64,000 nucleotides of DNA from Desulfurella acetivorans A63 (GTDB taxonomy: Bacteria > Campylobacterota_A > Desulfurellia > Desulfurellales > Desulfurellaceae), in the NCBI GenBank assembly GCA_000517565.1, contig CP007051.1:1726001-1790000 (forward strand), in the 5' to 3' direction. The notes below the pieces were generated by a model. It searched no databases. It was not told the DNA's origin and was given only the letters and a program-made list of their open reading frames with translations. Of the stretch, positions 1 to 64,000 are shown one piece after another (position 1 is the stretch's first letter; every line of letters begins with the position of its first letter). The position numbers were made by a program, and so were the translations under genes.

Positions 1-34
1 GTATATGCACTGGTATAATAGCTTTTTTATTCAT
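1..34 (-). CDS. 5' end of a gene, probably CoA-transferase beta subunit (partial)
   Basis: Only the first 11 codons are in the window. An ATG at 34-32 follows a strong GGAGGAGAAAG ribosome-binding site and starts 14 bases after the stop of the CoA-transferase alpha-like gene, so it is the next cistron of that operon. Family I CoA-transferases normally have alpha and beta subunits encoded in this order, so a beta subunit carrying the catalytic glutamate is expected. That identity is inferred from position only. Confidence 0.6.
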   Translation of the reverse strand, partial: MNKKAIIPVHI

Positions 35-48
35 CTTTCTCCTCCTTT

Positions 49-1272
49 TTATATTGGCCTGTATTGATCTGGCTTGTATCCATATTTTGTATCTGCTATA
101 AGCTCATACAGTCTTGCAAAACCTGTTGCACCACTTGGGCATTCGTATTTGGCTTTGATTTTGCCAAACTCAAATTTATCTGTTCCAACTTTGTTTTGCA
201 AGAAATCCCACTCATCTTTACCCACTATTTCATGCCAGTAATCAGCCAAAGCTTTCCTACCATCTGGTGTATCAGCTGCACGGTTTGCTTGAATATAGAA
301 TTTCCACCACATCCAATCATAGTCATACAGGTAAGTCACATTTGTTGGGTAGCCACCCCATGGTGTTTCTACAATTGCATCAACATGTATCATTGGAATC
401 TGGTTTTCAGATGGTCTAAATCTCAATTCTTCTTCTGGTACTATCTTTTCGGTAGCAATTACTAAGTATTTTGCACTCAGTGATTGCTCAACATCCGGCA
501 CAAGCAAACCTTCAATTCGTGCTGTACCTTTATTACCGCACCTTTGAACATGTGTAGTTGCAAGATAAGGTATTGAAGGTGGATACAAAACAGCTTTTAC
601 GCCTGGTTTTCCTGTATATTTTGTAGCCTGTTTTCTTAATTTTTCATAATATATACCATCTTCTTCTGCTGCAGTTTTATTCCATGTGGTATCTGGTACA
701 TCGCCTGGTGACCACTTATTTTCTGGGTCATATTGGTGAGGTCTAAGTCCCCAACCATCAAACGGGTCATCTATAATTACCTGTCTGGCTGGTGGGATAT
801 CCGGGTGGATCCACATACCTTTTTCGTTTTTGCCTCTAAGACCTGCTTTACCAAAAATATCGTATTCAATTAAATCAGAACCTATATCTGTCATACCTGT
901 TGCAAACTGCATTCCAAAGCGTCCAGCATGTGTCCTGAGTGCCCAGGAATAGTTAGAAAATAGCATATATGCACTGATGTCGCCATCCTCTAAGCCTTTT
1001 CTAATCTCGTAAGAAACTGGTTGTATAGTTTCAAGTCCAATATATGTCATTTCAATCCAATCAAGTTGCCCAGCGCCTGCCATCATCATAACAGGTGTAG
1101 CGCCTGCGTTTGTTTGCAAATATAGATTAGGTATATTTTGTCTGATTACTTCTCTTGGAATTGATGCATTGGTCCTTGTATAACCAAATCCACCCACAAC
1201 CCAAGCCCTGTGTGGCTTAACAAACTTGCTTACCACTTCTTTGATGGACATTATTTTACTTGCTTCTGCCAT
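49..1272 (-). CDS. Family I CoA-transferase, alpha subunit-like (glutaconate CoA-transferase subunit A type)
   Basis: This 407-residue protein resembles the alpha subunit of glutaconate/3-oxoacid CoA-transferases, which move CoA between acyl-CoA and a carboxylic acid in the cytoplasm. Family-like stretches are the N-terminal KIMSIKEVV...VGGFGYTR region, a central GMTDIGSDL block, KAVLYPPSIPYLATTHVQ and a late IPMIHVDAIVETPWGGYPT block. It is longer than the usual 320 or so residues, with extra sequence near 150-210 and at the C-terminus. The start follows AGGAGGAGGAC and overlaps the upstream gene by 17 bases. The catalytic glutamate of this family is on the beta subunit, which would be the next cistron. 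Substrate is unknown. Confidence 0.75.
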   Translation of the reverse strand: MAEASKIMSIKEVVSKFVKPHRAWVVGGFGYTRTNASIPREVIRQNIPNLYLQTNAGATPVMMMAGAGQLDWIEMTYIGLETIQPVSYEIRKGLEDGDISAYMLFSNYSWALRTHAGRFGMQFATGMTDIGSDLIEYDIFGKAGLRGKNEKGMWIHPDIPPARQVIIDDPFDGWGLRPHQYDPENKWSPGDVPDTTWNKTAAEEDGIYYEKLRKQATKYTGKPGVKAVLYPPSIPYLATTHVQRCGNKGTARIEGLLVPDVEQSLSAKYLVIATEKIVPEEELRFRPSENQIPMIHVDAIVETPWGGYPTNVTYLYDYDWMWWKFYIQANRAADTPDGRKALADYWHEIVGKDEWDFLQNKVGTDKFEFGKIKAKYECPSGATGFARLYELIADTKYGYKPDQYRPI

Positions 1273-1657
1273 AAAGTCCTCCTCCTAAATTTTTATAGAA
1301 TTCTTCTAACATCTCGATATCTTCCTCAGTTTTCTTAATTGTACCATTATTATCTGCATGTTCAATTGGTACACCCAAAGTATCACTTAAAATTTGCATA
1401 AATTCTGTGACTTTTTCAAATTTCATAAAGCTTATGTAGATATCTATAGTATAATCTTTGTTAAAGTAAATAACGGGATACATTTCATCGAAATCAAGTT
1501 TTTCGTTTTCTTTTGAATAAGGAATTAGTCTGAAACCTTGATTTTCGATATCTACAATTTTACCCAGGCTTTCAACTTTTTTTCTAATCTCTTCAAATGT
1601 TATTAAATCACCACCACCAATAATATAGCCTGGAAGCGTTGTAAAATCCCCGCCCAC
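1256..1657 (-). CDS. Conserved-looking hypothetical protein in CoA-transferase operon
   Basis: A 133-residue soluble, acidic, mixed alpha/beta protein that I do not recognise. It starts with GTG behind AAAGGAG; the GTG overlaps the stop of the preceding gene by one base (TAGTG), and its own 3' end overlaps the CoA-transferase gene by 17 bases, so translation of the three genes is probably coupled. It has no signal peptide, membrane segment or metal-binding Cys/His cluster. A role as accessory subunit or chaperone of the CoA-transferase is only a guess from the gene order. Confidence 0.6.
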   Translation of the reverse strand: MGGDFTTLPGYIIGGGDLITFEEIRKKVESLGKIVDIENQGFRLIPYSKENEKLDFDEMYPVIYFNKDYTIDIYISFMKFEKVTEFMQILSDTLGVPIEHADNNGTIKKTEEDIEMLEEFYKNLGGGLYGRSK

Positions 1658-2022
1658 TATTTAAGCTCCTTTCGCCTTGCCCAAATTAACCTTAGGGCAT
1701 TTTCAACTTTTTCTTGTGCATATTCTATCATTTCATGGGCATTTTTTAGATAATCAAGATTTTTTCTAAGTTCGTTTTCAGCAACATCTGCTGTCTTATT
1801 TGAGTTCATTTGCTCAATTAGCTTTGTAATACGTGTTAGGACGCCTGGCATTTTTTTAAATTGCCACATCCATGTATCAAAATAGTAATTTGACATGGAC
1901 AAATCCCAAACTTCATTAGTTAATTTCAACCAAACCTGCACATCCTCAATATCCTTTGGTTGTTGCACCTCCTGCGGCTTTTCTCTAGCCGTTTTTTTAA
2001 ATGCTTTCGGATAGGCTATCAC
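1657..2022 (-). CDS. Hypothetical helical protein, first gene of CoA-transferase operon
   Basis: A 121-residue, largely helical, charged protein with an aromatic patch (YYFDTWMWQF near residue 48) that I cannot assign. I place the start at the GTG at 2022, because AGGAGGT lies five bases upstream; the longer open frame to 2109 would add a tail without a ribosome-binding site. It is followed with a one-base overlap by the second unknown protein and then the CoA-transferase alpha-like gene. Probably the first cistron of the operon, since the upstream gene is divergent. Confidence 0.6.
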   Translation of the reverse strand: MIAYPKAFKKTAREKPQEVQQPKDIEDVQVWLKLTNEVWDLSMSNYYFDTWMWQFKKMPGVLTRITKLIEQMNSNKTADVAENELRKNLDYLKNAHEMIEYAQEKVENALRLIWARRKELK

Positions 2023-2275
2023 GCTACACCTCCTACTATAAATATATTTACTCTTAATTTGTATAATACAAAATATAAATAAAAAGTCAAGTATTTTTTT
2101 ATTATTCATTTATTTTATGTGAGAATAGTAAATTTTTGTAAGTTAATTCATAAATTTTTATTATACATTGATATTAACTGAAAATTTTGTAATTTTTTGA
2201 AACTACCAATATGAATAATATTGCAAATAATTTAAAAATGAGTATAAAAAGATGTTAGTTAAAGGAGGAGATTGT

Positions 2276-3004
2276 ATGCTTAAAAAAAATTTACTAATTG
2301 TTTTTTTTATTATTTTAGGTGTATTTTTTACAAATACTGTAGCTTGCGCAAACCCCAGCTTACAAGAAGGTCTTAATGCATACAATAATAAAAACTACAA
2401 AGAAGCTTATAACATTTTTTCTATTTTGAGTCAGGAAGGAAACTCGCAAGCACAGTATATACTAGGATCAATGTATCTAGATGGTATTGGTGTAAAAAAA
2501 GATTACAAAAAAGCTTACGAATTATTTATGCAGTCAGCTAAACAAAATAATAGCTTTGGCGAGTACGCTTTAGGCTATCTATACAAACATGGACTTGGTG
2601 TTAAAAAAGATTTATCAAAAACATTGTACTGGTGGGAAAAAAGTGCGAAAGAAAACAATAGGGACGCACTATATGGTCTTGGATTTTTATACAGTATGGG
2701 CCAAGGCGTAGAACTCAATTATAAAAAAAGCTTTGAGTATTGGGAAAAAGCCTCTTATCTAGGATCAAATTATGCCCAATACAGACTTGGGCTTTTATAC
2801 TACGAAGGTAATATAGAAAAAAATTATGTATATGCATACGCATGGATTGATGTAGCAAAAAAGTTTTCCACTCCTGATGAAGAAATTTACAAACTAGCTT
2901 TACACCATTTAAATATAGTTAAATACAAATTAACGAACAATGAACTATTGCAAGCAAAAGAACTGGCAGATAAACTGTACAATCAAATAAAAAGTAATCA
3001 ATGA
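2276..3004 (+). CDS. Exported Sel1-repeat (TPR-like) protein
   Basis: A 242-residue protein with an N-terminal signal peptide (KK, then a long hydrophobic stretch, ending ACA-N near residue 25). Four to five Sel1-type repeats follow, seen as recurring A-(x)2-LG-(x)2-Y-(x)2-G-x-GV-(x)2-(D/N)-(x)2-K blocks from about residue 55 to 190. Such proteins are periplasmic or surface scaffolds for protein-protein contacts. An ATG at 2252 is also in frame, but the ribosome-binding site AAAGGAGGAG lies between the two, so 2276 is chosen. The next gene begins 20 bases later; a functional link is not evident. Confidence 0.8.
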   Translation: MLKKNLLIVFFIILGVFFTNTVACANPSLQEGLNAYNNKNYKEAYNIFSILSQEGNSQAQYILGSMYLDGIGVKKDYKKAYELFMQSAKQNNSFGEYALGYLYKHGLGVKKDLSKTLYWWEKSAKENNRDALYGLGFLYSMGQGVELNYKKSFEYWEKASYLGSNYAQYRLGLLYYEGNIEKNYVYAYAWIDVAKKFSTPDEEIYKLALHHLNIVKYKLTNNELLQAKELADKLYNQIKSNQ

Positions 3005-3024
3005 AAATTATTGGTAATTACTAA

Positions 3025-4794
3025 ATGAAACAATTTAATAAAGAAGTTTTTAAAGATGCATGGCATCTAATAAAGCCCTATTGGGTGTCAAGCGAAAAAA
3101 AAACAGCTTATATACTGCTTGCTGCCATTATTTTTTTAAATTTAGCTATTGTTTTTATCAATGTATTATTTAATTTGTGGTATAAAGAATTCTACAATGC
3201 TTTGCAGGATTTAAACGAAAAAGCTTTTTGGGTAGCGCTTGGACAATTTACTGCCCTGGCTTTTTTTTACATAATTTCTGCTGTTTATTCACTTTACCTA
3301 AATCAAATGCTTCAGATAAAATGGCGCAGGTGGCTTACAGATAATTTTTTAGATAAATGGATGGATAAAAAAATATATTACCACCTCCAGGTATTTAATC
3401 ACCAAACAGATAACCCAGATCAACGTATCAGTGAAGATTTAAATATGTTTATATCGCAATCACTGAGCCTATCTTTAGGACTTTTAAGTTCAATTGTAAC
3501 TTTATTTTCTTTTATAAGTATATTGTGGATTGTATCTGGACCATTGCATTTTTCTGTATTTGGTTATTTAATTACAATTCCTGGATATATGGTATGGGCT
3601 GCTTTGTTGTATGCTATTGTTGGCACATGGATTACAGCTGTAATTGGCAGGCCGTTAATTCCTTTAAACTTTAATCAACAGAGATTCGAAGCAGATTTCA
3701 GGTTCAATCTGGTCCGTATAAGAGAAAATAGCGAAAGTGTTGCTTTATATAGTGGCGAAGAAAAAGAACACAAGCATTTAATGAGAAAATTTGCAGATAT
3801 ATTTGAAAACTATTGGAAAATAATGGTAAGGCAAAAAAAACTCACGTGGTTTACCTCAGGTTACAACCAGATTGCTATCATTTTCCCTATACTTGTTGCA
3901 GCGCCAAGGTTTTTTGCAAAAAAGATTCAACTAGGTGGCTTAATGCAAATAGCTCAGGCATTTGGACAGGTACAAACATCACTATCCTACATTGTAAATA
4001 GCTACACTTCGCTTGCTGCATGGCATGCAGTAGCAGACAGGCTACGCACATTCGAACACAATATTGAATCAATAAAAGCACTGCAAAGTTCAAATAATAA
4101 TATTAAATACAAACAATCAGACTTTTTGAGTGTAAAAAATTTATCTATTATGCTTCCAAATAATCAAACATACTTAATTAAAGACTTAAGCTTTGAGCTA
4201 AAACCAACGCAAAGTCTTCTTATTGTCGGTCCATCAGGCATAGGAAAAAGCACACTTATTCGCACAATTGCAGGTCTTTGGCCTTTTGGTTCTGGAGAAA
4301 TTGAACTTCCCCCAAAAGAAAAAACATTGTTTTTGCCACAAAAGCCATATTTGCCAATAGGAACACTAAGAGATGTTCTTATTTATCCAAATGGTGATCC
4401 ATCGATAGATAACGATATTTTAAAGGAGCTACTTGTAAGTCTAAACTTAAAATACTTGACAAAACATTTATTAGATAATAATGTATGGTCTCAAGTTTTA
4501 TCACTAGGCGAGCAACAATATATTGCTTTTGGGCGTATATTTTTGCAAAAACCTGAGTGGATTTTTATGGATGAAGCTACAAGTGCTTTAGATGAGAAAT
4601 CCGAAAGACTCCTTTATATGAGACTATTTAATGAGCTTCCGCAAAGCGCATGCTTAAGCGTAGGTCACAGGTCAAGTCTGCTTAATTACCATAAAATAAA
4701 ACTTTCACTACTAGGTGAAGGCAAATGGTCACTTGAGCCCATTAAAAAAGATGACTCAAAAAGAGTCTCATATTTAAAGGAGGAGTTTGCATAA
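3025..4794 (+). CDS. ABC transporter with fused membrane and ATPase domains (YddA/SbmA-related, COG4178 type)
   Basis: A 589-residue inner-membrane half-transporter. The N-terminal ~330 residues hold several membrane helices and the SbmA/BacA-like region (for example WRRWLTDNFLDKWM and NPDQRISEDL). The C-terminal ATPase has Walker A GPSGIGKST (about residue 401), Q-loop LPQKPYLPIGTLRD, signature LSLGEQQ, Walker B WIFMDEATSALDE and an H-loop histidine (VGHRS). Relatives are annotated as vitamin B12, bleomycin or peptide transporters; the substrate here cannot be read. There is no clear ribosome-binding site. Its stop is one base before the ilvA start. Confidence 0.85.
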   Translation: MKQFNKEVFKDAWHLIKPYWVSSEKKTAYILLAAIIFLNLAIVFINVLFNLWYKEFYNALQDLNEKAFWVALGQFTALAFFYIISAVYSLYLNQMLQIKWRRWLTDNFLDKWMDKKIYYHLQVFNHQTDNPDQRISEDLNMFISQSLSLSLGLLSSIVTLFSFISILWIVSGPLHFSVFGYLITIPGYMVWAALLYAIVGTWITAVIGRPLIPLNFNQQRFEADFRFNLVRIRENSESVALYSGEEKEHKHLMRKFADIFENYWKIMVRQKKLTWFTSGYNQIAIIFPILVAAPRFFAKKIQLGGLMQIAQAFGQVQTSLSYIVNSYTSLAAWHAVADRLRTFEHNIESIKALQSSNNNIKYKQSDFLSVKNLSIMLPNNQTYLIKDLSFELKPTQSLLIVGPSGIGKSTLIRTIAGLWPFGSGEIELPPKEKTLFLPQKPYLPIGTLRDVLIYPNGDPSIDNDILKELLVSLNLKYLTKHLLDNNVWSQVLSLGEQQYIAFGRIFLQKPEWIFMDEATSALDEKSERLLYMRLFNELPQSACLSVGHRSSLLNYHKIKLSLLGEGKWSLEPIKKDDSKRVSYLKEEFA

Positions 4795-4795
4795 C

Positions 4796-6304
4796 ATGGA
4801 CAACATTGTAAGGCTTGTTATTAGATCTTCAATATATGATCTTGCCAAACAAACACCCATTAATTATGCTGTTAATCTTTCAAAAAATCTAAACAATAAA
4901 ATTTTACTAAAAAGGGAAGATTTACAAAGCGTATTTTCATTTAAGATAAGAGGTGCATATAACAAAATAAAAAATCTTTCAGAACAAGAAAAAGAAAAAG
5001 GTGTAATATGTGCTTCTGCTGGCAATCATGCCCAGGGCGTAGCGTTATCGGCAAAAAAACTATCTCTTAAAGCAACTATAGTTATGCCAAAAACCACACC
5101 CCAAATTAAAATTGATGCAGTAGCAAGGTATGGTGCAAGTATAGTCTTGGAAGGTGATAGCTATACAGATGCTTATAATGCCTGCAAAGTGCTGGTGCAA
5201 GAAACTAAAATGACCTACATTCCCCCATTTGATGATGAGCTTGTAATAGCAGGTAACGCTACAATTGCAAATGAAATTCTGATGCAAACAAGCTCTGAAG
5301 TTGATTACATTTTTGTGCCCATAGGTGGTGGCGGATTAATTGCTGGCATTGCATCATTTATCAAAAACATAAACCCCCAAATAAAAGTAATCGGAGTTCA
5401 ACCAAAAGACTCAAATGCGATGTATTTATCGTTTCATGCCAAAAAGAAAGTTGATATAGATGAGGTAGGTATTTTTGCAGATGGTGTTGCCGTAAAAAGT
5501 GTTGGTGACTTAACGCTTGATTTAGTATTAAAGTATGTTGATGATATTGTACTTGTTGATACAGATGAGATATGTTCAAGCATAAAAGACATCTACTATG
5601 ATACAAGAAATATAGTAGAACCTGCAGGTGCTTTGGCTGTAGCTGGAATAAAGCGCTATATAGACGAACACTCCATCTCTAAAAAAACATTCCTTGCCAT
5701 TAACTCTGGTGCAAATATGAATTTTGATAGATTAAGCTTTGTAGCTGATAGAGCTTTAATTGGAGAAAAGCAGGAAGCACTCTATGTGGTAGAATTAGAA
5801 GAAAAACCTGGGTCTTTTAAAAAATTTTGCATGGATTTAATTGATAATATAAATGTATCTGAGTTTGACTACAGGCTTACAAATAGACAAAAAGCCTATG
5901 TTTTAACAGGTCTTAATATAAATTACAAACAAGAAAAAGATAAGTTTTTGGAAAAAGCCAAAAGATTAGGTTACAATATCTTTGACATAACAGACAATGA
6001 AATAGCAAAAAGTCACATTCGCTACATGATCGGTGGTAAAACTAATCTGGCTCAAAACGAAGTGTTGTACCATTTTTCTTTCCCAGAAAGAAAAGGAGCT
6101 TTGTACGAATTCTTATCAAAAATGAAAAGCAACTGGAATATATCTTTGTTTCACTACAAGCATATTGGTACCGATTACGGCAAAGTCCTTGTTGGCTTTG
6201 AGATACCACCAGATGAAATGCAAGATTTTAAAGAATATCTTAAGGATCTGCGCTATCCTTTTAGCGAAGAAACAAACAACTTAATCTGCAAAATCTTTCT
6301 ATAA
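4796..6304 (+). CDS. ilvA: Threonine dehydratase (biosynthetic, with C-terminal regulatory domains)
   Basis: PLP enzyme converting threonine to 2-oxobutanoate and ammonia, the first step of isoleucine synthesis. The PLP lysine is in FSFKIRGAYNK (about residue 52), followed by SAGNHAQGVA and the glycine-rich phosphate loop PIGGGGLIAG. From about residue 325 two ACT-like regulatory modules follow, which in the family bind isoleucine or valine; the 502-residue length matches this long biosynthetic form. The ATG at 4796 is preferred over an in-frame TTG at 4787 because the AAAGGAGGAG site is correctly spaced only for the ATG. Probably cotranscribed with the upstream ABC transporter. Confidence 0.92.
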   Translation: MDNIVRLVIRSSIYDLAKQTPINYAVNLSKNLNNKILLKREDLQSVFSFKIRGAYNKIKNLSEQEKEKGVICASAGNHAQGVALSAKKLSLKATIVMPKTTPQIKIDAVARYGASIVLEGDSYTDAYNACKVLVQETKMTYIPPFDDELVIAGNATIANEILMQTSSEVDYIFVPIGGGGLIAGIASFIKNINPQIKVIGVQPKDSNAMYLSFHAKKKVDIDEVGIFADGVAVKSVGDLTLDLVLKYVDDIVLVDTDEICSSIKDIYYDTRNIVEPAGALAVAGIKRYIDEHSISKKTFLAINSGANMNFDRLSFVADRALIGEKQEALYVVELEEKPGSFKKFCMDLIDNINVSEFDYRLTNRQKAYVLTGLNINYKQEKDKFLEKAKRLGYNIFDITDNEIAKSHIRYMIGGKTNLAQNEVLYHFSFPERKGALYEFLSKMKSNWNISLFHYKHIGTDYGKVLVGFEIPPDEMQDFKEYLKDLRYPFSEETNNLICKIFL

Positions 6305-6649
6305 AAACAAAAAGGCGGGCAGGAAACGCCCTTGCGGGCGAAATCTAAATGCGGACTTTATGGCGGGAAAACAAGAGGGAAAAAGAAGTGCTTGCAAAAG
6401 AGAATTCTTAAGCACGAGTTTTCATTATAAAAAAATTTTTTCAAAAGTCAAGAAAATTTTAAAAATTTTTGTGTAAATCGTTGTTTACGTTTTTCCAATA
6501 AAGCAAACATAACCATCAAAACTTTTGATTAAAAATATATCGTAAAAGTTTACATTAGTTATATAAAAGGCGCGATCAAAAAACTATTAACAGCCATTTT
6601 CAAATAGTTGGTTTAATTTTTTGGTATCAAAAAAAGAGGGGGTAAAACT
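6305..6649. other. Intergenic stretch with GC-rich structured 5' half
   Basis: 345 bases without a convincing gene. The first ~115 bases are much richer in G and C than the surroundings and hold inverted repeats: CGCCC-TTGC-GGGCG at 6327-6340 (a GNRA-like GCAA loop on the minus strand) and GTGCTT/AAGCAC at 6388-6415. A T-rich run at the 6303-6313 end, read on the minus strand, follows the GC-rich part like a terminator. The remainder to 6630 is AT-rich and probably carries the promoter of the sqr remnant, whose ribosome-binding site is AGAGGGGG at about 6635. Confidence 0.5.
6312..6420 (-). ncRNA. Candidate structured RNA (orientation uncertain)
   Basis: Read on the minus strand, this segment has a GTGCTT...AAGCAC stem, then a CGCCC-GCAA-GGGCG hairpin with a GNRA tetraloop, then a GC-rich run followed by TTTTTGTTTTT. 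In such an AT-rich genome a GC-rich foldable island often marks a structured RNA. It matches no RNA family that I can recognise (not tmRNA, SRP RNA, 6S or RNase P). It could instead be a dispersed repeat or simply an ilvA terminator region. Confidence 0.25.
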
Positions 6650-8076
6650 ATGTCAAAAATTGTTGTCTTGGGAGCTGGCATTTCTGGTCATACTACAGCA
6701 TCTTATTTAAGAAAACTCTTACCAAAAGAACATGAAGTGATTGTAATTGCACCAAATAGCAAGTAGAACTGGATACCTTCTAATATCTGGGTTGGAATAG
6801 GATCAATGGAACCAGAAGATGTAACGTTTGAACTTGAGAAAGTTTATAAAAAAATAGGCGTAATATTTAAACAAGCAAAAGCAATTGCAATTTATCCAGA
6901 AGGTACTCAAACAACCTCAAAACCATTTGTATTGATTGAGTATACTGGCAGAGATTTTCCTGGAAAAAAGGAAAATGTAGAATATGATTACTTAATAAAT
7001 GCAACAGGTCCAAAACTTAATTTCGAAGCAACACCCGGCCTGGGTCCTGATAAAAATTCTCTGTCTGTTTGCAGCGCATCCCATGCTAAACAAGCAGCTC
7101 AAGAACTTAAAAAAACAATTGAAAACATGAAAAAAGGCAAAAATGCTGTATTTCTTGTAGGCACAGGACACGGTCAAGCTACCTGCCAGGGTGCAGCTTT
7201 TGAATATGCATTTATTTAGATTTCTGCTTAAAAAAGAAAAGGTAAAAGACAAAGCAAAGATAGTTTTCATAACAAACGAATACGAGCTTGGAGACTTTGG
7301 AATGGCTGGTGCACACATAAAAAAAGGAGGCTATATAACACATACCAAAACATTTACTGAATCTTTATTTGCTGAAAGAAATGTATCATGGATAAAAAGG
7401 GCTCATATATATAAAGTTGAATCAAATAAAGCGTATTACGAAACACTCTATGGTAGCACTCATGAAATAGAATTTGACTTTGCAATGCTTATACCGCAGT
7501 AAAACTGGTGAAGATATTACTGGGAATCTATTTACATCAAATGGCTTTATGAAAGTTGATGCAGACTATACGCAAAAGCCTTACGAAGAATGGAAAGCTG
7601 CTGATTGGCCAAAAACCTATCAAAACCCTACATACAAAAATATATTTGCAGCAGGTATTGCTTTTGCACCACCTCATGCAATCTCAAAACCAATGTATAG
7701 CCCAAATAAAACACCAATCTTTCCGGCACCACCTCGCACCGGAATGCCTTCTGCTATAATTGGCAGGAATTGCGCTTTAAATATAGCAAGTATGATTAAA
7801 CATGGCAATCAGACACCAAAACACACAGCATCTATGGCAGAAATTGGCGCAGCATGTGTAGCTTCTACAGGAGCCAGTCTTTTTTCTGGCACTGCTGCTT
7901 CTATAACAGTATATCCTATTGTGCCTGATTTTGAAAAATACCCGGAGTATGGCCGGGATTTATATTATACATTTGGCGAAATTGGGCTTGCTGGTCATTG
8001 GATCAAGCTTTTATTGCACTATGCATTTATTTATAAAGCAAAACTAAAACCGTTTTGGTTTGTATTACCAGAATAG
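6650..8076 (+). pseudogene. sqr: Sulfide:quinone oxidoreductase-family flavoprotein, broken by three lesions
   Basis: The conceptual product is a membrane-associated FAD enzyme that would oxidise sulfide and pass electrons to quinone. The start is ATG at 6650 with the FAD-binding VVLGAGISGHTTA. Lesion 1: an in-frame TAG at 6764-6766 in the conserved NSK-x-NWIPSNIWVG segment. Lesion 2: a frameshift near 7210-7220, after the GHGQATCQGAAFEYAF cysteine motif. Lesion 3: a second frame change near 7495-7505, apparently with loss of several codons after FAMLIP. The C-terminal part is intact (PPHAISKP, a second cysteine in AEIGAACVAS, GLAGHWIK amphipathic tail). Each segment remains well conserved, so decay looks recent. 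It cannot give a full-length enzyme. Confidence 0.88.
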
Positions 8077-8085
8077 GAGGATAAA

Positions 8086-8253
8086 ATGGTAGAAAAAACA
8101 ATTGAAGAAAGAAAACCATATCAACAAGCATTTTTTGCTTCAAAACCCACTAAATTTACAAAATTTTTAAGAACATGCGTGCTATGGCAATTAGTAAAAT
8201 TTATTATAATAAATATCAAAATGACGCTTATGTTGCTTAAGTCCCATAAATAG
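8086..8253 (+). CDS. Small 55-residue protein downstream of the sqr remnant
   Basis: Starts with ATG behind AGGAGG (8076-8080), nine bases after the end of the sqr reading frame, and ends at TAG 8251-8253. It begins with a charged segment and then has a hydrophobic helix (LWQLVKFIIINIKMTLMLL, about residues 33-51), so it may sit on or in the membrane. The tight spacing and good ribosome-binding site argue that it is real and was cotranscribed with sqr. Function unknown; a partner of the quinone reductase is a guess. Its 3' end lies within the terminator hairpin. Confidence 0.6.
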   Translation: MVEKTIEERKPYQQAFFASKPTKFTKFLRTCVLWQLVKFIIINIKMTLMLLKSHK

Positions 8254-8265
8254 CTTATGGGACTT
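8239..8265. terminator. Bidirectional terminator hairpin
   Basis: A perfect 11-bp stem, AAGTCCCATAA / TTATGGGACTT, closes a five-base loop. It sits between the convergent sqr-region operon and the rhodanese gene, and overlaps the last codons of the 55-residue protein. AA/TT flanks give short U-runs in both directions. Confidence 0.75.
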
Positions 8266-9165
8266 TCAACATATAGGACCAATGTTTATAGGCACTTTAT
8301 TTTGCTTTTGTAAATTCTTGAATGTTCCACAAAAACTCCAAACAGATTGTTTATCGAAAATTGCATTTGCGATAAACCAAAATACACTAGATAAATGACC
8401 ACTCTGGCAGTAAGAGATTGTAGGCTTATTAATATCTATGTCTTCTTTCAAAAATAAATTTTCGATTGTGTTTTTTGGCTTTATAACCCAATAGTTATTG
8501 ATTTTTTCCAAAAAATCCCCCGCGTATAACCATTTAGCACCTTTAATATGACCTTCTAAGTATTCTTTTCTTGATCTTGAATCAACTACTTGAATCGTGT
8601 TTTCATTATTTATTACCCAAAGTAAAAAACTTTTTTGAGCTAAAATGTTACCAGGGTTGTATTCTATTGTAAAATGGGATTTTGGCAAACTATAGTTTCC
8701 TATTAAAACAGGCAAACCTTCACTTTTCCATTTTTCAAAACCTCCATCCATATAGTATATATCTTTAATTCCAGACCAATAAAGTGCGCTAATAATCCAT
8801 GCAGCCTGTGCTATAAACCTTGCACTGTTATCGTAATTTTCACCAGAGTATACAATGTATGTTGCATTTCTTTTCAACCCATATGCAGAAAAAATTTTTT
8901 CCAGCTGGTTGTTGTATGGCATAAGGCCCAGTTCATTTTCTTGCGATACAAGTATTTCGTTTTCTGTTAAATTTATTGCTTTAGGCAAATGGCCATGCAG
9001 ATAATTTTGTTTGCTTCTTGTATCAATCACAATGACATTGTTTTGAGTTTTTATTAAAAAGTTTGCCTGTTGTGTGCTAATAATGCCAATTTTAGCAAAA
9101 GCTGCTCTACTAAAAAATAAACTAACAAAAAACACCAAAAACACAACAAATTTTTTAAATTTCAT
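8266..9165 (-). CDS. Exported tandem-rhodanese sulfurtransferase
   Basis: A 299-residue protein with a signal peptide (MKFKK, hydrophobic core, AFA-K near residue 25) and two rhodanese domains. The N-terminal domain (VIVIDTRSKQNYLHGHLPKAINL) has no cysteine at the active-site position (YSGENYDN). The C-terminal domain has VVDSRSRKEYLEGHIKGA and the active cysteine loop SYCQSGHLSS (about residue 252). It would transfer sulfane sulfur in the periplasm, plausibly in polysulfide or thiosulfate handling. It is a paralogue of the protein at 28942-29901. Convergent with the broken sqr and divergent from the liv operon. Confidence 0.85.
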   Translation of the reverse strand: MKFKKFVVFLVFFVSLFFSRAAFAKIGIISTQQANFLIKTQNNVIVIDTRSKQNYLHGHLPKAINLTENEILVSQENELGLMPYNNQLEKIFSAYGLKRNATYIVYSGENYDNSARFIAQAAWIISALYWSGIKDIYYMDGGFEKWKSEGLPVLIGNYSLPKSHFTIEYNPGNILAQKSFLLWVINNENTIQVVDSRSRKEYLEGHIKGAKWLYAGDFLEKINNYWVIKPKNTIENLFLKEDIDINKPTISYCQSGHLSSVFWFIANAIFDKQSVWSFCGTFKNLQKQNKVPINIGPIC

Positions 9166-9249
9166 AAAAACCTCCCATATTTATAATTAGTTAGTTATTA
9201 TATATTTTTTTTTAAAAAAATCAATAGAAAATTAATTTATTAATTTTTC

Positions 9250-9278
9250 TTGACATGTTTAACTTATAATACTAAAAT
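9250..9278 (+). promoter_or_regulatory. Sigma70-type promoter of the liv/acyl-CoA operon
   Basis: TTGACA at 9250-9255, a 17-base spacer, and TAAAAT at 9273-9278; the livK ribosome-binding site AAAGGAGG follows at about 9295. This is one of the best consensus matches in the window. Confidence 0.65.
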
Positions 9279-9309
9279 ATATTAAAAGTATGTAAAAGGA
9301 GGTTTAAAA

Positions 9310-10530
9310 ATGAGTGTCTTTAAAAAAATAGCTCTAATTGTTGCGGTTTTTGCATTTGTTTTCTTACCACGTCTAGTATTTGCAGCTGAACCTATTAACA
9401 TTGGCATTATAGCAGAACAAGGTACACTTGTAGGTGATTCTATTGTCAATGGGGCAAAATTAGCAGCAGACCAAATTAATGCAAAAGGTGGCATTGATGG
9501 AAGGCCTATTAAGCTATTTATTTACGATGATCATATGCGAGCAACAGATGCTGTTCAAGCTTTTCAAAGAGCTGTTTACGATCATCATGTAGTTGCAGTT
9601 GTTGGTAGCTGGATAAGTGAAGTTGCACTCGCACTTGAGCCTTGGGCAGCAAGACTGCATACAATATATATAACTACAGGCGCAGCTGATCCAAAAATAA
9701 CCCAAGTGGTACATAATAATTACAATATGTACAAATATGTATTTCAATTAAAGTACAATGCTACCGAAATGGCGCAAACCGTGTGCAATTTTATACGCGA
9801 TGATTTAGTAAAACAGTATGGCTACAAAACTGCCTTTGTTGCAAGTGAAAATGCAGCATGGACTGAACCATTAGATGCAGAATACCTAAAATGTCTTCCA
9901 CAAACTGGTATCAAAGTGGTAGGTCATATGAGATTTGCACCAAATACAACTGATTTTACACCTATATTCACCGATATAAAATCTAAAAATCCTGATCTTT
10001 TAGTAACCGGTTGGGCACATACAGGTCTTCAACAAACTGTTCAATGGCATGAAGCAAAATATCCTTTTTTGATAGTTGGAATAAACGCACAGGCAAGTAC
10101 ATCTGACTTCTGGAAAAAAAGCAATGGAGCAACAGAAGGCATAATTAGTCAAGCAGAAGGATCTCCTGCTCCAATAACACCAAAAACCATACCTTTTGTT
10201 AAAGAATACGAGAAAGTATTTGGCATAACACCCGCTTATGGTGGCTATACAACATATGATGCTATATATGTGCTGGCACAGGCTATAAAAAGAGCTAAAT
10301 CAACAAACACTGATGCACTTATTAAAGCACTTGAAGCTACAAATTACATTGGTGTTATGGGACATATAGAGTTTTATGGAAAAGAAAGTCCATATGCACA
10401 TGGCATAAAATATGGCCCTTCATATGCAACCGGCGTTATGTTGCAATGGCAACACGGCAAATTAGAAACGGTTTGGCCACCTCATGCAGCAACAGCTAAA
10501 GTTATTATACCTTCGTTTGTTAAAAAATGA
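9310..10530 (+). CDS. livK: Periplasmic substrate-binding protein of a Liv-type ABC importer
   Basis: A 406-residue protein with a signal peptide (MSVFKKI..., cleavage near VFA-AEP, residue 26). The mature part has the type I periplasmic-binding fold typical of LivJ/LivK and amide-binding proteins (INIGIIAEQG...GDSIVNGAKLAADQINAKGGIDG; later PAYGGYTTYDAIYVLAQAI). It captures the ligand for the LivH/LivM channel encoded next. Family ligands range from branched-chain amino acids to aromatic and dicarboxylic acids. The downstream acyl-CoA genes suggest an organic acid. The start follows AAAGGAGGTTTAAAA. The stop overlaps the livH start by four bases. Confidence 0.85.
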   Translation: MSVFKKIALIVAVFAFVFLPRLVFAAEPINIGIIAEQGTLVGDSIVNGAKLAADQINAKGGIDGRPIKLFIYDDHMRATDAVQAFQRAVYDHHVVAVVGSWISEVALALEPWAARLHTIYITTGAADPKITQVVHNNYNMYKYVFQLKYNATEMAQTVCNFIRDDLVKQYGYKTAFVASENAAWTEPLDAEYLKCLPQTGIKVVGHMRFAPNTTDFTPIFTDIKSKNPDLLVTGWAHTGLQQTVQWHEAKYPFLIVGINAQASTSDFWKKSNGATEGIISQAEGSPAPITPKTIPFVKEYEKVFGITPAYGGYTTYDAIYVLAQAIKRAKSTNTDALIKALEATNYIGVMGHIEFYGKESPYAHGIKYGPSYATGVMLQWQHGKLETVWPPHAATAKVIIPSFVKK

Positions 10531-11405
10531 ACCTTTTTTGGCAAATTTTATTTGATGGCTTTATTATTAGTTCGATTTACGCTGTGGGAGTAGTAGGGTT
10601 TTCTCTTATCTTTGGCACAGCAGGAGTACTTAATCTCTCCCACGGTGCTTTTTTAGTATTGAGTGCAATCATTTCCTGGTTTTTTATAAGTCATTTTCAT
10701 CTGCCTTTATTAGCTGGTATGGTTGTTGGCGTTTTAGCTTCAATAGCAGTCTCATACTTGTTATTTGTATTGCTTATAAACCCCATAGACAAATCTAAAA
10801 AAATACCCACTACAGAAAAAGAAATTTTTATACTTACAGCTACGCTTTTATGGTCTATGATTATAGAAGAATTACTGGATTATTTTTTCAGCTCAAATCC
10901 TGTTGTTGTGCCTCCTTTTGTAAAAGGTGTTTTAAACTTGTTTAAAATGAATATAACATACAATGAAATTCTGCTTTCATTTGCTTCTATTTTAATTCTG
11001 ATTATTTTGTGGACTTTTATAAACAAAACAAAAACAGGGAAAGTTTTGCTTGCAGCATCTATGAGCCATGACGGTTTGGCAATAAGCGGTATTGATATTA
11101 AAAAGGTTTATATACTTTTGTGGGGTGTATACGGCGTATTAACCGGTCTTTCTGGGGCATTGCTTGCTTCTTTTTTGGGTGCAAGTGCCCAAAGCGTTCC
11201 AAGCCTGACTGGACTTGCTTTTTCTGTTGTGGTACTTGGGGGGTTAGGCAATATCACAGGTTCTATTCTGGCAGCATTTCTTATCGGCTATATACAAACT
11301 ATGACTGCTTATTTGATTTCACCTGCATACACATCAATACCTGCTTACGTAATCTTAGTTTTGATACTTATGTTTAAACCAAAAGGTTTGTTTGGTAGGT
11401 TTTAG
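10527..11405 (+). CDS. livH: Liv-type ABC importer permease (LivH family)
   Basis: A 292-residue polytopic membrane protein with about eight hydrophobic helices. It has the LivH hallmarks GFSLIFGTAGVLNLSHGAF near the N-terminus, and AISGIDIKKVYILLWGVYG and VVLGGLGNITGS in the C-terminal half, ending KPKGLFGRF. It forms half of the channel with LivM. Its ATG overlaps the livK stop (ATGA). Confidence 0.88.
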   Translation: MNLFWQILFDGFIISSIYAVGVVGFSLIFGTAGVLNLSHGAFLVLSAIISWFFISHFHLPLLAGMVVGVLASIAVSYLLFVLLINPIDKSKKIPTTEKEIFILTATLLWSMIIEELLDYFFSSNPVVVPPFVKGVLNLFKMNITYNEILLSFASILILIILWTFINKTKTGKVLLAASMSHDGLAISGIDIKKVYILLWGVYGVLTGLSGALLASFLGASAQSVPSLTGLAFSVVVLGGLGNITGSILAAFLIGYIQTMTAYLISPAYTSIPAYVILVLILMFKPKGLFGRF

Positions 11406-11407
11406 AT

Positions 11408-12322
11408 ATGTTAATACCAAAAGATAGGTCTATTATTATAGGAATTGTAATTTTTATTCTTTTGATATTTGTACCCTACATTTTTTCTTCTTATGTTGTG
11501 GGTGTTTTTACAATTGCTTTATATTTCGCAGTTTTTGTTATGTCGTGGGATTTATTATTTGGATACTCGGGAGAAGTAAATTTTGGATCCACATTTCAAA
11601 TAGGCATAGGTGCATATACTGCGGCTATTTTAAATATAAACACTCATATACCACTTGCTTTATGTATTGTACTTGGTGCTGTAGCAGCCATTTTATCAGG
11701 ACTTATCCTAGTTGCTCCAGCTTTAAGACTTAAAGGACCATATTTTGGACTTATTACACTAGTTAGTGTTTTGTTATTAGAACAATTTGTCACAATATTT
11801 GCCCAGTATACAGGTGGAGAGATAGGCTTATCCGTACCCGGCATAATATCTGTTAGCTCAAAAATAAATTATTATATGGCCCTTTTGTTTTGTGCTTTCA
11901 GTGCAATGGTTATGCTTGTTATTGCAAGATCGCCTATTGGTCTGATTCTACAGGCATCTGCTCAAGATCCAATAGAAGCAGAAAGTCTGGGTTTTAACAT
12001 AACAAAATACAAAGTTTTAGCTTTTGGTATCAGTGCTTTATTCAGTGGTTTATCAGGGGCTTTGCTTGTGTTTTATTTAGGTACAGCTTCAGTGAGTCTC
12101 GTAGTGTCTATTGCTGTTGTATTGCAAATTATAATTTCTGCTATTATTGGTGGAAGAAGAACAATTATAGGACCTATTTTGGGAGCTTTTTTTATAATAC
12201 TTTTAAGAGAGTGGTTGCAACCGTTGGGTCAGCTTAGCTATGTTGTTGTGTCGATAATGGGACTTATAGTATTGCTTTTTTTGCCAGATGGTATAATAAG
12301 CTTGTTTTTGAGGAAAAACTAA
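11408..12322 (+). CDS. livM: Liv-type ABC importer permease (LivM family)
   Basis: A 304-residue polytopic membrane protein. LivM-type motifs are SWDLLFGYSGEVNFGSTFQIGIGAY, LRLKGPYFGLITL, AESLGFNITKYKVLAFGISALFSGLSGAL and IIGGRRTIIGPILGAFF, ending with the usual LFLPDGI segment. It pairs with LivH. Its stop is directly adjacent to the start of the ATPase gene. Confidence 0.88.
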   Translation: MLIPKDRSIIIGIVIFILLIFVPYIFSSYVVGVFTIALYFAVFVMSWDLLFGYSGEVNFGSTFQIGIGAYTAAILNINTHIPLALCIVLGAVAAILSGLILVAPALRLKGPYFGLITLVSVLLLEQFVTIFAQYTGGEIGLSVPGIISVSSKINYYMALLFCAFSAMVMLVIARSPIGLILQASAQDPIEAESLGFNITKYKVLAFGISALFSGLSGALLVFYLGTASVSLVVSIAVVLQIIISAIIGGRRTIIGPILGAFFIILLREWLQPLGQLSYVVVSIMGLIVLLFLPDGIISLFLRKN

Positions 12323-13786
12323 ATGGCGTTACTGGAAGTAAAAAATCTGGACAAATATTTTGGCGGCATACATGCCACAGACAATGTAAGCTTTGAAATT
12401 AATAAAAATGAAATTGTAGGTTTAATAGGTCCAAATGGTGCAGGAAAATCTACAATAATGCATTTACTCATAGGCCTTTACAAACCAACAGGTGGTATAA
12501 TAAAATTTAATGGAGAAGAAATTCAACATTTAAGCATACACAAAAGAATAAAAAAAGGTATTGCAGTAATGTTTCAACATTCAAGACCACTTAGTAGACA
12601 AACAGTGTTAGAAAATATTGAGTTATCTTTACTGGAAGATAAATTTCAGTTTTTCTATAAAAAAGGCATAAAAGAACAGGCTATACAAATAGCAAAAAAA
12701 CTTGGCTTAGAATTGGTCTATAACAAACGCCCATCAGAATTAGCCTTTGGGATTATACGCAGGATGGAGCTTGCAAAAGCTTTAGCACTAAATCCAAAAC
12801 TTTTGTTATTAGATGAGCCTTTTGCAGGTTTAAGTCATTTAGAAGTAGAAGAGTTTTCTAAACTAATTAGATCATTAACAAAAGAAAATTTTTCTATTAT
12901 AATAGTTGATCATAATGTAAAAGCAGTTAAAGACTTGGTTGATAAAATTATAGCAATTCACGCTGGAAAAATAATATCAACAGGCACACCAGAAGAAGTA
13001 ATATCCAACAAAGAAGTGAAAAGAGTATTCCTGGGCGAACAAACTAAAATTGAAAACTCAAATCAAAAACAAACTGACCTTAACGCAAAAATTCTATTGG
13101 AAGTCAATATCACTTCTTTATCCTACAATAAAGCTCAGGCTTTAAGAAATGTTGACTTAATAGTAAAAGAAGGTCAATTTGTATCTGTTGTAGGTTTAAA
13201 TGGCGCTGGAAAAACTAGCCTTTTTAAAGCAATATTTTCATTTGTAAATTACGAAGGCGATATAAAATGGCAAGGAAAATCTATAAAGCATCTAAAAACA
13301 GCAGAAATTGTAAATTTAGGCATATCATTTGTACCAGAAACCAGAGAATTGTTTAAATTTATGAGTACAGAAGAAAACTTAAACCTTGCTTTGCAAAAAG
13401 TAGAAAAAAACGAAGCAAAAAAAAGAATAGAAGAAGTATATTCAATATTTCCAAGATTAGCAGAAAGAAAAAAACAACTTGCCTCTACACTTTCTGGCGG
13501 AGAACAGCAGATGCTTACAATAGCAAGGGCTCTTGTTCAAAAACCAAAAATGATAGTACTGGATGAACCCACTCTTGGTCTTGCACCAATAGTCCTTGAA
13601 GATATATCTAAAGTACTTGATTACATGCATACTCAAATGAATCTGACAATTCTGCTTGGTGAACAAAACCTTCACTTTGCCCTAAGGCACTCTGAAAAAG
13701 TTTATTTGCTCGAACATGGAAACCTTATATGCGATTGTACAATGGAAGAATTTAAAGAACGCATAGGTGAAAAGTATTTAGCATAA
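12323..13786 (+). CDS. Fused LivG-LivF ATP-binding protein
   Basis: A 487-residue protein with two ABC ATPase domains in one chain; LivG and LivF are usually separate. Domain 1 (residues ~1-240) has Walker A GPNGAGKST, Walker B LLLLDEPFAGLSHLE and an H-loop histidine (VDHNVK), but its signature region reads LAFGIIRRMEL, lacking the usual glutamine. Domain 2 (~255-487) has Walker A GLNGAGKTS, signature LSGGEQQ and Walker B MIVLDEPTLGLAP. The short linker (~240-256) is polar. It powers the LivHM channel. The GCDH-like gene follows after 11 bases containing TGGAGG. Confidence 0.88.
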   Translation: MALLEVKNLDKYFGGIHATDNVSFEINKNEIVGLIGPNGAGKSTIMHLLIGLYKPTGGIIKFNGEEIQHLSIHKRIKKGIAVMFQHSRPLSRQTVLENIELSLLEDKFQFFYKKGIKEQAIQIAKKLGLELVYNKRPSELAFGIIRRMELAKALALNPKLLLLDEPFAGLSHLEVEEFSKLIRSLTKENFSIIIVDHNVKAVKDLVDKIIAIHAGKIISTGTPEEVISNKEVKRVFLGEQTKIENSNQKQTDLNAKILLEVNITSLSYNKAQALRNVDLIVKEGQFVSVVGLNGAGKTSLFKAIFSFVNYEGDIKWQGKSIKHLKTAEIVNLGISFVPETRELFKFMSTEENLNLALQKVEKNEAKKRIEEVYSIFPRLAERKKQLASTLSGGEQQMLTIARALVQKPKMIVLDEPTLGLAPIVLEDISKVLDYMHTQMNLTILLGEQNLHFALRHSEKVYLLEHGNLICDCTMEEFKERIGEKYLA

Positions 13787-13797
13787 ATGGAGGTATT

Positions 13798-14973
13798 ATG
13801 TTTGTAGACTACTACAAAATTGATGATTTACTAGCTGATGAAGATAAATTGCTCAGGGATAGTCTAAGAAAATTTTTAGAAGACAATATAAAACCGCTTA
13901 TTAAACAAGCTTGGCACAAGCAAGAAAAACTTGATTTTAGAACCATTGCAAAACAATTTGGTGAACTTGGTATACTTGGTAGCTTTATAGAAGAAAAATA
14001 CAATTGTCCTGGTGCAACCTATACAACATATGGCATTGTGTGTCAGGAAGTAGAACGTATAGATAGCGCTCTAAGAAGTTTCGTAGCGGTAAATACAGGT
14101 CTAGTTATGTATCCTATATGGCGCTATGGCAGTGAAAATCAAAAAATGAAATTTCTACCCAAGCTTGCAAGTGGAGAAAAAATAGGCTGCTATGGCTTAA
14201 CAGAGCCAGATGCAGGCTCAGACCCATCAAGCATGAAAACTACTGCAAAAAAAATCAAAGACAAATGGGTGTTAAATGGTTCAAAAATGTGGATAACAGA
14301 AGCAGAGATTGCAGATGTAGCAATAGTATGGGCAAAAGATGCTGACGATGGCAAAGTAAAGGGTTTTATTGTAGAAAAAGGAACACCTGGCTTTTACCAA
14401 AAAGACTTAGAAGAGCTTGGTTCTATGAGAGCAGGCGGTGTTGGCGAGCTAGCTTTTACTGATTGCGCAATACCTTTGGAGAATAGATTGCCCAATATTG
14501 AAGGACTAAAGGGTCCATTTTCTTGCCTTAATATGGCAAGATATGGCATATCCTGGGGAGCAATTGGTGCTAGCATGGATTGTTTTGAAACTGCCCTTAG
14601 TTACTCTCTTGATAGAAAACAATTTGGCGAGCCCATTGCATCATACCAGCTAGTCCAGGAAAAACTTGCCAATATGATTACAGAAATTACAAAAGCTCAA
14701 CTTGTGAGCTTAAGGCTTTCTCAGTTGCTAAATGAAAATAAAGCTACTCCAGCTCAAATTTCTCTAGCAAAAAGAAACAATGTAAGAACAGCCAGGTTTT
14801 GCGCTCATACAGCAAGAGAAATCCTTGGCGCAAATGGTATAAGCCTGGATTACTCACCAATAAGGCATATGGCAAATATTGAATCAGTATATACTTATGA
14901 AGGCACAGACGATATGCATACGCTTATAATTGGAAGAGATATAACAGGCATTGAGGCTTTTAGAAAAAAATGA
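13798..14973 (+). CDS. Acyl-CoA dehydrogenase, glutaryl-CoA dehydrogenase-like
   Basis: A 391-residue FAD enzyme. GCDH-type features are EVERIDSALRSF, where the family arginine binds the distal carboxylate of glutaryl-CoA (about residue 93), GCYGLTEPDAGSDP, KMWITEAEIAD, and the C-terminal YEGTDDMHTLIIGRDITG with the catalytic glutamate. GCDH converts glutaryl-CoA to crotonyl-CoA and CO2. The next gene overlaps by four bases and is a class III CoA-transferase, the usual genomic partner that makes glutaryl-CoA. Glutarate oxidation is therefore the leading hypothesis; another dicarboxylate or short acyl-CoA cannot be ruled out. Confidence 0.8.
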   Translation: MFVDYYKIDDLLADEDKLLRDSLRKFLEDNIKPLIKQAWHKQEKLDFRTIAKQFGELGILGSFIEEKYNCPGATYTTYGIVCQEVERIDSALRSFVAVNTGLVMYPIWRYGSENQKMKFLPKLASGEKIGCYGLTEPDAGSDPSSMKTTAKKIKDKWVLNGSKMWITEAEIADVAIVWAKDADDGKVKGFIVEKGTPGFYQKDLEELGSMRAGGVGELAFTDCAIPLENRLPNIEGLKGPFSCLNMARYGISWGAIGASMDCFETALSYSLDRKQFGEPIASYQLVQEKLANMITEITKAQLVSLRLSQLLNENKATPAQISLAKRNNVRTARFCAHTAREILGANGISLDYSPIRHMANIESVYTYEGTDDMHTLIIGRDITGIEAFRKK

Positions 14974-16160
14974 GCAAAAAACTGCCTCTTGAAGGCATAA
15001 AGGTACTTGATTTATCGCGTGTATTAGCATTACCCTTTGCCACAATGATCCTATCAGATCTAGGGGCACAGGTAATAAAAGTTGAAAGGCCAAAAATAGG
15101 AGATGAAACACGCCATTGGGGGCCTCCTTTTTTGAAAACAGAAAGCGCTTATTTTCTTTGTACAAATCGTAATAAGAAAAGTATTACTGTTGATATAAGC
15201 AAAAAAGAAGGCCAAAAAATCATATACGATTTAGCTAGTATTTGCGATGTATTTGTTGAAAATTACAAAGTGGGTGAACTAAAAAAATATTCGCTTGATT
15301 ATAAAAAAATAAAAAAGATAAATCCAACAATTGTATACTGTTCATTAACAGGCTATGGTCAAAATGGACCAAAAAGCAATCTCTCAGGATATGACTTTAT
15401 AATGCAAGGCGAAAGCGGCTTAATGAGCATAACAGGCTCACCAAAAGGCCCTCCAATGAAAGTAGGTGTTGCTATTTTAGATATTGTATCTGGATTATAC
15501 GCAACAATAGCAATACTTGCTAGTCTATACAAAAGACAAAAAATCAAACAATCAGAGTACATAGACCTTGCACTGTATGATTGCGCAGTATCCAGTCTTG
15601 CAAATGTTGCATCAAATTATCTGGTAAGCTCTAAAATACCAAAGCGCTATGGAAATGCGCACCCCAATATTGTTCCATACCAAACATTCAAAGCTAAAGA
15701 CAAATACTTTAATTTAGCTGTAGGTAATGATGAACAATTTCAAAAGCTAGCTAGCTTGTTAAACACAGATGCTCTAAAACAAGATAAATTCAAAAAAAAT
15801 GAAAATAGAGTAATAAATAGAAAAGAATTGGTAAAAATTTTACAGGAGGTATTCAAAACTCAAAACGCTCAATATTGGGTTGACTTATTTCAATCTCACA
15901 ACTTACCGGCAGGTCATATAAACAATCTTAAAGAAGTATTTGAAGATAAACAGTTGCTTGCAAGGGATATGGTTAAAATAATAAATCATCCATTTGGTTT
16001 GTTAAAAATTGTTGGCACACCTATAAAACTATCAAATTCAACCATTACAGAGCCAAAAAGTCCACCGCTTCTTGGTCAGGATACAATAAACGTGCTTAAA
16101 AAATTACTTCATTACAATAAATCTTATATAAAGCACTTAAAAAACCAAAATGTAATTTAA
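14970..16160 (+). CDS. Class III (CaiB/BaiF) CoA-transferase
   Basis: A 396-residue cytoplasmic enzyme that moves CoA from a donor such as succinyl-CoA to a carboxylic acid. Family features are LPLEGIKVLDLSRVLALPFATMILSDLGAQVIKVE, NRNKKSITVD, CSLTGYGQNGP and the catalytic aspartate in SGYDFIMQGESGLM (about residue 139). Orthologues beside glutaryl-CoA dehydrogenases are succinyl-CoA:glutarate CoA-transferases, so activation of the imported acid is the likely role. The ATG overlaps the dehydrogenase stop (ATGA), implying translational coupling. Confidence 0.82.
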   Translation: MSKKLPLEGIKVLDLSRVLALPFATMILSDLGAQVIKVERPKIGDETRHWGPPFLKTESAYFLCTNRNKKSITVDISKKEGQKIIYDLASICDVFVENYKVGELKKYSLDYKKIKKINPTIVYCSLTGYGQNGPKSNLSGYDFIMQGESGLMSITGSPKGPPMKVGVAILDIVSGLYATIAILASLYKRQKIKQSEYIDLALYDCAVSSLANVASNYLVSSKIPKRYGNAHPNIVPYQTFKAKDKYFNLAVGNDEQFQKLASLLNTDALKQDKFKKNENRVINRKELVKILQEVFKTQNAQYWVDLFQSHNLPAGHINNLKEVFEDKQLLARDMVKIINHPFGLLKIVGTPIKLSNSTITEPKSPPLLGQDTINVLKKLLHYNKSYIKHLKNQNVI

Positions 16161-16172
16161 TGCAATTTCGTA

Positions 16173-16200
16173 TTGACAAAAAGGTAAAAGTGTTTATTTT
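16173..16200 (+). promoter_or_regulatory. Putative promoter of the thioesterase gene
   Basis: TTGACA at 16173-16178, a 16-base spacer and TATTTT at 16195-16200, about 55 bases before the thioesterase start. It suggests the thioesterase can be transcribed separately from the upstream acyl-CoA genes. Confidence 0.45.
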
Positions 16201-16254
16201 TCAAAAAGAGGGTTTTAAAGTTAAAATGATTTTTAAATTTGAAAGGGGAATTTA

Positions 16255-17343
16255 ATGAGCCTGCTAACCAGACCAAACGAACTATCATTAGAAAAAATCA
16301 TACCGCTAAGCACAAGTGAGACATTAAAAAACAATTTTATGGTATTAGACGAAGAATTGCCTGCAAATATTAGATTTGGGCTTTTGCTTGAGATTATGGA
16401 CACTTTAGCTGCTGACACTGCAAGAATGTATGTAAACCAATTCTATAAAGATGCCGTTGTAGTTACTGCGGCAATTGATACAATAATAGTGCGAAATCCA
16501 GCGGATATTACAAGAGATTTGATATTTAAGTCTCGTATAAACTACGTAGGTAAAACATCAATGGAAGTAGGCATAAGAATCGAACAGCCAAACCCTCAAA
16601 CTCATATTGCAACTTGTTATTTTACGCTTGTAGCAAGAAGAGGTCCTAGGGACAATCGTGTAAGCGTTGCACTTCCACCTTTAAATTACATTGATGATAT
16701 GGAAAAAAGACGTTATCAAAAAGCCATAGAAAGAAAAGAACACTATATGGCTCAAAAAAATTTAGAAAGCCAACCTCCATCTTTGGAAGAATACAGGCTT
16801 TTAGAAAAATTACACAAACCCCAAGAAGATCCAAACTTTAATGGACTTTTAGCATCTAAGCTATTTCTTACCTCATGGGAGCGAACATTTCCTGCCTACA
16901 AAAACCCAAACCAAACAATATTTGGGGGTTATCTAGCAAGAAGATCCTATGAGCTTTCCACCATGTGTGCAGAACTTATTGCAACAAAAAGGCCAATAAT
17001 TGCAGCAGTAAACAGGATGAATTTTATAAATCCTGTTAAAATTGGTGACAAATTATTATTTAAAAGCAATATAGTCTATACACACAAAAGTTTTATATGC
17101 ATAGAAACAACAATATCACGTATGGGGCGCTATGAGAAAAAAATCAGTAATTTAACTGATTCGTGCTTATTTACATTTGTTAATGTTGATGAAAAATTAA
17201 AGCCTTATCCTGTAGAAACTATATACCCTTTAACTTATTTTGAAGATCAAAAATACCTAGAAGCCAGAAGAAGCCTAACTGCAATAATTTCTGAAATAAA
17301 AGACGGTTTGCTTAAAGAAAGCGATTTAGCTCATTTTGACTGA
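16255..17343 (+). CDS. Double-hotdog acyl-CoA thioesterase (ACOT9-like)
   Basis: A 362-residue protein made of two hotdog domains, about residues 20-150 and 185-335. The second carries the family-like NQTIFGGYLARRSYELS and AVNRMNFINPVKIGDKLLFKS segments. It hydrolyses acyl-CoA to free acid and CoA in the cytoplasm, possibly preventing CoA from being trapped by the neighbouring acyl-CoA pathway. The start follows AAAGGGGAATTTA. Its 3' end overlaps the convergent LysR gene by 13 bases. Confidence 0.75.
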   Translation: MSLLTRPNELSLEKIIPLSTSETLKNNFMVLDEELPANIRFGLLLEIMDTLAADTARMYVNQFYKDAVVVTAAIDTIIVRNPADITRDLIFKSRINYVGKTSMEVGIRIEQPNPQTHIATCYFTLVARRGPRDNRVSVALPPLNYIDDMEKRRYQKAIERKEHYMAQKNLESQPPSLEEYRLLEKLHKPQEDPNFNGLLASKLFLTSWERTFPAYKNPNQTIFGGYLARRSYELSTMCAELIATKRPIIAAVNRMNFINPVKIGDKLLFKSNIVYTHKSFICIETTISRMGRYEKKISNLTDSCLFTFVNVDEKLKPYPVETIYPLTYFEDQKYLEARRSLTAIISEIKDGLLKESDLAHFD

Positions 17344-18242
17344 TTTTTAAAATTTTCTAACAGATAATTTTCGAATATAGTTTGAGCTTTATTGTAGCTA
17401 TTTATTTTCATAAGGTAAAACCACCTATATATTTTAATATTTGTAATGGGAATTTCTTTTAACATACCCATTTGAATCTCATTTTTTATTATGAGCTCAC
17501 TCAAAGCCGATATACCAAGATTGCAAGACACTGCATTTTTTATTGCTTCTGGATTATTGAATTCATAGGCTACTTTTACATGAGCGCCTAATTTTGCAAG
17601 TTCTGCTTCTATAATATGTCTGGTACCAGAGCCACGCTCACGCATAATAAATTGTTCTTTTTGTAATTCTTTGAGCGTTACTTTTTGTTGTGAAGCAAAT
17701 TTATGTTGAGGAGAACAAATAAACGTTAACTTATCTTTGGCAAAACGTGTTATCTTTATTGATTTATCATTTGTATAAGGTAAGCCTTCAATTAAGGCAA
17801 GATCAATTTCTGAGGTGCGAAGTTTTTCGATTACTTCTGAACTATTTGCAATAAATAAACTCAAGTCTATATCTGGATAAGTTTGTTTAAATTTTACAAT
17901 AAGCTCTGGCAATAAGTAGTTACCAATTGTCATGCTTGCGCCAATGGAAACACGTCCTTTTTTTAAAGTATTAAAGTTTTCCAAACACAACTTTGCTTCT
18001 TCTAAAATGTCAAAAATTTTTTTTGTATAGTAATAAAATTCTTTACCTTCTTCCGTTAAATATAGCCGTCTATTTTTTCTCAAAAATAACTTAACAGAAA
18101 ATTTTGTTTCCAAATCTTTGATGGTTTGACTAATTGCTGACTGAGTAACTAAAAGCTCTTTTGCGCTTTTGCTCATGTTAAGCGTTTTTGCTACACTATT
18201 AAACACTACCACATGGTGGAGTGACAAATCAGCCACATTCAT
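17331..18242 (-). CDS. LysR-type transcriptional regulator
   Basis: A 303-residue protein with an N-terminal winged helix-turn-helix (SLHHVVVFNSVAKTLNMSKSAKELLVTQSAISQTIKDLE, split across residues 6-45) and a C-terminal ligand-binding domain (VSIGASMTIGNYLLPELI..., FIMRERGSGTR). The latter resembles the CysB/CbbR-like group. The start follows AGGAGAA. It lies convergent to the acyl-CoA operon and divergent to mdh across 93 bases, so mdh and itself are the nearest possible targets, with the glutarate-like operon a second candidate. The effector is unknown. Confidence 0.85.
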   Translation of the reverse strand: MNVADLSLHHVVVFNSVAKTLNMSKSAKELLVTQSAISQTIKDLETKFSVKLFLRKNRRLYLTEEGKEFYYYTKKIFDILEEAKLCLENFNTLKKGRVSIGASMTIGNYLLPELIVKFKQTYPDIDLSLFIANSSEVIEKLRTSEIDLALIEGLPYTNDKSIKITRFAKDKLTFICSPQHKFASQQKVTLKELQKEQFIMRERGSGTRHIIEAELAKLGAHVKVAYEFNNPEAIKNAVSCNLGISALSELIIKNEIQMGMLKEIPITNIKIYRWFYLMKINSYNKAQTIFENYLLENFKNQSK

Positions 18243-18335
18243 AAGTTCTCCTAATACCTTGTTTAAAAGTTCTAATTTGCATTATATATAAAAATTAATT
18301 ATATTACAAGTGTAAAAATTAGACAGGAGGATTTT

Positions 18336-19277
18336 ATGAGACGCAGTAAAGTAACTGTTATTGGAGCAGGTAATGTAGGCGCAACAGCAGCGCATTGGGC
18401 AGCAATTGAAGGTCTTGGTGATGTAGTACTACTTGACGTTTTAGAGGGTATTCCTCAAGGTAAAGCACTTGATCAGTCTCAGTTTAGGCCTATTACTGGT
18501 ATTTCTTGCAGCATCATTGGCACAAACGATTACAAAGATACTGCTGATTCTGATGTTATTATAATTACATCTGGTATTGCAAGAAAACCGGGGATGTCAA
18601 GGGATGATCTGCTTGCTACAAATGTAAAAATAGTAAAAGAAGTAACAGAAAAAGCATTAGAGTACTCAAAAGATGCATATTTAGTTGTAGTTACAAACCC
18701 AATTGATGCTATGGTTTATACCTCATACAAAGTATCGGGCTTACCCAAAAATAAAGTAATTGGTATGGCAGGTGTATTAGATTCAGCAAGGTATAGATCG
18801 TTTTTAGCTGACGCCATAGGTGTTTCTCCAAAGGATGTAAATGCTATTGTTATGGGGATACATGGTGATTATATGTTGCCTTTGGTAAGACTTGCAAATG
18901 TGTGCGGCATTCCGATAACCGAACTTTTACCAAAGGATGAAATTGATGCTATTGTAAAAAGAACTCAAAATGGCGGTGCAGAAATCGTTGCACATCTAAA
19001 AACAGGTTCAGCTTACTATACACCGGCTGCTGCAGCTGTTGAGATGGCAAAAGCAATTATTTTTGATGAAAAAAGAGTACTGCCATGCGCAGCTTACCTT
19101 GAAGGCGAGTTTGGCATTTCTGGTTATTTTTTAGGTGTACCAGTTGTAATAGGTAAAAATGGCGTCGAAAAAATATTGCAATTTAAACTCACAGAAGAAG
19201 AGCAATCATTGCTTAAATTATCTGTTGAAAAAGTTAAAGAGCAAGTAGATTCAGTAAATAAAATTTTAGGGTGGTAG
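18336..19277 (+). CDS. mdh: Malate dehydrogenase (LDH-like type)
   Basis: A 313-residue NAD-dependent enzyme interconverting malate and oxaloacetate in the TCA cycle. It has the Rossmann motif [14 protein letters not shown] and the malate-specific loop [12 protein letters not shown] (substrate-binding arginines near residues 83 and 89). It also has [11 protein letters not shown] and the catalytic histidine in [11 protein letters not shown] (about 175). The start follows AGGAGGATTTT. In this organism it would work in the TCA cycle in either direction. Confidence 0.93.
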
Positions 19278-19296
19278 AGAGGTTTTCCCCTCTCTA
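19275..19296 (+). terminator. Weak hairpin after mdh
   Basis: TAGAGAGG / CCTCTCTA forms an 8-bp stem with a six-base loop and includes the mdh stop codon. It is followed by a short TCTTT and then the serA ribosome-binding site, so it may attenuate rather than fully stop transcription. Confidence 0.4.
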
Positions 19297-19317
19297 TCTT
19301 TAAAAAAGGAGAGCTAA

Positions 19318-20931
19318 ATGAAAATTTTAGTAACAGAGCATGTGGCCCAAGAAGGTCTGGATTACATAAGAAAAAATAATATTGAAGTAGAAGAAAAATT
19401 TAATCTAACGCCACAGGAATTGGCACAAATAATAGGCGATTATGATGCAATAATTACTCGAAGTGGCACACGCATTACTAAAGAAACACTTGAAAGACCT
19501 GGAAAATTAAAAGTAATAGGTAGAGCTGGTGTTGGAGTAGATAGTATAGATATAGCAGAAGCTAGCAAAAAAGGTATAATTGTTATCAATGCACCAGGTG
19601 CAAACACTATAGCAGCAGCGGAACTAACGATGGGTATGATGCTAAATGCTCTAAGAAAACTTCCCACTGCTCACTATAGCTTAAAGTATGAGCGCAAATG
19701 GGATAGAAAAAAATTTATGGGTGTTGAGCTTTCTGGCAAAACACTGGGCATTGTAGGGCTTGGACATGTCGGCAGCGAAGTTGCAAAACGTGCAAAAGCT
19801 TTTGGAGCAAAAGTTATTGCATATGATCCATACATTAAAAAAACAAAAGCTTTAGATTTAGGCGTTGAGCTTGTAGAACATTTTGACGAAATCCTTGAAA
19901 GATCAGATATAATAACTTTTCATACGCCTCTTACAAAAGAAACAAAAAACATGATGACAAAAAAAGAAATAGATAAAACAAAAGATGGCGTTATTTTAAT
20001 TAACTGTGCACGCGGTGGTATAATTAATGAAAAAGACTTGTACGACAGTATAAAATCTGGCAAAGTAGCAGCTTGTGGTATTGATACATTTGAAAAAGAA
20101 CCAGCAACAGACAATCCTTTGCTTGATTTAGATAATGTTTTTGTTACACCACACATTGGAGCAAATAGTAATGAATCTCAAATAAATGTTTCTTTAATCT
20201 TAGCCCAGCAGATAGTTAATGCACTTCTTGGCAAACCTTATCAAAATGCAATCAATATACCATTTATTAAGGATAAAATGTCTAAAGAACACAGATTATA
20301 TTTTGACTTGGCAGAAAAAATGGGTAGTTTAGCAGCCCAGCTAACAGAAGGCAGACCCAGTCAAATCGATATAGTTATGGTTGGCGCACGTTTTGAAGAA
20401 GATGTTGTAGAAAAAGCATTCGATGTACCATTTAATTATCAGCCATTTACAATTGCTGCCTTAAAGGGCTTTTTGGAATTTAGCATGAGCGATAATGTTT
20501 CTTATATGAATGCACCGTATGTAGCAAAAGAACTTGACATAATAGTTTCTGAAGCAAAAGCAAAAAATTACGAAAACTATAATAATCTGCTTCTGATGAA
20601 AATTACTACAGATAAACAAACAAAATCTATCGGTGCAACATTATTTGAAGATGGAACACAAAAAATTGTTCTTGTAGACGAATTTAGAACTGATATCACA
20701 CCAAAAGGCATATACCTATATATTATAAACAGAGATAAACCTGGTACGATTGGAAAAATTGGAACTATTTTGGGTAATTTGAATATAAATATAGCGGGTT
20801 TTCATCTATCAAGACAAAAAAGTGGTCTTGCTATGTCTTTTATTGAGCTTGACACACAACCTTCACAAGAAGCAATTAATTTGCTTAGAAAGATTGAAGA
20901 TATAGAACTTGTAAAAGCCATAGTTTTTTGA
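19318..20931 (+). CDS. serA: D-3-phosphoglycerate dehydrogenase
   Basis: A 537-residue long-form SerA that oxidises 3-phosphoglycerate to start serine synthesis. It has the Rossmann motif GIVGLGHVGSEVAKRAKAFG and the catalytic residues Arg (NCARGGIINE), Glu (TFEKEPA) and His (FVTPHIGANS). An intervening domain at about 320-455 and a C-terminal ACT domain (YLYIINRDKPGTIGKIG..., ~465-537) follow; in the family the ACT domain binds serine. The start follows AAGGAGAGC. The alpha/beta hydrolase begins 15 bases after the stop. Confidence 0.93.
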   Translation: MKILVTEHVAQEGLDYIRKNNIEVEEKFNLTPQELAQIIGDYDAIITRSGTRITKETLERPGKLKVIGRAGVGVDSIDIAEASKKGIIVINAPGANTIAAAELTMGMMLNALRKLPTAHYSLKYERKWDRKKFMGVELSGKTLGIVGLGHVGSEVAKRAKAFGAKVIAYDPYIKKTKALDLGVELVEHFDEILERSDIITFHTPLTKETKNMMTKKEIDKTKDGVILINCARGGIINEKDLYDSIKSGKVAACGIDTFEKEPATDNPLLDLDNVFVTPHIGANSNESQINVSLILAQQIVNALLGKPYQNAINIPFIKDKMSKEHRLYFDLAEKMGSLAAQLTEGRPSQIDIVMVGARFEEDVVEKAFDVPFNYQPFTIAALKGFLEFSMSDNVSYMNAPYVAKELDIIVSEAKAKNYENYNNLLLMKITTDKQTKSIGATLFEDGTQKIVLVDEFRTDITPKGIYLYIINRDKPGTIGKIGTILGNLNINIAGFHLSRQKSGLAMSFIELDTQPSQEAINLLRKIEDIELVKAIVF

Positions 20932-20946
20932 TTAAAAGGAGCAACT

Positions 20947-21546
20947 ATGTATTTTGTTGAAAAAGAAGAAGAAATTGCAGGTAAAAAAGTTTTTTACATA
21001 AAACAGCCTGTTGGCGAAAAAGATATAATTTTCATGCACGGCAAAAGTTACACTGCAAGCGATTTTCTTAAGCTAAATGATACGTTAATCGGATTGTACA
21101 ACTTAAAATACCGTATCTATGCGTTTGATTTTCCTGGTTTTGGAAAATCTCAACCAAACAACATTGAGCCGGTAAATTTTATTGAAGCATTCGTAGATTA
21201 TAAAAAATTAGATAACTTTGTATTATTTGGCGCTTCAATGAGTGGGGGTTTTGCATTAAAATACGCTCTATTGCATCCTGAAAAGGTCAGGGCTATAATT
21301 GCTGCAGCCCCTGCCTGGATTGAAAACGAGATTGAACAGTTTAAAAATTTAAATGTACCTACATTGCTGCTTTGGGGAGCAAATGATAATAAGGTTGATC
21401 CAAAAATTGGAAACAAACTAAAAGAAATAATGCCAAATGCCAGATTGCATACATTTAGAGGTTTATCCCATCCATTCTATTTTGAAAATGAAAATTTATT
21501 TGATCAATATTTTTTTGATTTTTTAAAAAACTTAGATGAAAAATAA
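20947..21546 (+). CDS. Alpha/beta hydrolase
   Basis: A 199-residue single-domain hydrolase. The nucleophile serine is in GASMSGG (about residue 97), the acid is probably the aspartate in WGANDNKVD (about 145), and the histidine is in GLSHPFY (about 176). There is no signal peptide, so it is cytoplasmic. Substrate unknown; it sits between serA and a flavin reductase and overlaps the latter by 11 bases. Confidence 0.8.
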   Translation: MYFVEKEEEIAGKKVFYIKQPVGEKDIIFMHGKSYTASDFLKLNDTLIGLYNLKYRIYAFDFPGFGKSQPNNIEPVNFIEAFVDYKKLDNFVLFGASMSGGFALKYALLHPEKVRAIIAAAPAWIENEIEQFKNLNVPTLLLWGANDNKVDPKIGNKLKEIMPNARLHTFRGLSHPFYFENENLFDQYFFDFLKNLDEK

Positions 21547-23374
21547 AGCATTATTTTCTCCTTATTCAATAAACAACAAAACATTTAAAAATAGGATTGT
21601 AATGTTGCCTACAGTAACAAACTACGCAAACGAGGATGGTAGTGTAGCTCAACAAAATATTGACTACTACTCCCTAAGAAAAAATCTAGGCGCTATTATT
21701 ATAGAAGCAACATACACACACATACTTGGCAAATCTTTTATCAAACAATTAGGCATAGATAGCGATGATAAAATTCCTGGATTATCAAAAATTAGTAAGG
21801 TAATTCACGAAAATGATTCTCTGGCTGGCATTCAGCTTGCCATGAATGTAAAATCAAAAACCGTAAATGATTTAACACTTTCGGAAATAGATGACATAAA
21901 AGACAGTTTTATCAAAGCAGCTAGTCGCGCAAAAGAATCTAATTTTGATATAATTGAAATACATTGTGCGCATGGATGGTTACTTGGTCAATTTTTAAGC
22001 AGTTACTTTAATAAAAGAAACGATTTATATGGTCCAGGCTTGCAAAATCGGATGAAATTACCACTAGAAATTATTGATACTATTAGACAAATTCTCAAAA
22101 ATGAAATTTTAAGTGTTCGTATTAATGCAGTTGATTATGTAGAAAATGGCATTGAATTAGACGAATCAATTATATTTGCAAAAAAACTTAAAGAAATTGG
22201 CGTTGATTTAATTAGTGTTTCGGCAGGAATTGGAGCTAAAACATTTATACATGTATCGCCTGGAAGTTACCCAAAAGGTTTTTTGCTTGATTTTGCACAT
22301 AAAATAAAATTAAGCACAAATACCACTGTAATTGCTGCAAGTAGGCTTGGAGAATTTGATATAGCAAATCTTGCCATTGAACAATATAAAGCAGATTTTA
22401 TAGGACTAGCAAGGCCTTTAATAGCTGATCCACAAATTATTAATAAGTGGGAAAATGAACAATTTAAAATAGTTATACCATGCCTTAGCTGTAATCAAGG
22501 CTGTATCGCTAATATTCAAGCACAAAAACAAATGTCTTGTTTAGTAAACCCAGATCCTTATAAAACAAAAGTTTTTGATCAGCCATTTATGTACAAACGA
22601 AAAGTTATGGTAATAGGTGCAGGTTGTGCTGGTCTGGCATTTTCTATTTTTGCTCACAAAAAGGGCTTAAATTGCACCATATTTGAAAGGCAACCTAAAA
22701 TTGGCGGTCAGCTTAATTTAGCATACAAACCACCTCATAAACAAGAATTTAAAAAATTGATCAATTATTTTGAATCTGAGGTTGAAAACTTAAAAATTCC
22801 TGTCTTTACTGGAATAGATGTGGATATTGATCTTATAAAAAGCGAGCAATGTGATATTTTAGCATTTGCTACAGGCTCAAGCCCAATTATACCCGAATTT
22901 TGTAAGAATAATGAGTTTGTATATAGTGCAGATGAAATTTTAGAGTTTGGCTTGCCTTTTGAAGTTAGCAACATAGGCATTATTGGAGGTGGGCTCATTG
23001 GTCTTGAAACAGCTAATTTTCTTTCAAATAAAGGTTTAAGTATAAGTGTTTTTGAAATGGATGATGCTTTACTTAAAACTACAGCAGATGTTGTAAAATT
23101 GCCAATACTGGAATCTTTAGACCCAAATATCAAAATATATTTAAATCATAAACTCGTAAATGTTGAAAGCAATATAGCATATTTTCAAACACAAAATGGA
23201 ATAAAACGTTATACATTTGACTATATAGTACTTGCATTAGGTAGAAAACCCAATAAAGAACTAATAGACAAGATTGATTTTTGTATCGATACGATAAATA
23301 TTGGAGACTGTAAAAATCCAGGTGATGCTTTGAGTGCCATAAGCGATGCTTACAATGCAGCCTTGAGTCTTTAA
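21536..23374 (+). CDS. Old-yellow-enzyme-type FMN/FAD/Fe-S oxidoreductase (2,4-dienoyl-CoA reductase family)
   Basis: A 612-residue protein. An N-terminal FMN barrel (residues 1-330; IEIHCAHGWLLGQFLSSYFNKRNDLYG) is followed by a 4Fe-4S cysteine cluster, C-x2-C-x3-C then a fourth cysteine 11 residues on (about 319-338). The C-terminal NAD/FAD module has VMVIGAGCAGLAFSIFA and IGIIGGGLIGLETANFL. Family members reduce C=C bonds of enoyl-CoAs or other unsaturated compounds with NAD(P)H. At 612 residues it is shorter than E. coli FadH. Physiological substrate unknown. Confidence 0.82.
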   Translation: MKNKALFSPYSINNKTFKNRIVMLPTVTNYANEDGSVAQQNIDYYSLRKNLGAIIIEATYTHILGKSFIKQLGIDSDDKIPGLSKISKVIHENDSLAGIQLAMNVKSKTVNDLTLSEIDDIKDSFIKAASRAKESNFDIIEIHCAHGWLLGQFLSSYFNKRNDLYGPGLQNRMKLPLEIIDTIRQILKNEILSVRINAVDYVENGIELDESIIFAKKLKEIGVDLISVSAGIGAKTFIHVSPGSYPKGFLLDFAHKIKLSTNTTVIAASRLGEFDIANLAIEQYKADFIGLARPLIADPQIINKWENEQFKIVIPCLSCNQGCIANIQAQKQMSCLVNPDPYKTKVFDQPFMYKRKVMVIGAGCAGLAFSIFAHKKGLNCTIFERQPKIGGQLNLAYKPPHKQEFKKLINYFESEVENLKIPVFTGIDVDIDLIKSEQCDILAFATGSSPIIPEFCKNNEFVYSADEILEFGLPFEVSNIGIIGGGLIGLETANFLSNKGLSISVFEMDDALLKTTADVVKLPILESLDPNIKIYLNHKLVNVESNIAYFQTQNGIKRYTFDYIVLALGRKPNKELIDKIDFCIDTINIGDCKNPGDALSAISDAYNAALSL

Positions 23375-23601
23375 TATTCAAATACCTTTCTAATACCAAT
23401 TGCAATTAATACAACGCTTACGCTTACAATAGCAAAAACGATTAAAGAAACAAATAAACTGGCAAAAACTAAATAGCCTATCAATAAAATACGCCTTATA
23501 CTTGTTAAATCCTCATCATTCAATAAAATTTTTGCAATTAAACTAACAAGTATATACACAACGGTTTCTACAATAATATTTTCTACGCTAAAATTAAACA
23601 T
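23371..23601 (-). CDS. Small membrane protein, hypothetical
   Basis: A 76-residue protein with two hydrophobic helices (about 8-25 and 38-70) and few charged residues. The ATG at 23601 follows a modest GGCAGG site; another ATG three bases earlier on the same strand runs into a stop at once. It is convergent with the preceding reductase gene, overlapping by four bases. No family recognised. Confidence 0.5.
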   Translation of the reverse strand: MFNFSVENIIVETVVYILVSLIAKILLNDEDLTSIRRILLIGYLVFASLFVSLIVFAIVSVSVVLIAIGIRKVFEY

Positions 23602-23694
23602 TCATTAAAACCTGCCTAAATAATAACAAAATTTAATTTAGTATACAATTTTAAAATTTTTGTGATATAATTATGTAAAAAGGGAGAAAATAAA

Positions 23695-24666
23695 ATGTTT
23701 AAAGTTTATGTAACAAGAAATATACCAAAAGAAGGATTGAAACTCTTAAAAGATAAATGCGATATAGAAGTAAACAATTTAGGCAGATCTTTAAGTAAAC
23801 AGGAATTACTTGAGAAAATTAAAAACAAAGATGCCTGCATAACACAATTAACAGATAAAGTTGATATAGATTTTTTTGAAGCAGCCAAAAATTTAAAAAT
23901 TATTGCAAACTATGCGGTTGGCTTTGATAATATTGATTTAAATGAAGCAACAAAACGCAAAATTTTTGTTACAAATACACCGGATGTTTTAACCCAAGCA
24001 ACAGCAGAATTAGCATGGGCTTTATTATTTGCCTGTGCGCGTGGTGTACCTCAAGCTGATAAATTTACAAGAGAAGGTAACTATAAAGGCTGGGATTTGT
24101 ACTTATTTTTAGGCCTTGATATAAGCCATAAAACGCTTGGTATAATTGGAGCTGGCAGAATTGGTCAGGCATTTGCAAAAATGTCAAAAGGTTTTGATAT
24201 GAATATACTGTATACTGCAAATTCTAAAAAAATTGATTTCGAAGCTCAAACTAATGCAAAATTTGTTGATCTTGAAACTCTTCTTAAAGAATCTGACTTT
24301 GTAAGCATTCATACACCTCTAACTCCTCAAACATACCATTTGATTGGAAAAAAAGAACTTAGCCTTATGAAAAAAACTGCAATTTTAATTAATACATCAA
24401 GAGGAGCTGTAATTGACGAAAAGGCACTTGCAGAAAGTTTAGAAAACAGGCAAATATATGCAGCAGGTCTGGATGTGTATGAAAAAGAACCAATAATTGA
24501 AGAAAAATTAAAAACATTAGACAATGTTGTTCTCCTGCCACATATTGGAAGCGCTACATATAAAACAAGGATTGACATGTCAATACTGGCTGCGCAAAAT
24601 ATACTTGATTTTTTAGAAGGAAAAATTCCGCGCACTTTAGTAAACAAAGACATATTAAAAACCTAA
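23695..24666 (+). CDS. D-isomer-specific 2-hydroxyacid dehydrogenase
   Basis: A 323-residue NAD(P)-dependent reductase of the glyoxylate/hydroxypyruvate reductase group. It has the Rossmann GIIGAGRIGQAFAKMSKGF, and the catalytic Arg (INTSRGAVIDE), Glu (VYEKEP) and His (LLPHIGSAT). It reduces a short 2-oxoacid such as glyoxylate or hydroxypyruvate. It lacks the ACT domain of SerA. The hflX start is three bases after its stop. The start follows AAAGGGAGAAA. Confidence 0.85.
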   Translation: MFKVYVTRNIPKEGLKLLKDKCDIEVNNLGRSLSKQELLEKIKNKDACITQLTDKVDIDFFEAAKNLKIIANYAVGFDNIDLNEATKRKIFVTNTPDVLTQATAELAWALLFACARGVPQADKFTREGNYKGWDLYLFLGLDISHKTLGIIGAGRIGQAFAKMSKGFDMNILYTANSKKIDFEAQTNAKFVDLETLLKESDFVSIHTPLTPQTYHLIGKKELSLMKKTAILINTSRGAVIDEKALAESLENRQIYAAGLDVYEKEPIIEEKLKTLDNVVLLPHIGSATYKTRIDMSILAAQNILDFLEGKIPRTLVNKDILKT

Positions 24667-24669
24667 AAA

Positions 24670-25743
24670 ATGCAAGATCTTCAAGAAAAAGCCATTTTAG
24701 TTAGCGTATTTTTAAACGTAAAAGATGAAAAGTCATTGCAAGAATTAGAAGAACTTGCCAAAACAGCTGGCGCAGAAGTTGTTGGCGTATTAACACAAAA
24801 ACGAAAAAACATAGATAAAACTTACTATTTAGGAAAAGGCAAAATAGAAGAGCTAAAAAATCTAATTGAACAAAAAGGTGCTAATATTGTCATATTTAAC
24901 AACGAACTATCTGGTAGCCAGGTAAAAAATATCGAAGATATACTAAATACAAAAGTTATTGATAGAACCAATCTAATCTTAGACATATTTGCAAAACATG
25001 CCAAAACAAAAGAAGGTATGCTTCAGGTAAAGCTTGCCCAGTTAAAATATTCACTTACAAGATTAAGAGGCATAGGCGTTACACTTTCAAGATTGGGTGG
25101 TGGCATAGGCACAAGGGGTCCTGGCGAAACACAACTGGAAACAGACATAAGGCATATCAAGCGCTCTATTTTACACATTGAAAAACAAATTGAAGAAATA
25201 AAACAACATAGGAGTCTATACAGGAAAAGAAGACAAAAAAATCAAATTCCTGTAGTTGCCATAATAGGATATACAAATGCAGGTAAATCAACTTTAATTA
25301 ATGCACTTACCAATGCAGATGCCTATGTTGAAAATAAGTTATTTGCAACGCTGGATCCTTTAGCTAGAAAATTACGTTTGCCCAATAACAAAATAGTTCT
25401 ATTGATTGATACGGTTGGTTTTATTAAAAATTTACCCCACCAGTTAATTGAAGCTTTCAAATCAACGCTTGAAGAAATAAAATTTGCAGATTTAATATTA
25501 AATGTTGTTGATATAAGTCAGAATGATTACGAAGAAAAAATTAAAGTAACAGAAAAAATCCTATCAGATTTAGAGTGTTTCAATAAACCAGTTATTACAG
25601 TTTACAATAAATCAGATTTACTTGAAATATTACCAAAAAACACTGATAAAGAAGTATATATATCAGCTAAATACAAAACTAATTTACATGATTTGGTTTT
25701 TTGCATACAAAACGCGCTTGAATCAGGCAACAAATCTTTATAA
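24670..25743 (+). CDS. hflX: Ribosome-associated GTPase HflX
   Basis: A 357-residue protein with the N-terminal HflX domain (YYLGKGKIEELK, NNELSGSQVKN, DRTNLILDIFAKHAKT), the linker GGGIGTRGPGETQLE, and a GTPase domain. The GTPase motifs are G1 GYTNAGKST (about residue 201), G3 DTVGF and G4 NKSD. HflX splits stalled or stress-inactivated 70S ribosomes. No good ribosome-binding site is visible, so it is probably coupled to the dehydrogenase upstream. Confidence 0.93.
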   Translation: MQDLQEKAILVSVFLNVKDEKSLQELEELAKTAGAEVVGVLTQKRKNIDKTYYLGKGKIEELKNLIEQKGANIVIFNNELSGSQVKNIEDILNTKVIDRTNLILDIFAKHAKTKEGMLQVKLAQLKYSLTRLRGIGVTLSRLGGGIGTRGPGETQLETDIRHIKRSILHIEKQIEEIKQHRSLYRKRRQKNQIPVVAIIGYTNAGKSTLINALTNADAYVENKLFATLDPLARKLRLPNNKIVLLIDTVGFIKNLPHQLIEAFKSTLEEIKFADLILNVVDISQNDYEEKIKVTEKILSDLECFNKPVITVYNKSDLLEILPKNTDKEVYISAKYKTNLHDLVFCIQNALESGNKSL

Positions 25744-26058
25744 AATTTTCATTCTGATCTTTGCAAAGTAAACATTTATTTGTTTATCTGCAAAATACAT
25801 CAAAACTACATCTGTTTCAGGTGTGGAGTTACCCAGTTTAGCACCATCTGTAACAAAAAAATTATCACCTTCATTTAAAGAAGGCAAAAGGACCTTACCC
25901 AAATCTCGATTTTTCCAGCTCACATAACTTTTTTGACTTTCATAAAAGTATTCTACATCATCAAAGCCATTTTGTTTTGCAAAACTGTCAATTGTAGCTT
26001 TTTGTACGAGTTTTTCGCTTTCATCGTCTGCAACTATATATGCAACGTTTCTAGGCAT
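25738..26058 (-). CDS. Serine-recombinase-like N-terminal domain protein lacking catalytic residues
   Basis: A 106-residue protein whose pattern matches the resolvase/invertase catalytic fold: VAYIVADD at the start where recombinases have YIRVS-(T/x), a mid WKNRDLGKVLL segment, and VTDGAKLGNS where they have SELSRLGRS. The nucleophile serine is replaced (Asp at about residue 11), both arginines of the RLGR motif are Lys and Asn (residues 74 and 77), and there is no DNA-binding C-terminal domain. It cannot recombine DNA by the known mechanism; a structural or regulatory role is inferred. ATG at 26058 follows GGGGGT. The 61-residue gene is 11 bases upstream. Confidence 0.6.
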   Translation of the reverse strand: MPRNVAYIVADDESEKLVQKATIDSFAKQNGFDDVEYFYESQKSYVSWKNRDLGKVLLPSLNEGDNFFVTDGAKLGNSTPETDVVLMYFADKQINVYFAKIRMKIL

Positions 26059-26069
26059 AATACCCCCAT

Positions 26070-26255
26070 TTATAGTAATTTTATAACATCAGTTTCTTCA
26101 TTTATTAAGATTTCAGACACATTTGGAGATCTTTTGTAGCGTTCTATCATTTTCTTTTTGGCTTCGCTTTTATTTTCTGCTTTTACAATGTTTGTAGTAA
26201 CTACTTTCTTTTCGTCTTTATATATAAGCATAGCCAGAACTTTATACGTATTCAT
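26070..26255 (-). CDS. Small hypothetical protein, 61 residues
   Basis: A basic/acidic alpha-beta mini-protein, unrecognised. It starts behind AAAAGGTGT and precedes the recombinase-like gene by 11 bases, so the two form a probable two-gene operon. No signal peptide or membrane helix. The NKSEAKKKM(x)3Y segment resembles the helix of small beta-alpha-beta-beta domains, but no assignment is possible. Confidence 0.5.
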   Translation of the reverse strand: MNTYKVLAMLIYKDEKKVVTTNIVKAENKSEAKKKMIERYKRSPNVSEILINEETDVIKLL

Positions 26256-26370
26256 TGTACACCTTTTTTAAAATCTGTCTAATTATAATTATTTATAAAG
26301 TAAAAGTCAAACAAAATTAACTCTTAAAATATTTTTGCAAATTAAACACAATTTATAAATATTTTTAAAT

Positions 26371-27729
26371 TTATTTAAGTGGTTTATAGTTTTTCTTTTG
26401 AAAAGAATATTCATAGCTTATATGACTTTTATAATTTCCACTTAAAACTGCAATTGTATCTTCAATAAATACTCGCTCTTCATCTGTTGGAATAACAAAA
26501 ACCTTTACTTTAGAATAATCTTTTGTTATAGCAATCTCACCTGTACTTGAGTCTGCTTTGAGGTTTTTGTCTTTATCTAAAATAATACCTAAATTTTCTA
26601 ATTTTCTTAACACCATATACCTTAAAAGAGGCGAATTTTCGCCAACACCTGCAGTAAAAACAATAGCATCCAAATAACCATTTAAGGCAAAAAAGTAAGA
26701 ACCTAAATATTTTCTAATCTCATATGCTTCAATTTGCAAAGCTAACATACAACGCGGATCGCCTTCTTCAGCTTTTTTAAAAATAGATAGATGCTCTTGT
26801 TCTATATCACCAATTAAATTTTCTGTATCGAGCTCATCTATACTATTAATATCTATTTTGGCATTGTTTATAATATCCCTTCTATCGTAATATTTTCCTG
26901 TTATACCAAGCAAACCTGATTTTTTGTTTAAAATATCCATCATTTGAGCTGGGCTTAATTTTAACTTTTCTTGCATATACAATGGTATAGCAGGATCAAT
27001 ATCGCCACAGCGTGTACCCATTACAGCGCCCTGCAAAGGCGTAAAACCCATTGAAGTATCAATGCTTGCCCCAGATTTTATTGCGCAAAATGAAACTCCG
27101 TTTCCTATATGCAATGTAATTAAATTGGTATCCTTTACATGTTTGTCAAGCATTACTGCAGCTCTACGCGAAACATATAAATGGCTTGAACCATGAAAAC
27201 CATATCGTCTTATACCATACTTTTCATACCACTCGAAAGGTAAAGCATAAATATAGGCAAAATCTGGTATGGTAGAGTGAAATGCTGTGTCAAAAATTGC
27301 TACTTGTGGTACATTGGGTAATAATTCTTTTGTTGCTAGAATACCAGCTAAATTTGGAGGATTGTGCAGTGGCGCAAGACTAGATAGTTTTTGAATAGTT
27401 GAAATAACTTTATCATCTATTAAAGTGCTTTTTTTGAATTTTTCTCCACCATGAACTACCCTGTGGCCTATAGCGTATATCTCGTTAAGATCGCTTAAAA
27501 CTCCGTTTTCCCCAACAAGAAGACTAAATACTTCATTTATGGCTTTTGAGTGGTCCTTTAATTCTTTTTGATAAATTATAGGCTGACTGCCTGGTCTATT
27601 ATAATGAATTGTTGCATTAATTGTACCCACACGCTCAATTAAGCCTTTAGCAAGATTTTTTTGTAATTTCCAATCAAATAAATCAAATTTTACTGACGAA
27701 CTACCACAGTTTAATACTAAAACTTTCAT
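26371..27729 (-). CDS. ackA: Acetate kinase
   Basis: A 452-residue ASKHA-fold kinase interconverting acetyl phosphate plus ADP and acetate plus ATP. Motifs are VLVLNCGSSSVKF at the N-terminus, GHRVVHGGEKF, the catalytic aspartate and arginine region FDTAFH and RRYGFHGSSH, and VFTAGVGENSP. It is longer than the usual ~400 residues because of an insert around 285-315 (after KYYDRRDI) and a basic C-terminal tail. It follows pta by 12 bases on the same strand, giving the classic two-step acetate activation/ATP-yielding pair. Confidence 0.94.
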   Translation of the reverse strand: MKVLVLNCGSSSVKFDLFDWKLQKNLAKGLIERVGTINATIHYNRPGSQPIIYQKELKDHSKAINEVFSLLVGENGVLSDLNEIYAIGHRVVHGGEKFKKSTLIDDKVISTIQKLSSLAPLHNPPNLAGILATKELLPNVPQVAIFDTAFHSTIPDFAYIYALPFEWYEKYGIRRYGFHGSSHLYVSRRAAVMLDKHVKDTNLITLHIGNGVSFCAIKSGASIDTSMGFTPLQGAVMGTRCGDIDPAIPLYMQEKLKLSPAQMMDILNKKSGLLGITGKYYDRRDIINNAKIDINSIDELDTENLIGDIEQEHLSIFKKAEEGDPRCMLALQIEAYEIRKYLGSYFFALNGYLDAIVFTAGVGENSPLLRYMVLRKLENLGIILDKDKNLKADSSTGEIAITKDYSKVKVFVIPTDEERVFIEDTIAVLSGNYKSHISYEYSFQKKNYKPLK

Positions 27730-27741
27730 AAATGCCCCATC

Positions 27742-28722
27742 TTATACTTGAAACGAAGAAATGGCTGTTAAATAAACTATGTCCATATATTTACATCCGC
27801 GAGACAAATCATGCATAGGTTTCTTTAATCCCTGCATAATAGGTCCAATAGCTTGTGCTTTTGCAAGACGCTCAACAAGCTTATAAGCAATGTTTCCCGC
27901 ATTCAAATCAGGGAAAATAAGTACATTAGCATGACCTTTTATGGGACTATCTGGCGCTTTTCTGTATGCTACAGATTCAACCAATGCCGCATCGGCTTGA
28001 AGCTCTCCATCCACCAATATATCAGGTCGTTTTTGTTTAACAATATTTGTTGCTTCAATTACTTTATCAAGGATTTTATGTTTAGCACTTGCCTTAGTAG
28101 AAAAAGACAGCATAGCTACTTTTGGTTGGGCATTCATTAACATGCTAAAATTATCCGCTGTAGCTATAGCAATATCTGCTAATTCACTAGCATTTGGATC
28201 TGGGTTCACTCCACAATCAGCAAAAAAAAGCACACCATTTTCACCAAATTCATTAGTAGGCAACTCCATTAAAAAAAAACTTGAAAGCAATTTAATATTT
28301 TCTTTTAAACCAATTACGTACAAACCAGCTTTTATAACATCTGCAGTATCGTTTATTGCACCACCAATACATATATCAGCTAAATTTTTTCTAACTAGTA
28401 ACGCTCCAATATAAAGTGGATTTTTCGATAAATTTTGGGCTTCTTTTTTATCTATTCTTTTTTTGCTAAAATTTATAATATTAAAAAGATCATCACTATA
28501 ATCAAAATCAGATGTCTGTATTATTTGAATACCACCAAGATCTATGCCCAAACCAATTGCTTTTTTTTCTATTATGCTTTTACTACCAATTAAGATAGGA
28601 TACGCAATACCCTCTCTTACACAATAAGATGCAGCCTGAATTAACCTTTCATCCTCACCTTCTGGGTAAACCACTTTTTTTGGTTTTAGTTTAGACTTTG
28701 CTAAAAATTCATCCAAAATCAT
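27742..28722 (-). CDS. pta: Phosphate acetyltransferase
   Basis: A 326-residue protein of the short PTA_PTB type that interconverts acetyl-CoA and acetyl phosphate. Motifs include KKVVYPEGEDERLIQAASYCVREG at the N-terminus and FADCGVNPDPNASELADIAIATADN, with VDGELQADAALVE and ANVLIFPDLNAGNIAYKL near the C-terminus. I choose the ATG at 28722, as GGGAGGG lies just upstream; an earlier in-frame ATG at 28734 would overlap that site. Operon with ackA. Confidence 0.93.
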   Translation of the reverse strand: MILDEFLAKSKLKPKKVVYPEGEDERLIQAASYCVREGIAYPILIGSKSIIEKKAIGLGIDLGGIQIIQTSDFDYSDDLFNIINFSKKRIDKKEAQNLSKNPLYIGALLVRKNLADICIGGAINDTADVIKAGLYVIGLKENIKLLSSFFLMELPTNEFGENGVLFFADCGVNPDPNASELADIAIATADNFSMLMNAQPKVAMLSFSTKASAKHKILDKVIEATNIVKQKRPDILVDGELQADAALVESVAYRKAPDSPIKGHANVLIFPDLNAGNIAYKLVERLAKAQAIGPIMQGLKKPMHDLSRGCKYMDIVYLTAISSFQV

Positions 28723-28885
28723 TATCCCTCCCATCTAATACACTATATAACTTAACTTGTAAAGTTACACAATACATAATTCTTTGTCAAATTTTTTCTT
28801 AAAATTTATACTATTAATTAATTATGTAAGTAATAAAATTTAAAGAATAATGCAATATATTAAAACAATTAATATATATGATATA

Positions 28886-28914
28886 TTGACTTTAACTTTA
28901 TTAAGATTTATCAT
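28886..28914 (+). promoter_or_regulatory. Promoter of the second rhodanese gene
   Basis: TTGACT at 28886-28891, a 17-base spacer and TATCAT at 28909-28914. The gene's GGAGG ribosome-binding site is about 18 bases further on. It lies in the divergent interval between pta and the rhodanese gene. Confidence 0.5.
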
Positions 28915-28941
28915 AAGAAAAATATTTGAAGGAGGTTATTT

Positions 28942-29901
28942 ATGAAAAAGTTCTGGCTTGTTTGTTTTACGTTATTTTGGTTTATTGGTAGCTTTAGTAA
29001 CGCTTTTGCAAAAATTGGTATACTTACTCCTCATGAACTAGCTTCCATGATGAAAACAGATCAAAATCTGGTAATTATTGACGCAAGGGACCATAGTTCA
29101 TACATTGCATCGCATATACCAAAAGCTATCAATATAAGCCCAACTGGCAGTTTATTTACTGGTTTTGGGCCAAATCCTTTTGCTGTAGTTGATTCAAATC
29201 CACAATTACAAAAAGTATTATCTCAAAAAGGCATCAGAAATGATTCAGACTGTGTAGTATACACAGGTTCATCTACAGCTTTTGGTGTCAAAGGTGGTAA
29301 TCCTGCTTTTGCTCTAACCAGTGCAACACGCATAATGGCCGTCCTTTACTATGCTGGTGTTAAAAATGTTTATTACCTAAACGGTGGTTTTGACAAATGG
29401 GTAGACGAAAAATTACCTGTCCAAAAAGGTGACTATGCTTTAAAAACCAGCCATTTTGTTATTGTAAGAAATAACCCATTTGTTTTTGCAAATGAAGATT
29501 TTATAAGGTGGGCAGTTAAACACGAAAACGAAATTCAGTTTGTTGATTCTAGAATGTATCCAGAATATACAGGGCAGGTTAATGATGAAAAGTTTGGTGT
29601 TTCAAAACTCGGTCATATTAAAGGTGCAAGGAATGTATTTGTTGGCGAATACATGGAAAAAGTTGACAATTATTATGTGATTAAACCAAAAGCTCAAATT
29701 GAACAAATACTTCAAAAAGCTGGCATTGATCCAAATAAGCCTATGATCTCATATTGCCACATTGGTTATTGGGGAAGCGGTTTATGGTTTATTGCCAATG
29801 CTATTTTAGACAATAAACTTGCATGGGATTATAATGGATCTTTAGTTAAAGCTTCTATGGATAAGGACATTCCTTTTGTAAAAGGACCCAATCCTTATTA
29901 A
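28942..29901 (+). CDS. Exported tandem-rhodanese sulfurtransferase (second copy)
   Basis: A 319-residue protein with a signal peptide (cleavage near AFA-K, residue 24) and two rhodanese domains. Domain 1 has LVIIDARDHSSYIASHIPKAI and no cysteine in its loop (VVYTGSSTAFG). Domain 2 has FVDSRMYPEYTG, GHIKGARNVFVGEYMEK and the active cysteine loop SYCHIGYWGSG (about residue 271). It shares its KIGI(I/L)(S/T)..., IKPK and WFIANAI(L/F)D stretches with the protein at 8266-9165, so they are paralogues. Likely periplasmic sulfane-sulfur carrier. The start follows GGAGGTTATTT. Monocistronic, with a strong terminator. Confidence 0.87.
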   Translation: MKKFWLVCFTLFWFIGSFSNAFAKIGILTPHELASMMKTDQNLVIIDARDHSSYIASHIPKAINISPTGSLFTGFGPNPFAVVDSNPQLQKVLSQKGIRNDSDCVVYTGSSTAFGVKGGNPAFALTSATRIMAVLYYAGVKNVYYLNGGFDKWVDEKLPVQKGDYALKTSHFVIVRNNPFVFANEDFIRWAVKHENEIQFVDSRMYPEYTGQVNDEKFGVSKLGHIKGARNVFVGEYMEKVDNYYVIKPKAQIEQILQKAGIDPNKPMISYCHIGYWGSGLWFIANAILDNKLAWDYNGSLVKASMDKDIPFVKGPNPY

Positions 29902-29915
29902 GTTAAGCTAACCTG

Positions 29916-29954
29916 GCAAGATAGCTTAAAAAAGCTATCTTGCGCCTTTCTTTT
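29916..29954 (+). terminator. Rho-independent terminator after the rhodanese gene
   Basis: A 12-bp perfect stem, GCAAGATAGCTT / AAGCTATCTTGC, with an AAAA loop (29916-29943), followed by GCCTTTCTTTT. Confidence 0.85.
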
Positions 29955-30016
29955 AAAAATGGATTTTTATATTTTTTTTTATATAATACTTATAAGGATT
30001 TGAAGAAGGGGGTTTT

Positions 30017-31132
30017 ATGCAGTTTATTATTGATGCAAGTATAATAAAAAAAATAATTCCAAGTGTTTCTGGAGCTTTGTCAAAAGACAAAAATTCAATA
30101 TTGAGTAATTACTATGTTAGTATAAAAGACAAAATACTATCGCTAACTTCTTCAAACGATACCGTTCAGATAAATGTAGCTTATCCTGTTGAAAATACAG
30201 GTAATTGCGAATTTTTAGCTAAACCAGACTTGTTTGAAAGACTAAAAGCATTGAATGGAGAAATTTACTTTGAGTTGCAAGACAGTTTGCTAACAATAAA
30301 AAACGGCTCCTATAAAACAACAGCAAAAATTTTCAAAAACAATGACTATCCTTTGGAATCAACTGCCGATTACAACACTATTGGTACTTTTGATTCAAAT
30401 GAAATATTAGAACTACTAAAAGCCCATATTGCAAGCAGCAAAGAAGACGAACAAACAAGAGAATTCACAGGAATATTAATAGAAATTGATCAAAATAAAG
30501 CAAACTTTGTAGCAACAAACCGATCAAGACTATTTTGGATAAACAAAAAAATAGATATTGATAAAAACTTTTACTGTATAATTGAAAAAGAAGGCATACT
30601 ACAGCTTAGTCGTGTCTTAAAGGCCAATGATAAGATAAATATGCTATATAAAGGCAATCCTGAAAATATAACAAAGATAGCTTTTCAAAGCTCAAACGCA
30701 ACAATAATCTCCAAAACAATAAATGGTCAATTTCCACAATACCAAGCCGTTGTATTGGAAGACGCCCAAAATGTATCATGTATAATATTTGACAGAGAAT
30801 CTCTAAAAAGTTCACTTCAAAAAGTACTGGCACTATCAAGTGATGATCTTGGAGTTGTTGAATTTAACATTAAAGAGAATACTGTTGAGCTAACAGTAAC
30901 AAACAAAGAAGGCGAAGTTGCAACAGATATTATTGATTTCTTGACTTGTCAAGAAAAAACACATACACAAATTACCCTAAATATCAATGGCCGCTATACT
31001 CTGGATTTTTTAAATAATGTACAATCTAGTTCAATTTATTTTTATTATAAAGAAGCAATTAAACCTCTTGAATTAAAAGCAATAAGCGAAAGTAAAATAA
31101 ATTACATATATGTCATGACACCTGTAAGATAA
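30017..31132 (+). CDS. dnaN: DNA polymerase III beta subunit (sliding clamp)
   Basis: A 371-residue three-domain clamp that holds the replicative polymerase on DNA. Clamp-like features are a start with MQFIIDASIIKKIIPSVSGALS, GTFDSNEILELLKAHIASSKEDEQTREFTGILIEI in the second domain, and the C-terminal INYIYVMTPVR, matching the usual YLIMPMRL end of the protein-binding pocket. The start follows AGGGGGTTTT. It is away from dnaA and gyrB, which are not in the window; a terminator precedes it and a convergent cupin gene abuts its stop. Confidence 0.9.
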   Translation: MQFIIDASIIKKIIPSVSGALSKDKNSILSNYYVSIKDKILSLTSSNDTVQINVAYPVENTGNCEFLAKPDLFERLKALNGEIYFELQDSLLTIKNGSYKTTAKIFKNNDYPLESTADYNTIGTFDSNEILELLKAHIASSKEDEQTREFTGILIEIDQNKANFVATNRSRLFWINKKIDIDKNFYCIIEKEGILQLSRVLKANDKINMLYKGNPENITKIAFQSSNATIISKTINGQFPQYQAVVLEDAQNVSCIIFDRESLKSSLQKVLALSSDDLGVVEFNIKENTVELTVTNKEGEVATDIIDFLTCQEKTHTQITLNINGRYTLDFLNNVQSSSIYFYYKEAIKPLELKAISESKINYIYVMTPVR

Positions 31133-31477
31133 CTACAATTTATTTAGCCAGAAGCTAAAATCTCTTCCAGGAACAAAAATATCAAGGCCAACCGAAGCCT
31201 CATTAAGTAGATTTGTTACAACATGAGGTTCGTTTGGCTCAATAAAAACGCAATCGTTTTGTGATAGTATAACCTCTCTATCTTTGTTTTTTACAGACAT
31301 TTTGCCTTTCAATACAACCAATACCTGGGCATTTTCATGCGCATGTTCTGGCGAAGCATGAAAAGGCGGTTTTATAAAATACTCTATTGAAATAGATTTT
31401 TGGTCACAAAGACTTACACGCTTCCAATCCTTTTGAGGTTCATAATTTTTTGCACTTTCAAAAAATATTACTTTCAT
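31133..31477 (-). CDS. Small cupin-domain protein
   Basis: A 114-residue single-cupin protein. The metal-binding motif 1 is visible as H-A-S-P-E-H-A-H-E-N (about residues 39-48), followed by VLKGKMSV and motif 2 as PNEPHVV (about 80-86). Such proteins sense or bind small molecules, or act as simple metalloenzymes. Function unknown. The start follows AAAGGAGGCAAATA. It is convergent with dnaN. Confidence 0.7.
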   Translation of the reverse strand: MKVIFFESAKNYEPQKDWKRVSLCDQKSISIEYFIKPPFHASPEHAHENAQVLVVLKGKMSVKNKDREVILSQNDCVFIEPNEPHVVTNLLNEASVGLDIFVPGRDFSFWLNKL

Positions 31478-31601
31478 TATTTGCCTCCTTTCTTTTAAAA
31501 ATATATAGATTTATTAAAAAAATCAATCTTTAAATAATTTTACTTTAATTTTACCAAAAAAGCATAAAGTCATTTTTTAAGAATTACTTGGAGGTGTTTG
31601 A

Positions 31602-31802
31602 ATGTTAAAGAAGTTATTAGCTTCATGTGTAGTTGTAGGTTTAATGGTAAGCCCAGTTTTGGCTGCAGAAAATGCAAAGCCGGCTCCGGTAAAAAACGAA
31701 ACAAAGGTTGAGAAAAAAGCAGTTGAAAAGAAAGCTGCAGCCAAAAAAGCTCCGGTTAAAAAAGAAGCTCCAAAAAAAGCTGAAAAAACAGAAAAAAAGT
31801 AA
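31602..31802 (+). CDS. Small exported Lys/Ala-rich protein
   Basis: A 66-residue protein with a clear signal peptide (MLKKLLASCVVVGLMVSPVLAA-E, cleavage near residue 22). The mature ~44 residues are almost only Lys, Ala, Glu, Pro and Val in alternating KKA/APVKK blocks. This low-complexity polycation is expected to be disordered in the periplasm. It has its own ribosome-binding site (GGAGGTG) and a strong terminator, so expression is likely. Binding to a polyanion or to the outer membrane/peptidoglycan is a guess. Confidence 0.7.
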   Translation: MLKKLLASCVVVGLMVSPVLAAENAKPAPVKNETKVEKKAVEKKAAAKKAPVKKEAPKKAEKTEKK

Positions 31803-31815
31803 ACTTCAACAAACT

Positions 31816-31853
31816 AAAAAGAGTTGGGCATTGATGCCTAACTCTTTTTTTTT
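31816..31853 (+). terminator. Rho-independent terminator
   Basis: A 12-bp stem, AAGAGTTGGGCA / TGCCTAACTCTT, with one G-T wobble and a TTGA loop, followed by a run of T. It lies 14 bases after the stop of the small Lys/Ala-rich protein. Confidence 0.88.
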
Positions 31854-31885
31854 GAAAAAATCAATGTTTTTAATATAATACATTT

Positions 31886-32626
31886 ATGTTTAAAAATCAT
31901 TTAATTGCCAGATGGTACAACGGTTGTCTTAAAGAAATTAATGGTTTTAGCGCACCTAAAAAGCTACTTTTTCTAGATAAGCAAATAGAAATGGCAAGTA
32001 AAAACACGCTTGCTCTTGTAAGTGGTTATGAAGCCTTAAATATGTTTTTTTATGGTGAAAATGGGCTTGGAAAATCATCACTTGTAAAGTATCTTATTGA
32101 TAAATTTAGCTCAAAAGGTCTAAGATGTATAGAATATTTAGAAGAAGATATATACTCAATATACGAGTTATTTGATTTTATAAAAAAGAGTGAGTACAAA
32201 TTTTTTATTTACTTTGATGATCTGGCTTTTGAAGATAACAATAAAGAATTTAGAAAGTTTAAGTCTATTATTGAAGGCTCGCTCGAAGAAAAACCAAAGA
32301 ATTGCATTTTTTTGATTACATCAAATAAAAAACGCCTTATAAAACAGAAAGTTCTTACGCTTGATAGTAATATATTTGAAAAAGAAGAAGAAAATGAAAA
32401 ATTATCTTTATTTTCACGTTTTGGACTATCAATTGGCTTTTATCCTCTTGAACTCTCAGAATTCTTAGAAGTAGTTAATTTTTACCTTAATGAATTTAAT
32501 GTTAAAATTAATTTTAACATTAAACAAGAAGCACAAAACTTTGCTTTAGGATATGGTATTTATAGCGGTCGCGTTGCAAAACAATTTGCTCTTTTAAAAT
32601 TCATTGAGCAATTTTCAATACAATAG
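31886..32626 (+). CDS. DUF815-type AAA+ ATPase
   Basis: A 246-residue P-loop ATPase. It has Walker A GENGLGKSS (about residue 57), Walker B FIYFDDLAFED (about 110), SIIEGSLEEKPKNCIFLITSNKK with a sensor-1 asparagine, and SLFSRFGLSIGFYPLELSEFLEVV near residue 175. This matches the DUF815 (COG2607) family of AAA+ proteins, whose cellular role is not established. It is a little shorter than most members. No strong ribosome-binding site is visible. Confidence 0.8.
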   Translation: MFKNHLIARWYNGCLKEINGFSAPKKLLFLDKQIEMASKNTLALVSGYEALNMFFYGENGLGKSSLVKYLIDKFSSKGLRCIEYLEEDIYSIYELFDFIKKSEYKFFIYFDDLAFEDNNKEFRKFKSIIEGSLEEKPKNCIFLITSNKKRLIKQKVLTLDSNIFEKEEENEKLSLFSRFGLSIGFYPLELSEFLEVVNFYLNEFNVKINFNIKQEAQNFALGYGIYSGRVAKQFALLKFIEQFSIQ

Positions 32627-32629
32627 TAT

Positions 32630-33427
32630 CTAACTTGTTTGCTCTAAATTGTGTACTATATGAGCCCCTATCAAAAAAACACAGAAAAGCAAATAAACCC
32701 ACACCAAAAAAGCAATATAACCCCAAAAAGCTCCATATATAAAATTAAGTTTGCCAATATTTTTTACGTATATAATAAATAATCTTTTTAAGATTTCAAG
32801 CACTAAAGCAAAAAAGAAAGCCCCTTTCATTGCATTTTTAACACTTACTTTATTTCGTGGTAAAAATTTATACAACAAAAAAGCTATGATAAACAAAGAT
32901 AAAAAAGGCACTATATAAATTCCAATAAAATCAACCAACAAAAAATGTTTAATTACGTTTCTAAACATTACATCGACAAATTCAAAAGGTAAAAACAATC
33001 CACCTAAATAAGCAACTATTAAAACCATAGCTATACCAATTAACATAATATAAACAAAAAACAAATCCAAAATGGATCTTTTTTTATTAAAATTAAAAAT
33101 TTTATTTATATAAGCATCAAGCATATAAAAATAAGACAGTGAAGTGATTGCATATAAAATCAAGCTAAAATAACTAATTTTTTTATGTATAAGTGGCTTT
33201 ATAATGCTTAAAATCGTACCTTTTAGCATTACAGGAAAAATAAGTGTTATTTTTTGAATTATAAAATTATAATAATGTGTCGAGCTTGACACAAGAAAAA
33301 TTAATATTGAACTTAAAAAGAGCAAAAAAGGCACAAGTGCTAATATAAAGTAAAACGATAAAGAAGATGCAATTAAAAAACCATCATTTTTAGCAAAGCT
33401 AATAACACTTTTTAATACAGTATTCAT
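32630..33427 (-). CDS. YihY/BrkB-family inner-membrane protein
   Basis: A 265-residue protein with about six hydrophobic segments. The YihY family pattern is seen at the N-terminus (FAKNDGFLIASSLSFYFILALVPFLLF), in LPRNKVSVKNAMKGAFF and in the last helices (NFIYGAFWGYIAFLVWVYLLFCVFLIGA). The family was once miscalled RNase BN; its function is unclear. It is convergent with the DUF815 gene, three bases apart. Confidence 0.82.
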   Translation of the reverse strand: MNTVLKSVISFAKNDGFLIASSLSFYFILALVPFLLFLSSILIFLVSSSTHYYNFIIQKITLIFPVMLKGTILSIIKPLIHKKISYFSLILYAITSLSYFYMLDAYINKIFNFNKKRSILDLFFVYIMLIGIAMVLIVAYLGGLFLPFEFVDVMFRNVIKHFLLVDFIGIYIVPFLSLFIIAFLLYKFLPRNKVSVKNAMKGAFFFALVLEILKRLFIIYVKNIGKLNFIYGAFWGYIAFLVWVYLLFCVFLIGAHIVHNLEQTS

Positions 33428-33630
33428 AATTGTTAATATTGCCTAAAAAACCAATTTTGTCAATGCAAATAAAAATTTATAGAGGATTATTATATTAATT
33501 TAATAAAGTTTATATACAATTAACAAAATGCAAAAAATCTATTTGACAAAAAAAATTAAATCTATTAGTATAATTCTAAATTAAGGTGGTTTTTTTCATT
33601 TGAATTTGTATATTTATTTAGGAGGTTGGG

Positions 33631-36600
33631 ATGCCAAAGACAATGAAAAGCATGGATGGTAATACCGCTGCTGCACATGTGGCTTACGCTTTTACAGAAG
33701 TAGCTACAATTTACCCTATTACACCGTCATCAAACATGGCAGAAGCAGTGGATGCATGGGCTGCAGAAGGTAGGAAAAATATTTTTGGACAAACGGTAAA
33801 AGTTGTAGAAATGCAATCAGAGGCTGGCGCAGCTGGTGCTGTTCATGGAAGCCTTGTAGGAGGTGCTCTAACAACTACGTTTACTGCATCTCAGGGTTTA
33901 CTTTTGATGATTCCAAATATGTATAAAATTGCGGGAGAGTTGTTACCAGGCGTATTTCATGTAGCAGCAAGAACAGTAGCAACTCATGCGCTTTCTATAT
34001 TTGGAGACCATTCAGATGTTATGGCTGTAAGACAAACGGGTTTTAGTCTTTTATCTTCTGGAAGCGTTCAGGAAGCTATGGATTTGGCAGCTGTTGCGCA
34101 TCTAAGTGCAATTAAAGCGAGAGTGCCTTTCTTGCATTTTTTTGATGGATTTAGAACATCACACGAAATACAAAAAATAGAAGTTTTAGATTACGAAGAT
34201 TTAGCAAAACTTGTAGATTGGGAGGCAATTGAACGCTTTAGAAAAAATTCACTAAACTCAGAAAGACCAAAAATCATTGGAACAGCCCAAAACCCGGACA
34301 TATTCTTCCAAGCAAGAGAATCTGCAAACAGATTTTATGAAGCCGTACCAGATATAGTTGCTTCTTATATGGATGAAATAAACAAACTAACAGGCAGAAA
34401 CTATAAGCCTTTCAATTATTACGGTGACCCAAACGCAGAAAATATAATAGTCGCAATGGGTTCAGTTGGAGAAACCATTGAAGAAGTAGTTGATTATTTA
34501 AATTCTAAAGGCGAAAAGGTTGGTTTAATAAGAGTAAGACTCTATAGACCGTTTTCACCCAAATACTTCTTTGAAGCATTACCAAAAAGTGTAAAGAAAA
34601 TAGCCGTCCTCGATAGAACAAAAGAACCGGGCGCTTTGGGTGAGCCTTTATACGAAGATGTTAAAACCTTATTTTACGATACACAGAATGCTCCACTAAT
34701 TGTCGGTGGTAGATATGGTTTAAGCTCAAAAGATACAACTCCATCTCAAATACTTGCTGTATTCAAAAACCTCAAATCAGACAAACCAAAAGATCGTTTT
34801 ACAATAGGCATAGTTGATGATGTTACTTACCTATCATTACCGATAGATGAAGAAATTAATACTTCAGATAAAGACACAGTGTGTTGCAAATTTTGGGGTT
34901 TTGGCTCAGATGGTACAGTTGGCGCAAACAAAGATGCAATCAAAATTATTGGCGATAATACAGATATGTATGCACAAGGATATTTTGCATACGATTCTAA
35001 AAAAAGTGGTGGTGTAACGGTATCGCATTTAAGATTTGGTAAAAAACCAATTAGGTCAACTTATCTTATAGATCAAGCAGATTATATTGCCTGCCACAAG
35101 CAATCATACGTGTATTTGTATGATGTACTTGCTGGCTTAAAGAAAAACGGCACATTTGTTTTAAACACTATCTGGGATGAATCCGAACTTGACAAGCACT
35201 TGCCAAACAAAATGAAACGCTATTTAGCAAAAAACAACATTAACTTCTACATAATAAATGCTACCAAGATTGCAAAAGAAATAGGTCTTGGAGCACGCAT
35301 AAACATGATAATGCAGGCAGCGTTTTTTAAACTGGCAAACATCATACCTATAGAAACTGCAACAAAACTCTTAAAAGAAGCAATTGTTCACTCATATGGC
35401 AAACAAGGCGATAAAGTCATAAATATGAACTATCAGGCAGTTGATAGAGGTATTGATTCAATAGTAAAAGTAAATGTACCAGAAAGCTGGAAACATGTGC
35501 CAGTTGAAGAAGAAAAGAAAGGTGAAAACCGTCCAGAATTTATAAAAAATGTGGTTGATGTAATGAACAGACTTGAAGGCGACAAATTGCCTGTATCCAC
35601 ATTTATTGGTAGAGAAAACGGCGAGTTCCCATCTGGCACTTCTGCTTATGAAAAACGTGGTATAGCCATAGACGTGCCAGAATGGATCCCAGAAAATTGT
35701 ATCCAATGTAATTTCTGTTCGTATGTTTGCCCGCATGCTGCTATCAGGCCATTTTTGCTAAACGAAGAAGAAGTAAAAATCAAACCTGCTGATTTTGTTA
35801 CAAAGAAAGCTATTGGCAAAGAAGTAAAAGGGTATGAATATAGAATACAGGTATCTGTGCTTGATTGTACAGGCTGTGGTAGTTGCGCCGAAGTATGTCC
35901 AACACCTAAAAAAGCTCTCGTAATGAAACCTATAGAGACACAAACCAAAGATATAGAAAATTGGAACTTTGCAATAGAGAAAGTTTCAGAAAAAGAAATA
36001 CCAACTGATACCGTTAAAAACAGTCAATTTGCAAGACCACTTTTAGAGTTTTCAGGCGCTTGTGCAGGTTGTGGTGAAACACCGTACGATAAATTAGTAA
36101 CACAACTTTTTGGCGATAGGATGATTATTACTACAGCAACAGGATGCTCTTCTATATGGGGTGCTTCTGCTCCTTCTATGCCATACTGCAAAAATTCTCA
36201 AGGCAAAGGCCCAGCATGGGGTAACTCTTTATTTGAAGACAACGCAGAGTATTGCCTGGGTATTGCTTTATCAGTTAAACACCAAAGAGAAACTTTACGC
36301 CAAGTAATTGAAAAGATTTTAGAAACCGACATGGATGAAACTTCCAAAATGCCATTTAAAAAGTGGATTGAAAACACGAATGATCCAAGAATAACAAAAC
36401 AAGCAGCTCTTGAGATAGGTACAATTATTGCAAACAAAAATAAATATTCTTCAAATGTGCAAGACTTGCTTTCAAAAGTTGAAAAAAGTCAAGATATGCT
36501 GGTTAAAAAATCCATCTGGGCATTTGGCGGTGACGGTTGGGCTTATGATATTGGATATGGTGGCATAGACCATGTAATTGCTTCCGGCGAAGATGTCAAT

Positions 36601-37164
36601 ATACTTGTCGTTGATACAGAAGTTTATTCAAATACAGGTGGTCAATCATCTAAAGCAACACCTGAGGCTTCAATCGCTCAATTTGCTGCAGCAGGTAAGC
36701 GCACAAAGAAAAAAGATTTAGGCTTAATGGCAACAACTTACGGTTATGTATATGTAGCTCAGATTGCTATGGGAGCAGATTATAATCAAACACTCAAAGC
36801 TATACAGGAAGCAGAAAGCTACCCGGGCCCATCGTTAATTATAGCATATGCACCATGTATAGCCCACGGTATAAAAGCTGGCATGGCAAAAGTTCAAGAA
36901 CAACAAAAAAAGGCTGTTGAGGCAGGTTACTGGCATTTGTATAGATACAATCCGCTGCTAAAAAAAGAAGGTAAAAACCCATTTATTCTCGATTCAAAAG
37001 AACCAGATCTATCTAAATTTAAAGATTTCTTGTTAAGCGAGGTCAGGTATGCCGCACTTCAGCGAACATTTCCTGATTTAGCTGAAAAGCTATACGAAAA
37101 AGCTCAAGAAGATGCTAAAGAACGCTATGAAAATTACAAGCGTATGGCTTCTTATCAATATTAA
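33631..37164 (+). CDS. nifJ: Pyruvate:ferredoxin (flavodoxin) oxidoreductase, single-chain
   Basis: A 1177-residue homodimer-type PFOR that interconverts pyruvate plus CoA and acetyl-CoA plus CO2, using thiamine diphosphate and low-potential electrons. Landmarks are TNA-like ATIYPITPSSNMAEAVD at the N-terminus, and two 4Fe-4S motifs, CIQCNFCSYVCP (about 691) and CTGCGSCAEVCP (about 748). Near the C-terminus are the proximal-cluster cysteines SGACAGCGETPY and APCIAHG, and the TPP motif GDGWAYDIG...NILVVDTEVYSNTGGQ. The start follows GGAGGTTGGG. TTGACA at 33543 and TATAAT at 33569 precede it with an over-long 20-base spacer. A terminator follows. Confidence 0.95.
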   Translation: MPKTMKSMDGNTAAAHVAYAFTEVATIYPITPSSNMAEAVDAWAAEGRKNIFGQTVKVVEMQSEAGAAGAVHGSLVGGALTTTFTASQGLLLMIPNMYKIAGELLPGVFHVAARTVATHALSIFGDHSDVMAVRQTGFSLLSSGSVQEAMDLAAVAHLSAIKARVPFLHFFDGFRTSHEIQKIEVLDYEDLAKLVDWEAIERFRKNSLNSERPKIIGTAQNPDIFFQARESANRFYEAVPDIVASYMDEINKLTGRNYKPFNYYGDPNAENIIVAMGSVGETIEEVVDYLNSKGEKVGLIRVRLYRPFSPKYFFEALPKSVKKIAVLDRTKEPGALGEPLYEDVKTLFYDTQNAPLIVGGRYGLSSKDTTPSQILAVFKNLKSDKPKDRFTIGIVDDVTYLSLPIDEEINTSDKDTVCCKFWGFGSDGTVGANKDAIKIIGDNTDMYAQGYFAYDSKKSGGVTVSHLRFGKKPIRSTYLIDQADYIACHKQSYVYLYDVLAGLKKNGTFVLNTIWDESELDKHLPNKMKRYLAKNNINFYIINATKIAKEIGLGARINMIMQAAFFKLANIIPIETATKLLKEAIVHSYGKQGDKVINMNYQAVDRGIDSIVKVNVPESWKHVPVEEEKKGENRPEFIKNVVDVMNRLEGDKLPVSTFIGRENGEFPSGTSAYEKRGIAIDVPEWIPENCIQCNFCSYVCPHAAIRPFLLNEEEVKIKPADFVTKKAIGKEVKGYEYRIQVSVLDCTGCGSCAEVCPTPKKALVMKPIETQTKDIENWNFAIEKVSEKEIPTDTVKNSQFARPLLEFSGACAGCGETPYDKLVTQLFGDRMIITTATGCSSIWGASAPSMPYCKNSQGKGPAWGNSLFEDNAEYCLGIALSVKHQRETLRQVIEKILETDMDETSKMPFKKWIENTNDPRITKQAALEIGTIIANKNKYSSNVQDLLSKVEKSQDMLVKKSIWAFGGDGWAYDIGYGGIDHVIASGEDVNILVVDTEVYSNTGGQSSKATPEASIAQFAAAGKRTKKKDLGLMATTYGYVYVAQIAMGADYNQTLKAIQEAESYPGPSLIIAYAPCIAHGIKAGMAKVQEQQKKAVEAGYWHLYRYNPLLKKEGKNPFILDSKEPDLSKFKDFLLSEVRYAALQRTFPDLAEKLYEKAQEDAKERYENYKRMASYQY

Positions 37165-37182
37165 ACTTAAACTTATGCTTTG

Positions 37183-37209
37183 GCCCCTCAAATTATTGAG
37201 GGGCTTTTT
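37183..37209 (+). terminator. Rho-independent terminator after nifJ
   Basis: A 9-bp stem, GCCCCTCAA / TTGAGGGGC, with an ATTA loop (37183-37204), then TTTTT. Its T-tract ends only five bases before the next gene's ATG. Confidence 0.88.
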
Positions 37210-37214
37210 ATTTT

Positions 37215-37970
37215 ATGCAAAAAATATTTGATGCTATATTTCATATAATTGATTACAATTATAAAATAATTGAAAATCAAGGATACAAACCACCTCAATT
37301 CTTACCGAAAGATTATTTGGAGTTTATGTCAAATTATGAGTTATTGGGGGGCGCAATAGTTTCTGGTTCATTCCAGGACTTTGATACACAATATTTAAAA
37401 TCTGCGTTATCGTTTTTTGGTAAAAATTATGTTGGAGTAATAAATTATAATCCAGACTATAGCGATTCGGATATAATTGAATTAGACAAAATAGGCGTAA
37501 AAGCTATTAGATTCAATATAAAAAGAGGCACAAAAGAAACAATAGACACGATTGAGTATGCATCAAAGCGCGTTTTTGAAATAGCTAGTTGGCACAGCGA
37601 GATTTATATAGACTCTAAAGATATAGAATCAATAAAAAACAAGCTACTAAGTATCCCATGTCTTGTGATAGATCATCTGGGTTTATCAAAGGATGGTTTC
37701 TTAAATGTATTAAATTTAGTTGAAAAAGGTGCCTATGTAAAAGCCAGCGGTTTTGGCAGGTTAGATTTTGACCCTGTATTTGCTATAAAGCAAATTGTTA
37801 GTATAAATCCAAATGCCTGTGTTTTTGGTAGCGATTTACCATCTACAAGAGCACAAAGACCATTTTCATACTCGGATATTGATCTTATAAATAACAATTT
37901 TGATGATTCCCAAAAAAGAAAAATTTTTTACGAAAACGGTTTGAATCTCTACAGGTTAAACTTAAAATAA
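37215..37970 (+). CDS. Amidohydrolase-2-type TIM-barrel hydrolase
   Basis: A 251-residue protein resembling the amidohydrolase_2 (COG3618) family: FDAIFHIIDYNYKIIENQGYKPP at the start, then GVINYNPDYSD, GVKAIRFNIKRGT, a conserved CLVIDHLGLSKDG strand (about 155) and FGSDLPSTRAQRPFSY (about 210) with the barrel-end aspartate. The N-terminal metal-binding H-x-H is reduced to FHIID, so metal binding is uncertain. There is no ribosome-binding site, because the ATG follows the nifJ terminator directly. Substrate unknown. Confidence 0.65.
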   Translation: MQKIFDAIFHIIDYNYKIIENQGYKPPQFLPKDYLEFMSNYELLGGAIVSGSFQDFDTQYLKSALSFFGKNYVGVINYNPDYSDSDIIELDKIGVKAIRFNIKRGTKETIDTIEYASKRVFEIASWHSEIYIDSKDIESIKNKLLSIPCLVIDHLGLSKDGFLNVLNLVEKGAYVKASGFGRLDFDPVFAIKQIVSINPNACVFGSDLPSTRAQRPFSYSDIDLINNNFDDSQKRKIFYENGLNLYRLNLK

Positions 37971-38152
37971 ATTTTTGAATTTAATGCTAAAAATTATTGA
38001 ATTTATATTTCCATTAATTTATACATTTATTTTAAGCTTTTTTTATTTGTTTATTAAATATAATTTACTATATCTATATTACTTATTTACTTGATCTTCA
38101 TGAATTAGTATTTATCTTCAATAAGAAAATAAATAAACGATAGGAGGTAAAA

Positions 38153-39523
38153 ATGGATAAGTACACTAAAACTTTTGCAGATTATGTTGTAAATACCAAA
38201 ATGATACCGCAAGAATCAATTCATGAAGCCAAAAGGCGAATATTGGATTCATTTGGTGTCATGTATGCTGCATTTCACGAAGATGCACCTAAAGCTGTTA
38301 GAAAATATGCTTATATGTTTGAAACACAAGACGGTTCTTATCTTTTTGGTTTTCCTTTCAAAACAACACCAGAGGTTGCTGCCTTTGCAAACGGTGTTTT
38401 GGTGAGGTATCTTGATTTTAATGATACCTATCTATCAAAAGAACCACTCCATCCAAGCGATTGCATACCAGGACTATGGGCTGTGGGCGAATGGAAAAAA
38501 ATTGGTGGTCAAAAACTCTTAGAATCAATTGTTGTAGCTTACGAAATTGGTGTTAATCTATGCGATGCGGCAAGTTTAAGAAAACACGGGTGGGATCATG
38601 TAAACTATGTTACTATTATGGAAGCTTGTGGTCTTGGTAAATTATTGGGTCTTGAAGAACAAACCATACAACATGCAATTTCTTTAGCTTTAATACCCAA
38701 TTTATCTGCGCGCCAAACAAGGGCCGGTGAACTTTCCATGTGGAAAGGTGCAGCTGCTGCCAATTCTGTAAGAAATGCCATCTTTGGTACTTTTCTGGCT
38801 ATGAATGGTATGAGTGGTCCTTATCAACCATTTGAAGGTGAGATGGGCTTTTTTAAGCAAGTATTGGAAAACGAAACATTTGATGATAACGCTCTTGAAC
38901 CTATCATAAAACAAAAAGAGCCCAAAAGAATACTTGATACTTACATTAAGTTTTATCCTGTGGAGTATCACGCTCAAAGCGTTGTTGATATAGTTAAAAA
39001 ACTCCATCAGTATATAAGCTCTCCAGACGATATTGAATCAATACATATCGATACATTTAAAGCAGCATACGAAATAATAGCAAAAGACAAGGAAAAATGG
39101 GAACCAAAGACCAAAGAAACAGCAGACCACAGTATACAATACATAACAGTTGTAGGTATATTAGACGGAAATATAACAAAACATTCATTCAGTAAAGAAA
39201 AACTAAACGATCCGATTGTTAAAAAAATTCTTTCTACCAAAACAACGCTTGACCAAAAAGACGAGCTAACGGCAGGTTATCCAGACGGAATACCAAACAG
39301 AGTAACACTTAAAACTAAAGATCAAAAAGTCTACACTGAAGAAGTAAAATATCCAAAAGGCCACGCAAAAAACAAAATGAGCGATGAAGAAGTTATTGAA
39401 AAATTCAAAAACAATGCCGAAGGTATCCTAACAAATACAGAGATGGAAAATGTAATTGATGCAGTGATGAACCTTGAAAAATGCGAAGATATATCTAAAT
39501 TAGCTCAATTATTGAGGGTATAA
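38153..39523 (+). CDS. prpD: 2-methylcitrate dehydratase (MmgE/PrpD family)
   Basis: A 456-residue protein that in the methylcitrate cycle dehydrates 2-methylcitrate to cis-2-methylaconitate. Family features are RRILDSFGVMYAA, FANGVLVRYLDFNDTYLSKEPLHPSDCIPGLWAV, MEACGLGKLLGL and KGAAAANSVRNAIFGTFLA. The C-terminal part carries FYPVEYHAQSVVDIV and YPKGHAKNKMSDEEV. The start follows ATAGGAGGTAAAA. The prpB ATG is one base after its stop, and citrate synthase comes next, so propionate oxidation is the probable context. Confidence 0.9.
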   Translation: MDKYTKTFADYVVNTKMIPQESIHEAKRRILDSFGVMYAAFHEDAPKAVRKYAYMFETQDGSYLFGFPFKTTPEVAAFANGVLVRYLDFNDTYLSKEPLHPSDCIPGLWAVGEWKKIGGQKLLESIVVAYEIGVNLCDAASLRKHGWDHVNYVTIMEACGLGKLLGLEEQTIQHAISLALIPNLSARQTRAGELSMWKGAAAANSVRNAIFGTFLAMNGMSGPYQPFEGEMGFFKQVLENETFDDNALEPIIKQKEPKRILDTYIKFYPVEYHAQSVVDIVKKLHQYISSPDDIESIHIDTFKAAYEIIAKDKEKWEPKTKETADHSIQYITVVGILDGNITKHSFSKEKLNDPIVKKILSTKTTLDQKDELTAGYPDGIPNRVTLKTKDQKVYTEEVKYPKGHAKNKMSDEEVIEKFKNNAEGILTNTEMENVIDAVMNLEKCEDISKLAQLLRV

Positions 39524-39524
39524 A

Positions 39525-40412
39525 ATGAGCTGGCTTGTAGAAGAACGTATGGATAATCCATCTTTAACGCTAAAGAAATTATTGGAACAAAAAGATATCC
39601 TTGGTGTTGTTGGTGTATTTAACCCAATGAGTGCTCTAATTGCTCGTCAGGTAGGTTTTGAGTGTTGTTATTTATCTGGGGCAGCATTAACGGCAAGCTT
39701 AGGCATGCCTGATTTAAGTTTAATTGAGTTAAACGAAGTAGCAACAATGTGCGCTTATATTTACAGGGCAAGTGGCCTGCCAATGATAGTAGACACAGAT
39801 GTAGGTTTTGGTGAAACGCTAAATGTAGCAAAAACGGCTAAAACAATGCAAGAAGCAAAAGCAGCAGCTATACAAATTGAAGACCAAGAGCTTCCAAAAA
39901 AATGTGGCCATTTATCGGGTAAAAAAGTTGTTGAAAAAGAAAGAATGGTACAAAAGATTCAAGCAGCAAAAAAAGTAGCAAAAGATTTACTCATTGTAGC
40001 AAGAACGGACTCAAAGGCTGTAAATGGCTTAAAAGATGCGATTGATAGGGCAAATAGCTATGTAGAAGCAGGTGCAGATATCATTTTTCCTGAAGCTTTA
40101 GAAACAAAAGAAGAATTCAAAGAAGTAGCTTTAAATGTTAAAGCACCACTTTTAGCAAATATGACCGAATTTGGCAAAACTCCTTATATTACATTGGAAG
40201 AATTTAGAGACTTGGGTTACAAGATAGTAATATATCCGGTAAGTGCCTTGAGAGCTGCAAATTATGCTATAAAGAAAACTTTTGAATACATTAAAAAACA
40301 CGGTACACAAAAAGGAATATTGGATCAAATGCAAACAAGGCAGGAGTTATATGAACTCATAAAGTATTCTGAGTATGAAAATTTTGACAAAGCTATCTTT
40401 GAAAAAAAATGA
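39525..40412 (+). CDS. prpB: 2-methylisocitrate lyase
   Basis: A 295-residue protein of the isocitrate lyase superfamily, short PrpB form, cleaving 2-methylisocitrate to pyruvate and succinate. It shows GVFNPMSALIARQVGFECCYLSG, PMIVDTDVGFGE (metal-binding acidic residues), the active-site loop LPKKCGHLSGK (about residue 123) and ARTDSKAVNGL. The start follows GAGGG in the prpD tail. The oxygen-independent methylcitrate route feeds pyruvate to PFOR and succinate to the TCA cycle. Confidence 0.9.
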   Translation: MSWLVEERMDNPSLTLKKLLEQKDILGVVGVFNPMSALIARQVGFECCYLSGAALTASLGMPDLSLIELNEVATMCAYIYRASGLPMIVDTDVGFGETLNVAKTAKTMQEAKAAAIQIEDQELPKKCGHLSGKKVVEKERMVQKIQAAKKVAKDLLIVARTDSKAVNGLKDAIDRANSYVEAGADIIFPEALETKEEFKEVALNVKAPLLANMTEFGKTPYITLEEFRDLGYKIVIYPVSALRAANYAIKKTFEYIKKHGTQKGILDQMQTRQELYELIKYSEYENFDKAIFEKK

Positions 40413-40428
40413 TACCAGGAGGTGTCAT

Positions 40429-41751
40429 ATGAAGCTTAAAGAAAAACTAAAAGAAAAAATTGAAACCGAAAGGGAAAGGGTAAATAGGTTGCTTAAAGAA
40501 CATGGCGATGTAAAAGTAGGGGATATAACAATAGCTCAAGTAATTGGTGGGATGAGGGGTTTAAAAGTTTTGGTTACAGATATTTCATATTTAGATCCAT
40601 TTGAAGGCATACGCTACAGAGGCTATACAGTAGATGAAGTGCTTCAAAAACTTCCAAAACCAAAAGGGGCAGAAATGCCATATGATGAAGCTCAATTCTA
40701 CCTTTTAATGACTGGCGATATTCCTACTGAACAGGAAGTACAAGAGATAATAGATTTATTTAAAGAAAAAAGAAAGGTTCCAAATTATGTTTATAAAGTA
40801 TTGGATTCAATGCCCACTCAAGCACGCCCTGATGTTATGCTAGCTGTAGCAGTAGATACTATGCAACAAGAATCAGTGTTTGCAAAAGCATATGCAGAAA
40901 ACAAGATTACAAAACAAAACGCGTGGGAATACATGCTTGAAGATGTATTGAATTTGCTACCAAAAATTCCAATGATTGCAGCATATATCTATAGATTGAA
41001 ATATAAAAACAACAATCAGATACCAGAAAATCCTGATTTGGATTTTGGCGGTAATTTTGCTCATATGATGGGTATTGATAAGCCATATGATGACTTTTCT
41101 CGATTATATTTTATTTTGCTTTCAGACCATGAAAGCGGAAACGTATCTGCGCATACAACACACCTTGTTGCATCTGCTTGGGCGGATGCTTATTACTCTT
41201 TGGCTGCCGGTATCAACGGTTTGTCTGGTCCTTTGCATGGCGGAGCTACACAAGAAGCCTTGAAGTGGTTTCAAGAACTTCTCAAAAAACTAAATAAAAT
41301 TCCTACAAAAGAAGAATTAGAGCAATTTTGCTGGGACACTTTAAACTCTGGTCAAGTAATTCCTGGATATGGTCATGCAGTATTAAGAAAAACAGATCCT
41401 CGTTTTGTAGCACAACTAGAATTTGGCAAAAAACACCTACCTGACGACAAATTATTCCAATTAGTGTCTTTGCTTTATGAGGTAGCCCCTGATGTATTAA
41501 CAAAACATGGCAAAGCCAAAAATCCGTGGCCAAACTGCGATAATATAACAGGTACCATAAAGGCTCACTATGGTGTAAATCAATACGAATTTTATCCTGT
41601 TTTATTTGATATTTCTCGTTCTATGGGTGTTTTATCTAATATTACATGGGATAGAGCTCTAGGCTATCCAATTGAGCGTCCAAAGTCAGTTACATTAAAA
41701 ATGCTGGAGTCACTTGTGCAAAAAGACACTACAGCTAAAGTGTGGTTTTAA
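40429..41751 (+). CDS. gltA: Citrate synthase / 2-methylcitrate synthase, eukaryote-like long type
   Basis: A 440-residue enzyme condensing acetyl-CoA (or propionyl-CoA) with oxaloacetate. Catalytic residues are visible: His in LLSDHESGNVSAHT (about 236), His in PGYGHAVLRKTDPR (about 318) and Asp in WPNCDNITG (about 371). The sequence style (GLKVLVTDISYLDPFEGIRYRGYT) is that of the mitochondrial-like group, not the short PrpC/GltA type. The start is the ATG at 40429 behind CCAGGAGGTGT. Its place after prpD-prpB favours methylcitrate synthase, but citrate synthases of Desulfurella relatives are reported to run in reverse as citrate-cleaving enzymes, so either role is possible. Confidence 0.88.
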   Translation: MKLKEKLKEKIETERERVNRLLKEHGDVKVGDITIAQVIGGMRGLKVLVTDISYLDPFEGIRYRGYTVDEVLQKLPKPKGAEMPYDEAQFYLLMTGDIPTEQEVQEIIDLFKEKRKVPNYVYKVLDSMPTQARPDVMLAVAVDTMQQESVFAKAYAENKITKQNAWEYMLEDVLNLLPKIPMIAAYIYRLKYKNNNQIPENPDLDFGGNFAHMMGIDKPYDDFSRLYFILLSDHESGNVSAHTTHLVASAWADAYYSLAAGINGLSGPLHGGATQEALKWFQELLKKLNKIPTKEELEQFCWDTLNSGQVIPGYGHAVLRKTDPRFVAQLEFGKKHLPDDKLFQLVSLLYEVAPDVLTKHGKAKNPWPNCDNITGTIKAHYGVNQYEFYPVLFDISRSMGVLSNITWDRALGYPIERPKSVTLKMLESLVQKDTTAKVWF

Positions 41752-41763
41752 AACCACACTTTA
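41736..41763 (+). terminator. Palindromic terminator at the end of gltA
   Basis: A perfect inverted repeat, TAAAGTGTGGTTTT / AAAACCACACTTTA, spans the gltA stop codon. It is followed by CTTAATAAAAT rather than a long T-run, so it may act on both strands. Confidence 0.6.
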
Positions 41764-42293
41764 CTTAATAAAATAAGTAATGATATTGCTTTTTTATATT
41801 TAAATAATGTAGAGAAAATTGAAATTTGAGAAAATTAACAGCATGTTTAACATATTTTTTGTAATATAAAAGACCCTTTAATCTTCAAGCTTTTAGAAAA
41901 TATTATATCGTTTGTTTATTAAATAAAAAAGTTTAAACTATCTGTTGTGAAAAAATTTCTTATGAAAGTATGAATTTTTCAAAGTATCAAAAAATTTAGC
42001 AATATATTTTCGCAAAATGCTCACTCTTAGAAAAATTAAACTCAAACATAGTTTTCTAGCAACTTTAAAAAGCATAAACCCTATATAAATAATTCCAGAA
42101 ATAATTAAAAAACTTATAAAACACATTACAAAAATAAATAAAATAAACTCAACCATACATGCAATATCATATAATTCCAATTTTTAAATAATTCAAATGG
42201 TCTATTAGTTGTGATTATTATTGAACCACTCTTTATTGCTTATACACCTGTATCATTATTTGTAAGGTGCGTTTTGCCTAAGGTATTTACCAC
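41764..42293. other. AT-rich intergenic stretch before the copper operon
   Basis: About 530 bases of strongly AT-rich sequence. Apart from one weak minus-strand reading frame (41938-42180), I see no gene, tRNA or repeat array. The right end leads into the copper-operon promoter. Confidence 0.5.
41938..42180 (-). CDS. Doubtful small membrane protein
   Basis: An 80-residue frame with one to two hydrophobic helices (residues 8-40) and a basic C-terminus. It would start with TTG (or an ATG at residue 9), and neither has a ribosome-binding site. In AT-rich spacer DNA such hydrophobic frames arise by chance, so I give it low weight. Confidence 0.2.
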   Translation of the reverse strand: MELYDIACMVEFILFIFVMCFISFLIISGIIYIGFMLFKVARKLCLSLIFLRVSILRKYIAKFFDTLKNSYFHKKFFHNR

Positions 42294-42321
42294 TTAACAA
42301 TATCAAAATTAATTGTATATT
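42294..42321 (+). promoter_or_regulatory. Promoter of the copper-response operon
   Basis: TTAACA at 42294-42299, a 16-base spacer and TATATT at 42316-42321. The predicted start point falls at about 42328, inside the GC-rich operator that follows. Confidence 0.55.
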
Positions 42322-42326
42322 CTAAG

Positions 42327-42347
42327 TATCCCCACTCCAGGGGGATA
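42327..42347 (+). promoter_or_regulatory. CsoR-type operator
   Basis: TATCCCC at 42327-42333 and GGGGATA at 42341-42347 form a GC-rich inverted repeat with a seven-base spacer, standing out in an AT-rich region. CsoR/RcnR-family repressors bind such C-tract/G-tract palindromes overlapping the start of transcription. A csoR gene lies at the far end of the same operon. Confidence 0.6.
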
Positions 42348-42391
42348 GGGAGATAGAGCAATGAAACCAATAAACAGGATGGTTACAAAAT

Positions 42392-42451
42392 ATGAATCAT
42401 CAAGATACAACAAACACTAATGTTAATAAAAAGCATAAGTGTTGTCATTAA
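42392..42451 (+). CDS. Possible 19-residue His/Cys peptide
   Basis: A tiny frame ending KKHKCCH, in the leader between the CsoR-type operator and the first structural gene. A Cys-Cys-His end could bind copper. The ribosome-binding site is poor (AGGATGG), and another 19-codon frame (42361-42420) overlaps it, so chance is possible. Confidence 0.25.
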   Translation: MNHQDTTNTNVNKKHKCCH

Positions 42452-42468
42452 GACTTAGGAGGTAAATT

Positions 42469-42723
42469 ATGATGTGGTTTGGCGGTGGACCTTTTTATCA
42501 CGGATGGTATGGTATTGGAGGTATGATTATGATGTTTGTTTTTTTGTTTATAGTTATAGCTGCTTTGTTTTTTGGGGCAAGGTGGATATTTGGATATGGT
42601 GGTTGTGGGATACATCATATACTAAACGATAGTGATGATGCTTTGGAAATTTTGAAGAAAAGATACGCAAAAGGCGAGATAACAAAAGAAGAGTTCGAAG
42701 AAATGAAAAAACATTTATCTTAA
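42469..42723 (+). CDS. SHOCT-domain small membrane protein
   Basis: An 84-residue protein. A Gly/Trp/His-rich start (MMWFGGGPFYHGWYG) leads into one long membrane helix (about 17-43), and a C-terminal SHOCT motif follows (DDALEILKKRYAKGEITKEEFEEMKKHL). Such proteins are common first genes of copper/heavy-metal loci. The start follows TTAGGAGGTAAATT. First clear gene after the CsoR-type operator. Confidence 0.75.
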   Translation: MMWFGGGPFYHGWYGIGGMIMMFVFLFIVIAALFFGARWIFGYGGCGIHHILNDSDDALEILKKRYAKGEITKEEFEEMKKHLS

Positions 42724-42736
42724 AAAAAGGTTTTAA

Positions 42737-43179
42737 ATGAAAAACAGGTTAGTCATTTTTGCAAGTATAGCAATACTGGCTTTTTTAGGAGTGTTAATGT
42801 ATTTTTACGCTCAAAGTAACTATGGACCAGCTATAATGAATGGTTATGGCTATAGACCCTCTATGATGAGAGGCATGATGAGTGGCGACTATTACAACAA
42901 CAATGAGCATTATTCAAATACTAATACCAATATTAACTTTCAGATGATGCCAAAAAGGGTAAAGAACTATTTGAATCACTATGCGCGCAATGTCACGGAC
43001 AGTATGCTCAAGGAAAAATTGGACCAAATATTCAGAATGCCTCTGAAAGCAACATCGATTGGGCCCTAAAGAATGTCTCAATGATGAGCTCACTTAACTC
43101 AAACTCTAAATTAAAAAACCAGGAAAATATTTACTACATTTCTGAGTTTTTAAAATCTTTTAAAAAAGGGAATAACTGA
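42737..43179 (+). pseudogene. Frameshifted membrane-anchored c-type cytochrome
   Basis: The ATG frame gives a membrane anchor (residues 5-25) and a Met/Tyr/Gly-rich segment (YGYRPSMMRGMMSG), but it then runs into unrelated sequence. From about 42940 the -1 frame encodes a cytochrome c domain: SDDAKKGKELFESLCAQCHG, with heme motif CAQCH at 42982-42996, a methionine-containing segment (VSMMSSL) as possible axial ligand, and a stop at 43177-43179. A TAA in the -1 frame just upstream means the shift lies within about 42936-42965. Either a one-base indel or, less likely, slippage at CCAAAAAGGG explains it. Confidence 0.75.
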
Positions 43180-43181
43180 TT

Positions 43182-44943
43182 ATGGAAAAGGTAACTTTGA
43201 ATCTTGAAGGTATGAATTGCGCTTCTTGCGCTTTATCAATAGAAAAAGCATTGAAAAAGGTTGATGGTGTAGAAACAGCAAACGTTAACTTAGTAAGTGA
43301 AAAAGCAACGATTGTAGGTATTGGCTTAAAAGCAGATGTATTGATACAGACAGTAAAAAATGCTGGATATAAAGCAAGCTTGGATAATATTGAAAAAATT
43401 CAAGATAATACAAAACAAAACACTAAAATTTATCAGGTTAATGGGATGAGTTGCGCAGCATGTGCCATAAACGTAGAAAAAGCACTTAAAAAAGTACCTG
43501 GTGTAATAACGGCAAGTGTCAATATAGCAACAGAAAAAGCTAGTGTTACGATAGATCCAAACATTGTATCAGAGCGGGATATGGCCAAAGCCGTGCAAAT
43601 GGCTGGATATGAGCTTTTAATTAATCAAGACAAACAGTCACTTAATCAGGATGATTCAAGTCAAAAACTAAAAAAAGCTAAATTGAAAATGATATGGGCC
43701 TGGGTTATCACAGGTCCTTTGTCTGTACTTATGATTGCCCATATGAGTGCTATAGCTATACCTTACTTTAGCGAAATTAGCCTTATTGCATCTTTTATCG
43801 TAATATTTATTGTGGGCAAAAGCCTTATTAAGTCAGGATTTACTGCCATAGTGCACAAAAGCTTTAGTATGGATGTATTGATATTTTTAGGTGTTTGTGC
43901 TTCTTATTTGAGTGGAATTTTATCAGCATTGGGTGGGCAAATTGCAGATTATTCTGCGGTTGGCGCTATGATTATGGGCTTTTATCTAATTGGGCAATAT
44001 CTGGAAGCAAAAGCTAAAGGCAAAGCCTCAGAAGCTATAAAAAAACTCATTTCAATGAGCCCTAAAACAGCCAATCTTGTGGAAAAAGACGGCAGTATTG
44101 TTTCGATTGATGCCAAAAACCTGGTAGTAGGAGATGTAGTATTGGTTAAACCATCACAACAGATACCTGCAGATGGCATAATTGCGGAAGGTAATACAAC
44201 GGTTGATGAATCAATGGTTACAGGAGAATTTCTTCCCAAAACTAAAAATGTTGGCGATCGTGTAATAGGCTCATGTATTAATCAATCTGGTGCCATAAAG
44301 GTTAGGGTTACTGGCGTTGGTGAAGACACATTTTTAGCTCAGATGGTAAAGCTTGTTGAACAGGCAATGGGTACAAAGCGGAAACTATCTTGGATATATA
44401 GCATTTAAAGACACATTAAAAGAAAATGCAAAAAAAGCTATCCTTGAATTAAAAAACATGAATATCCGTACAGTTATGCTAACAGGTGATAGCCAATCAA
44501 GCGCAAAACAGATAGCAAATATTTTAGGGATTGATGAAGTTTACTATAACCTGTTGCCACAAGAAAAATTAGAGTATATTAAAAAATTTCAACAAAAAGC
44601 TCATGTAGTGGCTATGGTAGGAGATGGAATAAACGATGCTCCTTCTTTAAAACAAGCCAATATAGGTATAGCAATAGGCACAGGCACAGATATTGCCAAA
44701 GAAGCAAGCGATATAACTTTGGTTGGCTCGGATTTAGAAGCAGTAGCAAAAGCAATAAAGCTCTCAAAAGCTACATTCAATAAAATAAAGCAAAATTTAT
44801 TCTGGGCATTTTTTTATAATATGGTAGCCATACCTATTGCTGCACTTGGGCTTTTGCATCCAGCCATTGCAGAGGCAGCTATGGCTGCAAGCTCTGTCAA
44901 TGTTGTTACAAACTCTTTAAGACTTAAAAAATACAAACTCTAA
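43182..44943 (+). pseudogene. copA: CopA-like copper P-type ATPase with internal deletion
   Basis: The 5' part encodes two metal-binding domains (GMNCASCA, about residue 10, and GMSCAACA, about 90), the first membrane helices, and the actuator domain (VDESMVTGEFLPKTK), up to VEQAMGTK. The sequence then jumps at about 44378, with a frame change, to GNYLGYIAFKDTLKENAKK. This continues through MLTGDSQSSA, MVGDGINDAPSLKQA and the last membrane helices. The missing ~200 or so residues include the CPC membrane motif and the DKTGT phosphorylation site. No transport is possible. The flanks are otherwise well conserved. Confidence 0.88.
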
Positions 44944-44955
44944 GGGGGTCAAATT

Positions 44956-45201
44956 ATGCAAATTACAATATATACCACCAAAGGTTGTCCTGATTGCTAT
45001 GGTCTTAAACAATGGCTAAATTACAAAAATATCCCATATACTGAAATCGATATCGAAAAACCTGGGATAACTGATTATCTAAAAAACAAATATGGTGTAA
45101 GGGTTGCTCCCATTACAGTTATTGAGGATAAGTTTTTTTATGGAACATTTGAAGTACAAAAGCCACAAATAGAAGCTGTATTGCAAAAGGAGGCATTATG
45201 A
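44956..45201 (+). CDS. Glutaredoxin-like protein
   Basis: An 81-residue thioredoxin-fold protein with a CPDC active site at residues 11-14 (TTKGCPDCYGLKQWL), a conserved cis-proline stretch (VAPITVIEDKFFYG) and a C-terminal helix. It would reduce thiols or disulfides in the cytoplasm, here probably of copper-binding neighbours. Its stop overlaps the copZ start (ATGA). The start follows AAGGGGGTC. Confidence 0.82.
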   Translation: MQITIYTTKGCPDCYGLKQWLNYKNIPYTEIDIEKPGITDYLKNKYGVRVAPITVIEDKFFYGTFEVQKPQIEAVLQKEAL

Positions 45202-45404
45202 GAGTTTATGTTAGCGGTATGAGTTGTCAGCATTGCAAAATAGCAGTTGAAAAAGCATTTTCTTCCATTGAAGGCGTGGAAGGCGTTAATGTGAATCTAG
45301 AAGGTGCATATGCAGATGTGGTATTAAACTCTAAGGTTGATGATGAAAAATTCATTGATGCTTTGGCAGATACTGCATACGAAGTTGTAAAAATAGAAAA
45401 ATAA
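45198..45404 (+). CDS. copZ: Copper chaperone (heavy-metal-associated domain)
   Basis: A 68-residue single HMA domain with metal-binding MSCQHC at residues 8-13 and the typical beta-alpha-beta-beta-alpha-beta length. CopZ proteins carry Cu(I) to CopA and to CsoR. Since CopA is broken here, CopZ may now only buffer copper or inform CsoR. ATGA overlap with the glutaredoxin gene. Confidence 0.85.
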   Translation: MRVYVSGMSCQHCKIAVEKAFSSIEGVEGVNVNLEGAYADVVLNSKVDDEKFIDALADTAYEVVKIEK

Positions 45405-45417
45405 TATAGAGGGATAA

Positions 45418-45705
45418 ATGAAAGAATGTTGTAGTTTGCATCCCAAACATCAAGAAGCCCTTGCACTGCTTAAAACCGCAAGGGGACATATTGATGGTGT
45501 AATTAAAATGATCGAAGAAGAAAGGTATTGTATTGATATATCTACACAATTATTGGCAATTATATCGCTGTTAAAAAAAGCAAATATTTCTGTGATAAAC
45601 AAACACATAGAAACATGCGTAAAAGATGCTGTAAAAACAGGTAATATTGATGAAAAAATTGCTGAATTGCAAAATTTGATGAAGTATGTGGAAAAGAATA
45701 AGTAA
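45418..45705 (+). CDS. csoR: CsoR-family copper-sensing repressor
   Basis: A 95-residue all-helical DUF156 protein. The Cu(I)-binding triad of CsoR is present as Cys in RYCIDIS (about 41), His in NKHIE (about 66) and Cys in ETC (about 70); basic residues in TARGHIDGVIKMIEE fit the DNA-binding face. Copper binding releases DNA in the family. The likely target is the palindrome at 42327-42347. The start follows GAGGGATAA. Confidence 0.88.
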   Translation: MKECCSLHPKHQEALALLKTARGHIDGVIKMIEEERYCIDISTQLLAIISLLKKANISVINKHIETCVKDAVKTGNIDEKIAELQNLMKYVEKNK

Positions 45706-45758
45706 TAAAAAAATGCTTTTAAAAATATTTTAAGCAATAGAATTTAGGAGGTTTTACA

Positions 45759-46250
45759 ATGCATTACAGAAAGTTTTTTGTGGGTTTGATCTTTTCAGGT
45801 GGCTTAATGTTAGCTGTATCAAGCAATTCTTTTGCTCAGCCTCAAGCAGGCTATATGATGAATGGTTACGAGTCCAACGGCCATAATGGCGGTTATGGTA
45901 TGATGGGTTCAGTTTATAGTATGATGAATCAGGGTTATGGCATGATGGGCGGATTTATGGGGCCATATCAATTCAAATATCTAAATTTAACTAAACAGCA
46001 ACAGGATCAGGTAAGAAAACTTCAAGAACAACATTTTGAAGCGATGCAAAACATTATGAAAGAATATTTTAACGCTATGAATAATTCTTAAGGTAATGAA
46101 ACGGTAAATCAAATGGCGCAAATAAGATCTGAGTGTTTCAATAAAATGATGAATGAAAGAAATGCATATTTTAACGCGTTAAGCAAAATTTTAACCAAGG
46201 AGCAAATGGAAAAACTGCATTCAGCTTATCAATCACCTGTAAACAAATAA
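45759..46250 (+). pseudogene. Spy/CpxP-like Met-rich periplasmic protein with in-frame stop
   Basis: The frame from ATG 45759 gives a signal peptide (cleavage near FAQ, residue 26), a Met/Gly/Tyr-rich segment (YGMMGSVYSMMNQGYGMMGG) and the first LTKQQ-type helix. It is cut by TAA at 46089-46091. The same frame then continues as a good second half with another LTKEQ motif, to a stop at 46248-46250. If the stop were absent, the product would be 163 residues, as expected for the Spy family. A nonsense mutation is the simplest explanation. The truncated 110-residue product might still be exported. Confidence 0.75.
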
Positions 46251-46303
46251 AAAAGCACTAACGTAAACTCTCATTAAAGAATTTGCACTTCTTGCCTGAA
46301 GGA

Positions 46304-46339
46304 GTTGGGAGAGTAATTGAAATAGCGCACTCTCCCAAC
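46304..46339. terminator. Hairpin between the Spy-like gene and the DUF2007 gene
   Basis: GTTGGGAGAGT at 46304-46314 and ACTCTCCCAAC at 46329-46339 give an 11-bp perfect stem with a 14-base loop. It lies between the convergent copper operon and the DUF2007 gene, so it may stop transcription from both sides, although no long T-run follows. Confidence 0.5.
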
Positions 46340-46412
46340 CATAAAAAATCTAAACTATATCTAAATACAGACATGGTTCAATTACAACAAGAATTCATAA
46401 AAACAACCAAGT

Positions 46413-46640
46413 TTAAACTTCCCCACTTAAAAGTAAAAGTGCATCTTCTGCATATTCTTTTGGAACTTTTATTTCAACCTTCCCAAGCCCATCCAGCTCT
46501 AAACCAAATACAATCCCTACACTTTCATATTTTAACAAAGAAGGAATTCCGTAGCTTTCGAGTTTACTTTTTATTATATTTGCCTCATTTATACCATTAA
46601 CCACTTTTATAGTAATAAGATCTAATTTATTGCTTGCCAT
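46413..46640 (-). CDS. DUF2007-like small protein
   Basis: A 75-residue protein with a beta-alpha-beta layout: ITIKVVNGINEANIIKSKLESYGIPSLLK, then FGLELDGLGKVEIKVPKEYAEDALLLL. This matches the DUF2007 (putative signal-transducing) family, in which the domain resembles the GlnB/ACT fold. Function unknown. No ribosome-binding site is obvious. It is convergent with the copper operon. Confidence 0.65.
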   Translation of the reverse strand: MASNKLDLITIKVVNGINEANIIKSKLESYGIPSLLKYESVGIVFGLELDGLGKVEIKVPKEYAEDALLLLSGEV

Positions 46641-46944
46641 AAATCCTTTTATTTAAGTCTTCTTACAAATAATCCGCTTCAAAATGTTTGAAATAGAAAA
46701 CTTTTCATAATTTTTTATTTTTCTAAAATACGTGATTTTTTTAAAATATTCTAATCACCCTTAGTTTTAATTTACGCCTATTTATTTTTCAATCAATGCA
46801 AATTATTAGCAAACAAAAATAGTTTATTCAGTAGTTTGCTTGCTCATGTAATATAACGCGAAAGAAATGGAAATGATATGGGGTGATAATCTAATAAATC
46901 GTATTTTAAATACAAAAATTATTTACTGTTAATATTTGAATTTT
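46641..46944. other. Intergenic stretch with nothing recognisable
   Basis: 304 bases of AT-rich sequence between two minus-strand genes. I find no reading frame with a start and ribosome-binding site, no hairpin with a T-run and no tRNA. It should contain the promoter of the DUF2007 gene. Confidence 0.5.
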
Positions 46945-47262
46945 TTAAAACACCATTGGAACATAGCCTTCGTTAATTAGCTTTGATAGAGGTTCGCCAA
47001 TATATTCTAAGTTAAATCCTTTTTCTTTGTATATCCCATCAATACCTTTTTCTTTGGCGACAAACTTGCAAGCTACCGCCTTGAGCTCTTTAAGTGTGTT
47101 CAAAAGTTCATCGTTTTTTAGGATTACTTCCTGGCTTGCGCCAAACACAAAAAATTTTACATCTTCAAACCATTTGTATTTGATAGCATTAGCGCCATAT
47201 AAAACACCGGTTTTTAAAACTTCGTCATTTGGATTAGCTAAAATAATGACTACTTTGTTCAT
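46945..47262 (-). CDS. DsrE-like family protein
   Basis: A 105-residue protein with the DsrE/F fold pattern: KVVIILANPNDEVLKTGVLYGANAIKYKWFEDVKFFVFGASQEVIL, then a helix with ACKFVAKEKGID. The cysteine at about residue 68 is near the place of the sulfur-carrying cysteine in active DsrE/TusD proteins, though the surrounding pattern is loose. Roles in sulfur relay or metal/redox sensing are possible. The start follows GGAGGTAAGTT. Confidence 0.65.
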   Translation of the reverse strand: MNKVVIILANPNDEVLKTGVLYGANAIKYKWFEDVKFFVFGASQEVILKNDELLNTLKELKAVACKFVAKEKGIDGIYKEKGFNLEYIGEPLSKLINEGYVPMVF

Positions 47263-47464
47263 AACTTACCTCCATAGTATAAAAAATATACCAACTCGTT
47301 TAAAGAAATCAACCTCACCTAAAACTATTGTAGCTAATTAACTATTTATAACAAAGCATGCAAAATCCTTGTATTACAGGTGTCAAAACATTATAGTACA
47401 AAAGAATTAAAAATAACTATAACCATTCAAACCTTTTTTTCAGCTTAATTAATTTGAATTCTTG

Positions 47465-47500
47465 CTAAGCCATTAGTGAGTGACACTAACATGGCTTAAG
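47465..47500 (-). terminator. Imperfect hairpin after the flavoprotein gene
   Basis: CTAAGCCATTAGTG and CACTAACATGGCTTAAG pair with a two-base bulge and a five-base loop, 17 bases beyond the stop of the minus-strand flavoprotein gene. There is no T-run, so the terminator role is uncertain. Confidence 0.45.
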
Positions 47501-47516
47501 AGTTTGAAATATACTG

Positions 47517-48947
47517 CTATATCCTGAAAAGTTTAGCCGCAATTTTTTTTATTATTGGATTTTTCTGAAGTTTACCCATCATCCAATCTTCGCTTACCAT
47601 TTTATTCAACATAGATATTGTAGGAAAAGAATGTTGTGTCATTAAAATATCAAACATAGATAGCTTAAATTGCATTGCCAAAACCCACTCGTGTATTATC
47701 TCGCTTGCGTTTTCACCTACTATTGTAACACCAAAAATTTTGCCTTTTTTGTTGGTTATAACTTTTATAAATCCTTCTGTTGCCCCATCTACAATTGCCC
47801 TACCATAACTTGCATAATCTTTTTTTATAATGACAAAATCAAGACCTTTTTTTAATGCTTCTTCTTGCGTTAAACCCACGCTTGCTATTTCTGGTGATGT
47901 AAATACAGACCATGGCACTAAATACTTATCATGATAAATTTTAAATGGTAATGGATTAATTGAGTTCATTAGAGCAATCATACCTTGATGCATGGCAGAA
48001 TGCGAAAAATTAGAAATACCATTGCAATCACCAATTGCATATATATTCTTGATGTTGGTTCTAAGTGCCTTATCAACAATTATGCCTTTATTGTTATATT
48101 TTATACCTACTTTACTTAGTTTTAATTCTTCAAGATTAGGTTTCCTACCCGTTGCAATTAATATTTTATCACTTTCAAATAAATGTGAATCTGTTTCAAC
48201 AAATACTTTGTTGCCCTTTTGATAAACTCGTTTTATTTGTGTTTTATTAAATACATTAATATTTTCTTTTTTAAATCTTTCTTCTAAAACGTCTGCCGCC
48301 TCGCTATCTGCGAATGGTAAAAGATGATTATCTATATGAATAATATTTACATTACTTCCAAGTCTTGCAAAGCCTTGAGCCATCTCGCATCCAATTGCAC
48401 CCCCTCCTATAATTGTGAGGTTTTTTGGTATATTTTTTTGTGTAAACAAATTCATATTTGTAAGCTTAAATTCTTTATCAATTTCATTTAATCCATCTAT
48501 ATCCGGTATAAAAGGTCTTGTGCCTGTTGCTATAAATATTTTTTTTGCCTTATATACGTTTACACCAACTTTTACAGAATGAGTATCTACAAATTCTGCA
48601 TAGCCTTTATTAATAATTAGCTCTACCCTTTCAAATGCCTGCATAAGTTTTTTACCACTTATTCGGCTAATTTTTTGTCTAACTATATCAAGCGATTCCT
48701 TGGTATCTGTAAAAATATTTGATATTATGCCAAATTGTTCCAAATTATGTGAAATTTGGTTTACTTGAGCAGTTTTTAATAAGGCTTTACTTGGTATACA
48801 ACCACAATTTAAGCACTCTCCGCCTACTTTATTTTCTTCTATTGCCAAAACATTTAAGCCAATAGCGCTTGCCATAGCAGATGCTGCCATGCCGGCTGGA
48901 CCCATCCCTATTACTATAAGATCGTAAATTTTCAATTCTGCCTCCAA
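47517..48947 (-). CDS. MerA/Lpd-like FAD-dependent pyridine nucleotide-disulfide oxidoreductase
   Basis: A 476-residue protein. It has the FAD motif LIVIGMGPAGMAASAMAS, a redox-active disulfide region GGECLNCGCIPSK (three cysteines, the classical pair being the outer two), the NAD motif LTIIGGGAIGCEMAQGF and FAD motif 2 IYAIGDCNG. The C-terminal dimer region reads QHSFPTISM, where dihydrolipoamide dehydrogenases have H-x-H-P-T-x-x-E, so the catalytic His-Glu pair is Phe and Met. This places it with MerA/RclA-like enzymes rather than true Lpd. No lipoyl-complex genes are nearby. The substrate could be a metal ion, polysulfide or a disulfide. Confidence 0.75.
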   Translation of the reverse strand: MEAELKIYDLIVIGMGPAGMAASAMASAIGLNVLAIEENKVGGECLNCGCIPSKALLKTAQVNQISHNLEQFGIISNIFTDTKESLDIVRQKISRISGKKLMQAFERVELIINKGYAEFVDTHSVKVGVNVYKAKKIFIATGTRPFIPDIDGLNEIDKEFKLTNMNLFTQKNIPKNLTIIGGGAIGCEMAQGFARLGSNVNIIHIDNHLLPFADSEAADVLEERFKKENINVFNKTQIKRVYQKGNKVFVETDSHLFESDKILIATGRKPNLEELKLSKVGIKYNNKGIIVDKALRTNIKNIYAIGDCNGISNFSHSAMHQGMIALMNSINPLPFKIYHDKYLVPWSVFTSPEIASVGLTQEEALKKGLDFVIIKKDYASYGRAIVDGATEGFIKVITNKKGKIFGVTIVGENASEIIHEWVLAMQFKLSMFDILMTQHSFPTISMLNKMVSEDWMMGKLQKNPIIKKIAAKLFRI

Positions 48948-49007
48948 TAGTTACTAAATTTGTAACCATATAAGTATAATTATATTATGCATAAAGTCAA
49001 TATATTA

Positions 49008-49047
49008 TTTACAATACATTTACAATTGATTTAAACTATATTTACAA
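49008..49047 (+). promoter_or_regulatory. Phased TTTACAA repeats, probable CpxR-like operator
   Basis: TTTACAA occurs at 49008-49014, 49019-49025 and 49041-49047, that is with start-to-start distances of 11 and 22 bases (one and two helical turns). On the other strand the first two read GTAAA-N6-GTAAA, close to the E. coli CpxR box. They lie 50-90 bases before a Spy-like gene, which is followed by a response regulator and a kinase. Confidence 0.5.
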
Positions 49048-49094
49048 AGCTTTTATAGTATTCAAAATAGAAAATTTAGTTAAGGAGGTCTTTT

Positions 49095-49613
49095 ATGAAA
49101 AAGACATTTGTAAGTGCACTTTTAGCGGCGGCATTGTTTGGAACAAGCGTTAGTGCAGGATTTGCTGGTGGCTTTGGAGGTATGTCAGGCGGTAGTTTTG
49201 GAATACATAGAGGCTTTGAATGCAACGCAAGAGGTGGTTTTGGATATCAATACATGCAAAAAGAATTAAATTTAACACCTGAGCAAATTAAACAAATTGA
49301 ACAATTAAGGCAAGAGGCATTACAAGACTTTACAAAAAGTCAGTCAAACTATAAAATGCCAATGTATGATGCAATTGCATCCGGAAATTTCAATAAAAAA
49401 ATATTTATTGAAGAATCTGAATATAATGCTAGATTAAGAGCACAAAACAGGGCAAATTATATGGAGCGTTTTTTTAGCATTCTAACGCCTGATCAAAGAC
49501 AAAAGTTTGTACAATTACAAAAAGAAAAAATGCAATTTGCACTAAAAAATATGGAAAATAGGCAACAAATGCTTCAAAACAAAATAGATTACTTAAAATC
49601 CAAAGTCCAATAG
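49095..49613 (+). CDS. Spy/CpxP-like periplasmic chaperone or metal-stress protein
   Basis: A 172-residue protein with a signal peptide (cleavage near SAGFAG, residue 24), a Gly-rich linker and a helical domain with two LTxxQ motifs, LNLTPEQIKQIEQLR (about 60) and ILTPDQRQKFVQLQ (about 135). This two-motif pattern is the Spy/CpxP family, which binds unfolded or metal-stressed periplasmic proteins and can inhibit the CpxA kinase. The start follows AAGGAGGTCTTTT. A hairpin separates it from the response regulator gene. It is the intact counterpart of the broken Spy-like gene at 45759. Confidence 0.82.
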   Translation: MKKTFVSALLAAALFGTSVSAGFAGGFGGMSGGSFGIHRGFECNARGGFGYQYMQKELNLTPEQIKQIEQLRQEALQDFTKSQSNYKMPMYDAIASGNFNKKIFIEESEYNARLRAQNRANYMERFFSILTPDQRQKFVQLQKEKMQFALKNMENRQQMLQNKIDYLKSKVQ

Positions 49614-49636
49614 AAAATTTTCAAATACTGTGCTAT

Positions 49637-49666
49637 ATTAAGTCTGGGAAATAACCCAGACTTAAT
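49637..49666 (+). terminator. Hairpin between the spy-like gene and the response regulator
   Basis: A 12-bp perfect stem, ATTAAGTCTGGG / CCCAGACTTAAT, with a six-base loop (49637-49666). It abuts the ribosome-binding site of the next gene (GGTGA at 49668), so it may reduce read-through and keep regulator levels below those of the Spy-like protein. Confidence 0.55.
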
Positions 49667-49677
49667 TGGTGAAAACA

Positions 49678-50352
49678 ATGGTTAATATATTGATGATTGA
49701 AGATGACACAGAACTTGCAGAGTTGTTAAAAGAGTACCTGGCTAAGTTTAATATGATAGTTACAAACTATGAATCCCCAATAAAAGGTCTACAGGCGATC
49801 GAAAAAACAAAATTTGATCTATTAATACTGGATTTAAGTTTACCAGAGTTAGATGGCATAGAAGTATGCAAAAAAATTGCAAACAATTCCATTGATATAC
49901 CTATCATTATATCTTCTGCGCGCAGTGATTACTCAGATAAAGTACTTGCCCTTGAATTAGCAGCAGATGATTATCTTGCCAAACCATATAATCCACGCGA
50001 ACTTGTGGCACGCATACAAGCTCTTTTAAGAAGAGTAAAAAAACCTAAAAACCTTGAAAATAAAAAAAGTGACTTCCAAATTGACGAAAATGAAATGACA
50101 ATAATATATAAAAACAACAAATTAAGCCTAACTTCAGCTGAATACGAAGTATTGGCACTTTTTTTAAAAAATAAAAACCGTGTTTTAACTAGAGATTTTA
50201 TTTTAGAAAATACAAAAACTATGGATTACGAAAGCATAGATAGAAGTGTAGATGTTATAGTAAGTCGAATTAGAAAAAAAATTAATGATGACCCTAAAGA
50301 ACCTCGCTATATAAAATCCATTAGAGGTCTTGGTTATAAATTTGTGGAATGA
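49678..50352 (+). CDS. OmpR-family response regulator (CpxR-like)
   Basis: A 224-residue protein. The receiver domain has the acidic pocket IEDD, phosphorylatable Asp in LLILDLSLPELDG (about 49) and Lys in YLAKPYNPRE (about 102). The C-terminal winged helix has LTSAEYEVLALFLKNKNRVLTR and ESIDRSVDVIVSRIRKKI, ending GLGYKFVE. The ATG at 49678 has GGTGA five bases upstream; an in-frame TTG at 49666 lies in the hairpin. It overlaps the kinase gene by four bases. Likely regulates the Spy-like gene and itself through the TTTACAA repeats. Confidence 0.88.
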   Translation: MVNILMIEDDTELAELLKEYLAKFNMIVTNYESPIKGLQAIEKTKFDLLILDLSLPELDGIEVCKKIANNSIDIPIIISSARSDYSDKVLALELAADDYLAKPYNPRELVARIQALLRRVKKPKNLENKKSDFQIDENEMTIIYKNNKLSLTSAEYEVLALFLKNKNRVLTRDFILENTKTMDYESIDRSVDVIVSRIRKKINDDPKEPRYIKSIRGLGYKFVE

Positions 50353-51563
50353 ACAAAAATTCTATTTTATTTAAATTAAATCTAATTTTTATCTTAACAT
50401 TTATTGTTTCTACTGCACTTTTTTTATTTGTTTATATAACACTTCAAAGACAATCTAATTTTGAATTCATACGAAAAAGTATGTTACTTGTACGAACAAA
50501 AAACTTAAATACATACGCACAATCAGAAAATATAAATATTATTAACAACACTGATGAAATTAATAATATACTAAAACATGCAAAAGTGTTATTAAAAAAA
50601 GAAATGCCTGCTGGAAGGCAAAACTGGGTTTTGTTTAAGTTTAAATCCAATACTTATTTATATATACATACACCTTACAAAAACTTTTTGCTAAAAAAAG
50701 GACAAAAATTTTCAGCTCCAGATTTCATACTTATTTTATGGGTAGTTTTTATTGTCAGTATTTTATTTTTGTATATAAGTATTTTGAAATCCATATATCC
50801 TATAAAAGTATTAAGAAAAAAAATTGAAGAATTCAAAAAAGGCAACCTAGATATAAATTTTGAGCTAAAAAGAAAAGATGAAGTAGGTTTTCTTGCAAAA
50901 GAATTTCAAGAAGCTATATCCAATTTAAAAAAAAGCACAGAATCAAGACAGTGGTTTTTACGCAATGTGGCTCACGAGTTAAAAACACCCATAGCAAAAG
51001 GTATGATAGCAAGTGAATTGTTAAATGATGAAAACAGAAAGCAAAACTTTTTAACAATTTTCAAAAGACTAGATGTTCTTATAAATGAATTGCTTTCAAT
51101 AGAACAAATAGCAGCAAAAAATATAGAAGACTCATCTAAATGCTATAAATTTTCACAAATTCTAGAGTCAGCAAAAAAATTATTATTTTTAGAAAATGAA
51201 AAAGTAAAATATAAACCAACCATTAATTATACAATTAAAGTTGATATTGATTTTTTTACTATTGCTATAAAAAATTTACTTGATAATGGTATAAAATTTT
51301 CTTCTGATAACACAATTAGCATATACGAGAAAAATAATAAAATAATCTTCTCAAATATGGGAGAAAAATCCCAAATTGATGTCGATAAAATGTTTGAACC
51401 GTTTTCAAAAGAAACTTCATTAAAAAACAAAGAAGGTATGGGGCTTGGATTGTATGTGACTAAATACATACTTGATAAACACAATGTTAAAGTAACGTAT
51501 GCTTATGAAAATGGCGAAAATATGTTTATTTTGGATATAAAACATATATTATGCAATAATTAA
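50349..51563 (+). CDS. Sensor histidine kinase (CpxA-like)
   Basis: A 404-residue membrane kinase. Helix 1 is at about residues 9-30, a short periplasmic sensor follows (~31-125), and helix 2 is at ~127-147. After that come a HAMP linker, the phospho-acceptor histidine in NVAHELKTPIAKG (about 209), the N box IKNLLDNGIKFSS and the G box EGMGLGLYVTKYIL. It phosphorylates the regulator encoded just upstream. With the Spy-like protein this forms a probable envelope or metal stress circuit. Confidence 0.88.
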   Translation: MNKNSILFKLNLIFILTFIVSTALFLFVYITLQRQSNFEFIRKSMLLVRTKNLNTYAQSENINIINNTDEINNILKHAKVLLKKEMPAGRQNWVLFKFKSNTYLYIHTPYKNFLLKKGQKFSAPDFILILWVVFIVSILFLYISILKSIYPIKVLRKKIEEFKKGNLDINFELKRKDEVGFLAKEFQEAISNLKKSTESRQWFLRNVAHELKTPIAKGMIASELLNDENRKQNFLTIFKRLDVLINELLSIEQIAAKNIEDSSKCYKFSQILESAKKLLFLENEKVKYKPTINYTIKVDIDFFTIAIKNLLDNGIKFSSDNTISIYEKNNKIIFSNMGEKSQIDVDKMFEPFSKETSLKNKEGMGLGLYVTKYILDKHNVKVTYAYENGENMFILDIKHILCNN

Positions 51564-51645
51564 CTTTTTTCTTTAAAATTTTAAAAAACTTATTTAAAAA
51601 ATTAGCAAAATATGATATATTAACAAAAAATAATTGGAGGTTTTT

Positions 51646-51948
51646 ATGAAGATAGCATTAGGTATATTTTTAAGCGTTTTAATTATTTTTAATATAGCCT
51701 TTGCTCAATCAGAGAAACTCAATATTAATATTGCAAGTCAACAAGCACTTACCAAATTGCCAGGCATAGGTCCAAAAACGGCTAAAAAGATTGTTGATTA
51801 CAGAAACACTCACGGCTTTTTTAACAATATAGAAGAAATAAAAAATGTTTCAGGCATTGGTGAAAAAAAATTTGAAAAACTAAAAGATTATATAACTACT
51901 ACAGGCGGTGTTGCAGAAATTAAAAAGAATACGCGAAAAAAATTTTAG
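51646..51948 (+). CDS. Exported ComEA-like helix-hairpin-helix protein
   Basis: A 100-residue protein with a signal peptide (MKIALGIFLSVLIIFNIAFA) and two helix-hairpin-helix motifs (LTKLPGIGPKTAKKIVDYR and IKNVSGIGEKKFEKLKDYI). This is the ComEA/EpsH family that binds double-stranded DNA in the periplasm during uptake. The ATG at 51646 follows TTGGAGG; the longer frame from 51634 has no ribosome-binding site. The basic tail is also typical. Other competence genes are not seen here. Confidence 0.82.
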   Translation: MKIALGIFLSVLIIFNIAFAQSEKLNINIASQQALTKLPGIGPKTAKKIVDYRNTHGFFNNIEEIKNVSGIGEKKFEKLKDYITTTGGVAEIKKNTRKKF

Positions 51949-51956
51949 GGGGTTTA

Positions 51957-52913
51957 ATGAAAAGAATTGGAGTTTTAACAAGCGGTGGAGATTGTTCTGG
52001 AATTAATGCTACACTTAAAGCCATAGTAGAAGAAGCCTACAAAAACAACATAAGGGTAACAGGTTTTTTAGAAGGCTACAATGGCCTTGTAAATAATTTA
52101 GCTATAGAACTAACTCCACTTCAAGTTAGCGGCATATTGCAAAGAGGTGGCACAATACTTATGACATCACGTTGTGAAGAATTTATGCAAGAAAGTGGCT
52201 TTAAAAAAGCACTTAAAACATTAGAAGAAGAAAAAATAGAAGGTCTTATTGTAATTGGTGGTGACGGCTCTTTGCGTGGCGCAAAAAAATTAGCTGAAAG
52301 TGGTATTGTGTGTGTTGGGATACCAGAATCTATTGATAACGACATATATGGAACCGATATGGCATTAGGTGTTGATACCGCATTAAACATTATTACAAAT
52401 GCTATTGATATTATTAGAGACACTGCATCAAGCCATAAAAGGGCATTTGTTATAGAAACTATGGGGAGAGAGAGTGGTTATCTTGCTTTAATGAGCGCTA
52501 TGGCATCTGGAGCAGAAGCTGTTTTAATACCTGAAGTAGAATATGATATAGACTCCATTATGAATAGACTAAAGCAGGAACATGAACGTGGTAGAAAATA
52601 CAGCATAGTTGTTGTAGCGGAAGGTGTTAAAAAAACACAGGAAGTTACAGAAAAACTCAAAAAAGAAGTAGGTTTTGACACAAGAGTTACAATACTTGGG
52701 CATATTCAAAGAGGCGGCAACCCAAGTGTCTTTGATAGGACGCTTGGTATGCGACTGGGTATTAAAGCTGTTCAGTCATTAATAAACAAAAAATTTGGCA
52801 TGGTGGGATTACAAGGTAGTGATATTAAAAATGTAGCTTTTGATGTCGTGTTTTCAAACAAAAAAGTGTTTAGCCAAATGATGCTAGAGTTTGCTAGATT
52901 GAAATCTAGATAA
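51957..52913 (+). CDS. pfkA: 6-phosphofructokinase (ATP-type signature)
   Basis: A 318-residue PfkA-family enzyme that phosphorylates fructose 6-phosphate. It has TSGGDCSGINATLKA, IGGDGSLRGA (glycine where PPi-dependent enzymes have Asp), IPESIDNDIYGTD (catalytic Asp, with Ser in place of the usual Thr), and METMGRESGYLAL and HIQRGGNPSVFDR. The start follows AGGGGGTTTA. Its 3' end overlaps the convergent CinA-like gene by 30 bases. Confidence 0.9.
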   Translation: MKRIGVLTSGGDCSGINATLKAIVEEAYKNNIRVTGFLEGYNGLVNNLAIELTPLQVSGILQRGGTILMTSRCEEFMQESGFKKALKTLEEEKIEGLIVIGGDGSLRGAKKLAESGIVCVGIPESIDNDIYGTDMALGVDTALNIITNAIDIIRDTASSHKRAFVIETMGRESGYLALMSAMASGAEAVLIPEVEYDIDSIMNRLKQEHERGRKYSIVVVAEGVKKTQEVTEKLKKEVGFDTRVTILGHIQRGGNPSVFDRTLGMRLGIKAVQSLINKKFGMVGLQGSDIKNVAFDVVFSNKKVFSQMMLEFARLKSR

Positions 52914-53675
52914 AAGTTCATTAAATAATGATATTGCTTTTTCTAGTTCTTTTTGAGCTTGATCTTTTGTGGGGGCATTGACGCTAAATCTTACGCTCAT
53001 CGTATTAGATGAAAAACCCTGTGGTAGCGTCTTTACATAAACATGTGTTTTTTGCGTAACTTCCTGGGAAATAAAACCAAGTAGGCTTTCGTCATTAATA
53101 TTGCACTCTATAGTTTGTGTCTGTGTAATATTAGGCGTGCAAATTGATTTTAAAATTGGTTCAACTTGAGTTTCAAACATAGTTTGCATTTCAGCAGGCA
53201 CACCTGGCAAACAAAATATATAAAAGTCATCCTTTTTAACATAAACACCACAGGCGGCACCTACACTATTTTTAAGCAATATAGCACTTTTTGGAACATA
53301 GGCCATTTTTTGCCTGTTAACATTTAAATGTTTTTCTGCAATTTTGCCTTCTTCGTATAGTTTTTTATAAAAAAGCTCAATTTCAGACAAACATTCTTGG
53401 CTTAAAATCAGTTCATCATTTATAGCTAAAGCTACAGCCTGTAGTGTTAAATCGTCAAATGTTGGACCAAGACCGCCTGTTGTTATAATAAGTTTGGTTT
53501 TGGTTAAAAAATAATTAATCGTTTGGACAATGTCGTCAAGACTATCATCCAAAAAAACAATAAAGCGATTTTCAACACCTATTTCGTTTAATCTTTTTGA
53601 TATGTAATACGCATTATTATCTTTAATCTGTGCAGATATTAATTCTTTTCCTATACCAAAAACAGAACTTTGCAT
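52884..53675 (-). CDS. CinA N-terminal (MoaB/MogA-fold) domain protein
   Basis: A 263-residue protein with the COG1058 pattern: GIGKELISAQIKDNNAYYISKRLNEIGVE, LIITTGGLGPTFDDLT and FCLPGVPAEMQTMFE. The C-terminal deamidase domain of full-length CinA is absent. Relatives act on pyridine nucleotide damage products. The ATG is only six bases (all T) after the encoded CCA end of tRNA-Asp, with no ribosome-binding site, so it is probably cotranscribed with the tRNA cluster and left with a minimal leader after tRNA processing. Confidence 0.82.
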   Translation of the reverse strand: MQSSVFGIGKELISAQIKDNNAYYISKRLNEIGVENRFIVFLDDSLDDIVQTINYFLTKTKLIITTGGLGPTFDDLTLQAVALAINDELILSQECLSEIELFYKKLYEEGKIAEKHLNVNRQKMAYVPKSAILLKNSVGAACGVYVKKDDFYIFCLPGVPAEMQTMFETQVEPILKSICTPNITQTQTIECNINDESLLGFISQEVTQKTHVYVKTLPQGFSSNTMSVRFSVNAPTKDQAQKELEKAISLFNELLSRFQSSKL

Positions 53676-53681
53676 AAAAAA

Positions 53682-53758
53682 TGGCGGAGCCGACGAGACT
53701 CGAACTCGCGACCTCTGGCGTGACAGGCCAGCGTTCTAACCAGCTGAACTACGGCTCC
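53682..53758 (-). tRNA. tRNA-Asp (GTC)
   Basis: 77 bases including encoded CCA. Acceptor stem GGAGCCG/CGGCTCC, anticodon loop CTGTCAC with GTC, and T-loop GTTCGAG are visible. Confidence 0.95.
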
Positions 53759-53766
53759 GAGAAAAA

Positions 53767-53842
53767 TGGTGGGCGCAGCAGGACTTGAACCTACGACCCC
53801 CTGCTTGTAAGGCAGGTGCTCTTCCAGCTGAGCTATGCGCCC
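53767..53842 (-). tRNA. tRNA-Val (TAC)
   Basis: 76 bases with encoded CCA. Acceptor GGGCGCA/TGCGCCC, anticodon stem CCTGC/GCAGG around CTTACAA, and T-loop GTTCAAG. Confidence 0.95.
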
Positions 53843-53856
53843 ATATTTTAAACAAA

Positions 53857-54132
53857 TTACTTGTTTGCCAATTCTTTAAAAACTTTTCCAACTTTAAATG
53901 CTGGTAAATTAAAACCTTTAATGGTAATTTTTTCGCCCGTGCGCGGGTTTCTGCCTGAGCGTTCTTTCCTTTGACTCAAATAAAATGTACCAAAACCTGT
54001 TAAACTTACTTTGCCACCTTTTGAAACTGCGCTCATAGTCTCATCAATAATAGCATCAACTACTTTCTTTACATCCGTTTTTTTCATCTGTGTAGCAGAA
54101 GCAACTTTTTCAATTAAATCAGCTTTTGTCAT
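53857..54132 (-). CDS. hup: HU-family DNA-binding protein
   Basis: A 91-residue HU/IHF-type protein that bends and compacts DNA: MTKADLIEKVASATQ..., VSLTGFGTFYLSQRKERSGRNPRTGEKI split over residues 42-70, and a final helix PAFKVGKVFKELANK. The start follows GGAGGTTTTTGT. It is encoded between tRNA-Glu and tRNA-Val on the same strand. Confidence 0.95.
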   Translation of the reverse strand: MTKADLIEKVASATQMKKTDVKKVVDAIIDETMSAVSKGGKVSLTGFGTFYLSQRKERSGRNPRTGEKITIKGFNLPAFKVGKVFKELANK

Positions 54133-54151
54133 ACAAAAACCTCCATCAGCT

Positions 54152-54228
54152 TGGCGTCCCCAGCGGGATTCGAACCCACGTTTTCGCCGTGAAAGGGCGA
54201 TGTCCTTGGCCGACTAGACGATGGGGAC
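54152..54228 (-). tRNA. tRNA-Glu (TTC)
   Basis: 77 bases with encoded CCA. Acceptor GTCCCCA/TGGGGAC, anticodon stem CGCCC/GGGCG-type around the TTC loop, T-loop GTTCGAA. Confidence 0.93.
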
Positions 54229-54231
54229 TTT

Positions 54232-54307
54232 TGGTGGGTCGTGCAGGAGTCGAACCTGCGGCCAATAGCTTAAAAGGCTACTGCTCTACCGCCTGAGCTA
54301 ACGACCC
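54232..54307 (-). tRNA. tRNA-Lys (TTT)
   Basis: 76 bases with encoded CCA. Acceptor GGGTCGT/ACGACCC, anticodon loop CTTTTAA with TTT, T-loop GTTCGAC. First gene of the minus-strand tRNA/hup cluster. Confidence 0.95.
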
Positions 54308-54322
54308 ACAAAATCTTTATTA

Positions 54323-54350
54323 AATATACATATTTGAACGCGATTGTCAA
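54323..54350 (-). promoter_or_regulatory. Promoter of the tRNA-hup cluster
   Basis: On the minus strand TTGACA (54350-54345), a 16-base spacer and TATATT (54328-54323), about 16 bases before the 5' end of tRNA-Lys. Confidence 0.6.
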
Positions 54351-54616
54351 TAAATTATTACATAAAACGAAAAAACTTTGCAAAAAAACTAAACCAAAGC
54401 ATTTTACGCACAATAACAACATTTTTTAATTACTAGAAATCTAGTGTGTCAAAAGTACCTTGCTTTTTGATATGCTAGCTTAGTTGACACTTTGGAATTT
54501 TATAATAAAAGTCTTGATAATAGCATAGAAATTTTCTTTTTGATTCATTTAAAAACACTATGGCTTGTTTTTTATCAAATAAGGCGTATAATTTAGCTAA
54601 ATATAGGGGGTATTTT
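54351..54616. other. Intergenic stretch before the polyphosphate operon
   Basis: About 265 bases. It contains a short palindrome, ACTAGA-AA-TCTAGT, at 54432-54445 and a loose GTGTCAA / TTGACAC inverted pair (about 54446-54490), either of which could be a regulator site for the divergent tRNA or ppk2 transcripts. No gene is seen. Confidence 0.4.
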
Positions 54617-55369
54617 ATGTCAAAAGATAAAGATGAATATAAGCGTGAGCTTTATAAGCTATGGGTAGAGCTTGTAAAATTTCAAAACGCTCTTATAAAA
54701 AAAGAAGAAAAGGTATTGATAATACTTGAAGGCAGAGATTCTGCTGGCAAAGATGGTATGATAAGAACCATAACAAGGCATTTGAGTCCAAGAGAAACAC
54801 GTATCTTTGCAGTTTCGAAACCAACAGATAAAGAAGCAAAAGAATGGTATTTCCAGAGATTTGTACCGCATTTGCCTGCACCATCTGAGTTCGTATTGTT
54901 TAATAGAAGCTGGTATAATAGGGCAGGAGTGGAACGTGTAATGGGTTTTTGTACTAAAAAAGAGTACGAACAATTTTTTGAAGATGTAGTATATTTTGAA
55001 AACCTCCTTATAAATGCAGGCATTAAGATGTTTAAGTATTATCTGGATATTGACAAAAAAGAACAGGAAAAAAGGTTAAAATCAAGAAAAACTGATCCGC
55101 TCAAGCAATGGAAGGAAAGCCCAGTAGATGATGCTGCTTTAAAGCATTTTGACGATTACACTAAAGCAAGGGATGAAATGTTTGAGAGAACCCACACACC
55201 ACGCTCACCGTGGATAATTGTTAAAGCAAATGACAAACACAAAGCACGTCTCAATTTGATCAAACATTTTTTACTCAACAATGATTATAAAGATAAAAAC
55301 GAAAAAGTATTAAATTTTGATCCAAATATAGTTTTTATGTATACAAAAAGTTTTTTATCTAATAGTTAA
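54617..55369 (+). CDS. ppk2: Polyphosphate kinase 2
   Basis: A 250-residue P-loop kinase of the PPK2 family, moving phosphate between polyphosphate and nucleotides. It has Walker A EGRDSAGKDG (about residue 40), ITRHLSPRETR, WYFQRFVPHLPAPSEFVLFNRSW in two parts with the conserved RSWYNRAGVERVMGFC (about 100), and WKESPVDDAALKHFDDYTKARD. The one-domain length suggests class I. The ATG at 54617 follows AGGGGG; an earlier in-frame ATG lacks a ribosome-binding site. First gene of a five-gene polyphosphate operon. Confidence 0.92.
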   Translation: MSKDKDEYKRELYKLWVELVKFQNALIKKEEKVLIILEGRDSAGKDGMIRTITRHLSPRETRIFAVSKPTDKEAKEWYFQRFVPHLPAPSEFVLFNRSWYNRAGVERVMGFCTKKEYEQFFEDVVYFENLLINAGIKMFKYYLDIDKKEQEKRLKSRKTDPLKQWKESPVDDAALKHFDDYTKARDEMFERTHTPRSPWIIVKANDKHKARLNLIKHFLLNNDYKDKNEKVLNFDPNIVFMYTKSFLSNS

Positions 55370-55372
55370 ATT

Positions 55373-56197
55373 ATGCTATTTTACGATGTTTTTGAAGAAA
55401 TCATAATCAATCAGGTATCTGAGATTGAGTCCAATTTTAAAGAGTTTTATACTAAAGATGAAGCTCTGCATGATTTGCGAGTGGCTATAAGGCGTCTTTT
55501 ATCTTATTTTTTAGTTTTTAAAAAGTATTTAAATACAGACACACAATTATTAAATACGCTAAAATTTTTTTTAAAATCATCAAATATAGCCAGAGATACC
55601 CAAATTTTGATTGAAAAAATAAATCAACTGGACATATTCGAAAACGATCTAAAAGAACTAAAAACCTATTTAGAAAAAGAATACAGTATACAAAAATCCA
55701 ATTTTTACAATATTCTTAGTCTAAGTTTTGATGATTTTTTAATAAAAATAAACCAGACAATTGTACAAAAAAGCTACAGAAAAGACGGTTTTTTTGACTT
55801 TAAGTTTGAAACAATAACCTTTTTATCACTTAACGCGCAAGCTAAAAAAATTAAAAAAATTAAGCCTGCTAAAAAAAATTTGCATAAATTACGTATTGAG
55901 TACAAAAAATACAGGTACATTTTAGAAATTCTACAAAAAACTCAGGTTCAAAACCAAAAAATTCAAGAACGCCTTATTCAACTAAGACAACTCCAGGATA
56001 AATTAGGCTATGTTCAAGACTTAAGTGTCCATATTGAGTATCTAAAATCACTTAAAACAATATTGCCAAATTCAATTAATGCTATTCAAGCACTTATTGA
56101 AACTTTTAAAAGTAATTTAAAACAAAAAAGAAAAAAAGTTATTTTTTTACTATCTTTTTTAAGATTTTTTGAAATAAACTGGGGTGAATATGCCTGA
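55373..56197 (+). CDS. CHAD-domain protein
   Basis: A 274-residue helical, lysine-rich protein with the two CHAD repeats: HDLRVAIRRLLSYFLVFKKYL (start at about residue 33, given here in part) and LHKLRIEYKKYRYILE (about 173). CHAD domains are known polyphosphate binders and often sit beside PPK/Ppx genes, as here. It may tether or present polyphosphate to the neighbouring enzymes. It starts three bases after the ppk2 stop and overlaps the ppx start by eight bases. Confidence 0.82.
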   Translation: MLFYDVFEEIIINQVSEIESNFKEFYTKDEALHDLRVAIRRLLSYFLVFKKYLNTDTQLLNTLKFFLKSSNIARDTQILIEKINQLDIFENDLKELKTYLEKEYSIQKSNFYNILSLSFDDFLIKINQTIVQKSYRKDGFFDFKFETITFLSLNAQAKKIKKIKPAKKNLHKLRIEYKKYRYILEILQKTQVQNQKIQERLIQLRQLQDKLGYVQDLSVHIEYLKSLKTILPNSINAIQALIETFKSNLKQKRKKVIFLLSFLRFFEINWGEYA

Positions 56198-57707
56198 TTA
56201 TCCTATCATAGCAATCATTGACATTGGTTCAAACTCAATAAGGCTTCAAGTTGCACAAAGTCTGGAAAAAAGCTATCGCATAATTCAGGATTATAGAGAA
56301 ATTTTAAGACTCGGCGACTGTGTATTTTCCAAAGGCTACATTGATGGACAAACTGCTGATTTATTTTATAAAAACATGGAAGTAATAAATAATCTTATCC
56401 AGAACCATAAAGCAACAATTATAAGAGCTGTTGGTACAGCAGCGCTTAGAGATGCACAAAACGCATATGAAATTGTTAAAACAACAAAAGAGCGCTTTGG
56501 TATAGATATTGAAATAATCAGTGGCAAAGAAGAAGCTTATTATAATTTTTTAGCTGTACTTTATAATTTTGACATAAAAAACATGAATGCTCTTACAATA
56601 GATATAGGTGGTGGAAGCAGCGAAATTGTAATATCACAAAAAGGTGAACTTGTAGATTCTTACAGTACGCTGCTTGGTTGCACAAGACTAAAACATGAAT
56701 TTTTAAAAAAAGATCCGCCATCCCAATCGTCTATTTATGCCATGAAAGATTTTATAGAAGAAACGCTACAAAATCTCGATGATATAAATATTGACACTAT
56801 TGTAGCAACAGGCGGTACACTAAATAATATTGCAATCATGTATTATATGTCACAAAACAAAAAAGCTACATCATATGCAAAGTATGTGCCAAGATCATAT
56901 GTCAAAAGTCTCATTAATACATTGCGTAGAATGAAAATTGACGATATTAAAAAAATAAAAGGTGTAGAAGAAAAACGTGCAGATATAATTTTACCTGCTT
57001 GTATGGTAATAGAAAGCATAATGAATTTTTATAACGTTGAAGGCTTCTATACTTTTATGGGTGGCTTAAGAACAGGTCTTTTAATTGACACATTAAATAA
57101 AATTGGTCTATCATTTCCATTTCAAACTTTAGATAGCGACTTAAAGTTTTCTAGATTAATAGAGCTTGGCAATAAATTTAACTTTGAAGAACCACATGCT
57201 CTTTGCGTAAATGACCTCGCCAAAAAGCTTTTTGAACAGCTAAAACAAACGCTTACTCTTCAAGACAAAGATTTTGCTTTACTCGAAGCAGCTTGCATTT
57301 TGCACGATATTGGCACATATATATCATTTTCAAAACACCATATGCATTCGTATTATCTCATTACAAATTCAGATCTAACAGGCTTTAGTATTAAGCAAAA
57401 AAACATGATAGCAACAATTTCTTATTTTCACAGAGGCAGTCTACCAAACAAATCGCATAAATTTTACCAATCATTTTCAAAAAAAAAGAAGGACAAAATA
57501 AAAAAACTTGCTGCAATTTTAAGAATAGCAGATGGTCTTGATAGAAGTCACAGAAGCTTTGTAAAAGACATCAAGGTTAGTATTGAAAAGGATAATATAA
57601 AAATTGTAGCTATATCAAGCGAAGATACTTTTTTGGAAATGAAAGCAGCAAATGCAAAAAAGAATCTTTTAGAAAAAGTTACTGGTAAAAAGGTTTCAAT
57701 TATATGA
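56190..57707 (+). CDS. ppx: Exopolyphosphatase / pppGpp phosphatase with C-terminal HD domain
   Basis: A 505-residue Ppx/GppA protein hydrolysing terminal phosphates of polyphosphate or pppGpp. The ASKHA domain has IIDIGSNSIRLQVA, GTAALRDAQNA, ISGKEEAY (catalytic glutamate region) and TIDIGGGSSEIVI. After about residue 310 an HD-type domain follows with ACILHDIGTYI and a downstream RIADGLDRSH. The ATG at 56190 is preferred to a GTG at 56184, as GGGGTGA precedes it. The stop overlaps the next gene (ATGA). Confidence 0.9.
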   Translation: MPDYPIIAIIDIGSNSIRLQVAQSLEKSYRIIQDYREILRLGDCVFSKGYIDGQTADLFYKNMEVINNLIQNHKATIIRAVGTAALRDAQNAYEIVKTTKERFGIDIEIISGKEEAYYNFLAVLYNFDIKNMNALTIDIGGGSSEIVISQKGELVDSYSTLLGCTRLKHEFLKKDPPSQSSIYAMKDFIEETLQNLDDINIDTIVATGGTLNNIAIMYYMSQNKKATSYAKYVPRSYVKSLINTLRRMKIDDIKKIKGVEEKRADIILPACMVIESIMNFYNVEGFYTFMGGLRTGLLIDTLNKIGLSFPFQTLDSDLKFSRLIELGNKFNFEEPHALCVNDLAKKLFEQLKQTLTLQDKDFALLEAACILHDIGTYISFSKHHMHSYYLITNSDLTGFSIKQKNMIATISYFHRGSLPNKSHKFYQSFSKKKKDKIKKLAAILRIADGLDRSHRSFVKDIKVSIEKDNIKIVAISSEDTFLEMKAANAKKNLLEKVTGKKVSII

Positions 57708-59221
57708 AAAACGGTATATTTGGCATAATAAATATTGGTTCAAGCGCCATTCGCATGCAAATTAGTGAGTTTAAAAACTCAAAAGAAAGAATTTTAGAAA
57801 GTATTGTTACACCTGTTGCGCTTGGTCTTGATACGTTTGAAAAAGGCTATATTAGTTTGGAAAAAGCAAAAGAAACTGCTCAAATATTATCAAAGTTCGC
57901 AAAAAAATTAGATGAATATAAAATTTGGGGCAATTACAAAGCTATCTGTACAAGTGCTGTAAGGGATGCTCAAAATAAATATTTTTTTATAAATTACATT
58001 AATGCAAAAACGCAGCTTGATATTGAAATAATAGAAGAAACACATGAGATGTATATAAAATACCTCGGTATAATGCATGACATAAAAAATTTTGACAAGC
58101 TTTCTCAAGAAGGTTTACTTTTAGCTTATTTATCAAGTGGCAGCCTATCTTTAAGCATTAAAGCTGGCGATGTCGATTTATTTAATTCTGTGTTCAATTC
58201 TGGTTCACTCAGGCAGTATTTACTTTTTAAAGACATAAATTCAAGTATAAGATTTAAAGCCTATGAAGAACAAATGGGAAAAATCATTAGCACACTAAAG
58301 CAAAATTGCAATGAATTAAGCAAGATAAAACATATGGTTGGTTGCGGAAGCTCTATTAATCTTTTAGTAAAAGTATTAAAACCAAAAAGTAATAAAATAA
58401 CTTACAAAGCCCTAAATACACTATATAAATCTATTAAATCCAGCGAACCTCAAGCAATCTCTCAGATGTATAGTATATCTTTAAACGATGCAAATATAAT
58501 AGTACCTATTGTTTGTAGTTTTTCTTATTTATTAAAAATGTTAAACTTAGATGGTTTTTTATTTTCGAATGCTACATTTCCAAATCAACTGATGAATTAT
58601 TATTCAAAAAGTTTTAAAGAAAAATCGGTAAATAAAAAAATTCTTAATCAAGTTGTTGCATACTCAAAAAAATATAATAACGATTTAAAACACGCTAAAA
58701 AAGTATTACATTTTGCAAATAGACTTTATAATCAGTTAAAAAACATTCATTCAATGTCACAAAAAGAAAAGATGATTTTAGATTGCGCATGTGTATTACA
58801 TGATGTCGGCTATTACATTGGTGTAAACAACCATCATCAACATTCATATTACATTGCAAAGTCTATTAATATTCCAGGTATTGACAAAGAAATTATAGAT
58901 TATGTTGCAGCAAGCGTACTTTTCCACAGGAATAAAGCAAAAATCGAATCCGAAGATGAATTGTTAAGCGCGCCAATAGAAAAAATTTTGGTATTAAAAA
59001 AAATTATTGCGCTTTTAAAAATAGCTGATGCTCTTGATGCAAGCCATATGCAAATCATTGAAGATATTGATATAGAAGTAAGTGAAAATCAAGTTAAAAT
59101 TACTGCTATAGCCTTAAAAATACCATTTTTAGAAGAACTCACCTTTAAAAATAAATCTACAGATTTTCTAGAAACGTTTGGTATAGAGCCAAAACTATAC
59201 ATAAAGTTAAAACATGAGTAA
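57704..59221 (+). CDS. Ppx/GppA paralogue with degenerate active site
   Basis: A 505-residue protein of the same length and layout as the preceding Ppx, ATGA-coupled to it. Key motifs have decayed: IINIGSSAIRMQIS (Asp to Asn), EETHEMY in place of SGKEEAY, and AYLSSGSLSLSI in place of IDIGGGSSEI, so the catalytic and phosphate-binding acidic residues are missing. The ATSAVRDAQNK-like block and the HD-type region (CACVLHDVGYYIG, KIADALDASH) are kept. I infer a non-hydrolysing pseudoenzyme, perhaps a sensor or partner subunit of Ppx. The intact frame argues against a pseudogene. Confidence 0.75.
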   Translation: MKNGIFGIINIGSSAIRMQISEFKNSKERILESIVTPVALGLDTFEKGYISLEKAKETAQILSKFAKKLDEYKIWGNYKAICTSAVRDAQNKYFFINYINAKTQLDIEIIEETHEMYIKYLGIMHDIKNFDKLSQEGLLLAYLSSGSLSLSIKAGDVDLFNSVFNSGSLRQYLLFKDINSSIRFKAYEEQMGKIISTLKQNCNELSKIKHMVGCGSSINLLVKVLKPKSNKITYKALNTLYKSIKSSEPQAISQMYSISLNDANIIVPIVCSFSYLLKMLNLDGFLFSNATFPNQLMNYYSKSFKEKSVNKKILNQVVAYSKKYNNDLKHAKKVLHFANRLYNQLKNIHSMSQKEKMILDCACVLHDVGYYIGVNNHHQHSYYIAKSINIPGIDKEIIDYVAASVLFHRNKAKIESEDELLSAPIEKILVLKKIIALLKIADALDASHMQIIEDIDIEVSENQVKITAIALKIPFLEELTFKNKSTDFLETFGIEPKLYIKLKHE

Positions 59222-61223
59222 TTTCATTTACAATAATCGAGAGCTTAGTTGGTTAGATTTTAATTATAGAGTGCTTAAACAAGCAATAAATCCTACTGTA
59301 CCTTTACTTGAAAAATTGAAGTTTGTTGCAATACATGCATCAAATTTAGACGAGTTTTTCATGGTTAGAGTTGCTGGCTTAAAAGATCAGGTAGATGCAG
59401 GCTACGATGTAGCTGATATTTCAATGAGAACCCCAAAGCAACAATTGGAAGAAATTTCAACTAAAGTATCATCTCAAGTAAAAACTAGAAACGATATATT
59501 TGAGAATCATTTAAAACCTCAGTTGAAATCCAAAAGGATACTTATAAATCCCAAAGAATACTTATCTCAAGTTGAAGAAATTTTTTATCTAGAAATACTT
59601 CCTGTTTTAACACCAGTGGCACTAAACAATATCAATAAAATACCTTTTATACAAAATTTGACATCTGTTTTTTTTGTTGAACTTGAAAAAGATTCTAAAT
59701 TATTTTATTCAATTTTAATTATACCTGGTGTTCTTCCAAAATCATTTAAAATCAAATACAAAAAGCAATCAGTATATTACACTACAAACTATATCGTAGA
59801 AAAATTTTTAAACAAAGTATACACAAATTATAATATTAAGCGATATTTTTTATTTAGACTTACACGAAATGCCGACTTGCCCATTCACCAGGAACTATCT
59901 GAAGACTTACTTGAAGCTATCGAACATTATCTTGATATGAGAAAAAAAAGCAATGTTGTCCGTTTGGAAATTGACAGAGAAGTTGACAAGTATTTTATTG
60001 ATAAAATGATCGAATATTTCGATATAGAACAAAACGACATTTATATTACAAACGGTCTTATTGATTTTAGTTTTATTTTTAATATGCAAGAAACAAAAAA
60101 ATCGCTTTATTACGAAAGCTTTAAGCCAGCTGTTCCTTTGTGGCTTCAAAAGATTGAAAAAAGAAGTTTCTTTGAAGTATTAAAATCCAATGATATTTTT
60201 TTCATCAGACCTTATCATGACTTTAAACTCATTATAAAGTTTTTAGAAGAAGCAGTATTGGATAAAAACGTTCTTTCTTTAAAAATAACACTTTACCGTA
60301 CAAATGACGATTCAAAAATTATTGAACTTTTAGAAAAAGCTGCAAAAAACGGCAAACATGTAAGTGTTGTAATTGAACTTAAAGCGCGCTTTGACGAAGA
60401 AAAAAATGTTGAATGGGCAAAAAGACTTGAAAACGCTGGATGTATTGTTACATACGGCTTTTTGGACTTAAAAATACATGCTAAATGCATGCTTGTTGTG
60501 AGAAAAGAAGCAAACAAACTTGTTCGTTATACTCACATTTCTACTGGTAACTATAATGAAAAAACTGCCCTTGTATACACTGACATAGATTATTTAACAA
60601 AAGATGAGTTAACAGGTCAGGAAATTATTAATTTATTTAACTATATGATGGGATATTCTGATATATTTGAGTGGCAACGCATTAAAATATCACCAAAAAA
60701 CTTAAGAGATTCAATAATTAATTTAATTGACAATGAAATAAAAAACACCAAAAAAGGCAAAAAAGGTCGTATTATAGCAAAATTAAATTCTTTATACGAC
60801 AAACAAATTTCGGATAAATTATATGAAGCATCATTAGCTGGTGTCAAAATAGATCTGATTGTTAGAGGTTTGTGCTCTCTTGTACCAAAAGTAAAAAATA
60901 TGAGTGAAAATATAACTGTTAAAAGCATAATTGGCAGGTTTTTAGAGCATGCTCGTATTTTGTACTTTTATGATAATGGCAACGAAAGAATGTTTATATC
61001 TACAGCTGATTGGATGGTAAGAAATTTTGATAAACGTATTGAAATTTTATACGAAATCCACAATTTTAAAGCCAAAAAATTTTTAAAATCTATACTTAAT
61101 ATAAACCTAAGTGATAAAACCGCCTGGGAATTAGTTAAATATACATACAAAAAACCTCATCTAGATAATACAAGCATTGGTTCTCAAGAATTACTTTTGA
61201 AAAGTATACAAAAAATATTGTAA
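59214..61223 (+). CDS. ppk: Polyphosphate kinase 1
   Basis: A 669-residue PPK1 that builds polyphosphate from ATP. It has the N-terminal NNRELSWLDFNYRVL, HASNLDEFFMVRVAGL, SLKITLYRTNDDSKI, and the two phospholipase-D-like histidine regions DLKIHAKCMLVVRKE and YTHISTGNYNEKTA. The first histidine is the autophosphorylation site in E. coli PPK. It is last in the operon and overlaps the Ppx paralogue by eight bases, so synthesis and breakdown enzymes are cotranscribed. Confidence 0.94.
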   Translation: MSNFIYNNRELSWLDFNYRVLKQAINPTVPLLEKLKFVAIHASNLDEFFMVRVAGLKDQVDAGYDVADISMRTPKQQLEEISTKVSSQVKTRNDIFENHLKPQLKSKRILINPKEYLSQVEEIFYLEILPVLTPVALNNINKIPFIQNLTSVFFVELEKDSKLFYSILIIPGVLPKSFKIKYKKQSVYYTTNYIVEKFLNKVYTNYNIKRYFLFRLTRNADLPIHQELSEDLLEAIEHYLDMRKKSNVVRLEIDREVDKYFIDKMIEYFDIEQNDIYITNGLIDFSFIFNMQETKKSLYYESFKPAVPLWLQKIEKRSFFEVLKSNDIFFIRPYHDFKLIIKFLEEAVLDKNVLSLKITLYRTNDDSKIIELLEKAAKNGKHVSVVIELKARFDEEKNVEWAKRLENAGCIVTYGFLDLKIHAKCMLVVRKEANKLVRYTHISTGNYNEKTALVYTDIDYLTKDELTGQEIINLFNYMMGYSDIFEWQRIKISPKNLRDSIINLIDNEIKNTKKGKKGRIIAKLNSLYDKQISDKLYEASLAGVKIDLIVRGLCSLVPKVKNMSENITVKSIIGRFLEHARILYFYDNGNERMFISTADWMVRNFDKRIEILYEIHNFKAKKFLKSILNINLSDKTAWELVKYTYKKPHLDNTSIGSQELLLKSIQKIL

Positions 61224-61224
61224 A

Positions 61225-61845
61225 CTACAACATCTTTCGTGGTAATTGCCAATTTTTTGAAAAAGCAATTATTCTAAGCGTAAATATTATAATTGTACAC
61301 AAAAATAAATTAATGGATACGTTGAGTTTTAACAGATGTAAAACATAAAAAAGTGATGTACCAATAATGCATGCTGAAGCGTATATTTCTTTTCTTAATA
61401 CCAAAGGAATTTCTGCTTGCAATACGTCCCTTATCATGCCACCAAATACTGCTGTAATTGTACCTAATATTATAGAACCAATAAAACTCATATGATAGTC
61501 TATCGCTTTAGATACACCAATTGCACTAAATACACCAAGGCCTAGCGCATCAAAATAAAAAAATATTCGTCTTTTTTCAATACTTTTTGGAGCAATGAAT
61601 ACAATTATGGATGTTAAAATAGCTATTATTATATCTAGATTATGCACAAACACGTATGGTGGCAGGCTATTTAAAATCACATCTCTTACTATACCACCAC
61701 CAATTGCTGTTACAAGACCAAGTACAATAACACCAAATAAGTCCATTTGCTTTTTGACGCCAGCAAGCGCGCCAGATGCAGCAAATGCCATTGTGCCTAT
61801 AGAATCAAGTAAATTTAGCCAGTTTAGCATAAAAGTTTTTGACAT
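61225..61845 (-). CDS. TRIC-type / UPF0126 membrane protein
   Basis: A 206-residue protein with about seven membrane helices in two repeats: FGVIVLGLVTAIGGGIVRDVIL and IIGSILGTITAVFGGMIRDVL-like halves, each with the GGG-x-(I/M)-RD signature. The UPF0126 (YicG) family includes bacterial TRIC cation channels and glycine-linked transporters. No ribosome-binding site is visible before the first ATG, and an alternative start exists five codons in. It is convergent with ppk. Confidence 0.85.
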   Translation of the reverse strand: MSKTFMLNWLNLLDSIGTMAFAASGALAGVKKQMDLFGVIVLGLVTAIGGGIVRDVILNSLPPYVFVHNLDIIIAILTSIIVFIAPKSIEKRRIFFYFDALGLGVFSAIGVSKAIDYHMSFIGSIILGTITAVFGGMIRDVLQAEIPLVLRKEIYASACIIGTSLFYVLHLLKLNVSINLFLCTIIIFTLRIIAFSKNWQLPRKML

Positions 61846-62038
61846 TTTTTGATTAAAATTGACATAGTTTTTGACAAAAATAAACCCCTCTTTTTTTATT
61901 GTTTATCTTTAAAAAAATTGTTTTGACATAATTTAACATAACTTTTTATTTAACATATCCATATAATTTTGTCAAAAACTAATATTTGATTTTTAAACTT
62001 TTATTGTTTATAATGATGCAGGGTTTATAGGAGGTTAC
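61846..62038. promoter_or_regulatory. Divergent promoter region with repeated TTGACA-type elements
   Basis: 193 AT-rich bases between the TRIC gene and rpmH. TTGACA-like elements recur on the plus strand (61859, 61871 and 61923), and a perfect 13-base inverted pair, GTTTTTGACAAAA at 61867-61879 and TTTTGTCAAAAAC at 61967-61979, brackets the middle. TATAAT at 61962-61967 may be the rpmH -10 box. No DnaA-box match was seen. Confidence 0.4.
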
Positions 62039-62173
62039 ATGAAAAGGACATTTCAACCACACAATACACCAAGAAAAAGAACTCACGGTTTTAGGGCTAG
62101 AATGAAAACAGCAAATGGCAGGAAAGTACTTTCAAGACGAAGGGCTAAGGGTAGAAAAAGATTGGCAATTTAA
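62039..62173 (+). CDS. rpmH: Ribosomal protein bL34
   Basis: A 44-residue, very basic protein with the standard bL34 sequence pattern: [43 protein letters not shown] end. The start follows TAGGAGGTTAC. First gene of the conserved rpmH-rnpA-yidD-yidC operon; its last 13 bases overlap the proposed rnpA start. Confidence 0.97.
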
Positions 62174-62523
62174 AATTTGATTTTGAGCGTATCAATAAAT
62201 CACAAGAATTTACATACCTATACAACAATGGGTGTAGGTATGTAAGCGTCTTTTTTGTTATTTTTTTAGCATATAATGGCACTAATGTTAGAAAGGTTGC
62301 AGTAGTTGCAAGCAAAAAAATTGGTAATGCTGTTTTAAGAAACAGGGCAAAACGCAGAATGCGTGAAGTAATTAGGCTATCAAAAAATTATATCAAACCT
62401 GGCACAAGTATCATTATGGTTGCCAGAAAACCTTTGTTAACTGCTAAATTTAGTTTGTTAATCAAAACTTTTCAAAATTTGCTTGAAAAGTTCTATGCGT
62501 ATGAATATAAACAAAACTCTTAG
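62161..62523 (+). CDS. rnpA: Ribonuclease P protein component, apparently with an ATT start
   Basis: The frame encodes the RnpA core: [21 protein letters not shown] (part) with the RNR motif at about residues 56-62, a further [11 protein letters not shown], and [15 protein letters not shown] at the C-terminus, ending at TAG 62521-62523. It assists the RNA subunit of RNase P in tRNA 5' processing. Upstream the frame is closed by TAG at 62152-62154, and no ATG, GTG or TTG lies before the conserved region; the best candidate is ATT at 62161, with AAGGG about nine bases upstream, giving 120 residues. It overlaps rpmH. Confidence 0.8.
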
Positions 62524-62776
62524 TTGGATATTTATTAAGATTGTCAGATTTTATCAATTATTTATCTCTCCCATATTTCCTAATAGTTGTCGGTTTTATC
62601 CAACATGTTCGAATTATGCAATAGAAGCTGTAAAAAAATTTGGTTTTTTTGAAGGTTTTTTATTATCTATCTGGCGTATCTTAAGATGTGGACCATGGAG
62701 CCAAGGGGGGGTTGACCCGCCAAAACCATTATTTAAGAGGAATAGATTATGCAAGAAAACGAAAAAAGAATTTTAA
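62495..62776 (+). CDS. yidD: Membrane protein insertion efficiency factor YidD
   Basis: A 93-residue protein with an N-terminal amphipathic segment and the YidD signature: [33 protein letters not shown] and [12 protein letters not shown]. It helps YidC-dependent insertion. The ATG at 62495 overlaps rnpA by 29 bases and has only a weak ribosome-binding site; the ATG two codons later is an alternative. It overlaps yidC by 28 bases. Confidence 0.92.
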
Positions 62777-64000
62777 TTGCTGTTTTACTAACAGTTTTAA
62801 TTATTGTTTTTTATGATTATTTTTTTATGCCAAAAACTACTGTTGTTTCTACTAATTCTACTGAAAAAACTAAATTTTTACCAAATATAAGCAATATTGA
62901 ACCTACAAGTCATCAGACTTTAAAAAACTCTATCGTTAACATCAATTCCAATTACCTTAACGTTGAAATTTCTAAAATAGATGGGACAATAAAAAATCTT
63001 TTTTTAAAAACATACACACAAGATCATAAATACATTAATTTAGCCAACCCAAATTCCAAAATCGGTTTGTTTTATACACAATTTGAAGATCAAATGCTTC
63101 AAAAAATATCACAAAATGGTTCATACAGTACCGATATAAAAAATGAAAATGGTAAATATATTGTTACCTTAACTAAAAATGATGGAAATATAAAAATTGT
63201 TAAAATTTACAAAATAGACAATTATGGTATTAATTTTGTTACAAAAGTTTACAAAAATAACGAGCCTGTAAATACAAATTATCTTGTTTTACTAGGCGAA
63301 AACTTTGGAACTTCAACCAAAGATACACATGTTGGTGCTGTGGCTTTAATAAATGATAAAATTAAAACCGATAGCGATATAGGTCAAAGTAATAAATTAT
63401 CATGGATTGCTCTGGAAGACAAGTACTTTTGTATTGCATTATACAATAATTCTTTATTAAGTGGTGGCTTTAAACAAATTGATTCAAATAAATACATTTA
63501 TGTGAATTTAAATACTCAAAAGTCTATAAATGCCTACGCCGGACCTAAGTCAACTTCAATCATTTCTACTTATGATCCAAAGCTTGATAGGATTGTTAGA
63601 TTTGGAACTTTTGGTTTCATTGGAAAACCACTATTATATGTTTTGAAGTATTTGTATTCGCTTGTAGGCAATTACGGTTTAGCTATTATCCTATTGACGT
63701 TTCTTATCAGGCTTGTTTTTTATCCTCTAACCTACAAATCTTTTAAATCAATGAAACAAATGGCAAATCTTCAGCCACAATTAAAAGAATTACAGCTTAA
63801 ATATAAAGGAAAGCCCGAATTACTTAACAAGGCTACTATGGAATTATACAAAAAACACAAAGTTAATCCACTTGGTGGTTGTTTACCTATTCTCATTCAA
63901 ATTCCTGTTTTTATTGCTTTATACAATGTTTTACTAAATGCAATTGAGCTTAGACATGCGCCATTTATATGGTGGATTACTGATTTATCAAGCAAAGATC
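62749..64000 (+). CDS. yidC: Membrane protein insertase YidC (partial, 3' end outside window)
   Basis: The first 417 codons are present. An N-terminal membrane helix (about 7-23) is followed by a large periplasmic domain (about 25-290; [43 protein letters not shown]). The conserved insertase core then begins: [20 protein letters not shown] (with the core arginine), [20 protein letters not shown] and [20 protein letters not shown]. It inserts and folds inner-membrane proteins. The ATG at 62749 follows AAGAGGAATAG within yidD. Confidence 0.95.

Follow-up and report, generated by a model that had tools for sequence, protein, structure and literature searches.

A predicted catalytically dead serine-recombinase domain and its 61-residue partner, a possible accessory module of a CoA-transferase system in Desulfurella acetivorans and its class

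Two small genes, P0002 and P0001, are found in the window, which is the whole stretch of 64,000 nucleotides of the Desulfurella acetivorans A63 genome that was analysed. The first-pass annotation had described them as a two-gene unit at 25738-26255, coding for proteins of 61 and 106 residues with a gap of 11 bases, and these coordinates and the 11-nt spacing were confirmed, on the minus strand (Table 1). The good ribosome-binding site attributed to the longer gene is present as a purine-rich GGGGG, and P0002 is preceded by a purine-rich AAAGG. Upstream of the pair, TTGACT-17-TATAAT suggests a possible sigma-70 promoter; comparable sites were frequent in shuffled sequence in the consensus scan, but the position is fitting. 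The 3′ end of P0001 overlaps the end of the convergent hflX gene by 6 nt. The G+C content of the pair (31%) matches that of its neighbours (31-32%), so there is no sign of recent arrival. The housekeeping neighbourhood that had been pointed out (hflX, ackA-pta) is indeed there, but it is confined to the genus of the window and is uninformative on role; a functional link of the pair to hflX or ackA-pta was rejected on these grounds. Two further genes in the window are an apparent secreted two-domain rhodanese (sulfurtransferase) at 28942-29901 and, adjoining it, an apparent DnaN sliding clamp gene at 30017-31132.

Table 1. Features of the gene pair and of the linked operon. Labels such as g4, g5, g7 and f3 are genus or family labels internal to the analysis; G000 and the like are genome labels.
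Feature	Position	Strand	Description and basis
Putative sigma-70 promoter of P0002-P0001	26282..26310	(-)	TTGACT-17-TATAAT, 11/12 consensus matches, in the gap after ackA
P0002	26255..26070	(-)	61-aa basic protein, predicted beta-beta-alpha-beta fold; ORF and orthologues
P0001	26058..25738	(-)	106-aa protein, predicted dead serine-recombinase catalytic domain, without helix E or DNA-binding domain; ORF, PF00239, model, Foldseek
c2	1657..2109	(-)	Helical small protein, operon head; translation probably begins some codons into the ORF
c3	1256..1657	(-)	Small protein; ORF and synteny
c5	49..1272	(-)	CoA-transferase subunit; PF01144 found in an orthologue
c7 and c8	Just outside the window (L084, G000:C1:1724616-1726034)		Second CoA-transferase subunit (c7, PF01144) and YgiT-type zinc finger (c8)

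The resemblance of the P0001 protein to resolvases proved to be beyond chance. The Pfam Resolvase family, PF00239, matched all 14 aligned members of the P0001 family (best E 1.7e-8), and the window protein by itself scored 23.2 bits, at a cut-off of 23.3. An AlphaFold2 model, based on an alignment of eight sequences, had a pLDDT of 92.1 and a pTM of 0.85. The top matches of this model in a Foldseek comparison with the PDB were all serine recombinases, the best of them Sin (3pkz, E 4.4e-6, probability 1.00), and a comparison with a viral library led again to the serine-recombinase family. A second family member, modelled separately, gave the same fold. On the strength of these models, P0001 is confidently predicted to have the fold of a resolvase-type serine-recombinase catalytic domain. 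With serine recombinases in general (PF00239; Sin, gamma-delta and Tn3 resolvases, Mpi/Hin-type invertases) it has in common the fold, the order of secondary structures, the equivalents of Q19 and R45 and the GDxLIV and (K/R)LGxS patterns, and with the nearest intact invertases also a SWKxR motif. Unlike these enzymes, P0001 stops at residue 106, just before helix E, whereas its intact relatives run on into this helix; the C-terminal DNA-binding domain is missing as well. In resolvases, helix E makes dimer and DNA contacts. Members of the family are mostly acidic or neutral. Dimerisation and nucleotide or nucleic-acid sensing, the roles that had been suggested for the protein, are not directly supported by any of the results, and helix E, which P0001 does not have, is the canonical helix for dimerisation.

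The active-site residues were compared, in gamma-delta numbering, by alignment with intact full-length relatives from other phyla, which show the pattern YxRVST ... SGxKSWKxRK ... ELSRLGRS followed by helix E. In the window protein R8 is replaced by V, the nucleophile S10 by D, R68 by K and R71 by N. R8 and R71 both belong to the active site of known serine recombinases. Neither of them survives in any of the 15 intact P0001 orthologues, where R8 is Q or V and R71 is N, S or A, and the nucleophile position is occupied by D or E in 13 of the 15, Ser being kept only in two copies of g7, the most distant relatives that carry the pair. These g7 copies already lack R8 and R71 while their Ser remains, which suggests that the arginines were lost before the nucleophile. 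R68 is K in the genus of the window and R in the other 12 orthologues, and Q19 and the R45 equivalent (R51 of P0001) are invariant across the family. The proposed catalytic loss therefore needs qualification: the nucleophile, the arginines of the RLGR motif (R68 to K, R71 to N) and the DNA-binding domain are gone, but R45 and Q19 are kept. Judged by the active-site residues and domains that it has lost, P0001 appears to be a catalytically dead serine-recombinase fold.

Orthologues of P0001 were found in 16 of the 25 genomes of its own bacterial class and in no other of the 386 genomes searched. The weaker matches beyond the orthologues were only full-length recombinases with an intact motif; homologues with intact catalytic residues do exist, but they are distant enzymes and not orthologues. 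The gene is single copy, and its length and sequence are conserved across three families. Pairwise dN/dS values ranged from 0.028 to 0.076 within the genus of the window; a second genus gave 0.035, and a comparison of two g7 genomes 0.20. Since dN/dS is low and the residue losses are conserved in the orthologues, P0001 is a copy maintained by purifying selection and not a decayed one, and its interpretation as a decaying gene or pseudogene was rejected. These observations agree with the first-pass annotation, which had proposed that the fold was domesticated, lies outside any mobile element and has taken on a new job: the fold was confirmed, the Ser and Arg losses are a property of the family and are held under purifying selection, and neither mobile-element genes nor tandem repeats were found at the site. 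No relatives were found in viral contigs either. A mobile-element recombinase was likewise rejected for a single-copy, class-restricted gene that is part of a fixed gene pair and shows no element features.

The 61-residue gene travels with P0001, a point that the first-pass annotation had proposed to check, and is its direct upstream neighbour in 15 of 15 intact loci, with a gap of 8-18 nt in the loci measured. P0002 is present in 18 of the 25 genomes of the class and, across the same 386 genomes, was not found outside it; it is the more constant partner of the pair. Its dN/dS is 0.05 within the genus, and the protein is basic in every member (pI 8.0-9.7, about 9.4 for the window copy). By sequence, no known family was found above threshold; an Ssb-like OB fold and a phage regulator family were matched below it, which may be due to chance. 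For a two-protein model, the P0002-P0001 pair of a relative was translated through the stop codon as one chain. Both folds were confident in this read-through model, that of P0002 being a high-confidence beta-beta-alpha-beta prediction; at a pTM of 0.60, however, no confident interface was predicted, and Foldseek matched the recombinase half only.

Comparison of gene orders connected the pair to an operon of five genes, c2-c3-c5-c7-c8, which straddles the edge of the window. The c7 protein matches glutaconate CoA-transferase B (1poi chain B) with an E of 1.1e-22, the Glu of VESG/MEAG being aligned, and c2 and c3 have no Pfam or NCBIfam family match. With its YgiT-type zinc-finger gene, c2-c3-c5-c7 is a hitherto undescribed Gct-type CoA-transferase operon. 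In g7 the order P0002-P0001-c2-c3-c5-c7-c8 runs on one strand. A convergent gene, c4, sits between the pair and c2-c8 in the Hippea-type genera, and in the genus of the window the operon is 24 kb from the pair, on the same strand. Because the pair is not adjacent to the operon in g4, g5 and the genus of the window, co-transcription of the two is not general. In another bacterial order c5 is present in 12 of 12 genomes, with c2 adjoining in nine of the ten whose flanks were read, and the single locus read further out also contained c7 and a weak match to c3. P0001 and P0002 are absent from the c2-c5-c7 loci of that order. Outside the class, then, the core c2-c5-c7 is found without the pair, so that the CoA-transferase module is the older element and the pair was added to it in this lineage only. 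The window genome has a second Gct-type locus near 0.76 Mb. A study of D. acetivorans listed four CoA-transferases, one of them Gct-type (PMC9768450), and, given this second locus, c5-c7 of the window is probably not among the four.

The occurrence of the pair follows that of the operon. Intact P0002, in a count that includes one copy cut by a contig end, and c5 were concordant in 24 of the 25 class genomes; the one that breaks the pattern, G013, is 78% complete. A Fisher test of P0002 against c5, in which relatedness was ignored, gave p 8e-6, and 0.002 for genomes at least 90% complete; the sample consists of related genomes with few independent losses. The pattern for c2 is nearly the same as that of the pair. 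Individual loci tell more than these counts. The order in G006 is c16, c17, pair, c4, c2 onward. G008 is missing c2-c8 between c4 and c9, and its pair is in place but broken, with a frameshift in P0002 and ATA at the start position of P0001 (L015, G008:C30 near 10185-10710); these lesions could in part be assembly errors. G015 has lost the pair as well as c2-c8 but retains c16, c17, c4, c9 and c10 in order. In G023 (L081, G023:C14:227-875) c2 comes directly after P0002, with no P0001 between them, so that the two genes are separable and P0001 can be dispensed with even when P0002 and the operon remain. The c4 gene, judging from its size, class and distribution, is probably a homologue of the OXCT1-type enzyme AHF96498. 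A link of the pair to acetate activation through c4 was considered and rejected; only Hippea-type genomes have c4 next to the pair, the window genome has it at another place, and c4 outlasts the pair in genomes that lost the latter.

We propose, with about an even chance of being right, that P0002-P0001 is a lineage-specific, non-catalytic accessory module of the glutaconate-CoA-transferase-type system c2-c3-c5-c7-c8. The features looked for in an accessory of this kind, co-occurrence and shared gene order with c2-c3-c5-c7, are both present. A DNA-invertase-type catalytic domain would have lost its active site early in the class and been retained as a non-catalytic protein. Contact between proteins is the likeliest mode of action: the mostly acidic P0001 and the basic P0002 would bind each other or a CoA-transferase subunit, and such binding could help the assembly of the enzyme or set its activity or amount. 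Physical contact, the direction of the effect, a pair that does not act on DNA, and the choice between the enzyme and its expression as the point of action are the parts of this proposal that we infer. Against the proposal speak the two-protein model, which gave no confident P0001-P0002 interface, the distance between pair and operon in g4, g5 and the genus of the window, the small number of independent losses among related genomes, and G023, which does without P0001. A narrower version, in which the dead recombinase domain and its 61-residue partner have become, in this class, either a stable subunit of a multi-subunit CoA-transferase or a factor in its assembly, is put forward only tentatively and is rather doubtful.

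The main rival of the accessory module is a nucleic-acid-binding regulator, in which P0002 would bind DNA or RNA and P0001 would oligomerise, the target being the CoA-transferase operon or another one. The co-loss pattern is expected under both. The constant basic character of P0002, the descent of P0001 from a DNA-binding lineage and the location of the pair at the operon head in g7, which is the customary position of a regulator, are in favour of regulation, as are the weak matches of P0002 to the Ssb-like and phage regulator families. However, those matches are below the cut-off, there is no recognisable DNA-binding domain in either protein, and P0001 has no helix E and is mostly acidic or neutral; a regulator is a somewhat unlikely explanation. 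An independent cellular role of the pair, with no relation to the operon, is unlikely; the shared occurrence would then reflect common ancestry and an ancestral locus lost in blocks. The separation of the pair from the operon, beside other genes, in the genus of the window, g4 and g5 would agree with an independent role, and many of the absences fall in incomplete or divergent genomes, while G010 also lacks the neighbouring c4. Nonetheless, the pair and the operon are separate stretches on the two sides of c4, and both are broken or gone in G008 and G015 although c4 and the outer flanks were kept; one block deletion would not account for this. Residual chemistry on DNA or another substrate through Q19 and R45, together with the R68 that is retained outside the genus of the window, is very improbable: these residues and the Ser of the two g7 members would be compatible with it, but R8 and R71 are lost in all members and helix E and the DNA-binding domain are absent. 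Serine recombinases are usually part of mobile elements and P0001 is truncated and inactive, but a decaying remnant of such an element has next to no probability, with dN/dS far below 1, conserved length and sequence, identical active-site losses, a class-wide single copy and a site free of element genes and repeats, the broken copy of G008 being the sole exception.

Inactive enzymes retained for new roles are well known among kinases and proteases. Among serine recombinases the precedent is viral: the poxvirus protein F16 (OPG061) is described as a serine recombinase predicted to be catalytically inactive (PMC4304020, with reference to Senkevich et al. 2011, PMC3163719). Because of F16, the general idea of a dead serine recombinase is not new. 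F16, like P0001, has a serine-recombinase fold with a lost active site and is retained for another role; unlike P0001, it is viral, about 215-265 aa long in the matched entries, and nucleolar in infected cells. F16 was among the viral Foldseek matches of P0001 at weak scores. To our knowledge, it has neither a P0002-like partner nor a connection to CoA-transferases, and the two inactivations were presumably independent. The literature searched yielded no dead serine recombinase from bacteria, whether or not connected with metabolism. P0001 would then be a bacterial, class-wide case, differing from serine recombinases, apart from its missing residues and domains (the nucleophile Ser of two g7 copies excepted), in being a single-copy gene paired with a 61-aa gene and linked to a CoA-transferase operon.

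This concrete link leads to a system that is likewise undescribed, in which a Gct-type CoA-transferase is joined by two additional small proteins. Compared with GctAB (PDB 1poi), of which chain B resembles c7, c5 and c7 are longer and are accompanied by c2 and c3. We know of no dead recombinase or P0002 in CoA-transferases. In the sulfur-reducing Desulfurella and its Hippea relatives, CoA-transferases are at the heart of acetate oxidation. If the subunit or assembly-factor version were true, a fold for DNA rearrangement would have been co-opted for central carbon metabolism. For some of the CoA-transferase activities of D. acetivorans no gene has been assigned (PMC9768450). The OXCT1-type succinyl-CoA:acetate CoA-transferase of this organism (AHF96498, PMC9768450) is a class I CoA-transferase, as is the linked system, but neither it nor c4 is linked to the pair.

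A single intact serine recombinase was found in the window genome, a 200-aa protein unrelated to the pair (L001, G000:C1:221749-222159), the N-terminal region of which resembles the helix-turn-helix of IS607-type TnpA. A close relative, G001, has five resolvase-family genes with very similar scores on contigs C2, C3, C7, C16 and C17, perhaps all derived from a single active element.
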